This document shows, piece by piece, positions 1 through 64,000 of a stretch of DNA of 64,000 nt. Location of the stretch: the NCBI GenBank assembly GCA_900095095.1, contig FMBT01000169.1, forward strand, positions 1 through 64,000, written 5' to 3'. Numbering within the stretch: position 1 is the first letter of the stretch; each line of letters begins with the position of its first letter. This DNA is from Fragilariopsis cylindrus CCMP1102. Lineage: Eukaryota > Bacillariophyta > Bacillariophyceae > Bacillariales > Bacillariaceae. The notes under the pieces are model-generated. The model was given only the letters and a program-made list of their open reading frames with translations, was not told the origin of the DNA and searched no databases. Position numbers and translations under genes: made by a program.

Positions 1-447
1 CAGCGCTTCAATATTATGCTACGTTTCTTAAATTTATGATCTCACGTAGGATCTGGTACTTTGTCTACGATGATAGTTGATGAAAAACATTTGAAAATGA
101 GATGAAATACGAAAAATCATCAATTCATTGTTTTTCACATCTTCATTTTAAACTCTCACAAAACTCAATTATCAAAACATAAATAACATCTACCAGATAA
201 CAAAGTAAGTTCAATTCTACTAGAATAAGATGTTTATACGTATCACGATTACATACCATTTGAATTCGATTGATTTGTATTCCTATACGTAACATCGATG
301 ATGACACGATGACATATACAATTTATTACAGCGGTGCTAATGACAACGAGAATGAACGTACGTTTGACTCACATTAATATTTACACAATTTTCCACTTAT
401 TCCATTTTTCTTGCTTCCTTTAGCACACAAATCATCATCGATTCATA
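1..447. other. Upstream non-coding region
   Basis: No coding region is recognised in these bases. They are AT-rich and lie just upstream of a secretory start codon at 448, so the 3' part is probably the promoter and 5' UTR of that gene. Confidence 0.4.
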
Positions 448-1858
448 ATGAAGCTTTCATTTATCTGCGTCATATTGTTGCTTATGCCCGTTGTCACTAC
501 CGCTAGGTTATTGGGCAAAAATAACGGTATGACACTTACTAACGAGAATTAAATCTTGAAGAAGAAGTAGAAGATTATCTTGATCTTCATTACCACCAGA
601 AATTGGATGGACGTAATCTTCACCCATTAGTAGATCTTGCAGCAGAGACATGCGAAGCAGCTTGCACTGGAAGAGCAATTCACGCAGTAGTAACTGAGAC
701 CCAGTTAGTAGCATGTGCAAATGCGCTTGAAGAAGCAACTACAACAGGGATCAAATCAGCGTGCTCTACAGCAACTGGACCACTAGCGGCTAATACAAGA
801 GCTACGGCAACAGCTACCGTAAAAGCAAAGCAAATGCTACAGCAACCAAAACAGCAACCGCAACTGCCACAGCAACTGAATCAGCAACTGCAACTGCAAT
901 AGCACCCAAAAGAGCGGCTGCAGCAGCAACTGTAACTCACACAGAAACAGCGGCCGCATCAGCTACCGCTGGAGGGTCTTTAGCAACTGGATCTTCAGCA
1001 ACGGCTACAGAGCAGCAGCAACAGTGACCGTAACATCAACTAATGTTACAGGCAATGTTGAAGGAACTGCAATATCAACAGCAGATAAATCAAGGACGCA
1101 GCAGCCGGCGCAACAGTAACAGTTACAGCACCAACAGCAATTGCAACAGCTATAGCTACAGCAACATCAACGACCGAAGCAGGGGAGGCAGTAGCAACAG
1201 CAACAGCAACAGGGACCATTGCAGCGTGCGCATTAGCGACCGCAACAGTAACTGCACCATATTCCTCAACAGCTTGTGCAACTGCAACTACAACAGCAAC
1301 CTTATCATCAACAGGACAATCAGATACAAAACACAGACAGGTGCGTAAAGCACTTGGAACAGTAACAGCAACTTCAATAGTATGTGTCCAGAAGGGTAAG
1401 ACATGTTGCAGCAATGTGGTGCACCATCTTTTTGTTTGTGTCTCAATCTATATCATAGATACTAATTGTTTTCTCCCTCCTATTTTTCTGTTCTTACCTA
1501 TACAATGAACAGGCTGGAGCCAAGTGTATCACCAAGTGGTGCACCAAGTGGAAGTCCAAGTGCCTCACCAAGTGGTGGACCAAGTGGAAGTCCAAGTTCT
1601 AGTCCAAGTTCTAGTCCGAGCGCATCTCCTAGTTTGGATCCAAGTGGCGCACCAAGTTCAGCAGCACCAACTAAAACACCAACTAAAACACCAACTAAAA
1701 CACCAACTAAGTCACCAACGCGACCACCAACACAACCACCAACACCAACACCAACACTACCACCAACTTATTTTTGTAAATGGCTTGATATGTGCTGCAT
1801 TCACCCACAAGACGAGCCATATTGTGCGAAATCAAATGGAGGAATGGGGATGGGGTGA
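448..1858 (+). CDS. Secreted Ala/Thr-rich protein with Ser-Pro repeats (frame broken)
   Basis: The ATG at 448 opens a clear signal peptide (MKLSFICVILLLMPVVTTA). The signal frame stops near 552. The next frame at once reads an acidic segment and a Cys-containing block with the motif ETCEAACTG. After about 800 the coding sense keeps changing frame, but each successive frame gives the same Ala/Thr-rich composition (ATATATATES, AGATVTVTAP) up to about 1414. A possible intron (about 1415-1512) precedes a tract of PSGAPSGSPS and PTKTPTKTPT repeats. The protein ends in a short Cys-rich tail (CKWLDMCCIHPQDEPYC). Such Ser/Pro/Thr linkers are common in diatom secreted, frustule-associated or adhesive proteins. 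The role here is inferred. At least three single-base frame changes are needed to read it as one protein; a pseudogene is the alternative. Confidence 0.55.
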
Positions 1859-2382
1859 GTTCACTACCTAGTTCTGCAGTTGAAGACGAAAAGAAGAAAT
1901 AATCACGCAGACACACACACACACACACACACATCACACATTTAAAAAGAGAAGAAGAAAAAATAGTAAATATTAATATATGTTGAAGTCAAAGCACGAA
2001 CAAGAGAGAGCCGGATGTACAAACAAGAGTCGAAGCACACAAACAAGAGAAGTGTGGATACAACTAAAAATGGAATGTAATATAACCCATGTATTTTACA
2101 TTCTGACTTTGTTTTTAATTGTAATATTTCCTAATTATCATTGACTTTTAAATTCTCAGTGTTGGCTTTTTCGAGTACTGTATATTGTTGGGATTTGGTG
2201 AACTCATCAATATAACATCTTTTTGTTTGTTGTAGTTGTTGCTGTAGTTGTAGTTGTTAAAAATGTTTATTATTTACTTGATTCATATCTTTGTGTTTCT
2301 ATGCATTCTTCGTTATATTGTCATACCACTACGATCGCCTTCTGCGCCATTGCCATTGCCGTTGCTGTCGACAGCTTTTATC
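1859..2382. other. Intergenic region with (AC)n microsatellite
   Basis: AT-rich spacer between two convergent genes. It holds an (AC)n tract at 1911-1932 and no coding sequence I can support. It probably contains both 3' UTRs. Confidence 0.4.
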
Positions 2383-3942
2383 TTATGGTCGTTGAATGAC
2401 GTCGCTACTACTACTCTGCTGTCGTTTGCTATCGACACGATAATTCCAATTCCAATCGGGACGACCAACTAGTCCATTACGGAATAGATCATAGACACCA
2501 TCAGCTGTCTTAGTTTTACTTTTGTTTCCGTCGTTTTCTTCCGTATCATCATCCCAATCGTATATCTTATAGGAATTTTCGTATCCACGTACTAGAACTG
2601 TAGGCCACATTGAAAGAGAAAGAGATCGTTCATCGCCACTAACAGTAGTGGCTTCAATGATCCTTCTACGTCCAGCATGATTGATTCTCAAATTATATTC
2701 GATATTAGGATCATAGCCAACATTTCCAGTACCAATGTAACTTCCTTTTCTTCTGCCCAGGTTGTAAATGGTGTTGTTCAATGTTGTAAGAAAACTGAGC
2801 ATTGCCGTCTGTTCTTGTTCTGGATCATCAATCACATTTTTAGACATTATTGGATTACCTTCGAGTTTCAAAATGTAAAGTTGCTTTGAAGGTACAAACT
2901 CTGTATCAGTATCATCGTTATTGTTTCTTTCCACAATGGTGGTTGAATGGCTTGAATCTCATTCCAATTCAGATCTAGTTCGGACAAGTTAGGTAGTCTT
3001 GAATTGATAGAAGACAAGAGTTTTATAAACATTTCTCCGTCTACATTGCAATGGACCATCCTGAGACATTTTAGAGTATCTTTAAAGCACACGCCATCGA
3101 CAGAGCAGAGAAAATCGAAGAAGTAGATGGTTTCGTTCCTTCTCATTCCAACAAATTCAAGTTCTTCTAGACTTGGTAGTTCTTTTACCAACCAAGTGAA
3201 AAATGGTGATGATGCAGATTCGATTTGGGAAGCAAAAACAGCAAGTTTCTTCAACTGTTTTAGCTTTACCAGAATAGGAAATTTATTCTGAAGATTTGAA
3301 CAATTGTGTAATCGAAGCGATTGCAAATTTGGTAAATTAGAAAGTTCCTCAGGAAGTGATCCGGGCCAAATAATCGCAGGGAGATCATATTCGTCAAAAC
3401 CAGAATTGGGATCGACAGAATCAATGAAGATACTGAAACTTTGATCCAACCATCGTTGTCGTCAGTGGTAAAAGTACAATGGGCACCGTAATGAAAATTG
3501 CTGAAACAATAATGGTTATTACTACTACCGTATATATTATTGAACTTGATACGTTCATTCTCAACGTTGTGAAAATCGATAATTCCTATTTTGACAGTGC
3601 GAAAATTACAATAACGAAGTCTGAAAAAGAAACTTCGTTATCTGGGATACTATTGATACATACGGTCATCAATTCTCTCTATCTACATCGGACATCTCGT
3701 ATAATATATCTTCACCACACTGTCTCCTCTTGCTATGATTGCAGTCGCTTCCGCCATAGTTAGTATACTGGGTCGTCACTGTCACCGTCGTCGTGATCAT
3801 TGTCATCTTCAGATGATGATCCATATCGTCCATGATTTAGACAGCAGTAAACAGAAAGCAGATTGCAAACCATTTTGCATTTTAGAGAGAGTTTACTAAA
3901 TAGCAAAAGAAATAACAGTAATAGTAGTAATAATGAAAGCAC
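2383..3942 (-). CDS. Leucine-rich-repeat protein, probably membrane-anchored (frame broken)
   Basis: The central part (3449 down to about 2935) reads classical LRR units: LPEELSNLPNLQSLRLHNCS, LKQLKKLAVFASQ, LPSLEELEFVGM and LPNLSELDLNWNEIQAI. The LRR continues after a one-base frame change near 2930 (LYILKLEGNPI) and then runs into an acidic C-terminal tail ending at 2383. Upstream on the same strand, in other frames, are a Cys-containing segment and, at 3942-3880, a strongly hydrophobic stretch (LSLLLLLLLFLLLF). That stretch would be a signal anchor. The order anchor, short linker, LRR resembles the LRR receptor-like proteins common in pennate diatoms. The start is uncertain because no ATG lies in frame before the hydrophobic stretch. 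Binding partner unknown. Confidence 0.6.
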
Positions 3943-4025
3943 ACACAGTACAGTAGATTAAGTTTTGGTTGGTGTCGTTTTATGTTTGTACATGTCGCAT
4001 GTCGCATGTCGCAAATAAAAGCTGA

Positions 4026-4168
4026 AAATCACCTATTACTGTATATCTAAAGAATGCGGCTAGTGCGTGAGTGATTATACAGCAACGCGAAAAGATCACC
4101 TGTTACTGTGTATCTAAAGAATTTTCTAGTGCGTGAGTGATCTACTGTACAGCAACGCGAAAAGATCA
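4026..4168. repeat. Imperfect tandem duplication, about 70-bp unit
   Basis: Two neighbouring copies share TACTGT.TATCTAAAGAAT, CTAGTGCGTGAGTGAT and ACAGCAACGCGAAAAGATCA, with small indels between them. No gene covers it. It lies between the divergent LRR and tocopherol-cyclase-like genes, so it may sit in a shared promoter. Confidence 0.8.
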
Positions 4169-4425
4169 ATCCGTGTCTCTCCTCCTCCCTCTGTAATATT
4201 ATTTTCAGGGGGGGCTTTGGTAAAACAGGATATTCATCAATTTTTTACGTGAATCTTTATTAAATTCTCGCGTCTCCCCTCATTTTTTGACGAATTCTGA
4301 TGAAAAACGAAGAAAACGAAGAGAAAAAGATCGAAGACGAAGATAGACTAAGTTAAAAGTTAATAGCAACTTCATTCTGTATCAGTAGAGATATGTAGAT
4401 AATAAATAAGACAACACGCACATTA

Positions 4426-6536
4426 TGTACACTGCCAGCTTCCATCATCATCGTCGTCGTCGTCGTGATGGTAGTCGTCATCATGGAGGTCATGTTTTTC
4501 TTTCGGAATCACCAGAGTCGTCCTGGTATTGTTGTTGTGTTGTCATCATTACATTGACCTGTTCACAAACACAAACGTCTTTCGTCGTCAACACCGCCAT
4601 CATTACCGTTATCTTCATTCCAAAGACCTGAATTATATCATCCTGAAGAAGCAAGGCTACTGATCGTTACTTCGAAGGATGGTATCATAAACTAGTACGA
4701 ACTACGATAACGGCAGTGATAATGATACTGATAATAGTAATAGTAATGTAAGGATAGTCTATCGATGGCGGTCGTTCCTGGGATCTTTTATGGGTATAGT
4801 ACTAGTACTAGTAGTAGTAATGATATAAACAACGAGACTGACACGACGTTGATGATGAATAAAAAGAACGAATCTCATGCATTTATCTTTGTAACAATTA
4901 ATGGCGAAGAACAACATTATTATCGTTTTAATCTTGACACAGAATTTAATATGTAAAATTTTCTGATATGATAATAATAATGATAATAAGAAGAAAATAA
5001 TGGTGCTGATGCTGATGCTAATGACAACGGTGATGATGACAACTATTATATTCAGATAGGAAATAATACATTTTCAAGATATGGAATGTCTTTAGATTTA
5101 ATTCCACGACGATGGAACAACAAAGGACAACCAGCAATAAGTCACGACGATATGGTTGATAATACTATGGAAAAAAGAATGAGAATGAGAATGATAATGC
5201 AACCATAACATTACAGGGTTCTATCAGATATAAAAATTTATCACCATGGCCAATCAAATCAAAATATAATGTAGGTGCAATGGGTCCAATTGGATATCTA
5301 TTAAAATCATTCTTAGAATGTTATCATGATGTATTAAGTTTTGATCATACCATTATTGGTAAATTAATTATTAATAATACACAATTGAAGAATTTTATGA
5401 TTCTGATTATAATGATTTGATTCTGATTATACGTGATGATTTGAATTTAGATGATTCAGGAAAGGAAAAAGAAGAAGAAGTATCATGCACAATAATAACG
5501 AGGATATAATAATAGTCAGCAGTGGTGCTGCAATTACGGAATGATAATAATACTAATACTAAAAGTAGTATTATTTCTCGTGGATATGTTGAAAAGGATC
5601 GTGGTCGATCATTTCCTTCATTATGGATATGGATACAAACTAATTCATTTCCAAATCATATTGGTACATCATTATTTTTTTCTGTTGCTAGGATACCAAT
5701 ATTAACATCCATTGTAAAAACAAAAGTATTTCAATGGTTATTTGTTGGATCAGAATTCGAATTTCCTGGTTTTACTGCAGCTGTTTGGCTTAACAGCAAC
5801 AACAACAACAACAATAATATAATAATCAGTACGATAACGATAATGACGACGACCCTACAATAACAACAGCAACAGCAACAAATAGATTAATACCATTTGC
5901 GACGTGGACTGGTGCTTTTTTTGAAAAACTTACCATCGATGATGAACGTGTCGTTATTGAATTAAATTCGGGAAGTATAAGAAAAGGATTAATAAGTATT
6001 TTGTGGGATCATTATCATGATGATGATTCGTCATCATCATCATCATTGTCTATTATAATTCTTATAGGACGATATATACGAGCATGGTTTGGATCGTGGT
6101 TTGTTACGTATGATACAAGAAAAGTATATTATCGACTTGAATTGATTGTGAATCGAAAAAATGTACGACATATAATGTTATATGCACCAACAACAAAACG
6201 ACAACGACAATAATAAATGGGACGTCATCGTTGTCGTCATCAACGAGCAACGCAAGTACCACCACAACTACCACCATCTCCTCCAAGATGAAACCATTCG
6301 TAAATGAAGCTTTGAATGCGAAGGTACATTTGCGTCTATATGAATATTATTATGACGACAACGACAACAATATTAATGATGGTGACGATGATGATACACG
6401 CAGTAGTAGGGAACGTGTTCGATTGTTAATAGACGATATTGGGGAACATGCTGGATTAGAAATACATCAAAATGTACAATATTTAGTAGATAACTTATGT
6501 GGGAAACCAACCGCAAATCGATTTGTATGCTTATAA
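4426..6536 (+). CDS. Tocopherol cyclase family protein (frame broken)
   Basis: Several frames on this strand together give the order of motifs of a plant tocopherol cyclase (VTE1 family). They are [10 protein letters not shown] then [11 protein letters not shown] (about 4621-4715); [10 protein letters not shown] and [56 protein letters not shown]; and [20 protein letters not shown]. The C-terminal part follows with [31 protein letters not shown] and GEHAGLEI (about 6470). Known members close the chromanol ring of tocopherol in plastids. Diatoms also carry divergent paralogues of unclear substrate, so the reaction is family knowledge, not proof. Acidic, Asn-rich and Ser-rich insertions separate the conserved blocks. 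About six frame changes or unrecognised introns are needed. The N-terminus before 4600 is Ser/Pro-rich and its start is not resolved. Confidence 0.7.
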
Positions 6537-7289
6537 ATAAAATATTTAATCTCGTCTCAAAAAAAGTCATACAACACGAAAGCAAGGAGGGTTTTCCTGC
6601 GTTGGCTGTAGCTGCAAAGCAAAATGGTATCAACCTTAAAAAGAACTTGTTAATACTGTATAGAAGGAGGAGGATTCTACTATAGCTAGTTCGCAACAAA
6701 GTCTTCGCTCACAGGGCCAGAATATACTCTATGATCAATAAACTCGTTATAGTCTAAAAAAATAAGTTGTATCTCTGTTAGGAAAAAATATTTCTATTGC
6801 AAATACAAGTCTACTATTATTCCTCTGTTTTCAACTTTTATCACACAAAATAGCATCAACGCTCATATTACATTACATGCCATATCTCATTATAACAAAT
6901 CAAGTCTAAAAACCTGTTCGGGATTGATTCTTCTCCACGCGGACTGACATCATCGTTCACAAAATAAGTGTTAAGATCTTTGGTAAGGACACAATATGAA
7001 TCGTTGTATAATTAATCAAAGTCGCCGATAATGTGGAAAATAATAAGAGCAACTCACACTCACTTGATGAAACATCGCCTCTCATTATTCGTAAATTTTG
7101 ATATAGACGATCCAACAAGTATACCCACTCCTCTCATCGTGTATGGTGTATATTTGTGCTCATTCAAGTTATATATACACTCCTCTGCCAGAAACAATAG
7201 GACCTAAAGATTTTGTATCGTGTACTTAAAAATGACACATATTTTATCGAATATAGCTCGGTGGTTGATATAAGAATGTAGTGATTGAT
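6537..7289. other. Intergenic region
   Basis: Lies between convergent genes. It reads as AT-rich non-coding sequence with no motif or coding pattern that I can support. Confidence 0.4.
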
Positions 7290-10167
7290 TCATTTCTTCC
7301 ACAACCAACTCCTTGATTTTTTCTTCTTTTTGTCCCCCACAGGAAGACTATTAGAACGAGAAGGAGGCTTTCGTTGCGGTTGTTTCGGGGACCTATCGGG
7401 TAACTCAGGTAACTTCTCTTTCTCTTCATCTATTGTTGATGGTCTTCCTTTTGACGAAATGAGTCGTCTTGATGTTGGTGAGTGTTCGCTTCTGGTTCCC
7501 AGCGCTGTCAAAGATCCCCCTCTTTCCATTGGAAGATTACCTGACTCTGACGTTGTGATATTATGATCAACGGGAAGACTATGAGTACCGTTTGGAGACC
7601 GTCGCGATGGTTGGTTACCAGTAGAAAAAGATTTGTTGTGCTGACCTTGCATAGGAAGACTATGGGTACGACTTGGAGGCCGTCGTGACTGTTGCTGAAT
7701 ACCAGTCTGTTGATTGGATGTCAATGATTGCCTTGGATGAAGCTGATGGCTAGGTGGTGGTGTATGATTGCTTCTAGCATCTAGTATTTCCTTTTTACTG
7801 TGAGTCCGTGTCGCTGGTCTTTGTTGTTGCTGGGGAAGACTTTTTGTTCGAGAAGGAGGGATCCGAGATGGTTGTTGGGGACGACGATGAGCAGGTTTGT
7901 GTCCTGTATTATCATTATTCCCTCGAGGAATGTGTTCTGAAACGGATATTGACGATGACATCGCAGATGGCTTTCTCGGTTGCTGGGGACGACGATGAGC
8001 AGGTTTGTGTCCTCTGTTATCATTATTCTCTCGAGGAATGTGTTCTGAAACGGATATTGACAATGACGTCGCAGATGACCTTCTCGGTAAGGCACTATGA
8101 TCATTCAATTTCGTTTTAGTGACTTGTCCTTCCGTCAAATCATTCGCGACTTTTAGTAACTGCTCTGTCGTTAAGTCAATGTCTACGTTTCCTCCTTCAT
8201 TCAAATCGTTGGCTAATTGTACTAATTGTTCTGTCGTCATATTATCGACGGTCGGTTGATGTTGCTCCTTAGATTGTTCTGATATAGCAGTAGTTGCAGT
8301 TGTAGTTCTTGTATCCCTGCTCAAATCGGTTGCTAATTGAACTAATTCTTCTGTAGTCATTTCATTCGTTTCTTGTTCCAACTGCTGTTGCAGCTGGTAC
8401 AACTGTTCCCGTGACAATGCTGTCCCATCGATAACGCGTCTTTGTTTTATTATATCGGCCGTACCACCAGTAGCTGCACTATTCGATTTCTTTTTCTTTC
8501 TCCTTACGATTCGAATAATCTTCTTCTTTTTGACCACCCGATTTTCATTGAGATTTTGAGCCGCGGTGCCCGCACCATCACCATCACCTTCTTCTGTATT
8601 CTTCTTTGCGTTTGCGGTATCTTTATTATCCGGGCCATTCTGTTGTTGTATTACTATTATTTCGTCAGTATCATTACGAAACCGATCTGGATTCATAAGT
8701 CGTTTGTATTTATGAGTTTGATACGCTGAAGGATCCTTGCAGTAGGGACATTCACAGCTACGAGTAACACGCAGTTCTGCTTTTGGACGTTGAAGACGAA
8801 AATTACGTTCCCACGCACTAGCCGCAACAGAATTCGATATGGATTCAAGGATACGCAATTGATTCATATTCGTACTATTGTCATTGTTGACATTGCTATT
8901 CCCATCTTCGACATCAAGATCAGCGTTAGCGTCATGTTTTCTGGTGGGACGACGAAAGGTTGGTAAGACATCGGTTGGAAGTTCAATATCCCCAAAACTT
9001 TTATAGTTAGCAGTTTTATCATCTCGTTCAAACATTATTTCTGGTGATGTCCACATTCGTTCCTTTTTTTCAGTCCGTTCTTCCTGGACGTGTTTATCCA
9101 ACAAAAAATTGGTTCGTAATACCTTTCGTCCATCTTCATCAACTTGATTATCAATATCAAAATCATCATAATAACTGGTATCATGATCAAATTCGTTATG
9201 TTCGTCTTCGGTCGAAGAAGAATTTCTTATCCGACCCGCAGCAGCTGCTTCGATAATTGCTCTCATAGCATTAGATCGTCGATCGTCGGCTAATTTTGGA
9301 CCAGTCCATGTATCGATTATCTTATTACCATTTATATCATCTCCTGGTTTCTTCATTGGTACTACCGCTTCAACTACTATTTCACGTAACCGTACTAGCC
9401 TACCGTACTCCGCGGCCTCTTCTGCTACCGTCATAAAAGTCTTACGATGTTCTTCAACAGCAACGACGACATCATCGTTACTACTACTTGGATTGTTTGC
9501 TTTGTTTTGTTGTTGTGTTTCCATACGTATCTTACGCTTGGAGGCTGCTTCCGCGGCCATATCAGCTAAAGAAGAACCACCAACAACAGTTTTAGTTTTA
9601 ATTTTATCGTCACTTATAGTAGTAACTTTTTCCGTCTTCGTTTCTATTCTATTCTGACGCTTTGCGACTGCCTCAGCAATCATAGCAGCCATTCCACCAA
9701 TACCACCGCTAGTAGCAGCAGCAGCAGCAGGAGCAGGAGCAGGAGCAGGACCACCATTGTTGTCAATGTCATCGCTTATTGTACTATCAATTCTTGTTTC
9801 TTTATCATCATCTGCTGCTGATGACAATGCTCGATTTTTGTTAATCCGTTGTTCTCGTTTTGCAACAGCCGCAGCCAGCATAGCTGCCATTCCACCCCCA
9901 CCCACATTATGGACAACTGATTTGACGGCTTCTTCTTCTTCTTCTTCTTCTTGATCATCGGCGTCGTCGTATGTCGTCTTATTATTCAAATTATTTTTAA
10001 CCACATTATTACCATCATTACTATTTGTACTGCTCCTAGTAGTAATCACAATATCATCATCATCATCGTCATTATCATTAAGTTCAATTTCATAAATATT
10101 ATCGTCTTGCTCTTTATCATTATCTGACAGTAATAAGGATGGCGACGGTGGTGACAATGACGATGAC

Positions 10168-10223
<56 letters not shown>

Positions 10224-11783
10224 TGATGAGGATGACGATGACGATATGGATACTGATCGACTACGAGTCATCCGTTCCTTACGTTTCGCAACAGCCGCGG
10301 TTAATATAGCCTCCATTTCACCACCATTACCACCACCACCAACACCGACACCAGTAGTAGTTGTAGTGGCGTTTGCATCATTGGTGCTATTATTATTATC
10401 GTCACTACTATCTATATCACTACTACTGTTACCAGCATTACTACACGTACTTCCACTTTTATTGTTGATGATGATGCTGTTGTCGCTGTTATTTCTTCTA
10501 CCACCTCTACTAGTGCTACTTGTACTACTTGTACGTGTACTAGTAAGTAGCATAGTATCATGATCAGCTGACTTGGTACGAACCACACCACGTCGTCTGC
10601 CACCTCTACTACCACTTGTATCATGACTAGTACTAGTAAGTAGCATAGTATCATGATCAGCTGACTTGGTACGAACCACACCACGTCGTCTACCACCTCT
10701 ACTACCACTTGTATCATGACTAGTACTAGCACGTAGCATAGTATCATGATCAGATGACTTGGTACGAACCACACCACGTCGTCTACCACCTCTACTGCCA
10801 CTACTTGTACTAGTATGACTGGTACTAGCACGTAGCATAGTATCATGATCAGCTGACTTGGTACGAACAACACCACGCCGTCTACCACCTCTACTCCACT
10901 ACTTGTACTAGTATGACTAGTACTAGCACGTAGCATAGTATTATGACCAGCTGATTTGGTACGATCTACACCACGTTGTCTACCACCTCTACTATCTATC
11001 TGTACCTCTACTAGTACTATGACTAGTATTACTAGTAAGTAGCATAGTATCATGATCAGCTGATTTGGTCCGGTCGATACCACGTCGTCTCCCCTGTCGC
11101 CTTACACCCCCACCACCACTACTTGTACTGCCACTACCACTACTTGTAGAACGATTTTTATTCTCTTGATGTTGTTGTTGTGTCATTACGTCGGTGGATG
11201 ATGTACGCCGTGGTGGTCGTGGTCGTCGGTGTGGATGTGAATGAGAATGAGATTGTTGAGTAGTAGTCCCAGATGCATGCACAGATGCAGTCGCAGTTGT
11301 AGGAGAACAGGATAGTTCCGAAATTGTCGTTGATGCAGTATGACAACTATCCGTGTTGTTGTTACTGTTCATGTTGTTATTATCAAGTATTATTTGTTGT
11401 TTTCGTTGTTGTTCCTGGTTTTTTCTTATGCGTTTTTTTATCTTTCTGCTGCTCCTATTTTCTTCTTGCTGTTCTTGCTGTTCTTGCTGCTGTTGCAATC
11501 GCTACTATCGTTACTGTTGCTACTACTGCTGTGACTACTACTACTTCTACTACTAAATGATGATGATGATGATGATTCATTCTGTAGTTTCCGTAATAGT
11601 TTGGATGTTTTTTCATCTTCCTTTTGCAATAGTAATAAAAGTTCATCCGTTGACGTGTCATTGTCATTGTTGTTGTCATCATTCTCATTACTATATTATT
11701 AATTACTTGATCGTTCTGTAGTACCCGCAATAACTCGGAAGCTATTTGGTCGTACTCATCGTCGTTATCATTTCTATTTCCAT
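7290..11783 (-). CDS. Low-complexity protein with repeated Ena/VASP- or WH2-like basic motifs (frame broken at 5' end)
   Basis: The open frame 10838-7290 gives 1182 residues. Coding sense continues upstream in other frames to an ATG at 11783, passing SELLRVLQNDQ and SKLLRKLQNES and a Gln/Ser-rich stretch. The N-terminal half has 31-residue tandem repeats containing RTKSADHDTML. A poly-Ser run is encoded by (GATGAC)n. Four related motifs follow: MEAILTAAVAKRKERM, MAAMLAAAVAKREQRI, MAAMIAEAVAKRQNRI and LADMAAEAASKRKIRM; a degenerate fifth is AMRAIIEAAAAGR. They look like the short helix plus basic patch of Ena/VASP G-actin-binding or WH2 motifs. Three TTEQLVQLANDL-type repeats come next. The C-terminal quarter has four SLP motifs (SRTKSLP, SRTHSLP, NGTHSLP, SRSNSLP) and ends KKKKKSRSWLWKK. 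An actin-regulatory scaffold is inferred; no full catalytic domain is visible. Confidence 0.6.
10158..10250. repeat. (GATGAC)n/(GATGAT)n hexanucleotide run encoding poly-Ser
   Basis: A near-perfect short tandem array inside the minus-strand gene. It reads as TCA/TCG/TCC serine codons on the coding strand. Length polymorphism between strains is expected. Confidence 0.9.
10534..11080 (-). repeat. Coding tandem repeats, about 93-bp unit
   Basis: The unit AGTAGCATAGTATCATGATCAG plus flanks recurs with a 93-bp period (for example at 10541, 10634 and 10727) and then with longer spacing. It encodes 31-residue units carrying GGRRRGVVRTKSADHDTML. The repeats nearest the 5' end of the gene (about 10890-11040) lie in a different frame and are more diverged. 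So either the array has decayed or the consensus has indels here. Confidence 0.85.
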
Positions 11784-12640
11784 TTCTTTAGTTTCTTTCC
11801 CCTAGATCATAAGCAATTAAATCGAATCAATATCAAACATTCTTTTCCCCCTACCTCTACGAATACCTTCTTCTCTTCTCCTAAATCTTTATATCCTTTT
11901 GTCAGAGCTCTCTTTCTGTGTTGCTCATCTTCACTCGTGCCTGAAATTGAATTCATTCGGCGGAGGTACCACATTACTTACTTGAAGTACATACATATGT
12001 TGTTGTACAGTTAATGCTATTTTCGTCGCGTTAGTAAAATTGCGCGAACACAACTATTAGGGTAGAGATAATGAACGAATGGGCTTAATAATTTCTCCGA
12101 CTAAAATTGAATTTGTGTTGGGGCTATAATGATATATATAATATCTAAAAAGTCATTACGAAATAAATAATAATAAAATGATGATTTATTTATTTATTTG
12201 AACTAAAATCCATTGTAGGATGGACATACCCACATACTAGGCTAGGACTATGATGTTGTGTTGTGTTGTGTTGCGTTGTTGACACCAAAATCTGAAAAAG
12301 ATCTACAGTAATGAGATATAATAACACATACTGAAGATTGATCCCGGGTCCTCCGCTACCCCATGCCATTATACTCAACTTACCAAACCTTTTTCCTGGG
12401 ACATATTCTATTTTATTTTGCTACACTCTACACTCTACACTAGCCAAGAATTGATATGATATTGACCTGATGTAAGACAATACCTCACTATTTAAAATAC
12501 TGTAGTTGTATTGGTCTCTGCAATAGATGCACATTCCTCCCCTTGTATATGGTTGGTGGACCTAGCTAGTATTATTTCTAACTATATATATAGTATCAGC
12601 AGGAAGGTTGGTTGATAGTGAATATTACAAATAATATGCT

Positions 12641-12668
12641 GCTATCATTCTTGGTCAAGAATGATAGC
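12641..12668. repeat. Perfect 13-bp inverted repeat with 2-nt loop
   Basis: GCTATCATTCTTG at 12641-12653 is the exact reverse complement of 12656-12668. It lies in gene-poor sequence. It could be a transposon-end relic, a hairpin RNA or chance. Confidence 0.85.
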
Positions 12669-13949
12669 AACAATAGCAAGATGCCAAATCCTGGTCCATC
12701 TAGCACCAAAAATATCAGTTTCATCAATGCCACAATCATCATAAAAGTACTACTTCTACAGTGGCATGGACGGGGTGCAAGCATTGTAGTCCCTATATTT
12801 TTGGCCAATCCAGACACATTGTTGGATACATTGTATTTCTGGCAGCTGGCAGTAATTGGATTGTTGACGTTATTCTTCCTCAACTTTTTGGTGGGCTTCA
12901 CAGACAACTACTACATGCAATGATGATGACAATAACAGCAAGATCTTGGTTCTCATAGATGTTGGTTTCAAATCTGTTGGAAGCCAGGGACTTTTGTTCT
13001 TTCAGACCTTCCAGATTATATCTGCCACTTGGCCTAGAAACAATCGGAATCAGTTTCAATTATATTATCAACGCAACGGCAGTTATGAAAGTCTCTCTGG
13101 AAAATTATTTCCATCATCATTCTCTATATATTGATCCAGTGCATAGAGTGTTGGCACCACGTGCCAGGGGTTTCATATTTCAAACTTTGTTGGTGGCAAC
13201 CAAGGTAGAAACAAGTATACCAAGATGAGATCATCTCGGTTAATTCAACCAACTACTATACTATCCCGGACCATTGGAAGCATTTGGCGATCCCCAACCC
13301 ACTTGGTGCAATTATAGTGTCGCCCTCACTGGATTTTTTTAAATTCTTTTTAAACTTTGTGGCATTTAAGATCCAAAACAATAGAAAAAAGCCCCCATTG
13401 CTTCTGCATCAATACATGTATGTTCATATCTGGTGTCAGGTCTCTTGGGAGTAGCCCTGTGGGGATCAAGCGTAGCTGATCCAATTACAATTTTAAAGCC
13501 CAAGGAGAGAAGCTGGTTGGGACTGTTTCTGGAAATTGTTGCCTTTCCAGCTAAATAGGTAATACTGGTTCTCTGCATGTGGTATAGTCTTTCTTTCTTC
13601 AATCTTCTGCAAGCATGTGATTTCTTTTTTTTTCATTGCGTTATGCTGTTCTTTATTGCTCTGCTGATATAATTGGTGGCTAGTCACCATCTAGTACAGC
13701 ACAGGACTTTACTACACAATAAAAGGAGGAAGAGCTGGGAACATGCCATGCTGCTCTAAAACTAGTATTACCTAGTATTCTTATAAAGTTAAGGCGTTTT
13801 ATATAATATGTGGTAGTATAGAAATTATAAGCTTAGCTTTTATTGATGTGCACAAAAAATTCTATTGATGCTGTAGGCATTCAAGGTAGAGTAGTGATCC
13901 AGTGAAATAGAAATAGTTCACAATGACTCAATTGATCAATCCTTTACTA

Positions 13950-13950
13950 G

Positions 13951-13990
<40 letters not shown>
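13950..13990. repeat. (TA)n-(CA)n microsatellite
   Basis: A compound dinucleotide tract of about 40 bases, with no overlap with a supported gene. Confidence 0.95.
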
Positions 13991-13993
<3 letters not shown>

Positions 13994-14849
13994 ACCCATG
14001 CCCGTAATATGTACACATGGTAGAACAGGCAGAACAGTATGCACAGGAGATGGTATGGGCAGGACTTATCTATCGCAATTGAGGAATACATTCCCTCACT
14101 ACACACAATGGACTGAATATTATTATATGCTGCCTCTCTCTTTGTGTTTGTTTTTATTGTATACAATGTATGCAATAGTACGTCTAGTCTTTCTTTGTCC
14201 TCGGGAGGACCTTGTCTAGCTCAAGCTAAGTCAAGAGACCTGAGTGCATACATATGTGTACCTATCATATTCTACAATCCTATTTCTATCATTCTACCTG
14301 CTAAGTTAGCTAGGTTACAATGATGTTGTACTCTGCATACATAATATTATAATATTATATGAACCACTCGATTCCCGTTACACACTGGCAACACCACTAT
14401 CATTATTATTGTTATTTGTATAATAATATTATATACTACATTACTAGCGAAAAGTTTGAATAATGAGAATGGTGCGACATTGAAGTGACATGCAATCCAC
14501 GACTTGACGTGTATGTAAACTTAGAGCGTAAAGCAGAAAAGCAAAACCATCGCAACAATAAAACCAAACAGACGAGAAAAGAAAAAACAAGTAGTTTGCT
14601 TTGTTGCTTGATTTGATACATGTACGGAAAAGTCCAAAAGACAAAAATCAAAAATCAAAGCAGCAACAACAGGCCTTACCGTATTACCTCTCTTTGTTGT
14701 CATCTTTGCACCTCTTCAATCATTCTATAAGAACAATACTGATAACAACAGTTCCCAGAATACGTCACTTTATATATACTCTTCAAAATACGCCACAAAA
14801 CATAACGTAACATACGTATTCAACCATACTACAGTACTATTTTAGAAGA

Positions 14850-16693
14850 ATGGGTTTTTTATTTGGAAGAAAAAAGAATAATAAAAGTAATAAGGACGTT
14901 GTCGTCTTGAAGGAAATACCACAGGACCACAAAACGACGACAACTACTACTACTCGTGCTCGACCTAGTAGTACAAAGCAATTATCATCCTCCTCGATAT
15001 CATTATCATCGTGTTATACATCATCTGCGAACAATCATAATATTCCTATTCTTGCTGCTGCTGTTCCTGCTACTACTGCTACTGCTAGTACTACTGCTAG
15101 TACTGCTGCTAGTATTCATTCTTCAAAGACATTACCACACAGGAACAGTAAGAATCATAGTGGTGGTATATTGGAAGATAAATCCAAGAAGTTGCCACCA
15201 TCGAAAGAAAAGTCAAAGTCAATGTCAAAGAAATCTTCGAAATCTAAAAAGTCGAACAATAAGATTTCTCTATCGAAATCAAAGAAGTCTTCAACAACAA
15301 CAAAACCAAAATATGCTGTTAAGAATGAAGTCCAAACACAATATTATCAACAAGAATCACCACCAACGGTGGAAGTGAAAATTATTGGTAATAATCGACA
15401 TATAATAACCACCACCATTGATGATTTAGGTCGTCATGTACAACAAACAAAGGTAACAAAATTAACGGATGAAGAATTACATGAACTGGGTACTATTTTT
15501 ACTCCAAAGCAAGAATATTATGAAAAAGCAGCAGCAGCAGCAGCTGCTGCAAAGGAGGAAGAAAAAATATCCTATTCAAACTATTTATCTAACAGGAGTA
15601 TTCAAACTAATGAGGAATTAAATAATGAACTTGGTACGTTTACATTTAATTCCAAGAAAGAATATTATGAAAAAGCAGCTGCTGCAGCTGCTGCAAAGGA
15701 GGAAGAAAAAACATCCTATTCCAACTATTTATCGAACAGGAGTATTCATGCAGCCTCACAAGTATCGTCCACATCCTATTCCAACTATTTATCTGATAGT
15801 AATCATAGTAGTGGCAATGATGATGATCAGAATCAAGAACATCGATCATCATTGATACTACATCGATCCAATTCGGACGTAGAATCATTCGTGGATGAAA
15901 TGACAATGGATCCACATTCCGATTATTTTGATTTTATGGATCCAGATGCACCACCAATGCCAGAAACAACAACATAAAAAGAAGATCGGAAAAAGAAGCC
16001 AAACACAATGACATCACCACCACCTACACCAAAAGTAATGGCACGAAGACTCCGGATACCATTAGTGTCGACGATATTATTAGTATTTGTAGACCATCAC
16101 TATCATCAGATGATAATGCTTCGGAAGATAATCTTACCAAAGAAGTAGACGAGAAGAAGAGCATCGTTGTCGTAGCAGAAGCCGCTGCCGTCGCCACCGC
16201 CACCGCTACTACTAATACCAATAATGATAGTATTATTGATCCTAATAATATTAGAAATATGAATATGAATATGAATATAAATATGAATGAAACTACCAGA
16301 GATTTAGTGAAAACATTTATTGGTAAAATATGGAATCATGGTGAAATTGATTATATACCAGTGGTATGTTCACCATCCTTACGATTTAATGGTCGAGATG
16401 GATTAGAACGGATTGGTCATGCTGGATTTTCAAAGATGGTCTATACGGTACGACAAAGTGTCGCTGAATATCATTGTGCGATCCATTCGATGGTGGTAGA
16501 ACATAATAAATGTTTTTGTCGTTTGAAATTTACGGGACGGCATGTCGGTGAATTATTAGGATACCAACCGACCCAAAAAATAGTACATTGGATGGGTGCG
16601 TCGGAATTTACTGTCTGTCCCAAACGGAATCAAATAGTAAAAGTATGGGAATTAGGGGATATACATACCTTAGAAGAACAATTAAAATGTTGA
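14850..16693 (+). CDS. Disordered N-terminal region plus SnoaL/NTF2-like domain (one frame change)
   Basis: The ATG at 14850 starts a 375-residue frame: a basic start (MGFLFGRKKNN), Thr/Ser/Lys-rich sequence, and a duplicated block. Each copy has a TPKQEYYEKAAAAAAA-like helix, a KEEEK segment and SYSNYLSNRSI. The frame ends at 15977. Coding sense continues without a gap one base over (NNIKRRSEKEAKHND), so I join it to the downstream domain at about 16290-16693. That domain reads ETTRDLVKTFIGKIWNHGEI, then FNGRDGLERIGHAGFSKMVY, FCRLKFTGRHVGELLGYQPT and VHWMGASEFTVC. This matches the SnoaL-like polyketide-cyclase branch of the NTF2 fold, whose diatom members usually have no known substrate. Two separate genes are the alternative, but the absence of intergenic sequence argues for one. 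Confidence 0.65.
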
Positions 16694-17132
16694 ACAAAAA
16701 AGAAGAGAGAAAAATACAAAATGATAAATGGAAATGGGATGATAAATAAAATTACTACTACTACGCTGATCCATCACAACCACCAGAGGAAACTTTAGAA
16801 TAAAAACTTTAGATTACGAATGTCGATTCGATTCGATGTCGATTCTAATTCAATGCATGTTGAAATAATAATAATACATAATACATAATACATAATGTCA
16901 AACAAGACTTGCATTCTGATCTTTTTTTTTCGTGATGCTCTCATTTAGCTAAATTGCGCAGTATCTAGTGAATAAGAACAGTAGAATAATACGACTACCA
17001 TTCTTTTCGAACTATTTTACTTATGTTGTTATATCTTTATTCAGTTTTAGACTATCTTTTTTCATTCTTTACATGGTCTTGCTTGCCTTAACTTTATTTC
17101 TTTTACTGTTATCATCAATCATTACATTGCTG
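16694..17132. other. Intergenic region between convergent genes
   Basis: AT-rich, with a short (ATAATACAT)n-like tract near 16870. No gene or RNA seen. Confidence 0.4.
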
Positions 17133-18405
17133 TTATCCTTTTTGTTGAAATTCTTTCATTTCCTTGACAGCAGCTGATTGAGCAGTCCCTTTTGGTTTCC
17201 TTTTTCGTCTATTCCTTTTCTTTTTGTTTTTGGCCATATCTGCTGCAATGGAAGCGGGATCCGTGGCAGACGACTCGACGACTCCTGCTTCTCCTCCTCC
17301 TCCTCCTACTCCATTTGTTGTATTATTACTACTGGGTGTTGTTTTTCTGATAGTATTAGCAACGTATGTACTATTCTTCGTTGGTAATTGCTGTTTCGCA
17401 CCACCTTTCGTTGTGGTGGTCGTGGTGGTGGAAGATGTTGGTGGACTTGTTGTGGTCGTCATTGCCGGTGCGACTTTATCTTTTTTCTTTCCTCTATTTC
17501 GACGACGTCTATTTCTTGAAGTGACATTAGTTGTTGTTGTTGGTATCTCATTAAAAGGTATCGATGGCTTGTTGCTTTCTGTTGGTGAATCGGAAGAAGT
17601 TCTCTTATGTTGTTCTTCGACATCGCCGACCCAAGGAGTAGAAGGAAGTACTTCTTCTACCTTATTCACATCACTTGTGGTTTCAGAATTTGTGGGCCTT
17701 TCTTCAGGAGATACAATCTCTGAAGTAGATAAATCTGGTGGTGATGGTATTTCCTTTGTAGTAGTAGTTGCTGCTGCAGACGACAAGTCTTCCAAAAATG
17801 TGTCAATTTCATCCTCGTTCATGGTTTTGTTCCTCTCTTCTTCTTTATTTTTCTTCTTTCCTTTTTTGGTGGCAATACGATCAAGCCATTTCTTTGTTTT
17901 TGGTTTAATAGGACTCTTACTAGTATCGTTTTTCGCGGCGACAGCAACAACAACATCATCATCCTTATCTGAGCTGGTTACAGTAGTTTTCTGTAAATCA
18001 GCTACTTCCGTTACTTTGTCACCTGTAGATATTGGTAGGAACGTGAAGTTATAGGGGTTTCTTTTTTCGTTTCTATTACGGTCGATGGTGTGATGATGAT
18101 TTCTCCACATCATTGTCATCATCATCATCGTCGTCAACGCTGCCATACTTCAATAAATCGGCAGCTGTCGGTATCGCCACCGTCGGTGCTTTTTCTACTT
18201 CTTCTCGAGGCGCAACAGCAACAGCCGTGGTGGTAACTTCGTCTTTTTTTACGTCGTCGTCGTCGTCGTTATCATCATCATCATAATGATTGTTCTTTTT
18301 GTTACTACGTAGCAAAAGATACGCCGCCGCTCCGACAGCAATAGTAGCACCACACAAAAGAACTAAGGATCTCTTGCTGGTAGAAGTTGAACCTGAACCC
18401 GTCAT
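17133..18405 (-). CDS. Membrane-anchored acidic/basic low-complexity protein (frame broken)
   Basis: The start at 18405 gives MTGSGSTSTSKRS followed by a single hydrophobic segment (LVLLCGATIAVGAAAYLLL). An acidic DDDDNDDDDD region follows. The frame breaks near 18090, in a GAT/CAT-rich tract, and continues in 18050-17133 with KPKTKKWLDRIATKKGKKKN, a Ser/Thr/Pro-rich middle and a very basic tail (KNKKKRNRRKRKPKG). One N-terminal membrane helix with a long disordered cytosolic or stromal tail is what the sequence shows. Family not recognised. The long plus-strand open frame over the same bases is the antisense shadow of this low-complexity sequence. Confidence 0.6.
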
Positions 18406-18730
18406 GGTTTATTGTAGTTTCTACGATATAATAAGCTTTACAACAGAGATAGGATTACGGATAATAGCTAATATGATATTAAAGATACAACTTTTGAAAC
18501 CTTCGAACCTTTTTCGTGTGGCTGCGAATAATGTTAATCGAAAATGATATTATGACGACGACGACAGCGTGCTGTCAGTCGTGACTCAATTATTTTCCCC
18601 TAGCTAATGACGAAGAGCTGTGACTCAAATCCATTCGCTACCACACGCGATCTTGAAACTTTAAAATTTACAATTTTCACAAAGCAAAGCAAAGAAAGAA
18701 AGAAAGCAGGCGAAGATAAGAAAAGCAATA
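18406..18730. promoter_or_regulatory. Short divergent intergenic (putative bidirectional promoter)
   Basis: The 325-bp gap separates the minus gene starting at 18405 from the plus gene starting at 18731. No other gene fits, so it probably holds both promoters. No specific element is recognised. Confidence 0.4.
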
Positions 18731-20050
18731 ATGGATGCCAATATTGATAGCGAAGAGAATGACGACCAGCAGCAGCAAGCAGGCGAGAAAGAGAAAGAGC
18801 AACAAGCCGCTGCTGCTGCTAAGCGAAGATGTACCAGATTAATTTCCGCCCTTGAACGGAAAGAAAAATTTCCTGTTGAAACAAGACGTGAAATTGATGA
18901 ACAGGTCGATGAATTTCTGGATAAAATTGAAAGTACTATCCATTGGATTTTGTGGGATACGAAAAACCCTGATTCTGACCTGTATGATGGTTTAGATAGC
19001 ACTGATGATTATCATACAGAAGAGGAAATTGAAACGGCTGTACGGTTCTACCCGGATGTCCTTTTAAGAAAGGAAAACCGTAACGAGCACGACGACGAGC
19101 ACGACGACGAGCACGACGACGAGTACTTTTTGAATCATCGTCCTATCGACGTCGACCGAACGATTGGGAAGCATCCTATCCAAATTTGCGCATTCATACT
19201 CCGCGAAGACGACACCTGGGGATGCAATAGCAAAGCTGTACCGTTTATCCCTCTCTTAGTTAGGATAGCAATAGAGCTCGGTTTGTATGAGGAGCAAAAT
19301 CGAGGAGGATTATTGATTGAAGATGAAGACGGTGCTAATGTTTTGCAAAATCTAATGCGTAGTGACACGATCGAACGTAATAATCAGGAACATCATGCAC
19401 TTGTCGATGAAAAATATTTACAAGTTTTGATACAATTAAGAAAAATGGGTCTTCTAAAGAAAGAAGACATTCAGAGGTATGACTTACTCAATATGTTGTG
19501 CACACGCAATACGCTGTGCAATCAAGATTATTTTTCAGAAAAGCGATTTCGATTTTTAGTTCAATGGGATCCAACCCCATTGATAAAAGCTGATGTAACT
19601 GGACATCTACCAATTCATATCGTTGCATTTTATTCTCTCATTCGGAGTTTCCAAATCGCATTCGAATCTGGAATTCGTTACTATCCTAAAAAGAAAGGAA
19701 TTCATCTGATTTTCCGCAAAACTAATAGAAGTTTTACACCCTTCCAAATGGCTTGTGAGAAATCGGGACATGAACAAGTGATGAAGGTCATAGAAGACAC
19801 TCTTGTTCGCTATTCGGACACACCAATCAATATTTCAGAGGCATTAGTAATGGCAGCTATTGACGAAGATATACATTTAGACTGTGTATATTTCTTATTA
19901 CGTAGAGAACCGGACGTGTTGGTAGAATTACTATCACCATCATCATTAGCATCAACATTGGCAGCTGGGGCTGTGGTTGCAGTGGGTACCAACGGCAACG
20001 ACATCAATAACAATGGAGACTCAAAAAAGCGAAAACGAAAAAAAGGGTAA
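18731..20050 (+). CDS. Ankyrin-like repeat protein of the diatom-expanded type
   Basis: An intact 439-codon frame with a clear ATG. The N-terminal 40 residues are Gln/Glu/Ala-rich. The body then reads TRREIDEQVDEFLDKIES, an acidic HDDEHDDEHDDE run, RTIGKHPIQICAF and VPFIPLLVRIAIELGLYEE. The C-terminal half has LVQWDPTPLIKADVTGHLPI, FTPFQMACEKSGHEQVMKVI and LVMAAIDEDIHLDCVYFLLR. These are ankyrin-type helix pairs with the 'GHLPIHIV.. / TPFQMACE..G' signature seen in large paralogous families of Fragilariopsis and Pseudo-nitzschia. The tail (KKRKRKKG) may be a nuclear localisation signal. Role unknown, likely protein-protein contact. It is one of the few genes here free of frame changes. Confidence 0.85.
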   Translation: MDANIDSEENDDQQQQAGEKEKEQQAAAAAKRRCTRLISALERKEKFPVETRREIDEQVDEFLDKIESTIHWILWDTKNPDSDLYDGLDSTDDYHTEEEIETAVRFYPDVLLRKENRNEHDDEHDDEHDDEYFLNHRPIDVDRTIGKHPIQICAFILREDDTWGCNSKAVPFIPLLVRIAIELGLYEEQNRGGLLIEDEDGANVLQNLMRSDTIERNNQEHHALVDEKYLQVLIQLRKMGLLKKEDIQRYDLLNMLCTRNTLCNQDYFSEKRFRFLVQWDPTPLIKADVTGHLPIHIVAFYSLIRSFQIAFESGIRYYPKKKGIHLIFRKTNRSFTPFQMACEKSGHEQVMKVIEDTLVRYSDTPINISEALVMAAIDEDIHLDCVYFLLRREPDVLVELLSPSSLASTLAAGAVVAVGTNGNDINNNGDSKKRKRKKG

Positions 20051-20744
20051 CAAAACAAATAAACAAAGGTTTTGCTGTGAACATTTTTTTTAAAACCTGG
20101 AAACACTTCTCATAAAAATCATAATAATGATGATAATGGCAATTGTTCGTTCTTGTCTTTGATTATCGGTAGATGTAAAACTGCTTCTCTGTATCCTCCA
20201 ATTATTATTATTATTATTATTATTATTATCCTTTCCATTTATATTTAGGTCTAATAGTAATAACCTAGCTAGCTATCTAATGGTATACATAGTGCAGTAT
20301 AGTAATATATAATTCGAGATTATAGAGTACTGTAGTACAATTGTGATATATGGATACATTATGTATAGTATAATTATAGATCCGACGTCAGTCCAAAGGA
20401 TGATACATCATTCCTATCGAATGGATGGATCCAAAATTTCTATAAAGGATGTTGGTATTACTGATGGAATGACAAAACAATATGAATAAACTTAATGCAA
20501 CACCAGATAAGGAGTATTCTTCGACTTAATTATTTGAGTAAAGTAGGACGATAAATTAATTAACGGCGACCGTAAATGTAGCTCTATATTTTTTACCTAG
20601 CTACCACATTATTCGAATTTCATTTCTACTGAGTATATATAACTATTATTTTATGGTCGTAATTTTCCGTTCTCATATTGTTTTTGAAACTTTTCCTGTT
20701 GCTATTATTGCTGTATCGTAAATATTATATTATTATATATTATT
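20051..20744. other. Intergenic region between convergent genes
   Basis: AT-rich; includes an (ATT)n run near 20205. No gene seen. Confidence 0.4.
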
Positions 20745-21456
20745 TTACATCCCACCTGATAAAAATTGATCTCGTGCTTGACGGAAGGCTTGACCTAACG
20801 TCATATCACCGGCATTGACACCGGATGGCATACCCTGTTGTTGTGCATGACCCGCCATACCCGGTTGTCCTCCACCGTGGTGTGGATCCTGTCCGGAATC
20901 ATCACCATCTCTCAACAAAACAGCGGATGCTAATTTCGATCCATCTGTTTCTAAAATAATCCCACCATCACAATGCTCATCAATCAATAAAAATACTAAT
21001 TCTAAATTATCTAATACCATCGTACGTTCGGTGGTTCCACCCATCAGTTGTGCTAATGCTTCATACATACCCTCACATAAATGTGCCAACACCAGTTCCG
21101 ATTCATTCGATGGACCGATATGTACAACGCGGACATCACCACCACCACCCTGTGAGGAACCACCACAGAAACAATGGTTTTACCTCGCACAGTTACCACT
21201 TCGGCCGCATCCGATCGTGCTACAATACCACCAATTTTTTGTTGTACTTCCTTTTCAAAGGTATTCCGTGCTTCTTCCCGTGAGTGTTTTCATCAGCACC
21301 AGTTTTTAAAAAATCACCATAATATTTACCAGCCAGTCGATCACCATCACTCCCCAATACTAGAATAGCATCCAATTTTGGCATTAACGGTGCGAGTACC
21401 TTTTGTTTTTTTAAAGAAAATAAATTTAAAAAATAGAGTTTCACATTCACATACAT
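20745..21456 (-). CDS. COPZ: Coatomer subunit zeta (COPI)
   Basis: Reading 21456 to 20745 in successive frames gives MPKLDAILVLGSDGDRLAGK (the hallmark start of the zeta longin fold). Next come EARNTFEKEVQQKIGGIVAR, VTVRGKTI, SNESELVLAHLCEGMYEALA, ERTMVLDNLELVFLLIDEHC, DGGIILETDGSKLASAVLLR and the end FRQARDQFLSGG. This matches zeta-COP in order and spacing; the protein is part of the COPI coat on Golgi-to-ER vesicles. Two one-base frame changes are needed (about 21270 and 21160, next to G/T runs). The start is ambiguous: an unspliced ATG at 21456 is open, but GTATGT..AAAG just inside it could be an intron joining an upstream exon that ends at CCCGAT. Confidence 0.85.
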
Positions 21457-23493
21457 CGGGAATTTTATTTATTTTGTTGGTTTTCCAACAACGGATTCGA
21501 TTCGATTCGATCGTATCGGATTTAGAAATGAAAACATCAGAAGGAAAATGCGATAGGATTCAGTAACAACGAAGAAATATATGTATTCGTGAGTTATTGC
21601 GTCAACATAGAATGGCAACGACAACGACAACAATTTGCCAAAAAAATTACTGAAAAACTCGACTCAAAAAACTTTTTTTGGCTCGCTTTTTCATGTCGTC
21701 AACGCCATCGCATCGCATCGCATCACATCGTTGTCAATTCTTATTCCAAATACTTACCATCTTTATTATATTATATTATATTTGTTGTTGAAGTTTATAA
21801 TAAGAAGAAGTTACGGTATATACGGTAGTTACAATATTTTTATACAGAGATTATTACCCCTTGAGTGCAGTTCGTTCCTCCGACAAACAACAAAGCGACG
21901 ACAAGAACCCCAACAAACTTGAGCAATAATGACCGATAAACTTTGTATGATGTATAATATGTACTATGCATACTTACATACCTATGAGACATACATAGTC
22001 CTTTCTAGCTTACACCATTCGACTCTCATCTCTCTCTTATAATCTGCTGAGTCTCATATTAGCCTCTTAGATAATACTATACTGTTACCACTTCAACCAT
22101 TCCTTCAGGGTCTAGCCCACTAGTCGTACAACAACAAAACAAAAACATAACACATAGGACTGCTGCTCTAAATTTGATTGGGTGACAATATAATATAATA
22201 TAAGCAAGTTGGCAAAATAGGAGTCTGGAACTCTTTGTTCAATGATGGAGAATTTTTGAATCTATATTATTTTGTGTATACTATATGTGCTGCATCTTCA
22301 AGATTAAAGTCCACATAGCATAGTGTAGTCAATAGCACCCCTGTCAAAAAAAAAATTGAAACTGAATAAGGATATAACACAAAGTCTTCTCAAAGATCGA
22401 TCAGCATCAATCTCAAAGATCGATCAGCATCAATACACAGCTAAGTGAACAATAACCTGATACGCAGCGCATAGAGAGATAGACCAAAAAAATAATGCAT
22501 AATGATTTGAATGAAAATATACTCATTATTTGGATTATTTTACTGGTGTGTGGCATGGCAGTGTAGTGCAGTACAACAATACATTTTCTGGTTTCAGTAT
22601 ACGTAGTATATCTAGTTGTACCACTTGTTGCAAAGCTTAGCCGCAATAAAATAATCCAGGTTGTTGTATAGTGTCTAGTACAATACAAAATTAAATTCAT
22701 TGACAAACAGCCTTATTTGAACAACTTAGAATAATAGATAGATTGTGGAGGCACTTGGCCTTATAGGTTGGAATTGCCATAAGATGCTTGTTTTAATTGA
22801 TTTGATGGTGTTAATCCATCCTCATAACAACAGTTGTCTTTGATATCAGGGACACAAGATCAGAATATTAACCTCAGAGTCCACTGGAATAAACTACTAT
22901 TACTTCTTGGCAAAGTCCATTTTTTTTTTATTATGAACTATGCTGCTTTCAACAAGTATAGTAGTAAAATAAAATAGACCCAACCGCCAATCAAAATTGG
23001 GGGCTTTTTGAATTTTTTGGGCTGAATGAAGATATCTAAAGCCACAGTGAAGTACAATGTGACAATAGGGGGAAACTCAAAATAGGGTGGAGTAATTCTG
23101 GAAGAACAACACAAAGGTATTGATCTTGTGTCAAAGAGTAGTGTTCAAAAGGGCTCCTTTCATAACAGATCAAGTAAGTCAAGTGTTAGTCCAAAAGTGT
23201 GTAAAGCCATACTGCAGACTAGAAGTTGATAACAACGATGGGAGCTACATAACATGCAGTACTCTGTGGTTTATTCCATTCAGTCCTATAGTGACAATTG
23301 GTCCTTGAAATATAATCTCACAATTATACATTCTATATTGCACTATTGCAAGAATTTATCATCTTTAGCTTGTATTTGTGAGTAGCATTATTTCTATTAT
23401 AAGCTATCTATCATTGATTTGACGAGTGAGTCTATACTTGTGGATGTCTGACTGAGTGCAACGTTTTGAGAACTATTCCCGATATTATTTCTG
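21457..23493. other. Gene-poor region
   Basis: About 2 kb with only short open frames that match nothing. It includes a perfect short direct repeat at 22391-22434 and T-rich tracts. It may contain decayed mobile sequence, but I cannot name a family. Confidence 0.4.
22391..22434. repeat. Tandem direct repeat containing GATCGATCAGCATCAAT
   Basis: The string (T)CAAAGATCGATCAGCATCAAT occurs twice back to back in non-coding sequence. Confidence 0.9.
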
Positions 23494-26010
23494 CTATCTA
23501 GACTGAGAGAGCTCCAAACACAAGGCCTCCAACTCTTCTGAAGATTTGACCCCGCAGCTTGTATATGTAGTATCCAAAGACAGCTGCCTCCCTTCATCTT
23601 CTAAATTCTGGCCTAGGAGGAGTAATTCACGATAGGCACGGATCTCACCACGCAATTCGCAACACATATGTATCGAGACAATTTTTCCTTCGGCAATTGC
23701 TGATTGAATTTGGACAGCAGGATCGGAGATGGCACGCCACTGATTCGGATTGATATCATTTACTAATGGATTTCCTAAAATTCTTTCCAACGAGATAATA
23801 TCTTCCCATGCATGTTCCGCTCTAACAACAAACTTTCTACTATCTGGTGAATTACTGAGCTCTTTCAATGCTTTTCGATTCCTAGATGCTATCGACAGTT
23901 TGTTGTTGCTAGTACTTGGAGAAAGATCGTATAACCAATCCTTTAAAAGTTCGTTGATAGGATTTTGAACGGCGACAACGATCGACCCATTCCATGGTTG
24001 AGGAAAATCGTCATTTGTTCCCCCCACAAATGATGAAGTATTTGTTGCTAGTTTTGAAATGTAGAATTCAGGTTTTTCACCAAACGCATTAACGAGACAA
24101 TGTTCAATCGCCATTCTACTTTGAGCTTTTTCGCATGCTGATCTGATCACAGTTTCTACCAGTTGACCACCTCGCTCTGATGCTGCGACCAGTAAGATAT
24201 TTTCGTTAGATTTGTCTTTCTGACGGATCTTTCGTTCGTAACGCAACCAGGCAGCTACCCATTTTCCTGGCTGCTTCGTTTTCTTGTCGTGTTGCCAAAG
24301 TATTGGCATCATAAGTGGTTCGCCACGAATTACTGGACCCCATAGATCTCCAAGTTCTACTTTCGTTACATTTTCAGGATGGCTTAGAACGAGATTTCCG
24401 ATTGTTATATCTTCATGATTTGTTATCTCTAACGCTCGTCGTCTCGAAAAAGGAAGCGATGCAATATGATGTGCAATATCAGCAGACATAATCTCAGCGG
24501 CACCTCCCATGTAATAATCTTGGATCATTTTCGAACAATGCTCATCCCGTTTAAATCCACAATGTTTCCTCGAAACAGATACTCCCGAATATATTCTTGT
24601 TGGGCTGGTTGGTAGTTTTTGATTAATTGTTTGTAGAAATTCAACAGGCCATATTAGTGTGTCACTGTCTACCTTGGCTATATAATCAAAAGCAAAACCC
24701 TCATTGATTAGACTCGATGCGTAAGCAAAGAAGGTTTGCATCTTCCCACCAAATTGGTTCTCCTTTATGTTAAGATACGTAGCATCCCGTTCTGGTTCCA
24801 GTCCTTTGGGGAATACGGAAGTATCAGCCAAATATTCATTGGATGACACCTGCTGGCCTTCGCCATCAATAATTAATTCCTCTGATCCGAATGGATTGCC
24901 ACCCATAAAAAATGTATACACCATCTGACAATTGTCGAAGTTGACCTTCTTCTCAATAACATCAACTAATGAACATATTCGATCTGGATTGTTATTGTGG
25001 ACAGAATGATCGTTGTATTTGTAGAAAGATAGGTATGATTTTCGAATAATATCACGCCTCCGTCGTTCCATATCATCACCTATTTGACTAGCAATTCCCC
25101 ACAAAATCTTTGGTTCTCCTCTTTGTTGATTTTCATCATTATTTAGTACCTCTATCGTTTTTTCTATTTTTGGTATTGATTCTGACTTTTCGATATAGAT
25201 AGAATTCGTCGATTCAGACTGTTCTTTTCTGTCTTTTAGATCCATCGTTCGAAGAACGTTTTCTTCTTTCGTTTTGATTCCCCACAAAATCTTTGTTCCT
25301 CTTTTCTGTTGATGTTCATCATTATTTAGTACTTCTATCGTTTTTTCTATTTTTGGTATTGATTCTGACTTTTCGATATAGATAGAATTCGTCGATTCAG
25401 ACTGTTCTTTTCTGTCGTTTAGATCCGTCGTTCGAAAACCGTTTCCTTCTATCGTTTTGTCGTCGTCGTCGTCGTCGTCGTTGACGACGTGCACGAGCAT
25501 TCTTGTTGAGTCTGATACACTGATTTGCATATGAGAATTCACATTCGAATTTGTATTCTCATTCGCCAACGCTATTACTACGGGCTGCTCGTCGCTGTCC
25601 TCTTCTTCAGTGTTGTCATGCTGAATTTCTTCGTGTAGATGATTGGAGTTATCTTCAATTTCACTTCTCAATGATCTTTTCGTTTTACCCGTACTGTGTA
25701 CGAGCATTCTTGTTGATTCTGATACACTAGGTTCCAAATGAGAATTTGCATCCGAATTTGCATCCTCATTCGACAACACTATTACTACGGGCTGCTCGTC
25801 ACTGTCCTCTTCTTCAATAGTATCACGATGATGAATTTCTTCATGTAGATGGTTAAAGTTATCTTCAATTTCACTTCTCAATAATTTTTTCGTCGTTGTA
25901 TCCATAGTACCGTGTAATACAATTGTTGACACGACCGCAAAAACCGTAGCAGAAAGAAAAACATTTAATACGGACCTTCGAACGGAATTATTAAGCAGAG
26001 ACATCTTCAT
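23494..26010 (-). CDS. GT31-like glycosyltransferase, type II membrane protein
   Basis: An intact 838-codon frame. A short cytosolic N-terminus precedes a signal anchor ([19 protein letters not shown], residues about 14-32). Residues about 44-290 contain two separate tandem duplications: [16 protein letters not shown]..STRMLVH (twice) and [25 protein letters not shown] (twice). The catalytic region has [16 protein letters not shown] (DxD-type metal-binding site), [20 protein letters not shown] and [16 protein letters not shown] (the conserved ED..G). These are family marks of beta-1,3-galactosyltransferase-like GT31 enzymes, which act in the Golgi lumen; donor and acceptor are unknown. Residues beyond about 620 ([40 protein letters not shown]) form an extra domain that looks weakly sulfotransferase-like. 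Confidence 0.75.
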
Positions 26011-26616
26011 TTTACACGGTAATTAGATAACTTTTGGTGCTCCTATCGTTTATGTCCCGATGTCAAGAAACGATGCTTGATGTTGGTCCACTTTACTTTG
26101 AGTGTTGTTGACTGTTGTTTTGTCGAACTGTTTGTTTTACATGTGAAAGTGTGAGTGAGTGTTTAGTTTGTGATTGTGATTTGTCTAATTTTCGGACATA
26201 CAAAAAATCCGTTGTGAGACGCAGCACGTGGAGTGAGTTCGGTATGCGCGTCTTGAATATAGTGCCCCTTCATTTTTATTAGGGTTACAGCGGTTAAATC
26301 AGGTAAACGAAAAAAATACTTTACAAATATTTGAATCGAATGAATCGAATAAATGAATCAATCCATCGAATCACAGAGATCCATATTGTATCATTCATCG
26401 GCTTCCACTCCTTTTCATCTTATTCATTGACAATTAACATGCATCATGCATCAATCAATCATCGCTCATCATCAATTAAAAATAGGGTGGAGGTACCGTT
26501 GAGGCAAAGCAAAAGCTGATCACACATTAAAAGATTCGAGTCATTTGGGCGGAGTTGATGAAGAAGAAGAGACTACAAACATACTGAGGTATACGAGTAC
26601 TATAAGGAATAGCAAC
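26011..26616. promoter_or_regulatory. Divergent intergenic region
   Basis: Separates the start of the minus GT31-like gene (26010) from the plus gene at 26617. Probably both promoters. GAATC/AATCG-rich short repeats occur at 26330-26380; no defined element is seen. Confidence 0.35.
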
Positions 26617-27846
26617 ATGACGCAATCGACGGTAGTGATCACAGTAGTAGCATTACTTGTACTAGTAGCTATTGTGACGCAGCAGCAATCGCATCATGTA
26701 GTAGTAGGAGTATATGGTTTCTCTATGTCGATGTCGATGTCGATGTCATCAATTATGACATCCGATTCGAATAATAACTTTGATAGATTTAAATCTGTTT
26801 GTCTTACTGATAAAAAGAAAAGGGAATCAGTTATTAAAGAATTCGGTGACGAATCATTGTTGTCATCACTTGGACTTCATTCTCAGAACGTCGATGACGA
26901 TAATGATAATGATAACGCTAATGATGAGCTATGGGCTGCTGTATATCGTAGTAATAACAATAAACCATCAGTTATTGTTCGTGATGATTTCTTTCGTGCA
27001 ATGAATGATGCAACAACAACAACAAAATCATCGGCGGATGACAATGACGACGCTATGAATAATGTATCTACAATATCACCATCGAATACCGCTACATTCT
27101 TAAGTGATACAATGCCGGATCTATTACAAATACCCAGTTCCAAACCAGTGGCAATTGCTCGATTAATTAGAACGAATAATAAGGATAGTTATTTATTAGA
27201 TAATTTACGTTGTTCCTTAAAAAAGGAAGAGCAAGATATTAATTGTGATGGTGGAAGTGAATATTTAGAAGCATTAGCCTGTGCTGTGGATACATTACTA
27301 CTGAATCATTTACAAAAATTATTATCATCATCCTCATCCACAAATACACCACAAGAGAATGATGATGTTCCTATAATATTTAAAGATGGATCTATTCGTA
27401 CCAAAGCAACATTATTTAATTCTAAATTATTTGAACAACGTGGTTTTATTCCTATTGAAACATTATCAAGAGATATGGCAACACATGTCTCCAATTATGA
27501 GTCATGTTCAAATAGTTATACCGAACGAGCATCCAGCGGCGAACAATCTACTACCACCAATTCTGGAATTGGATTTGGACAAAAACAAAAACAATCGGAC
27601 GATGATGATGATGATGCAGCTAGTAGTAATAATAGTAATAATGATAATGACAATACGACGACGACAACGACGACGATGATGGCAACTGGTACACGTGATC
27701 GTGCATTACAAATTGTTTCATTATTGGGACGATTAGATCCCAGAAATATTCCTTCTGATGAAAGTGATACTAATAAAACTGATGAGGATGAGGATGAGGA
27801 TGAGGATGAATACGATCCATGGGCAACTATGTATGTGAAAAGATAG
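26617..27846 (+). CDS. Unknown protein with signal sequence, possibly plastid-targeted
   Basis: I place the start at the ATG at 26617 (MTQSTVVITVVALLVLVAIV), which gives a signal peptide. The frame is open further upstream but only through non-ATG codons. Just after the hydrophobic stretch, VYGFSMSM recalls the A-x-A-F-like cleavage site of diatom plastid proteins. The mature part has conserved-looking blocks (DELWAAVYRS, SVIVRDDFFRAMND, KPVAIARLIRTNNKDSYLLD, SEYLEALACAVDTLLLNHLQ, FEQRGFIPIETLSRDMATHV) separated by Asp/Asn/Ser/Thr tracts. It ends in an acidic tail (DEDEDEDEDEYDPWATMYV). I do not recognise the family. No frame change is needed. Confidence 0.6.
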   Translation: MTQSTVVITVVALLVLVAIVTQQQSHHVVVGVYGFSMSMSMSMSSIMTSDSNNNFDRFKSVCLTDKKKRESVIKEFGDESLLSSLGLHSQNVDDDNDNDNANDELWAAVYRSNNNKPSVIVRDDFFRAMNDATTTTKSSADDNDDAMNNVSTISPSNTATFLSDTMPDLLQIPSSKPVAIARLIRTNNKDSYLLDNLRCSLKKEEQDINCDGGSEYLEALACAVDTLLLNHLQKLLSSSSSTNTPQENDDVPIIFKDGSIRTKATLFNSKLFEQRGFIPIETLSRDMATHVSNYESCSNSYTERASSGEQSTTTNSGIGFGQKQKQSDDDDDDAASSNNSNNDNDNTTTTTTTMMATGTRDRALQIVSLLGRLDPRNIPSDESDTNKTDEDEDEDEDEYDPWATMYVKR

Positions 27847-28578
27847 ATGCAATGGGATTTTTTTTTAAATCACTTCAGAATGAATAGACCTGGTCACCAT
27901 CATCATCGTAAAAATTTAAATCACAACAATAATGAATGAACGGTTTTTGTTATTCTTAATTTTTGTGTGTCCCGACAAAAGACATTATTTTTTGGAGTGG
28001 TACTATGGCAACCCTTTATATATCGCTTTTATCACCTCTTGGGACTGTCAACTCTCTACCCGTATTAACTACTATTACGCTACTCTATGATGATATCGCA
28101 TATACATTCATTATTTTCCAGTACCTAGCTTTATTTGAAAAATTATATAGAAGAAGTTAAAAAAGTACATATCTCTTTTTCTCTTCTGACATTTACAATT
28201 GTATATGTAGGTAGCAATAATAAATACTAATATCTCTAAAATATGGTTAATTTAATTCTATAGTATATATCTAAACAATCTTGATATACTGTACTCATTA
28301 TTAGGAATGAAAAAACGGTTTCGCCGCCGCGCAACCATCTACTACGGACCCGACCCGACCCGACTTTGTGACGACTCGACCGTCGTAATAATAATAATAA
28401 TAGTCAAATGAATTTTAGCTTTCTCTCCTTCTCAATTGTTCACGTTCAAAAAAAAAAGATTTGATATGGAAAAACACTTGACTTGAAAACTCACTCACTC
28501 GGTTTGATTTGATTTGATTTGTTCTTTCTATCTTTCTTCAATTTCATTCACTTTTGTGTACAGTACAGTAGTACTGTA
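27847..28578. other. Intergenic region between convergent genes
   Basis: AT-rich; holds an (AAT)n tract near 28387 and GACCC repeats near 28345. No gene seen. Confidence 0.4.
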
Positions 28579-28878
28579 TTACATATTACAAAAGTAACCT
28601 TCATTGCCAGCAATACAATGTACCACGTTCTTTGCTTCAACAGGACAGGCTTTCATTTCATTACGACATAATCCTTGATGATGTTGATGTTTTCCTTCTC
28701 CTTTTTGACGTGCACATACTGATAAACTGGCATAAACCTCCGAACAGGGACCCTGTGTTAATTTATCTTCATTGGAATGCAGGATCTCCGTAGGATACTC
28801 AATATGTCCTTTTGGCATCACGGCTGTTTTGAAATTTTGTAATGCTATACCAATTGTTTGAGATTGTGACGACGACAT
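28579..28878 (-). CDS. Small twin-CX9C (CHCH-type) protein, probably mitochondrial
   Basis: An intact 99-codon frame starting at an ATG (MSSSQSQTIGIALQNFKTAV). Cysteines are spaced C-x9-C (PCSEVYASLSVC) and, after a His/Lys-rich link and another Cys (GLCRNEMKAC), C-x9-C again (ACPVEAKNVVHC). The tail ends GYFCNM. Twin CX9C helical hairpins are typical of small proteins imported into the mitochondrial intermembrane space by the Mia40 pathway, several of which serve respiratory-chain assembly. That location is family knowledge and not shown here. Exact orthologue not recognised. Confidence 0.65.
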   Translation of the reverse strand: MSSSQSQTIGIALQNFKTAVMPKGHIEYPTEILHSNEDKLTQGPCSEVYASLSVCARQKGEGKHQHHQGLCRNEMKACPVEAKNVVHCIAGNEGYFCNM

Positions 28879-29466
28879 GATTGTTGCTGTTGGCTGTTGT
28901 TTGTTGTTGCTTGAATTCTACTGTACAAAAAATCTAATATATTATAATCTCTTGCTTCCTTCTTCTGTTTCCTATGTTCCGGGTTTCGCTTTGTTCCTTT
29001 TTCTTCTGCTTCTGTTGTAATGGAACGACCTTTCAAATCAATATACACGGTATATGAAAAAGCTCAAGAATGATGTGTGGTACAATCTAGTAATTTTGAA
29101 AGACACGATGCATGCATGCATGCGCATGCTGGTGTCAATAAACGAATGCCTCACTAAATAATAATGACATTAACAGATTTTGTTAGGTCCTGGCGATGAC
29201 TTCAAGACTAGTGTAGTACTGTAGGACGTACGAAGTACTTACTGGATGTTTGTACAGTGGTAGATAAAATAAAAGTAAGAAGGTAGATAAGAAGGTAGGA
29301 AAGGTAGGAGGAGACAGGGGAGGGAGGTACTGTACTAGCCTAGGAGTAGAAGGAATCGAAACGTGGATAGAAATCGGATTTTGGCCTACTACTGTACCAT
29401 TATCATTTTATGCATTTGTCATAAAATCTGGAAAGCAAAACGAGGAAATGATATGTTACTTCTACG
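28879..29466. other. Divergent intergenic region
   Basis: Promoter region for the minus CX9C gene and the plus GT90-like gene. A (GCAT)n palindromic tract (GATGCATGCATGCATGCG) lies near 29108. GTAGGA-rich repeats lie at 29276-29350. Confidence 0.4.
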
Positions 29467-31193
29467 ATGACGCAAAAGATATCAACGCCAGTAGTAGTAG
29501 TACAAGGAGGACAACGGCGACGACCACAACAACAACGAATCAGAATAGGACCAGGACCAGGACAAGAAGAACCAGTCGTAGTCGTACAAGGAGATGTAGA
29601 AAAAAAAGTTCGGTTTGATAAAAGATGGTGTTATCGTATTTTAATTCGAATAGTTAGACGATGTTGTTGTTGTTGTCGTAAGTAGCAGTAGCAGTAACGA
29701 CAATAATAGCAAGTTTCGTTTAGTAGTATATTTACTACTATTGTTGTTGTCGATACTACTATTATCACTACTGCAGAAGTTACTGCAACTATATCAAGCT
29801 GAAACACATCCTTCTCCATTTTTATCCAGTAAATACAATACACTACCCAGTAAAATTAGAGGTCTTGCTCCACCAATCGAACTATTTGAGTTTCCAACAC
29901 CCAAAGAACGGATTCAATTTTATATGGGAGATTGGTATTATCCAATTAATAATAATACAACAACAACAAATAATGATAATAATAATAATAATTACAATAA
30001 AGTACAATAATGATACATTATGTTCTACTATCAAATATTGGACACCAAATTTTCCAGTCATTGGACATCCCTACATCTTTGATGAAATAAATTTACAGCA
30101 AATGATCTATGTCGATTCCTGGAAACGATTCCGTTTGCCCTGGCGTCCACAACGTTCCTATCCAGGGGATGCCTACTTATATCATTTTTCAGTCTCTTAC
30201 AAATAAAAATGAACCAAACAAGAAGAGAAAAGAAGAACAAAAAATAGTAACACAATACCAATAATATCAACAACAACAATAAAAAAAAGAAGAAACAAAT
30301 GGTGTTACAATTTGGAGATGGGAAAGATTCGGCGAAGTTTTTGTCCACACCTTTTCCGATAATGGTGAAGACACGATTAAGTCAACGTGTGTACGAAGAA
30401 CGTTATGGTAGTAGTAGTAGTAGTAGTAGTAGTAGTAAAAACTTACTACTACAGGTAATAATAATAATAATAATAGTCCACCAATATTAGGGATGTATCT
30501 GATTCATCGACATTATAGTGATCATTTTTATGAAGCGGATGAGATATGGGATACCACACCTTGGAATACTAAAAAATCGATATTAATTTGGAGAGGTTCC
30601 TCCTCCGGACAACGTCGAACAGTGATTGAACAATATATTGATTATAATAATAATGATAATGCTGCTATTCCCCCACCCCACCACCACCGCAACAACAACA
30701 ACAACAACAATCTAGTATTCCAATTGATGTTGCATTTTCGGAAATATTAAAAGTGCATCAAAATAAATTCCAACATCATCCCGATGAATACTATGTCCGT
30801 GATGCATTGAGTGTCTCACAATTATTACAGTATAAATATTTATTAGTATTAGAGGGATGGGGATTAGCCAGTAATTTAAAATGGATGTTATATTCCAATT
30901 CATTGGTATTTATGGCAATCCCACAAAGGTGAGTTGGGCGATGGAAGAAAAATTAGTACCGTGGGTACATTATATACCCTTATATGAGAATTATACAAAT
31001 CTCTCTGAACATTAGAATGGGCACAGACACACGATAAGGAATGTTATCAAATGGTGTTATATTCCAGACACTATATCGAACGATTAGTCACTCGAAACAA
31101 GCACAACAGGAAACACTAGAAATATTACAGGGTATTGATCAAATATATCAAGATAGATATGGTCCAATATTACAGCAGTGTCCACATCTATGA
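29467..31193 (+). CDS. GT90/CAP10-like glycosyltransferase, type II membrane (frame broken)
   Basis: The ATG at 29467 opens a short basic N-terminus ending in WCYRILIRIVRRCCCCC. After a frame change a membrane anchor follows (VVYLLLLLLSILLLSLLQKL). The lumenal part reads FYMGDWYYPI, IKYWTPNFPVIGHPYIFDEI, VLQFGDGKDSAKFLSTPFPI, SILIWRGSSSGQRRTVIEQY, then LLQYKYLLVLEGWGLASNLK, WMLYSNSLVFMAIP and KLVPWVHYIPLYENYT. The stretch 'KYL.vleGwg.as.lkw.l.snS.v....' followed by 'l.PwvHYiPl' is the signature of glycosyltransferase family 90 (CAP10, POGLUT). These transfer glucose or xylose in the secretory pathway. At least five frame changes, some flanking Asn/poly-A tracts, interrupt it. Introns could explain a few of them. 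Confidence 0.7.
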
Positions 31194-31705
31194 TGTAAAC
31201 TGCAAATGTATGTGTTGATGTCATTGAATGGTGGTGCGTACTATTCTCACTTAAGATAAACACAATTTATATTAATATAGACTTAACTGGAATCTCTGCT
31301 ACTAGCCATCTATTAGCCTATACTAGGACTAAGAACAGAATGATCTCATGATGTAGGGATGCATTGTCAGAATGAACAAAATGTTAATTTACGCTATGTT
31401 TTATTTTTTATTGCGTAGACGTCCGTCCGGACACGTGAATGAAACTTCTATCCCCATAATCCCAAAAAACGTTCCTTACTTATCTATCTAGCTAGCTTGA
31501 TTTTTTTCATTTCTTTCCAATATCTTCCAAGAAACATCTTCCATTCACAGACCAAGAGAGAAGGCAGCAGACAGACAGACAGACAGACAGACAGAAAATA
31601 TCGTACACGAGTTAGACTCCCCTGCATAATCGATCTCTGTATAAATATATCGACCAATTCTCTTTGTTTTCTCATCGCCCACAGTATTGTTGTTCCGTAT
31701 TTTTT
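31194..31705. other. Intergenic region with (CAGA)n tract
   Basis: Lies between convergent genes. It holds a (CAGA)n tetranucleotide array at 31567-31595 and no gene. Confidence 0.4.
31567..31595. repeat. (CAGA)n microsatellite
   Basis: About seven copies of CAGA in non-coding sequence. Confidence 0.95.
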
Positions 31706-32014
31706 TCATTTGATTTGAATATTAGTGGCTTTTGGATTATGTCTCTTTCGAGCCATATTGATATATTTCTCTAACACTTCTCTCAAATCCAGTCCCACTA
31801 TATAATCTCGATCAATCTTGGCATTTGGATTTGTATTTGGATTGCAATTTGGTAAACATGCCGTATGGTATATCTTTCCATCCGGTCCCCGGAACGAAGC
31901 AAACTCATGACCCAGCCGTTCAAATCTCACTTGTAAGTCACTCCACTTGATAGTTTTATCAATTTCATCCTCATTATACGGTATGATGTTGATGGGGTTA
32001 TTGTAAGATGCCAT
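31706..32014 (-). CDS. Small hypothetical protein
   Basis: An intact 102-codon frame with an ATG start (MASYNNPINIIPYNEDEIDK). Composition is normal for a globular protein: WSDLQVRFERLGHEFASFRG, PDGKIYHTACLPN, DRDYIVGLDLREVLEKYINM and a basic end. No signal peptide or membrane helix. Family not recognised. The balanced composition, unlike the low-complexity shadows around it, is why I call it a gene. Confidence 0.5.
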   Translation of the reverse strand: MASYNNPINIIPYNEDEIDKTIKWSDLQVRFERLGHEFASFRGPDGKIYHTACLPNCNPNTNPNAKIDRDYIVGLDLREVLEKYINMARKRHNPKATNIQIK

Positions 32015-32878
32015 AATTGAATGTCATCCGCCTAAGTACGAGAACTGAAATAATTAACGTCGAGTTGAGTTGAGTTGAGTTGAGTAAGACTGCCAACAAG
32101 CAAACAAAATCCAAAAAGAATCTGAAAGGTACACAATTAACTCCAGCTGAGAGTAGGAATGTACTGATTATAATTGCGTTCCTCTAATGTAGGATAGTGC
32201 TGGTGTTGTATTGTAACATTGTGTGTTACTTTACTTTGCCTTCTTCGATGCATCTTTTTTCTTGACACTGAAGTTCTTTCTTATGATTCCATTTTCTATA
32301 AACAAATTTTGTTTATCATCGTTTGTTCTCCCGTCGTTCCTTCTTTCCTTCGCCTCTAAGTTACTTGTATTTTTTTATTACTATCGGCATGCATGGTGGC
32401 GCGCGCAAAACAAAATAATCAGAATTTCATGTTTTCGCATGTCCCCCTCGCCTCCCCAAACTCCGAAATAAATGGCTTCACTGTACTAAAAAACTTACGA
32501 AGATTTTTTTCACAATTAAACAAAGAAAGGACGACAATACAGTAACCACAACATTCGTCACCGAAGATCTTTATTACAAGCAACAACCTGTTGTTTTTCA
32601 ATATATCGTCGATTCGATTCGATTCAAGTCAGTTACACGTATTCGGTTTCCAATCAATCGGCCTATTTTACATAAAAAATAATTGTACTTACATTACTGA
32701 ATGATAATGTGTGAGGAGGGTGTGGGCGACTATTAAAATACTGCGACGACGACGACGACGGCCCAAAACCTCCACATCCGAACGAGAGTGATAGCCCAAG
32801 GTCTAAAAAGAACTGATCTGCTTTATCCCCAGTCATATCCCTTAAACCGCAACGACGACGACGACGACGACGACGACG
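32015..32878. other. Divergent intergenic region
   Basis: Between the small minus gene and NPRL3. Contains (GAGTT)n at 32060, an (ACG)n run at 32850-32878 leading into the NPRL3 start, and no supported gene. Confidence 0.4.
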
Positions 32879-35800
32879 ATGATGGATAATAAAAATACCA
32901 GCACTGCTACTAGCAACGCTAATGATAATAACAATAACAATAATCGTCGAAACTCCTACAGCGCTAAAAGCCATATGAGCACTTCGACCACCAGTACAAG
33001 TAGGACAGCCGCTATCAATAACTTTGTTACATCTATGAACATTATGGATACCAGCAACGGTAGTCGAAAAAGTCATTCTTCTAATAACGATAATGCGTAT
33101 CACTTCCATCATCGTAGTCCTAGTGGTAGTCCTATAGTATTGACAGTCGTGATAACAATAACACACAACAGTATGATCATCCTATCATCACAACAATAAT
33201 AATAATAATAATAATATAATATTAACAAGAAAAAAATACGTCGAAGAAGAATAAGAATCCGTTACGTGTATTGGGAATAGCAATAATTATAGATCAGAAA
33301 GGTTCAGGTGCACGAATGCTAGCTCGATATCCTACCAACAATAGCAATAACAACAGCAGCAATATTCACGACGACGACGACGACGACGACGATGAAGACA
33401 ATGATAACGATGAAGATAATGATAATGATGATCGTCATCGTGGTATCGCCGCCGCGGAGCGTGACTCCTCTGATGCAACAGCAGCAACAAAAGCAGCAGC
33501 AGCATCCAATAAATCATTCTTATCGGAAGATGATGATTTATTTTTCACATTAACGGCACGTCAAATGGCAAAATTATTTCGTACTAAAAAGGCACTATGT
33601 AATGAACCAATGACACTTCGTGTGAATAAGACTGTCTTTTGTTGTCATGCTGTTCTATTGGATAATAATAATAATAATATTGTTAATAATAATAATAATA
33701 ATGATAATGATAGCGAAATAAGAATAATAACACACCTACCGGAAGTGGTAGTAACGATAGTATTGGAGATAACAACGACAATAGTAACGATGGAAAGCCT
33801 CCACCACTGCCACTACCACTGCCGCCGCGTGACGCTTCGTCGATTTCTTCCTCCGTTGTCGAAGTTGATCTTGACAATGAGAACAACAACAAAGACGATC
33901 AGTTACAACTATTCAGCATTGTAGTAGCACTATCAGGATCGTCACAACATTCGGCATTGCCATTTTCAAGTTTTTGGGATGCGGGTGGTGGTGGTGTTGG
34001 TAGTGGTGCTAGTGGAGAAGATCGTTCGGATTTAGAACGATATCTGCGACAACTTACTAACGAAAAAGGTAAAGGCAAAGGCAAAGGCAACGATGAAACC
34101 ATCACTACCACAAAGAAAGAAAAAAACAAGGATGATGATAACCATCACAATCGGTCCTCAAATAGTCGTAAAAAGAAGAAGGAACAAACGGCAGGACGTG
34201 TTTCGTCTGCCTTTTTGGCCATTCGGAGAGTCCATATATCGTTAGTACGATTTTGTAGGGCACTTCATAGAGAAGAGAATCGTTGTGGATATGTAACGTA
34301 TCAATCTCGGGCCTTATTTCGATTAAGAAACGAACGACAGAAACAATGGGAGAAAATGTGGAGTAAACACCACCGTCCAGGATCTTCTTCGGCAGCGACA
34401 ATGACGACTAATGTTGTTGGTGGCGGCGGGGGTGATCGCAACGCAAGTCATCATCATCACCATCACCATACTCCTCAACATTCACGTCAAAATTCTTTCA
34501 TTGTCACCCCTGGTAGTGGGGATAGCAGCATGTTAGACGATACGTTATTAAAAAATGTCTTTGGTAATAACAATGTAAGTGGGGACACATTAAGTGCAGT
34601 CGAACGAGAGCAGGAAAAAGAACAGGAAATCCTTGAGTTGATGTTAGCATGCAATCCTCAAGATCATTCCAATCACAATCAACAGCAATATCAGCCAGAA
34701 GAACAGGACCTACCACAATCGTTTCAACAACAACAATATGGAAATATGGTACGCGATTTGGTAGCCGTTTTTCATTCACTTTCCCGGAACGATCATGAAT
34801 ACCCTCCAACGCCTAGTTCCTTGCTTTGCGAACGAGACGCGGTGGTTTATGTGAATCAGCATGTTGCCATACCCATTGAAGCAGCAGGTTTGAATGGTTA
34901 TTCAGCAGCAGGTGTGATATCGCCGTCGTCATCACGACAGCACGTCGACGGAGGATCATCGGTCGTTCGACCCTACTACACGTTGTTGTTTCCACATGCT
35001 TCTCCATCAGAATTGTTACAAACATTCCATGCTTCTGGATCGGCACCTCCGCAACAAATGGAACATCTATTACTTACGGTCAATCCACAAAAATCAATGA
35101 CACAAATTGCTATCGATGCCAATCTTCCTATGCATACTACAATGCAGATTTCATCCTCCCTTGTTGCACACGGAGCATGTATACCATCCCCCATTGTTAC
35201 GTCACGGTCACGATTGATGTGTCCTGGTAATGATAGTATGCAAAGAATTCCCGAACTCGCTCTTGAATTTTCTCAAGCCTTTCCTGGGATTAATTTATTT
35301 GGTGTTGTTAGCTTTCTAACCACATCATCTAGACATTTAGGAGATGCAATTGCAGTCCTACTAGATACAGAAAACGAAGAAGGGTCGTGGCTGCGTGAGT
35401 CGCTCTTAGCTTCTCCTAAATACCGGTACTACAATAATAATCGTGGGCGTAGTGGTAGTGGTGGCGGGAACGGGAACGGTGGTATTGCTGGCGATAGTCC
35501 CGCTGATGGTGCCGCTGGTGCTGATATTAACAACGGTACACATGCATTGTTCCTCGACGAAGAAACGTATTCACCAATACACGCATCGTATGCTTCATCG
35601 CGTGGAGGAGGGGCGCAGCCACCTACATCATCAGGAACACAGGACCAGGATCCTTCGCCATCGATATCGGTTCATCGATGGCTCAAGGATTTGGAAGAAT
35701 TGCTTTACGCTATCGCAATTTGGCTTCTCTCTCATGGAGTTTTGACACAGCTCCAAGAATATATGGTTATGGTTGTAGAGATCGAATCATCACCGCCATC

Positions 35801-36167
35801 ACCGTCGACGTTAAAAGCCGATTCGTCATCTTCGTTAATTGTGCCACCGTCTTTATCTTCTATATCTGCGCCACCGACGTCTTTGCCAACGACTGCTACT
35901 AGTAGTAGTAGTAGTAGTAGTATCACCCCTGCTCCTGGTATCAGTATTAATAGGAACACCAACAACGATTTTGACGAAAATTTATTTAAAGAATTAATAG
36001 AAATGGATTACTTGAATGGGGATATTTCTATTATGGCTTTGTCTTGGAGAATGGCAATTGATCCTCAAAAATTACGTCGATGGGGGTTGCGACACAAACG
36101 AATTCGGGTAGTATCTCGAGTTCCAACATACGGTGATGATTGGGAACAACCGATACTATCGGCATGA
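32879..36167 (+). CDS. NPRL3: NPRL3-like GATOR1 subunit (frame broken in the 5' third)
   Basis: The protein starts Asn/Ser-rich and reaches the family start LGIAIIIDQKGSGARMLARYP (33270), the longin-type strand found in NPRL3. It continues with FFTLTARQMAKLFRTKKALC and LRVNKTVFCCHAVLL, then a long acidic/Asn insert. After that come LQLFSIVVALSGSS, AFLAIRRVHISLVRFCRALH and REENRCGYVTYQSRAL, matching the N-terminal domain. The C-terminal part (35650-36167) has WLKDLEELLYAIAIWLLSHG and ENLFKELIEMDYLNGDISIM. The end reads LSWRMAIDPQKLRRWGLRH. In other eukaryotes NPRL3 with NPRL2 and DEPDC5 acts as GAP for Rag GTPases and restrains TORC1 at the lysosome or vacuole. The 33957-36167 section is an intact 736-codon frame. 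The earlier part needs about three frame changes. Confidence 0.8.
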
Positions 36168-36807
36168 TCCTCATCAATCGTCACCACGGCTTACTTGAGT
36201 CCAGTCTACCAGCTACGAACTACCTATTAATAACATGAACAGACACACTAAAAAATCTACTAGGATTTCAGAAAAAGAATTCTACTACGTACTTTATTTA
36301 GCTCTGCTTTTGCCTGTTTTATCATTAATCATTTTAGATGATGCCAGGATTAAGGCTAGGTCATCGAAATAAATCATTTCTTCTTTGTACATTGACTAGA
36401 AGTATTAATCAAACCGGTCTCTAGGAAATATAAATAGATATGTGCGAATCAATTTTACATACAATTGTACTAGTTTAAGTACAATAATAAATATTATACG
36501 AGTGTTAGCATAGCGCACTATTTCGTGGCGGTTGTGTCACAGTGACGTGTAAGGGACAAAATCACGCATAGTGTTTTTCCGTTTTCCCCTTCGTAAGAAA
36601 GGACTATTTCAGTATTTCTCTTCGTTTCGCTTCATGCTTTGTTTTTCGTCCATAAATAATAAAAGCAGCAAGCAGAACTCTCGAGAGAGAGAAAATACCA
36701 ACTAGGCAGTAGTAGCTACCGTAATCCGTATTAGGACACTAACTTCACAACAAGCAGAACGTCAAGAACAGTAACAATTCATACCATTTTCTATACAAAA
36801 CGCAACC
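36168..36807. other. Intergenic region
   Basis: Spacer between two plus-strand genes. Probably the 3' UTR of NPRL3 and the promoter of the DUF6824 gene. GAGAGA near 36680; nothing else recognised. Confidence 0.4.
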
Positions 36808-39006
36808 ATGGCGACACCAAACAAGTACCGGTGATAAATTATTCGAATTATCCATCATCGGGTATTCCCGCACCTCACGACCATGATGTGCTTTGTGGAA
36901 GAGGAGGCGGTACAAACAATCACAGTAAGTCATTTTTGATTTGTTCGTGTTGTGTTACAGTATTCACGCGATATTTCATCTCATCTTGAAGTAAATTTCG
37001 ATTTGGAAACTAACTTTACCATCCATGTTGTTTGATACATTTTGATTCGTTTCTCTAAACAAAAAATAATAATAATTAATTATTGAAATAAATTAATAAT
37101 CAGTTGGGAATTCCCATTGGAGGATGTTGGTAGCGGCAAACAAGCAATTGTATATCACTTTACCGAAACGACAAAAGATGTTGTTATCACGATCAATTGT
37201 GAATGCTGTACGGAGTCAGAATCCACCTGGTAGATTTTTGCAAAAGGATAGCAAAACAAAATCATGGTCGATGTCGGTGATCAAAAAGCACAAGAAAAAA
37301 CATCCCAAGCTTTACGGGAGGGTGCACCCGATATACGAAAGAAGGTTGCGAATCAAGTTACTTCTTCTACTGATGATGTGACTACAGAGTAAAGGAAACG
37401 GATGATGCAGTAGCAACAAATCCATCATCATTATCAACAACGGAACAACCGACGACGACGACTACTGCAACGTCTCTTCTTGCTCCCGAAGGTGCAACGT
37501 CTTCTGGAATGGGAGGAAGAATGATGCCACCACCTCCTCAACAACAACAACAATATGTCGGTACAACAAGTAGCAGCAGTAATAGCAATAATGGTTATGT
37601 CGCCAGCAGCAACGACAGTCGAATAACATGTACGGTTCTGTTCCTGCCACGACGAACAACAATAATACGAATAATGGTATTTATTCTGGTATGGTTGGAG
37701 GAGGAAGAAGAACAGGAATGAATAATAATTTCCAGCAACTCACCCCGTACAGCAGCAGCTGCAGCAGCAGAATAATAATAATAGTTATCAACATCATCAG
37801 TATCAACAACAGCAGCAGCATCATCATAATCAGCAGCAACAACAACCAACAACAATACTACAACAGTGGGAATAGTAACAACAACGGCACCACTGATCCT
37901 ACCCCAACATTTGATGATTTCGTTGCTGCTCCACCAGAAGAATTAGATACTCAAGGAATTAGTTTCGGTTCGATCGCTATGACAGATTCAGAAATGAATC
38001 GACTTCAACAGGCTAGTGCTATGGGTTCGAATAGACAAAGCCACCAGCAACAGCAACAAGGTCGGTATTCATTGTCACAAAAATAATAATAATTACCATG
38101 ATAATAACCCAGTCGCTCTTCCAACTAGTAATACCCTTGAACCGACAGGAATTTCTATGGGTGACGTATCAATGATGAGTGCGGGGACGAACTTTCAAAT
38201 GAAATTAGAAGATATCGGTACGTCATTTGGAACAATGATGTCCTACAATACATCACATCCCGATATGGTCGATGGTGGATTAATGGAGGCAGTTGGGACA
38301 AGTTTCGGTTCATTGTCATTAGATATGAATGGCGGCAACAACAACGATTATAACAGAGATAAGTTATATAGAACATTAGAAATTGCTGCTGGGGGTGCAG
38401 AAGTTCCACCAATGTTTTCTCATGCCGAGCAAAAATCATCTGGAAATTTATTAGATTGTGATGATACCGACTCTGAAAATTCAGATGATAAAGATAAATT
38501 AGTGGCGCAAAAATCACAAGCATGGGAAATGATGCAAACTAAACTCATACAGCAAACAAGTAAAGGCAATTCTGTTGGGTCACAGGATTTAATGCCACCA
38601 CCGCCGGGTAAGTCTACATTTGAAAATATTGAAGTGGCACTTCCTACTTCCACCTTGGAAAGTAATTTTTCAACTTTATCGGCATGGAGTGCAGCTGATG
38701 ATGATGGTAATGATTTCACTGTATCCAATTCTCATCTGGTGCTACTGTTAAGGGAGACGACGAATAGAATAACCATGACTAATAAGTGTATTATATATCA
38801 TAGTGGGTGTAGTTTGTATGTATGTATGTATGTATGTGCGGGAGACGTTGAACCTTTTGGTTTTCCATTCATTCATATGTATAAGTCAAGTCATGTCATT
38901 TGATGATCATTCCTTACCAGAAGAAATTACACCGGAAGATCCAAAAATATCTTTATCTCTGACTGGATCACGTACCGGAGGGGGGAATAATGGATGGGAG
39001 CGATGA
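36808..39006 (+). CDS. DUF6824-domain protein (frame broken, spliced)
   Basis: Exon 1 (ATG at 36808) contains NYPSSGIPAPHDHDVLCGRG and GGTNNH. An intron with GTAAGT..CAG lies at 36925-37103. Exon 2 reads IGNSHWRMLVAANKQLYITL, PKRQKMLLSRSIVNAVRSQN and PPGRFLQKDS. After a frame change it continues DVGDQKAQEKTSQALREGAP. That is a complete DUF6824 domain, a family typical of diatoms and often found on putative DNA- or chromatin-related proteins; the role is unproven. A Gln/Asn-rich linker leads to three short motifs: TQGISFGSIAM, EDIGTSFGTMMS and EAVGTSFGSLSL. The last segment (SFDDHSLPEEITPEDPKISL, stop at 39006) is reached by a probable second intron, about 38775-38885. At least five frame changes are needed. 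Confidence 0.75.
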
Positions 39007-40462
39007 TTTTAAGATTTCAAGTCGAAAATTGTGCCTTGGTCATCCCGTTGATTTGTTGTTGACGAAAGACGAAGAAAACGGAAAACTGGAACCGAAGACT
39101 AGGAATTAGTCTAGTCCTATTACTAGCAAGAATAGACTTGTCTCGTTTCTTCCCGTTCGGATTATTTTTATTAAAAACTTACTACTGTACTACGTAGTAT
39201 TACTTTTGGAGCGAATTAAGTAACATTTTTGTTACAACCCTGGGATATTAAACAATAAACACTAACAGACCCAAAATAAAACTTTCCGTAGTTGAACAAA
39301 GCAGCCTCGGTACATCTTAGAGTATACTGTTTAAAGGACTCATCCTTTGTAAATTAGAAGGGAGGATGTTGTGTTGGCATACAGTAGCATATTAGTCGTG
39401 TATCTCTCCTCTTTTTGTATGTGTGGGAAATCTGAAAATGAACTAAAAAAAGTCAATTGACTACCGTACGATAGTTGACTCACTCTATAATATTATATAT
39501 CACGATAATTTTAATATATACTCGATGCTAAAGTTGTTATTATATACTAGACTAACAAATACTGGAAAAATTTGGCATTATAATTGGCGCTTCCGAATAT
39601 TGTAATTTCGTGCGTGATGGCGAAACTCCGCGGCACAAGCTTAAGTGCGATTTCATCAATGTCGTGGTTCAACGATAGAAAATTCGGTCATTAAGGTCAA
39701 AGGACATACATCCATTGTACGTATTTAACAGATGATATTTTGGATTTCTTTGGACCTTATTGAAGTTCCTGCGAATAATATGCCCTTTTGGGATGGCTCA
39801 AGTAATATTAGTAGTTTTAAGTAGTGCTAGCTATAGTCTTTGTTTACTTCGTTCACTTTTTAACGCTATCGGAGTACAGGTATTGGCTCAACCGGAGTAA
39901 GTGTTCCATTATGTTCTTGAAGTGATATCAAGTTTTAATTAATGTGCTATGTGCTTCTTCGACTTTTCCTTCGATAGTATTCCTCACCAGTAATGTTCCA
40001 TTGTTCTTGAAGGATATCAAGTTCTACCTCTGACTAATAGAATGTCTCTCTTCTAGAGTCTGGAGAAACGTTGGCTGTAAAACAAAAACGAAACGGAATC
40101 AAATTTTAATATATACTAATATATTATATGTATACTCCCGATCTTGGATAGATCTTGGATCAATTCTAACCGGGATCCGATGACTCCCGGTTATTTACAT
40201 AGGAGCATTTATGTGTCAGCATTATGATATTATGTTGTTCAACGCGCTCGCTCTGCATATGTAATCGATCGGCCACAAAGATCTCAGAATCGAGCGAACT
40301 TTTGGTGAAACGAGCAGAGAGCAAGGGTAGATCGTCATACGCTAGTAACTCGGTCGTGACGAGGACCAAGAAGTAAAATCTGCTCACAAAATATTTTATC
40401 TACAAACATAAAACAAACATCGATAAAAGAAAAACAAAAAACACAAAAATCTCTTCTGCAAT
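39007..40462. other. Intergenic region carrying one copy of a duplicated segment
   Basis: No gene is supported. The stretch 39275-39490 is a diverged copy of 43666-43908 (listed separately). The remainder is AT-rich; the final few hundred bases are the probable promoter of the esterase-chitinase gene. Confidence 0.45.
39275..39490 (+). repeat. Direct repeat copy 1 flanking the esterase-chitinase gene
   Basis: Shares GTTGAACAAAGCAGCC, GGACTCATCCTTTGTAAATT (with one difference in copy 2), GGATGTTGTGTT, TTGTATGTGTGGGAAATCTG and ACCGTACGATAGTTGACTCA with copy 2, in the same order and orientation. It lies in the 3' flank of the DUF6824 gene. Confidence 0.9.
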
Positions 40463-43400
40463 ATGCATCTCTATCCGATTATCCTTACGGTTCTGGCGCA
40501 CTGCGTCAAATCTTCGTCCGCAACATGGGAGGAGCTTGATAATCTTCACTTTGGAGGTCGTTGGTGGCGCGACAACGATAGCATGAAGCATTCGTGGGGT
40601 GTTGGAACGTTCATCGTGCGTTTCCGTGGATCGTCCGAGCTTGTGATGCAGATGACATCGTCATGGGTCGGTGCCTACTACACTTGCCAGGTCGATGGTG
40701 GCCCCGAAGTCAAATTATTTCACGACAACCAGATTGATTACTTCCAAGTAGCAGCAGGTCTCTCTCCGAGCAAGGAACATATCGTTCGATGCGGCCGCAA
40801 CAATGAAGCCTCTTGGGGACCTACGATCATCGACGGTATTGTTCTAGACCCTAACGGGGAGCTACTTCAAGCCGTGGATCCCAATGCGGGAAACACCATG
40901 CTACGGTTTGAGGCCATCGGAGATAGCATTACTGCGGGTTTTAAAGCAACGGCCACCACTGCTGCAGAGCCGTCAACAATTGCCAATCAGGACGTTTTCC
41001 AGACCTATGTTCGATACATGGCAGATGCGTGGGGTACCAATGACTACAACGTCATTGCCAAAAGTGGTGTATCTATCTTGGACTACGGTACTACCGTGTG
41101 GTTTTTTTGTCGCGTGTTGTGAAAGAGGCGATCCTATTCGTCCATCTATATAATTTCCTTATGCTTTTTTGATCTAGTGATGTCGCAGGAATTTCCGTGC
41201 CGTGAATTTTGGGATACGTGGCAAGAGGGCTGCCCCCAACTCCATGACTTTTCCAGTTGGCAAGCCGATGTGGTAACGATCAATCTCGGCACGAATGATT
41301 TTGCATTCGGAGATCCCACGAAAGAGGCATTCCGCGAGGGATACCTCAGCTTCATCCAAGACGTTCGTCAAAAATATCCCAACGCATTAATTGCATGCAT
41401 GGAACCCATCCTGGATTCCTGTGCGGTGAACCAACCCATCCTAACCGATATTGTGGATGGTTTGGAACAGGCGGTGATCGACATGAACGACGAAAAGGTG
41501 ATTTATTACGAAACGGGAAGTCCTGCCGACCCATGGTTGGTTTGTGCCACGGATTATACGGACTATACTCACCCCACGGTGGTAGGAAACGAAAAGTTTG
41601 CCGCACGAATGCTCGAAAGTACGAGCATCACGGACGATATCCGTCGCTTCTTTCCAAAAAATGCGGAGGTACCGGAGCCTTCTGTCAGGTTGGCGCTCCC
41701 ACAGCAGCAGTTCCGACTCCGTCACCTGTTCCTATCACCATCCCAACAACGGTTATTGAGCTTGCCCCTACTGTTATGCATTCGGAAGAATCGCGTTTGA
41801 TCGCCTTTGTTGGGAACTGGCAGGCATGTCCATCGGACGCTCAGCTTGCTCAATACACACACATCATCATTTCATTTGCGGTATCCTATACATGGAGTCC
41901 CAACAAGAACATATGCAGCCAACAGTGCGACATTGCAACTCCTCTCACTTGTGGAAACACTGCTCGTCCTGATTTGATCCAGAGATGGCAAGAGCAAGGC
42001 AAGAAAGTCCTGCTATCATTTGGTGGCGCCGGTATGGGTGGATCTTGGTCTGGTGATGTCAAGTAAGTGACCCTTCCTCGATTATTGATACAGATGGTAT
42101 TGCTGTTTGTTCATCGTATAATATGTTATACAAATTTACCCACACAAACGTTTGTCTGCTATTTATCATCTATCACTTTTAAATTTAGTGATTGCTGGGA
42201 GTATTGTTACGGGAAGGAAGAAAAAGTTGTTGATCGCTTAGCAGATATTGTCAACGAAGTAGGTTTCGATGGTATTGATATCGATTATGAATACTTTTAT
42301 GAAGACAATCAGAATGGATCCGGATTTACTAAGGGGACACAAGCCCAAACGTTCTTGAGAGATATTACCGTTGGACTTCGCAATAAGTTACCAATCGGAT
42401 CAGAATTGACGCATGCACCGATGGAGCGTAAGTTTTCTTGTCTCGATAATATCATTGCGCATCGTGTATATTTGCCGCATATACGAATTCTAACCTAACT
42501 TATATTTTTCTTTTCTTCTCAATTCTATTAATTTTACAGCGGATATGGAACCAGGCAGAGGCTACTTTAACGTGTTGAAGGAAATCGCAGAAGATACTCT
42601 TGATTTCTTGATGCCCCAATATTACAATGGGTATGTTAGATCGTATACCAATTTCTCCGGAGCCTTGTCGCACTTCACTGCAATCACTGATCAAATGTTT
42701 GGAGGAAATCCAAATAAGATTGTCTATGGATTCTGTATTAGTGATTGCGGGTCTTTCAACCTAGATGGTGATCAATCTGCTCAAGTAATGGAATGGTTAT
42801 CTGAAGAATATCCTTGTAACGGTGGTGCCTTCTTTTGGGTTGCAAATGATGATACCAATGGAGATTGGTCGAAAGTAGTGAAGGATCAACTTCAGATAGA
42901 TAGCAGCACTGCATCATGTTCGGGCAACACCGAACCTACAGGCCCTACTACTCCAGTCGTCGCACCTGTTTCTACTCCATCAAGGTCACCCATCGCAGTA
43001 GTGGTCAATCCAACGACTGTGCCAACAGTTGCACCCATTTCGATTCCAGTTCAAGGATCAAAATGTCTTGCTATCCCACAAGCAGAGTTACCCGCCGGCT
43101 CGTGGGCTACTAACGATGCAGCTTGTGCATTGTGTGGGGCCGATTATACTTGGTGGCCTTGTGACGTACAAAGTCCATCCCCTTTGTGTCAGTGTGATAA
43201 TGACAGTCCTCCTGTCAGTTCCCCCGTCAATCCTCCTACGAGTTCTCCTGTCAATCCTTCTACCAGAACACCTGTCAATCCTCCTACCAGAGCACCTACC
43301 AATCCTCCTACGAGGTCTTCTGTCAATCTTCCTACGTCAACAATTGTTGCAGGATCCGACTGTACCGCCATCCCACAAGAAGAATTACCATCGGGTTCTT

Positions 43401-43549
43401 GGGCGACTACCGTTGAATATTGCGCATTATGTGAAACCGGTGATCATCCTTGGTGGCCTTGTGATGTACAGAACCCTCCTTTATGCCGATGTCATGAGGC
43501 AATAGAAATACGTCTCCGTCGTCGGTTAGGTGCTCCGACGAGCCATTAG
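40463..43549 (+). CDS. Secreted fusion: CE2-like SGNH esterase, GH18 chitinase, two Cys-rich modules
   Basis: Four exons: 40463-41087, 41178-42062, 42189-42427 and 42540-43549. The last two introns join frames exactly; the first is probable. A signal peptide (MHLYPIILTVLAHC) is followed by a beta-jelly-roll-like region and an SGNH hydrolase: GDSIT (nucleophile Ser155), GTND (246-249) and DYTH (Asp337/His340). This arrangement matches carbohydrate esterase family 2. After a Pro/Ser/Thr linker comes a GH18 domain: LIAFVGNWQACPSDAQLAQY, VLLSFGGAGMGGSWSGD and the catalytic DGIDIDYE (Glu codon at 42289), then FLMPQYYNGYV and GAFFWVANDD. The tail has two six-Cys modules (AIPQxELPxGSWAT..CALC..WWPCDVQ..LCxC) separated by PVNPPT repeats. 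One missing base near 41690 breaks the linker. It probably acts outside the cell on acetylated chitin or a related glycan. Confidence 0.85.
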
Positions 43550-43908
43550 ATCAGATCTTATTTTTTGTCTCTCGGGATGTAGTCTAAATGCAAATAATTA
43601 AACACAAAAATAAGCTACATATTTTATTCAATAGAAGTGATAAATATGAACGAGAAAATTTCTTCTGTCACGTCAAAACTTTCTGTTGTTGAACAAAGCA
43701 GCCTTGCATACATCTTACATTATACAACTGTTTAATGGAACTCATCCTTTGTAAATTAGAAAGGAAGGATGTTGTGTTTTTGTATGTGTGGGAAATCTGA
43801 AAAAACACCTATTTCTCATTTATTGCGCGCTTTTTTTGATTTTCCGCCCTTCAAAAAAAATCACATTGACTACTAGTAATAATACCGTACGATAGTTGAC
43901 TCACTCTA
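43550..43908. other. 3' flank of the esterase-chitinase gene with repeat copy 2
   Basis: Direct repeat copy 2 spans about 43666-43908. It keeps the same ordered blocks as copy 1 but contains an extra segment of about 60 bases (near 43805-43865) and stops at CACTCTA, where the mobile element begins. Confidence 0.8.
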
Positions 43909-44423
43909 CTGGAGCGTCCGCGATTCACGATATACGTGCGGGATTAAAAATTTATAAACGCGCGTGGAGGGCCATGGGAAATTTTTGTACGCGACCAAAT
44001 TTTAATTGGGGGCATACTTGATATGTTTTGGGGACTATATTTGGTCGCGGAATATTAAGTAACATATATTAGTGAGAATAATATATATATTAGTCTAATT
44101 AATATATATATTAGCCGGACTAATATATATATTAGTGAAGAAATTGAAGATAAATTGAGCTCGTAGTTAATAGCAAAATCGTATTACAGTTTGTGCGAGC
44201 TCGTTTTTATTCTGTATTAAAATATATTAGCCGGATATATATATTAGTCTATTAATATATTTATTAGCCGGACTAATATATATAGTAATATGCCCTAAAA
44301 TAATTACCCCCAAAACTTAATTTTATTATGCAAATGTTTAGGTCGCGTTAAAATTTCCCTGTCCTCCACGCTGGCAAGATTTTAATTTTAATCGCGCCCA
44401 GACTCGCTTTCGCGGACGCTCTG
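43909..44423. mobile_element. Non-autonomous TIR element (MITE), 515 bp, TA-flanked
   Basis: The ends are inverted: left CTGGAGCGTCCGCGA, right (reverse complement) CAGAGCGTCCGCGA. The similarity extends inward through GATTAAAAxT, GCGTGGAGG, GGGAAATTTT and ACGCGACC on both sides. TA flanks both ends (43907-43908 and 44424-44425), as for a Tc1/mariner-type target site. There is no transposase. The interior is AT-rich, built of TAATATATATATTAG units joined by CCGGA, and contains an 11-bp hairpin (CGCGACCAAAT at 43990-44000 with ATTTGGTCGCG at 44039-44049). The element sits at the edge of repeat copy 2. Confidence 0.85.
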
Positions 44424-44534
44424 TACTGTATTACATATTATTATACTACGACAATAAGGATGGTGAGAATGGATTGAATGCTTACTTTACTGTATATATA
44501 AACATCAGTTGTGAGGAATTGGATGCTATGAATC

Positions 44535-45821
44535 GTGTCCCAAATGAAAACATCATCCACAACGACGGCCACCACTTCGCCTTCGTCGTCGTTTCCCCCG
44601 CCATATCGTCTTGTCTTCGAGCCGTTATTAACGACTACAACGATACTGGATCGGAAGAAAATTTCTTCTGTCACGCCACCGCAAACAACCAGAACAACAC
44701 CATCACAGTATTGCTGTAGTAGTCGTAATGATACAACAATTCGATCCCAATAAGAGGTGTCATTTTTATGTTACATGGATGGGCACAAAATGTCTTCGTT
44801 TTTTCGAATCGAGCTAAAAAATTAACGAAACGACTGACCAAAGCAGGTTATCGTGTTGTTTTCCTTCAAGCACCACATCGGTTGCCACCAATTATACCTA
44901 CCGAGCAGCAACAGCAACAGCAACAACAACATATCTGTGACGGTAATAACACCACCATCACAACAACGGAAACGAAAACAACAACGAACATATCGATTCT
45001 TCTTGTGTTCTTTTTCTCGTGAATACGCGTACGCATGGTTCTTCTATGACAGCAGCAACGAAATAATAATAATGATGAACCAATAGTATTGCCATCTCCA
45101 ACGGGTAATTACCGTGGAATGGATCGTTCCTTAAAATTTATCCATGAAGAAATACAAGCAGTTCGGAATAATAATAATGAAAGAAAAAAGAGTAAAAACA
45201 AGAAAAATGGTGATGATGACGATGATGATGATCAATCAAAATCAAGATGCAAACGACGTTCCTCTTCTTCCTTCTCCTCCCGTTCTCGTTCTTGGATTTT
45301 CACAGGGAGCTGTTCTTGTTCACAAAATCGCTACCTTAACCTGCAACAACGATGATGACAATGACAATGACGATGATTGTTGTTGGAAAGACGTTCGAAA
45401 ATGTATATTAGTCAGTGGGTTTTCTTTTACTACCGCCATCGGGAAAACAATGAAAAAGACAAAAATGACTACGTGTGTAAATAATGGCAGCAGCAGGAGC
45501 AACAGCAGCAGCAGTAGCGATTGTAACTATGAAAATAATCTTAATCATGGTGGTGATGATGAGGATGAGGATGAGGATGAGGATGATGATAAGAAAGCAA
45601 CAAACACGACGATTAATATTATTATTCCAAGTTTACATGTATTGGGCAACAACGATCATCGTGTACGTCCCTATCTTACTCGGAAAGTTTATCTGGAAGA
45701 ACCATGTTTTGGTTTGGGTAGTGGTATCCTTTGGGAACATCCTCGAGGACATGTTCTACCACAAGATCGAAACTTTTGCAATCGCGTATTAGAATTTGTA
45801 ACAGATCCTCTCATCATCTAG
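44535..45821 (+). CDS. FSH1-type serine hydrolase (frame broken)
   Basis: Successive frames give the FSH1 order: RGVIFMLHGWAQN (44752), RAKKLTKRLTKAGYRVVFLQ, APHRLPPI, then YAYAWFFYDSSN, NYRGMDRSLKFIHEEI and the nucleophile elbow VLVLGFSQGAVLVHKIAT. It ends with CILVSGFSF, PSLHVLGNNDHRVRP (acid) and HPRGHVLP (base). FSH1/OVCA2-like enzymes are small alpha/beta hydrolases for acyl or ester substrates, mostly uncharacterised. The catalytic Ser-Asp-His set is visible. Insertions of Gln, Asp and Ser tracts lengthen it well beyond the usual 220-280 residues. The start is uncertain: the first 200 bases are Ser/Thr-rich in another frame and could be a targeting sequence. About three frame changes are needed. 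Confidence 0.75.
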
Positions 45822-46476
45822 TTCATGACAGGTTATTATGGACTGCTCTCTTCACTCGTGATACTTCCTCCACACCCACACACCGTCTCTAAACTATTCT
45901 ACAGATCAAATCATAGTCTTTAAATATGACCCATAGAGTCACCATTATCTTTAAAAGGTATCACACCTAATTTTTTCTATAAGTCCATCCAAAATTAAGT
46001 ACTACAACATATGTATCAAAACCATAGAATAGAACAACTACCAACAAACTTCCGAATACTTCAAAAATGAACCAAGTATACATATGAACACCAAACAGAC
46101 CCATTGGAAACAACATCAAACACCTTTTGCCCACCAGGGAATCCGATGTCTTATATAAATGTAATAGATATTGATAGTAGTATTGAATAAATATTACCCT
46201 CTTATCAAATGCATATCAACACATTTTCCAAATGTGTGTGTGTGAAACCAGCCATGTCTTGGATACAATACAATAATACTTACAAAATAAAGTTAAATTT
46301 ATACCTACGATTGCTACATACGAAGATACTCTTTCGCGCCTGTAAAAGAATTACACGCCCAAGTACTTGAAGTAAAGAGGAAGATATGAAATCTTCATAA
46401 TAAGGACACACCAAAGAACAGCACTACAGAATTCATTTTGATTATATTACAAAAAACAGACGGCCATTATAGTATA
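45822..46476. other. Intergenic region
   Basis: Spacer between two plus-strand genes with no coding pattern I can support. AT-rich, with a short (TG)n near 46235. Confidence 0.4.
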
Positions 46477-47558
46477 ATGAAAGTATTTGTAAGAGGGAAA
46501 AAAGTAACAGTGGATAATGGGCGTAATAGTAAAAATAGTCGACGCGGATCATTATCGAAAGGAGAAGGGGGCCGTCTCTCTCCAAGATTGGAAATGAAGA
46601 AGTTTTTTTTTGTGTTTGTATCTTTTTCAGTGGTATGGATATGGTTTCTGTTAGGTCAGTTCCAGAACGACCAGACGTTACTGCCTTTAACGTGGGAAGG
46701 TGACGGTAAATGGATAGATTATACATGTAAAAAAAAATCAATAAAAAGAAGAATCAAAGAGGAATTGTCATGCATTGGAATAAAACAGCCGCCGCCGCCA
46801 TCAATGCCAACAAGTATATTAACACGACAACCGCGAACACTTTTTTGTCCTACTCATATGAAGACCAGCCACAAATCATGACTCGGATTGACAATGACGG
46901 CAATAATGATCGTAATACTAATGGAAACTGTCCATTTGATTCCTTTTTGACTAAACAATATTGCCAAGAACGACCAAAGACTACAGTCTGCGTTTACCCA
47001 GATGTCATTTTGAAAATCGTTCACAACCGAATGGCATGGTTGACAGAATTATACATGTTTTCTGTGTTGAACGACACAAAGTACTTTCCAAGATTGATAT
47101 ACCATACTGGCGCTGCAGTCCAACGGAGCGATATTCTAAATGACTATAGCAAAACTAGTATGGGATACAAAGAATATGATTACAACAGAACCATGTATGA
47201 CAACAATGATGGGTTGATTCGAATCGATAAAAATCGAAATGAGTGCTGGACTATGATAATTGAGAATGTTCGTCCGAAGGGAAAATGCCATAACTCTTTC
47301 AACAACACCAAATCGAGCCGTCTCTATTACACGAAGGAATTGACTTGTGTATTTGAAAAGTATTTTGCCCCCAACCATATTTGGGCAGATGATTTGAAAG
47401 CTCGCAATGTGATAATCCATTCTGATCAAATACACATAATTGATTTTGGTCTCTACAAAATCATTGATGATGTGGAGAAACTAAATAAAAAAAATTCTCA
47501 GTTGCTTTCACTTTTATCCCGAGAAAATAGCTACGAACACATTCTACGGTCGGTTTAG
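46477..47558 (+). CDS. Type II membrane kinase-like protein (one frame change)
   Basis: The ATG at 46477 gives a basic cytosolic start, then the anchor FFFVFVSFSVVWIWFLLGQF (from 46591). After one frame change in the GCC/CCG run near 46785, the lumenal part continues to 47558. It has YPDVILKIVHNRMAWLTELY (possible ATP-site Lys), a middle with several NxT/NxS glycosylation sites, and WADDLKARNVIIHSDQIHII directly followed by DFG. The last two match the kinase catalytic loop (D-L-K-x-x-N, with the usual HRD reading ADD) and the DFG metal site. This looks like a secretory-pathway protein kinase or kinase-like protein; activity and substrate are not shown. Cysteines in the lumenal part (CPFDSF, QYCQERP, TVCVYP, NECWTM, KGKCHN) could form disulfides. 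Confidence 0.65.
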
Positions 47559-48966
47559 TGACTAAATTGTTCAATCAAGTACATGATTTTTGGAAACATA
47601 GAAATGAAGGGACGTGGAAAGGATGTCATCACACATGCGGCGCCCAATTTAATTTCCATTTAGTTTTAGCTCTCGTCCTAAGATCTTAAAAAATCATCTT
47701 GTAAAAGTAAATAAAAAAGAATGTGTTATTTTATCAAGATTACTTTGATGAAGGAACCTTTCACATAGTAGTGAAAAAAGGACAATGTAAACTTGGAGAT
47801 GACATTGAATTTGGTCCTCAGAAAGACGAACACCCGATTACTAGACTTTTATGCAAAGACTCTTATTTCTTATGAATTTGTAGAGATTCAAACGAATTCA
47901 GTGCCCCCTTTGCTTGATTTCGTTATGTATCTTTATGTATCTATATCTTTCTCTGATGGCCCAGATTCGATAGTGTTTCTTTCTAATATGTTTGAATGCA
48001 ATTGACAGTAGATGCCAATCATACTACTATCTGGATAAAACTGTACCGTACGTAAAGAGGCCTTGACTCTAGTACCAAAGAGGAAAAGAAGAATCGAAGG
48101 TGGTATTTGAGAATCCCACAAAGGTTTACCTGTGCTACACAGAGTAATATAGTATTTTTCATTCTGGTGTTATAAAATATTTTTAGTAAATACCTAACAA
48201 AGCCAAAAAAAAAACTTATATCTGCGCCTTGAATGAATAGGAGAACCTTCAAGATTTATATAGTGGTCTTATAATGTTGAATTATGTAATGCCTTTGACC
48301 GAGTCGTGATTACCAACAGTAGTGCATTGATTGATAGTAACGGGTCGGGTCGGTTGGCAGAGCATGACGGCATCCTTTCAGCGCTGTGTCCAACTACTAC
48401 AGGCACAACCGGAGCCGTACTCGTCCAACAATCTCGCCATGAAGGTACGTAACTGTAGGACGAACGAACGACGTTCACGTGAACCGGTAACGTGAGGTGT
48501 GTGCAGTGGAATGGAATGGAATGGAATAAATATCTTTTTTGTTACACTTTTGAAAAACGATGCTTTGGTTCTATTCTATCTTTTTCTTCTGTTGACCTTG
48601 CAAAATGTGTGTGTGTGTGTGTGTTTTCTGTCTTGATTTATGCCATTATTTCAAACATAAAAAAATACAATACTACTACTACCTAATAGGACTATTACTA
48701 GATTTTTATTATGTTGTTATTATATGTATTATATTCGCAGTACAGTACTTTGATGGAGTGAATAAAAGATCCAAATAGGATAGATTCATTCATTCATCAT
48801 TCAGCCCAAATATTTGGACAAGAGTTTGAATGAAGGATGATGAATTCGTATTTTTTGATCGAAACGAAAAAAAGGAACGCTTGCTTGTCAAGGAGGAAAT
48901 CGAACAATCATTTGGTGATGCTACTGTACATCAGTCTCTATAGCATACACGTAGCGTGCGGAGAGC
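47559..48966. other. Intergenic region between convergent genes
   Basis: No gene supported. A (TG)n run lies at 48606-48623 and GGAATGGAATGGAAT at 48509-48525. The tract 48300-48450 has normal base composition and could hide an unrecognised exon, but no family match is visible. Confidence 0.35.
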
Positions 48967-49644
48967 TTAAATCACATCGCACTGCCCCTTGGCCTCTGCA
49001 TCTTTATTATCATTGCGGAGTGGAGTGAGTCGTAAGAAGGATACTGTTGGTTTGGGTGTTGGAAAAGACCAACCTCCCTCCTGCACAAAAAGTTTTACAT
49101 CGTATCCTGCTTGTACTAATTGTCCATCCAATTCCTGTAGGACCGTTTGTACCGCTGGATGGAACACTTCCACGACGTGTTTTTCCGTGTAATATTTGGT
49201 AATAAAAATGGAGGATAGCAGTACCAGTATTAATCCATACCAGGAGAGTGAGGAAATGAGTGCACCATGTACGACATCTCCGGACTCAACATACATCATT
49301 GATACAATTAAACATAAAAACCAAATAAAATATGTGGGCAAGATGATCCGACGTAAGATACGAGTCGAAGATTCACGTAATCCACGTTGATATTCCTTAA
49401 TACTGGTGGTGAGCAAACTCCAGGTGGCTAATGGTAATGAAGAGAGTTCTCGAGGACGACCTTCTTCTAACCAACGTTGTTCGTGGGTAGAACAACAAGA
49501 CCAAAAACGTGCTTTTCCTCTACTACTATGAATATACAGATCCACCGGTTGAGATTCCACGAGATTAATTTGACTGTAGACCGAAGCACATGTTGTTGCA
49601 CTACCCGTCACGTTCCTATTGCTCTTGTTGGGCCAGATCTTCAT
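48967..49644 (-). CDS. Unknown membrane protein with two helices
   Basis: An intact 225-codon frame with an ATG start (MKIWPNKSNRNVTGSATTCA). There are two hydrophobic segments (LPTYFIWFLCLIVSMMYV and LISSLSWYGLILVLLSSIFI, roughly residues 105-125 and 133-155) separated by a short loop. A soluble C-terminal domain follows (VVEVFHPAVQTVLQELDGQL; VQAGYDVKLFVQEGGWSFPT). The helical hairpin with both ends probably on one side suggests an ER or organelle membrane protein. Family not recognised. The normal composition and lack of frame changes support a real gene. Confidence 0.6.
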   Translation of the reverse strand: MKIWPNKSNRNVTGSATTCASVYSQINLVESQPVDLYIHSSRGKARFWSCCSTHEQRWLEEGRPRELSSLPLATWSLLTTSIKEYQRGLRESSTRILRRIILPTYFIWFLCLIVSMMYVESGDVVHGALISSLSWYGLILVLLSSIFITKYYTEKHVVEVFHPAVQTVLQELDGQLVQAGYDVKLFVQEGGWSFPTPKPTVSFLRLTPLRNDNKDAEAKGQCDVI

Positions 49645-50962
49645 GTTAGTTGATGGTAATTTCTTGGCTTTCCTTTCTCTCTTTATTTTCGCTTTCTTCC
49701 TTCCTCTCTTTTAGTCTACAGTACGAGATCTATTACTACCGGTACCAACAATTCTCTGTTATGATTGACAGTTATCATCGTTATTCTTATTTGACAACAG
49801 CAACAAGAATTGGAAAAAATCGCCACGATTAAAGGAGGAGAAGGGAAAATTAAAATAGACAGTTTTTTTTTGTTTTGGGGGGGGGGGGGGGATCCATATG
49901 TCGTTGACTTCGTATTCTGTGCAATGTGATGAGAATATATTATTATACAAGATCCTACCAAGAATATGTACCATAATGTACTGTACTCAATGATAATAAG
50001 ATACAGTAGGTATGAAGTAAGAAACATGGAAGTTGGTAATCAAGTCATGCAATCAATCAAGGAAACATTGTTGCTACAAAACCACATAGAATCCAGCCAT
50101 GTCTATTGTCATCATCATCTATAATCATCATCTTCATACTTGACTTGTTTGTTGTCATTGTTGTGTGGTCACTTTCATCTTGTTCAAGAGTTTCCTAAAG
50201 GAACAAAATATGTGATAATAGCATTCACAATACATCCTGGTATGTATATACATGGTATATTATATATTATATATACCACAAAAGACATCCTATCACAAAA
50301 AAACATCCTCACACATTTCATAGGATGTACTGCAGCTAGATATCAGACAAGAATGATGAATGCATGATAGGTGCCATCCATCAGTTTAGGGAACAAGCAT
50401 CTCTTTTTTGCGGAAACGAACTGTGTGGTTGATTCCTTTTCGATGCCAATCAGATAACAAAATTGTTGCAATTTTGCACAGAGATTTATTCCCACAATGA
50501 AAAATTAAATTGAAGAATGTATGTAATGTAGACAAGAAAACAAACAACACGCCTGTAGCAAAGAAAACAGGAAAGTTCACAACAAAACAAATTTGAAACG
50601 GAATGCCAACTGCCACATTATTAACTAACTACCTTAATAAACTAAAGATAAGATAGATATAATCTATCGATCAATTAGATTGATTCTATATCCCATTATA
50701 ACCCCTTTAAAGGGTGAAGTATTGACAACATAATCAAAAGATCCTTATACGTATTATATACTATTTTTTGTTTAGTGGGATCTCTTTTTTATTTCCTCGT
50801 TTATATAATATTATCTCAAAAAAGTACGAAGAAAGACTACCGAAATCAAATCCCGTTTTAAATGTAATCTCAACACATCAGTGTGTGTTTATTGAAATTG
50901 AAACGTTTGTTGAAAAAAGAAGAAGGAAGGTATAGGAGGCATTGCGGCGTTATACAATGTAT
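49645..50962. other. Intergenic region
   Basis: Over 1.3 kb of AT-rich sequence with only short, unconvincing open frames. Contains a 15-base G run at 49877-49891 and tandem ATATACC/TATATTATAT at 50245-50275. Confidence 0.4.
49877..49891. repeat. Poly-G run (15 bases)
   Basis: An uninterrupted G homopolymer next to a T-rich stretch. Its length in the assembly is likely to be unreliable. Confidence 0.9.
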
Positions 50963-51753
50963 TTATCTAACCCAAAGAACAGCTTGATTTGTCTTGACTC
51001 GGTAGTCCCAATCAGACGAATATCCTTGTCCTTCTTCGGCAGAAATTGCTTCGTAATCACTCATGTTGGTGGCCTTAATGTAGCCAGCGTAGGCGGTTTG
51101 TAAGGCTTTCGCATCCTTGGCGCGGATCGCACCAAAAATTGCGTTGGTGGCAATGATGGCTTGTTTCTTGGCTTCTTTATTTTTGGCACCGGGTAGGCAC
51201 CCGAATTGTACAACACAAAGGCATTCTTTTCTGCGGCCACGGCAGCAAAATCACCCTTGGCCACCGCACCCTTCAAGGCAGCAATACGAGATCCGAACTT
51301 GAATTTGGATCGTTGGATGGTCGCTTTACTGATGGCACCATCCGCTACGGCAGCACCCGGCATCGTGGTAGCCACCACACCGGCGGCAGCGATCGCACCC
51401 ATGGCAGATCGACGGTCCATGTTCAATGAGGTAGTAGTAGCGCGCTGTAAAAAAAATCAAGGAATTTAAATATAAAGAAAGAGTATAACATTGGTGTGAG
51501 GGGGGACTAGTTCGTTTTTCTAATCAAAGTACTGTAGATGATACAACAAAACGCTCGGGCGGGTGTGGGACATCCCAAATCCTTCCGTGCCTCTCGACTC
51601 AATCGTTTTTTTTTTGCTTGAATACGTTCTACGTGTCGACACTTTGATGGGAAATTAAAGATTGAAGAATTAACATACCTCACTGGTGGAAGCGGGAGCA
51701 AAGGCAGAAGCCGAAGCAATTAGAAGGGTAGAGACGACAGCAACAAACTTCAT
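50963..51753 (-). CDS. Plastid thylakoid-lumen protein, likely photosystem II extrinsic subunit (Psb31-like)
   Basis: Two exons. Exon 1 (51753-51679) encodes a signal peptide ending exactly ASAFAP, the diatom plastid cleavage motif. The intron is GTATGT..ACAG, 51678-51445. Exon 2 (51444-50963) gives a short transit part and then DRRSAMGAIAAAGVVATTMP plus GAAVADG. That is a twin-Arg thylakoid transfer signal with an A-x-A site. The mature domain reads SKFKFGSRIAALKGAVAKGD, FAAVAAEKNAFVLYNSGAYP, GAKNKEAKKQAIIATNAIFG, AIRAKDAKALQTAYAGYIKA and ends GYSSDWDYRVKTNQAVLWVR. It is a helical lumenal protein of about 185 residues, in keeping with PSII extrinsic subunits of diatoms. I favour Psb31, with PsbQ' as the alternative. 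One G is missing in the CCCGGT at about 51195, which otherwise truncates the frame. Confidence 0.7.
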
Positions 51754-52278
51754 TTTTCTATTTTTATTTATATTGTTCTAGAAATAATTTTATATATTAA
51801 AGTTTGTGAAGAGAATGGTGATGGATACTGGTTGTCACGATCGAAGGCTGGAAGAGGGACGATTTGTTAGTTATTATTAGCGGTGATGATGATTGCTACC
51901 TTCTTCTACCGGTAGTTGTTGGTGTACGTTAGTTTTCACTAGCTTTCGCCTCGTTCTTTCAGCAGATTTGGCGTCTATGATACTTCAACTTGTTCAACAC
52001 ATAAAACGGACGGCAGACAGAAGTTGACAGAGAAAGATCGCGAGAAAATAAATTCAACAAAAAAACACGCACGAAGATAACTAGTAAAAAAATATGTAGC
52101 GTGCTTCGGCAGGCAACAAAAACCAATCCCTTGATTTTGCGCATCAACCACTCCATCTCGATTTAGATTTAGACGTCCTATTACTGTCTATTCACCATCG
52201 TCCATCATATCATTTCAATTCTTTGTAATACTAAGCTCTCACATTCACTCATACTAAATAGCATAATCAAACATCAAA
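51754..52278. promoter_or_regulatory. Shared divergent promoter region of two plastid-protein genes
   Basis: These 525 bases separate the starts of two head-to-head genes that both encode plastid presequences. No other gene is seen, so both promoters must lie here. A light-responsive bidirectional promoter is inferred from the gene content only. No defined element is recognised. Confidence 0.5.
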
Positions 52279-53239
52279 ATGAAGGTCGCTACAGTTTTTG
52301 TCTTACTTTTGGCTTCTGCCCAAGCGTTTAACGCTCCACTTTTCGCTACACGAGCTGTCGGAAAGGCACCTGCCACAAAGGCTGTCAAGAAGGCCGTCGC
52401 TGTGAAGAAGGTTGCTGTTAAGAAGGTCGCCGTCGTTAAGAAGGTCGCCGTCAAGAAGGCTGTCGCTGTTAAGAAGGTCGCCGTCAAGAAGGTCGCTGCA
52501 CCTAAGAAGGCTGTTGCCAAGAAGGTCGCTGCCGTTAAGAAGGTCGCTGCACCTAAGAAGGCCGCTGCCAAGAAGGTGAAGGCTCCACGAAACGTATGTA
52601 GTAAATATCTCATGATGATAATAATAGCATTATAGCGAACATGCACTGTTTAGGGAAGAACTAATCCATTAATTGTTTGTATAATTTGATATTCTTTTCT
52701 CACCCTTTTCATCTCTTATCTACTTTCGTTGTCGTGGTTCGTTTCGGCTCTTCTTTCTGTGTAATTTGTCACACACACACACAATAATATATATGAATTC
52801 ACAGAAGGAACCTCCAGCCAGTAAGGGATATCCATCGATCGCCGCGAAAGCACAAGCCTTCTCGTTTGGAGGAAAAATTAGTGGTGGAGCTGCCGGTAAA
52901 GTCATTACACCAGTTTTTGTTCATCCAACGGTCAATACTAATCCAGTAGTTCAATTTGATTACAAGGAGGCTGCCAAGGCCCGGAAGACACCTCAAACAG
53001 TCGACTTTGTTTACGATGATGGTCTGACCATTATCGAACGTAAACAAAAGAAAATCATTCCAGCATTCTTAACAGGTTCCGCACGATCCCGAGTTGAAAA
53101 ATCGGAAATCCGTACTGATATTGGTGAAGACATCTACCCATTCGGACTGACCGGAGATCGTTTCCAACTTCTTTTCATCTCCATTTTCTCCCTCTTCGCA
53201 TTAGTTGGATGTCTTTCCGGAAATGTCTCCCTTGATTAA
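52279..53239 (+). CDS. Plastid-targeted Lys-Ala-Val-repeat protein with C-terminal membrane helix
   Basis: Two exons in phase 0: 52279-52593 and 52805-53239 (intron GTATGT..ACAG), 249 residues in all. Exon 1 encodes a signal peptide (MKVATVFVLLLASAQAFNAP, an ASAFAP-type site) followed by about 70 residues of (K)KVAVKK / KKVAAPKK repeats. This stretch resembles a histone-H1 tail in composition. Exon 2 encodes a conserved-looking domain (SKGYPSIAAKAQAFSFGGKI, VITPVFVHPTVNTNPVVQFD, TVDFVYDDGLTIIERKQKKI). It ends in one transmembrane helix (LLFISIFSLFALVGCLSGNV). The presequence and single helix suggest a thylakoid membrane protein, perhaps a small photosystem or antenna-associated subunit. I do not recognise the family. 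No frame changes. Confidence 0.75.
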
Positions 53240-54336
53240 AAAAAGAAAGACTTTCTTCTACCGATTTGTTTTGATTTAATTATAAATTAAGTAACACATG
53301 TATGCTATGATACATCATAACATGGAAACCAGAGAAAATATAGAAATGGCCTGATTTGCTGTTGTGTGTGACACAATATTATATATTGTTTCTCCTTATT
53401 ATTTTATATACAATATATTATATATAATTAGTTTGATAGAGGACTATATAAATAAAGTTTTTTAATTACATATTCTATTATAATTTGTTTGGCACAAAAG
53501 TAGATATACACATGCACTAGCTAAACCACTACAATGTAATCAGATGATGATCCGTATTTATTTTTAGACTGCAGCGTACTGTATGTATTAGATACATAAT
53601 GTAAATTTTAATGGTGAGGAGTGGTTGTTTGCCATTACATTCCTCCAATATCATCACATGAATTGCAGAAGAAGAAAAAAGAGTAATGAATACTGTATGT
53701 AAGCAACTATGTGATAAGTGCTTGTCAAATTAGTGTCATTGTGATTATCATCCTTTTTATCATCACCTTTCCATGCCTATTGAATACAATTGGATGACAA
53801 ATGGTGGTACATACTATACATATGGAGAATTAATGGGTGGAACATAATGTGTGGTAATATATGTTGTACGTGGATTTGTTTTGATAGGCTCTAGCTAGAG
53901 AAAGCTTTAAGATATAAAATAGATATAGGAGTATGGTGCATTGCTTGTTCAAGATACAGTAGTAATTTTGGTGGATTTAGTAGTACAATTTGTACATAGT
54001 ATGATCATGTTCATGTTGTATCACATCACTCAATTGATAGATGACGACCTCATACCTACCAATGCTAGTAATACTATACTAATATACCGGTTAAGTACCA
54101 TATATCTACATGACCTTCAGTCACGACCTGACTGCAGCAAACTGCTTCGCCAATTCTCATCGCGCCATGCAGAAGAATTCCTGAGAAAAGCACGACTCTA
54201 AAAAAATAACTGCACAAATACAGAATCAATCAATCAATCCTCAATATCTCAGCGAAAAGCAAAACAATCGTCTAAGCTTACATTATCACCAACACTCCTA
54301 ACTTTAGCTAACACAAGACCAACATACAATTCAACA
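53240..54336. other. Intergenic region
   Basis: AT-rich spacer between two plus-strand genes. One short open frame at 53941-54201 has no recognisable family and weak coding character. The end is the promoter of the LITAF-like gene. Confidence 0.4.
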
Positions 54337-55035
54337 ATGGGTATTTTCGGAAAAACCAAGAAAGGTACGTCGTTCTACTCTGCAACAAAGTAGCACTCCC
54401 GCGTTGGCCGTCGTTTTCGCAACGTCCTCAATTTGTTTCTTTTTGAATTCAATATTATTTTCGATCGACGTAATACAAGTACCATTAACTTACATACGTC
54501 CTATATGATTAATTTTCTATATGTTGCATCTCATCGATGATGATGTAGATATTCCTACATCACCGAATGGAGGAGGAAATTATATGCAAGCACCATCAAC
54601 AGATATTAAAAGTCTTCCGGTTGCTACTTTAGTTTCTACTTTAGTTTCAGAAGGACCAGCACCTACAGCCCCATATCACAGTAATGATAGTTTTCCTTCA
54701 GCATCGGCACCAACTGCTCCTGCTCCTGCTTGTGGCGGATGCTGTAGTAATGTTAACCGCCACATCGGAAATGATGATGGTGATTTAACACGATTTCCAA
54801 TGATGATGGTAGAATGTCCGCAGTGTCATAGTGAATCAAGGACACGAGTAACAACTGCACCATCATGGCAACATGGGCATCATCTCTTGGTTTATGTTTC
54901 TTATTCTGGCCAATTTCATGGGTACCACTTGTTACTGATACTTGTAAAACAACAGAACATTTTTGTGTTAGATGCGGGTACAAGGTTGGAGAAGTTAAAC
55001 CATTCGCAGATTGTTGTGTTGAGAAACGTGGTTGA
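54337..55035 (+). CDS. LITAF-domain membrane-associated zinc protein (one frame change)
   Basis: Exon 1 (54337-54364) encodes MGIFGKTKK. A 184-bp intron (GTACGT..GTAG) ends at 54548. Exon 2 opens DIPTSPNGGG and a Pro/Ala/Ser-rich region with CGGCC. The LITAF domain follows: VECPQCHSESRTRV (first CxxC), TTAPSW, then after one missing base WASSLGLCFLFWPISWVPLV (the amphipathic, membrane-inserted helix). It closes with DTCKTTEHFCVRCGYKVGEV (second zinc knuckle, CxxC) and ends CCVEKRG. LITAF/SIMPLE proteins bind zinc through the two CxxC knuckles and sit on the cytosolic face of endosomal or lysosomal membranes. Only the break near 54873 stands in the way of an intact gene. Confidence 0.8.
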
Positions 55036-55487
55036 TAGATACAAAATCAAAAACAAAACAACAAAACGAATGTACACTACTAAAACAAACAACAGCCAAA
55101 ACAATTTGTATATTTTGTATTATAAGGCGACTATCGTCAGGTAGTTAAGGGATATGTATCACATACATGCAGTATTTTTTTTTGATGTCGGAGAGAATTT
55201 GTATAACACGAACCTGACACACATGCACAGCTTCCAACAGAACAATAGTTGATTCTACTCTAATAATGTGGTATAGAATGATAATTAATAAATAAACTTG
55301 ATGAAAAAATGACATTTTGGTGTTTTAAGTTCGTTGATCTATTTATTGACTATTGACTATTATTACTGCACCCATTAGAAGATACTTTTTGTTTTGATGA
55401 TCCATCAAGTTTTTGATTGCTTTGTTTCGTAGTGATGATTTCATTTGCGTACAATATGATTTATATTATCCCCCATTTTTTCATATA
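55036..55487. other. Intergenic region between convergent genes
   Basis: AT-rich; no gene seen. Confidence 0.4.
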
Positions 55488-56314
55488 CTATTTTTTCGTC
55501 GAAGAGAAAGAGAATGAATATTTACGCTGTCGCTGCTGCTGTCGACTAGATTGCTGTTTTCGAAATAATGGTAAGGAAGCGAAATCAATCAATCGTGTCA
55601 TGCACGTAGTCGTAGTAGAATCATCATCTGATTCTGATTCTGCTGCTACTGCTACTTTTCCCCTATCATCACTTTCGTTACTCAATTTTGGACCACCACT
55701 GTTGCTGCTGATGACAATATTCTGAGTCTCTTGACGCTCTTCAATTCGATGAGCGTTAACGAACTGGTCTTCTTCTCCTTCTTCTTCTTCTTGCTGTTTT
55801 TTCCCTTTATCTTTATCTTGCTGTTGTTGTTCGTATTCATCATGGATATCAATCATCGTATTTGAATCTACAGACGAATCTGCAAGTGCTGACAACAGAT
55901 GTTCCGCTGTCAGTTCTTCTTCAACAATGGAATTCTTCTCCTTCTCCTTCTCCACTACAACTGATGTAGGAGTGGTAGCAATAGCAGTAGTAGTGGTAGT
56001 GGAGGTAGTAAAAGATGATTCTTTATCCATTCCGGTCTCAACAATAGTAGATTCGACGACATCGTCTACGAGTTGTAGTGGTTTATCGCCATCATGGCCG
56101 TCGTCGACCTCGTTTTTGTCCACTTCTACTTCGTTTTCGTCGTACTCGTCGTCGTCGACGACACTTACTGAAGTTGCGTTTGATAAAGATAAATCTATAG
56201 GAGATATACTTGCGTTGTTATCGTTGTCGTCATTAGCATGGATGATATCGATCGATGAGGTTTCAACGACTGACTCTACTGATTTTTCCATTTCAAAGTC
56301 GATTATGTTGTTAT

Positions 56315-56345
<31 letters not shown>

Positions 56346-56348
56346 GTT

Positions 56349-56388
<40 letters not shown>

Positions 56389-56948
56389 TCGTCATGGTGG
56401 TGGTCCTCCACATCAATAATTAGAATAATGCGATCATTATTTTCATAATTACTGACATCTTCGATGTTGACGGATGAATCGATCTCGTTCTTGCTCTCAT
56501 TCTCGTTCTCGTTCTCGTTTTCATCATTATTCGAGATCGTCGTCGTAGCCGTGGTTTCCTTCAATTTCTTTGTGAATCTAGCAAGTCCTGCTGCTGCTGC
56601 TAGTTCTGCTATACTACTAGGCATTTGAATCGAAGTCTCTTCAGTGGTGGTAGTGGTGATGGTGCTGACGAAAACGATCCCTTCCTTCTTGTTATTGGCA
56701 CTGTCGTCATCGTCGTTGTTGTAATCACCAATACGACCATCGTCAACGTTGAAATAATGATCATCATCAATACTGTTATTATCGTCTTGATAATATTCGT
56801 TAGTATTATCATAACCTTGTTGCCAAATTTGACGTTCTTCTTCTTGTCGTTCTGGTGGACCGTATCCGATAGTTTGTATAGTATGTAGATCAAGATCTAA
56901 ACGAAATAAATCGAATGTACTTGTTTGACGACGCAGTGTTGCCTCCAT
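55488..56948 (-). CDS. Acidic, largely disordered protein
   Basis: The 486-codon frame from the ATG at 56948 starts MEATLRRQTSTFDLFRLDLD, then IQTIGYGPPERQEEERQIWQ. A short Ala-rich helix follows (SSIAELAAAAGLARFTKKLK) within acidic Asp/Glu/Asn/Ser/Thr sequence that includes poly-Asp (from (TCG)n) and poly-Ser runs. The C-terminus is basic (LFRKQQSSRQQQRQRKYSFS). The same frame stays open upstream to about 57125, and the extension (ASFISSVLDFGTARSIISLE) looks like protein. The true start is therefore probably further 5', possibly across another frame change. The IAELAAAAGLARFTKKLK helix resembles the basic motifs in the 7290-11783 gene. Function unknown. Confidence 0.6.
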
Positions 56949-59063
56949 AGCAACCTCCAGTGATATTATACTTCGTGCTGTACCAAAATCAAGAACTGAA
57001 GATATGAAAGAAGCAGTATCACCAGAATCACAATCACTGTTGCTGCTGTTATCATTGATCTCCTCGTCAATAATATACTCCTCTTCTTTATCGTCGTCAG
57101 TAAATGCTCCGCTTCTTCTTCCTCGTCATCATCGTCGTTGTCGTTGTTGTAGGAAGAATGGTCATGGATTCGTTGACTTCTTCATTTCGTCGCAAGAGGA
57201 AGATGAAAAAGACGACGATGATGTAGATGGAATTGAGGATGACGATGATGATGATGATGATGATGGAATTATCTTCGACGCCGAACAAGAAGCGGGAGAT
57301 GATAAGGAGTGAGGAATAATGCCGTCTTTTCTCTCATTATCTTGATTGTCGTTGTTTTTACTACTACATCCATCATCAATGTTTGGTTTTTATTCTTGTT
57401 TACGAAAGAAGAAAAGTTACCAATGATATTGATGTTGCTGTTACTGTTGATGATCATATTAGTAGTAGATGTAGTCTTATTATTACTATTGTTCATTTTA
57501 TTTTTGATGTGACAGAATCTCAACATGATGCTTTCAATTCTAATCGGTAGGTAACTTTTGATCTCAATCTATGTAGATTTGTATTCAATTCGACAGTGAT
57601 TATTTTTTATGGAAAGCAGAATGCAGAATGCAGAATCCAGTTTGGTTGTCGTCGTTTTATTTTTTATTGTGGTTGTTATAATCCTACGTTATAATTGTTT
57701 AGCATGCGATCGTCTATATTACTGCTGAACTGGGACTGGATCATTCATCTGGGGAACAGACTGCTGCTGGGAAAACAAAGACATCCTTACACAAAACAAA
57801 ACCAAAGGAAAGGAAAACCATAATGCTCCTGCAAATCGGTTTTTTTTTGCTTTTTGGTTTACACCCATCCACTGCACCCCCACTCAAATCGTACACGAAT
57901 CCATTTTCACACACACGAGCATAATGCTCATCCTCTTCGTGTACGGTTGGTTGCCTTGTTGGTTTTACTAGTCCTGTACAGCTTATTCTCGGACTTCTTG
58001 TCATGATGTTTGTTCGTCATGGTTTTGTGTTTCGATATACAGTACGTTTTCAGGTTTCGGTAAGTCTTTCACGTAGAAATGAAAAAAGGGAATGATTTAG
58101 CCCCAAATTGAGAAATATAAGGGTTTAACACACAATAAAAGAGTCTACTAGTACATATTCAATATAGTTCTAATAATATATAATCATACCGTATGATCAT
58201 AACAGTGCTTATTGCTTTATATGTTTTTATGTCCTTTTGGGGGACGAATAGTTGGGGGGATAAATTCATCAACCAAAATTAATGACATTTGGGGGGGCCC
58301 AAATATTGGACTATATTTTTTGTTTATACGGCGTGTCTTGTTTTCAACGGAAGAAATGTGCGTACCCGCTCTACATACCTTCCGTTCACTTGTTATCTAC
58401 TGCATTTTTCCGAGACGTTAAATATACATAATAAATTCTAACAAAGCAAGACATCTATTTTCAGCGCACTAAGATGAGAAAGCCAAGAATGGCGGAACTG
58501 ACCCGTGAGTCTTCAACTCACATTACTTTCAACAAAGAGTTCCTCTTTCTTATTGACTTGCGCTTTCCTTGCTTCCGCAGAAGAAAATTAATCGCGAACA
58601 CAATACAGTACTGCTGATTCGCCAGAGTCGTTAACAGCGGGGGAGACGACATACAATAAGCACATACACCGATAGTCTTTAGATTTATAACGATAAGGTG
58701 CACCAAGAAATATCTAAAAGACCCAACATCTGTACAACATCAACCGGTCGATTACTATCGAATTCGCGAATCGATACTTTGGAAGTTGAGTGTGTGACAT
58801 ACAAGTACAGAACGCAGGATACAAGTAGAAGTTGGTTGGGGTATACATTTATTTACTATCGCCGTAGCGTGGTTGGGTTTATTTACTAACGGCACGCCGT
58901 CATCAATAATATAATAACGGTACCGGTAGCAATTCTTTTGAAAAAATAATAAAACCGTAATAAGAAGATTAAACGCTCATTTTTATCTCAATTCATATTC
59001 AAAGAGTCACCCACATACAAGAGGGTAACAAATTAGAACTCCCTCCTTTTCCCGAATCGAAAC
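56949..59063. other. Upstream part of the acidic gene, then gene-poor sequence
   Basis: 56949-57125 is probably coding (see the acidic protein). From 57130 to about 57530 several frames on the minus strand carry Asp/Glu- or Asn-rich translations, so more 5' exons of that gene may lie here. 57540-59063 shows no supported gene. Confidence 0.35.
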
Positions 59064-62000
59064 ATGGTGAATAGTATGCCTCGAAATTATCATAGTTTCA
59101 GTAGTAATAGTATGAATAATAAGAGTACAACCCAACAATAGCTCCTACGACAACACCAATGAGTGTCCAAGAACTACTACGAGATCGAGGACATCGTCTT
59201 CTGTGAGTGTGAATAATAAAGGTAGCAGCAGTAGTAGTAGTCAAAGTACATACGCAACCGTCAGTACAAGAGGAACAACAAGTACGAGTACCCGTGGGGT
59301 TGTTACGCATAATAATAATAATTAATAGCAACACGTCGTCGACAATAGCTTACTCCAGAGAAGTAGTAAAAAGCTGGTGGTAACACCTATAATTACAATA
59401 GTAGAAATAATAATGGGCAATGTCAGTGGCAATGTCAGTGGTGTTAGGATGGACAAAAATAATAATAATAATACTAGTAGTAGTAGTAAAGGAAGAGCAA
59501 CGTTACAGCAGCAACAACTGATGATGGACCTGCTAACAGTGGTGGGCGGCGGCGCGTTGTCGTCATCGGTGGAGATGGAATCGAAAACAATAACAGTAGT
59601 AGGAGTACTCCGTAAGATGAACAGAGGGTCATTCCGTAAGACCGAATGATGCAAAAGAATAAACGAAATAATAATAAGCAATACTACTGTTGGTGGGATA
59701 GTAGTACTATTAGTAATAATACCCACAATCATCCAATAAGTGTGGGCGGTACTAATATCTCTGGTGCTGGTCCTTCTACTATCACAAAAGCCAACAGCGC
59801 AGCAGCAACAGCAGCAACTTCTCCTAGATCTACTACTACTACTACTACTACTACTCAAAGTGCATCATCAGCGTCATCACTATTCAAGAATAGTAAATCA
59901 TCAGTGGCAGCAGCCATTGCTGCTATGGAAGTACGAGAACTGGCTGTGCTGGTGAATATACTACTCCACCATCCCCTTCAGCAAATAAAAGAACGCTGGC
60001 GAATGCGAATACGAAGTCATCATCGCTATCTTCGATTTCTTCTCCATCCTCATCCTCTTTCGTTCTATCGTCTCCACCATATCATCAACAACAAACCTGA
60101 TGGTGAAGGAAGAAGAAGCTGATGATGATGATGAAGATGAAGAACTTCCTCAACTTCCTCAAGGTCATGTCGATACAATCTTAGATATGTACAGAGGATC
60201 AATGACATCGTCATCTACATCGTCTTCTCCTTATTATTAGACTTGTACCGAGATGTACTGTATGTTTCACCGGATGTTTCTGATCGTGAAATCCGTATTG
60301 CATATTTTCGTCGTGGACGTGAAATATTAGGTGAAGCTTCTGCTTTATCTGGATTGTCTAGTAGAAATAATAACGGTAATAATAATATCAATAACAAACT
60401 TGATCCTGAAACGAAATTAAAATTCCAAGCTGTTAGTATGGCCTATGAGTTATTATCAACTCCAGAATGGAAAGAAATTTATCTACGTCAAGGTGGATTA
60501 AAATTGACAATGAAGAACAAGGACAAGAGAAATAATAATATCAATAATGATAGAAGAACAAGAGGGAATGATAATGGTGGTGATGGCGATGATGAAATAG
60601 AACAATGACAATAGATACTAATGCTACTAGAACGACTTCTTCAAAGCCAGACGAGAAAAACAACAACAACGACAACACGAGGATTTGTTCTCGTCGTCAC
60701 CATCTGCCGTTGCTGCAGCTTTTCCTACTATAAATACAACAGTAGAAACAAATAGTAATGGTGGTTTAGTAGTACCTGCAGTAAAGGATACTAACCATAC
60801 AACAACAAAATCGTTAGAAATAACGAAGTTCAGTTCCCACTTAATACTGTACACCAGCAGCAACAATTAATACAAAATGAATTTCAACAACAACAAAAAA
60901 CAAGCCATTCCAATAGTGAAACGATTACCCACAGCGTTACGTAGATCTTCGTTCACCGGTCGAGATAATGGTAATAATGATAATGCTAGTTGCACTTCGT
61001 CGTCGTCAATAAAAATAAAAATAAAAGAATATCGAGGAGGACCGGTACAACAACATCATCATCTGTTCGATGGAATGATCATGTAGAGGAGTTGATCTTT
61101 GCGAATCATCCCAATGAACATGCTTGTAGTGATAGCGAGGATGATGATGATGATACTGATGACGATGATGACGATAATGATGATGGTTACGATGACGATG
61201 ACGATAATATTGATATGGATGATAGAACAGAAGATGATGATATTGTTGAAGAGGAGGAACGAAATCATCGTCAACAACAACAAACTAAAAAAACAAGAAG
61301 AAACAAGATGGTACTTTCCCGCGTCTAATTGGTAGTGGTGGTGGTGATAATAATAGTAACGATAATAACGGTACAACAAACCAGAACGGCGAGTCGTATT
61401 CCGTTACTATCAAGTCTCCGGCATCAGTGTCTGGTCATAGTAGTAGTCATCGTAGCGTTAGTAATTCGACGACGGGGTCCAATAGCAAACGTAGCAACAA
61501 CAGAAACAAAAACAAAAAGAAACAAAAAATTGTTATCGATTCAGACGAATTAGAATCTCATTTGAAACGGATGGATAATGAGGCAGAAAAACATTTCGTT
61601 CAAGATTTTTGGGATAACTTTGAAGAATCGATGGATGGGATTATGTCTCTTGTAGATTCTTTAGGTGGGGATGCATCCAAAAAAAGCAAAAACAAAGGCG
61701 GCAATAATAAACGATCTGCATCGTCGTGGTCGTCCTCTATTCTATCGTCGTCAAAACAACAACAACGCGGGCGTCGGAGCAAAAATAATAATGCTGCTGC
61801 TGGTACAATTAGTCGAAGTATGAGCCATGATTTGATATCAACTAGTTCTACAATTTATGAAGAAGACGAGGACGCAATCCTCAAAAGATCCAATTCATTT
61901 ACGGAGGGTACGATGTCTCAGCATGAGCTTGTATCATTGCCCCAGCAACAAAAATCGAACACATTGTCATCATCATTGGGAGCAGCGAAAGTCGTCACTC

Positions 62001-63539
62001 CCGATCATCACCATCATCATCATGACCAAAATACTAGTTCCAAACGACTTGATCCGCCTACCTCAGAAATGCAATCGCCATACGAAATGGTACTCAATTC
62101 GTGGCCTTTCCAAAGTTCGTCACAGCAAGTAGAATATGCTACATCATCAACAACTACACCGGCTGTCGTTTCTCCACAATCGGCAGGAAGAATGACGAAG
62201 TCAACAATCCAAGACTCATATCCTCAATCATCGTCTCATCGTCTTACGGTGATATCTCCTCCTTCTGATGCAGCAACGTCACTTGCATCTGATATTTTGT
62301 CTCAGCAACAACTAAAACAGAAGTTATTTCGTCCCATTTCACCTGCACTATCTGAAGCGTCTGAGGCTATTACAAGTGGATTTGATGGTGGTTCGTCGAA
62401 TAGTAATAATAATGAGAGTAATAATCGTTCATTATTATCAGATGATAAATTCGAGTTGGGAAGCCGTATATCAGAAATGGATAGTCTAGATTTGACCGAA
62501 TTTGATAATCCATTTCGTCAACAGCCTTTATCATCTTCTCCGATAAATGTGATGGTACTTCCAATGCTCCTCTTCTACCACCAGCTGATGCTGCTATGCC
62601 TATATCGAAATCTAAGAATTCGCAATCAGAGTTGGATGAAGAGAAAAAGGTCGATTTTAAGTCGAAGCTCCCGCCTAATGATACCAACAATGCTGCCACC
62701 GCCATACCGCCACCAAGAAGGGTAAGTTCCGAGTTTCGATGACCAGTCGAACTAGAGGGATTTCGTATGATAAAGAGCAGCAGCCCCTTCCACGATCAAG
62801 TTGCTGCTAACAAAAACGGCAGGGCAAGTAGAACTAGCAGAGCTGAGTCAATGGAAGACGTGTTTGCTGGCGTTGACGAAGGGTCAAACAGCAGCAGCAG
62901 ATATGTGATGTGATCGACAATAATCGTAGACCGCTAATCTACAAGATATTTCTATCGAACGGTCGGCGTCACACGTGAGTGATCTAAGTGAAAGCGTTTA
63001 CACATCCAATAAGAAAAGCGAGGATGACGAAGAAGGAGAAAGGATTCTATCGAGAGTCGAATCGCTGATGATCCTCCGATTGTGGTTTCTGTCAGTGAAG
63101 CAGCAACTGTCACATTCGCTCCCTCTACAATATCGTCGTCGGCGATGTCGTCGTCATCTACTAAGAAATCAATCATGATGAATAATAGTACGACACGAAG
63201 TAGCGTACGAAGTGAAGAAGTACTGGGTACTCGTCCTATGCTTCTACACGGGACACAAATTCTGTATATTCTCTTGAATCGGCGGCTGTTGATTCCTCAG
63301 GATTTTTTGACTATTTTATCCGGTATGTGACGGCTATCATGACAGAATGGTCCAACAACCAACGGTCCACCAGCCGAATATCAGCAAGATTTTATGAGTC
63401 TATTTTCGACTGCTGAAAAAGTGCACATAAAGCAGAACTTCCTGTCAAAGCAGAAGTTCTAGAGCAGCCATCGTCCATGAAGCGAGTGCCCAGTAGCAGT
63501 ACTTGTAGTACAGCAGCAGCCGTGGCTCTTGAAGCTTAG
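59064..63539 (+). CDS. J-like-domain protein with long disordered regions (frame broken)
   Basis: The clearest part is 60243-60500: DLYRDVLYVSPDVSDREIRI, AYFRRGREILGEA, an Asn insert, KLDPETKLKFQAVSMAYELL and STPEWKEIYLRQGG. This follows the J-domain pattern of helices I to IV, but the HPD tripeptide is replaced. Upstream, Ser/Thr/Asn-rich coding sense runs in changing frames from an ATG at 59064, with EDEELPQLPQGHVDTILDMY just before the domain. Downstream come SSVRWNDHVEELIFANHPNE, an acidic block, SDELESHLKRMDNEAEKHFV and QDFWDNFEESMDGIMSLVDS (61545-61660). Then follow many Ser-rich phospho-motif-like stretches, ending VPSSSTCSTAAAVALEA at 63539. J-like proteins with this layout occur in diatoms; without HPD, Hsp70 stimulation is unlikely. 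About ten frame changes are needed and the N-terminal limit is uncertain. Confidence 0.6.
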
Positions 63540-64000
63540 GTGTTTGAAACGATAGGCAGAGAGAGTACTCGTCGACGAAACCGTAAGATAATTTATATTT
63601 TTTTGTATACCATTAACGTTGTGTCTAACACACAAATTTGGATTAATTATAATATATATATATAAAGTCTCTACTTCGTATTATTATTTTAGTTTTACTT
63701 TTTCTACTGTATTTTTATCTTAGATACTTTTTCGCCTCTCTTTTTTGAACATATCTAGTCCAATCTAACTTTTTGTGTCCGACGACGGACATAAAGATAA
63801 GCTGTTCGTAGTGATTATCAACACAGTGACAAAAAATTGTTAAAACCAAGAAATGAAAAGTCGTAGTCTGGTTTGTGTTTAAAGGTACATCCCGCTCTCT
63901 CATTGCTTTATTATCACTATCATTGAATTTAATCCTTTTTCTTTTGTTACGATAGTGGGAAAATTCCTGTTGCCCTTCTTCGTGCTCATCGACGACGGCC
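63540..64000. other. 3' flank at the window edge
   Basis: AT-rich, with (TA)n near 63650. The last short minus-strand open frame (63715-63903) has no recognisable family. Confidence 0.35.

Follow-up and report, generated by a model that had tools for sequence, protein, structure and literature searches.

Our best explanation of the sequence, to which we give an even chance of being right, is that one gene of the diatom Fragilariopsis cylindrus CCMP1102 joins a CE2 esterase unit, a GH18 unit and two Cys modules into a likely secreted two-enzyme protein, and that a one-base frame break between the enzyme halves is most likely a shared consensus error. The gene lies in the window, by which we mean the whole stretch of 64,000 nucleotides analysed (contig FMBT01000169.1, positions 1 to 64,000, forward strand; C434 below). 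The assembly comprises 67.9 Mb in 818 contigs, and a second copy of the gene is found on contig C462. Given the one-base break at the joint, calling the fusion real would take transcript sequence.

Gene model

The gene occupies window positions 40463-43549 on the plus strand, with four exons and three GT-AG introns (Table 1). Sequence inspection placed its ATG at 40463 and its stop at 43547-43549. The stop-free runs are 231, 225, 255, 143 and 351 codons long. As a control for chance, 300 first-order Markov sequences of 5 kb each were searched for their longest run over six frames, which had a mean of 124 codons and a maximum of 236. Two of the runs (255 and 351 codons) exceed this maximum and are thus beyond chance by length alone; the predicted coding status of the 231-, 225- and 143-codon runs rests on domain matches, not on length. 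The hydrophobic N-terminus of the predicted protein fits a signal peptide. By a rough estimate, the fused product would have about 920 residues and a mass near 100 kDa.

Table 1. Features of the gene and its surroundings in window coordinates.
Feature	Position	Strand	Description
DUF6824-type gene	36790-38900		3 kb upstream of the CE2/GH18 gene; two frame breaks
Exon 1	40463-41095	+	Hydrophobic N-terminus (signal-peptide-like), CE2_N at 40553-40870, first SGNH/GDSL part (GDSIT)
Intron 1	41096-41188	+	93 nt, GTGTGG..TCGCAG in the window contig
Exon 2, CE2 part	41189-41655	+	CE2 frame; GTND, DYTH; GDSL match to about 41593
A run with one-base frame break	41656-41661	+	Between CE2 frame and GH18 frame; identical in C462
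GH18-frame continuation	41659-42062	+	KCGGTGAFC tail of the CE2 unit, Pro/Thr linker, first GH18 part
Intron 2	42063-42188	+	126 nt, GTAAGT..ATTTAG
GH18 exon	42189-42427	+	DGIDIDYE at 42268-42291
Intron 3	42428-42539	+	112 nt, GTAAGT..TTACAG
Last exon	42540-43549	+	Remaining GH18, linkers, two Cys modules, stop
Cys module 1	43049-43198	+	Six Cys
PVNPPT-type linker	43207-43335	+	Coded by a 24-base tandem repeat
Cys module 2	43346-43498	+	Six Cys, 67% identical to module 1

A sequence-only reading of this DNA had listed the motifs GDSIT, GTND, DYTH and DGIDIDYE and two six-Cys modules on PVNPPT linkers, and all of them are present. It had also described one reading path, which does not stand as sequenced because the CE2 and GH18 frames differ by one base. 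The one-base break that it bridged is present in the assembled sequence; it had placed the missing base near 41690, about 30 bases downstream of the A run (41656-41661) in which the frame changes.

The boundaries of intron 1 are not certain, since C434 and C462 differ at its 5' end. This intron is strongly different between the two contigs (41096-41170), with the flanking exons and introns 2 and 3 identical. About 520 bases of the window (43909-44428) are without counterpart at the corresponding place in C462. In a GH18 paralog on contig C354, which by eye has a hevein-like motif ahead of its GH18 unit, the reading breaks at the same place as intron 3 (HAPME/DM), and the position of this intron is common to both genes.

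The two enzyme halves

Assignment of the first half to CE2, as proposed from the sequence alone, was confirmed by matches to CE2_N (PF17996; 36.1 bits against a Pfam cut-off of 27.9) and Lipase_GDSL_2 (PF13472; 67.2 bits against 32.9). CtCel5C-CE2 (2wao) was the closest of five PDB sequences, at 8.3e-19. In the alignment, GDSIT, SGV, GTND and the His of DYTHP correspond to GDSIT, SGI, GTND and WHP of 2wao. The Asp found two residues before the His in CjCE2A and CtCE2 (PMC2661963) is absent here, where D-Y-T-H places an Asp three residues before the His. According to the same source, 14 of 26 CE2 members are without this Asp (PMC2661963), so the DYTH spacing does not disqualify the window protein from CE2 membership.

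CtCel5C-CE2 of Clostridium thermocellum (PDB 2wao and 2wab; PMC2661963) is also the nearest known parallel in architecture, being likewise a secreted protein in which a CE2 unit (jelly-roll plus SGNH) is joined to a glycoside hydrolase. The positions of the active-site Ser, Gly and Asn align between the two. In contrast, the partner enzyme in CtCel5C-CE2 is a GH5 cellulase at the N-terminal side (PMC2661963), whereas the window gene has GH18 at the C-terminal side. CtCE2 has the motif DWH in place of DYTH; the two proteins therefore differ in how the Asp is spaced and in the Trp that belongs to the cellulose-binding platform.

The second half matches GH18 (PF00704) at 53.8 bits against a Pfam cut-off of 29.6, from about 41794 onward. 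Its closest relative among four PDB sequences is 6k7z, named as a GH18 chitinase (2.5e-18). The catalytic motif of GH18 enzymes is DxxDxDxE, and it is present as DGIDIDYE. With the family match above its cut-off, the 6k7z match and this intact motif, the earlier GH18 assignment is upheld.

Paralogs, constraint and origin of the combination

Each half has a relative elsewhere in the same genome. CE2_N gave four matches, which represent two loci, each in two contigs. The second locus (C723/C534) carries a CE2 unit 67% identical to that of the window and with the same Cys tail; in C723 this unit stands alone, with a hydrophobic, membrane-anchor-like tail where the window gene has GH18. PF00704 gave at least four matches over the genome, a lower bound on GH18 loci since the window's own GH18 is not among the matches listed. 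The GH18 unit of C604 is 70% identical to that of the window, but there LPMO_10 and a hevein-like motif take the place of CE2 and the Cys-rich end is different. The C604 gene is an ORF of 807 codons (L036, 2781-5201, minus strand) with LPMO_10 at 58.3 bits, a sub-threshold Chitin_bind_1 match and GH18, and because this ORF is uninterrupted, no intron breaks its GH18. Two further GH18 places lie on contigs C253 and C421. Decayed fragments on contig C411 are found at L039 (2100-2500, minus strand) and L040 (1900-2700, minus strand), about 420 kb apart.

Comparison of the GH18 units of the window and C604 gave a dN/dS of 0.093 over 334 codons, at a dS of 2.49 that is near saturation. Between the CE2 units of the window and C723, differences at codon positions one, two and three numbered 87, 71 and 211 over 360 codons; silent sites are saturated in this pair, and no ratio is given. 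Judged from these patterns, both halves were under selection until recently, and a recent break would not show. Taken together, the picture from these sequences is one of unit exchange among predicted secreted proteins, in which CE2 and GH18 units would have been recombined within one genome.

The frame break at the joint

The CE2 and GH18 frames are offset by one base, with the shift inside the A run, and past the break the CE2 frame stays open to a stop at 41800. The CE2-only paralog is informative about what this region once encoded. C723 ends in FFPEKCGGSGIFC; this end reads RRFFPEKCGGSGIFC in a single frame, and the same tail is found in C534. In the window, the corresponding residues are divided, the CE2 frame encoding RRFFP and the GH18 frame encoding KCGGTGAFC. 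Three of the eight codons from CGG to FC have changed silently between the window and C723. Since the paralog has its tail in one frame and the matching tail of the window lies in the GH18 frame, the ancestral frame led directly from the CE2 half into the GH18 half. The comparison thus supports a frame that both halves once shared, and the fusion is not a chance product of genes lying side by side.

The break is present in both contigs that carry the gene. C462 is collinear with C434 over most of 22667-64000, and we therefore take the two gene copies as haplotypes. The tract 41166-43759 is identical between them, with zero exon substitutions, and within it C434 and C462 are not independent witnesses. 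A dN/dS between alleles was considered as a test of function and rejected, because the exons are without differences between the contigs.

A dead gene seems to us somewhat less likely than a consensus error. One-base indels are frequent in the assembly: C434 and C462 differ by 249 of them over 55,429 aligned bases. In the nine of 14 ORFs with at most two substitutions, few of which have a family match, there are 18 frame-changing indels against six substitutions in 13,400 bases. The DUF6824-type gene upstream is broken in a similar manner. A frame change interrupts its domain, so that profile positions 14-66 are matched in one frame and 67-84 in another, in both contigs alike. Near the start of this gene, C434 but not C462 lacks one more base. 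The silicon-transporter family, whose 27 matches in the assembly (best 1.1e-226) mark the host as a diatom, was also inspected, and three of 12 loci (C600, C639 and C77) have a frame change at a place that leaves no space for an intron. Related contigs are broken as well, C534 with two breaks and C354 with one or more. It is the indel-rich assembly, together with the shared break in the neighbouring DUF6824 gene, that tips our judgement towards an error. Against this, both contigs carry an identical A run, the identical tract without exon substitutions suggests that the local consensus is cleaner than elsewhere, and two ORFs in other long identical tracts (23494-26010 and 33957-36167) are unbroken. 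If the break is indeed an error, the gene could yield a single uninterrupted CE2-GH18 protein.

A clean local consensus also fits a real frameshift shared by both copies. Under this alternative, which we regard as possible but doubtful, a genuine frameshift has become fixed, the gene now yields a CE2 protein alone, whose unrelated C-terminal tail ends at 41800, and the GH18 part has recently been silenced. The same run in both contigs and the clean consensus with zero exon substitutions agree with such a loss, as do the decayed CE2 and Cys-module fragments with stops on C411, which indicate that losses happen in this family. However, the GH18 exons contain no stop or further break, and both the catalytic motif and the splice sites are intact. 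The sequence has also been under strong constraint, though a recent break would leave no trace of its relaxation. Moreover, the shared DUF6824 break would then mean two adjacent dead genes. Were the break real, the locus would represent ordinary gene loss.

An unrecognised intron could also remove the break, in which case the two halves would be fused through a shorter joint. There are 20 GT-AG pairs near the joint that link both frames without a stop, and one candidate intron (41669-41760, 92 nt) is near the other introns in size (93, 126 and 112 nt). Among 20 candidate pairs, however, some are expected by chance. The candidate donor, GTACCG, is unlike the GTAAGT with which introns 2 and 3 begin, and splicing from 41669 would delete most of the conserved KCGGTGAFC tail, whose coding pattern is kept relative to the paralog. 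We consider this explanation unlikely.

The fusion could also be as proposed but with a GH18 domain that is an N-glycan-trimming endo-beta-N-acetylglucosaminidase and not a chitinase. Weak sub-threshold matches to TIM-barrel_EndoS (0.026) and to Endoglyc_H (5.1e-05, with 22.6 bits where the cut-off is 300) are in line with this, as is the negative outcome of a weak test for chitin synthases in the assembly. In contrast, the closest solved relative (6k7z) is a GH18 chitinase, the closest paralog (C604) carries LPMO_10 and sub-threshold Chitin_bind_1, and the C354 paralog has, by eye, a hevein-like Cys motif ahead of GH18. An enzyme of this type at the window locus is therefore quite unlikely.

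It is very unlikely that the CE2 and GH18 parts are separate genes, the latter starting independently. An in-frame ATG does lie just ahead of GH18 (for example, before HSEESRLIAF), and CE2 and GH18 domains each occur separately at other loci. Nevertheless, intergenic space is absent, the CE2 tail continues in the GH18 frame, and by eye no signal-peptide-like stretch follows that ATG, yet secreted-type linkers and Cys modules follow GH18.

Slippery sites for ribosomes have the form X-XXY-YYZ. The A-AAA-AAT run (41656-41662) fits this form and the required shift is in the right direction, so that a genuine break could be used, by a -1 slip or by switched splicing, to make both CE2 alone and the CE2-GH18 fusion; this is the least probable of the readings. 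The programmed frameshift was rejected because a downstream structure is absent: of 200 shuffled versions of the 96 bases that follow the run, 157 folded at least as stably as the real sequence (z +0.81). In the CE2-only paralog the A run at the joint position is shorter, and no slip is needed.

Cys modules

The two Cys modules had been called near-identical, a description that their 67% identity does not bear out. None of three modules had a match above cut-off in Pfam, and one module queried against NCBIfam and PHROG gave no match. The best PDB match was to the histone methyltransferase NSD3 (E = 0.011), and structure prediction returned a pLDDT of 45.1 and a pTM of 0.23, values too low to assign a fold. 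The same module is found at the C-terminus of a PT-repeat gene on C513/C343 (L041, 2982-5154, minus strand; L042, 1148-3227, plus strand), which has an ice-binding-like adhesive domain (PF20597) and no chitinase match. This suggests a general extracellular module not tied to chitinases. The proposal that the modules bind or anchor the protein thus loses ground as far as chitin binding is concerned, both from the lack of a family match and from the presence of the module in a non-chitinase gene.

Substrate and proposed mechanism

The acetyl groups of chitin are N-linked amides. Characterised CE2 enzymes act on O-acetyl esters, so the CE2 domain would not be expected to deacetylate chitin, and the earlier suggestion that the protein removes acetyls from a beta-chitin-like glycan is weakened. 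Those described in PMC2661963 remove O-acetyl groups from xylan and glucomannan; one of these enzymes additionally binds cellulose via the active site and assists its fused cellulase partner (PMC2661963). By analogy with this CE2-cellulase precedent, the CE2 domain of the window protein might remove O-acetyl groups from a glycan or bind it, and so help GH18.

The cell's own beta-chitin is also a less attractive substrate than it first seemed. Diatom chitin synthases are described as members of the Chitin_synth_2 family (PMC10134812), and a search of the whole assembly for Chitin_synth_2 (PF03142) found none; this is a weak test, in which controls were matched in only four bacteria and no diatom served as control. 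An approximate chitin synthase motif segment had no match in the genome in a search run with no positive control. Since diatom synthases belong to the family searched for, the result leans, weakly, against chitin of the cell's own making. A GH19 search of the genome was empty, but its controls were equally empty, which makes the result uninformative. Polysaccharide deacetylase (PF01522) gave two matches in the genome.

The sequence shows the domains and their motifs, the frame once common to both halves, the break in both contigs and constraint on each half. From these observations we infer secretion, the two enzyme activities and their substrate, what the Cys modules do and the nature of the break as an error, and we propose the following model. 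A CE2 esterase unit, which is found alone at a second locus, would have been joined to a GH18 unit, which has other partners elsewhere, with two Cys modules behind. The CE2 domain would remove O-acetyl esters from an extracellular glycan or bind it, the GH18 domain would cleave beta-1,4-GlcNAc links, either in that glycan or in one next to it, and the Cys modules may hold the protein to a surface or matrix. If a single protein is made, it would point to a glycan bearing O-acetyl groups as well as beta-1,4-GlcNAc links, or to a joint attack on two glycans, at the diatom surface or in its food.

Relation to known proteins

We regard the gene as a new domain combination of known families, and if a single protein is made it would be a eukaryotic case of CE2 joined to GH18. 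The sequence-only reading knew of no described protein with this architecture, and our search agrees: no CE2-GH18 protein was found in the literature searched, though the architecture may be common in diatoms and unremarked. The words 'GDSL', 'lipase' and 'esterase' are absent from the main texts of two surveys of Thalassiosira chitinases (PMC7874618, PMC12028343). The nine auxiliary domains listed for T. weissflogii include no esterase (PMC12028343). Short peptide patterns, whose reach is close relatives, found no close relative of the fusion in viral contigs or in bacterial and archaeal genomes. The GH18 chitinases described from the diatom Thalassiosira are multidomain proteins with Chitin_bind_1, CBM_14, LPMO_10, GH19 and further partners (PMC7874618, PMC12028343), and the LPMO_10-GH18 paralog on C604 resembles them.
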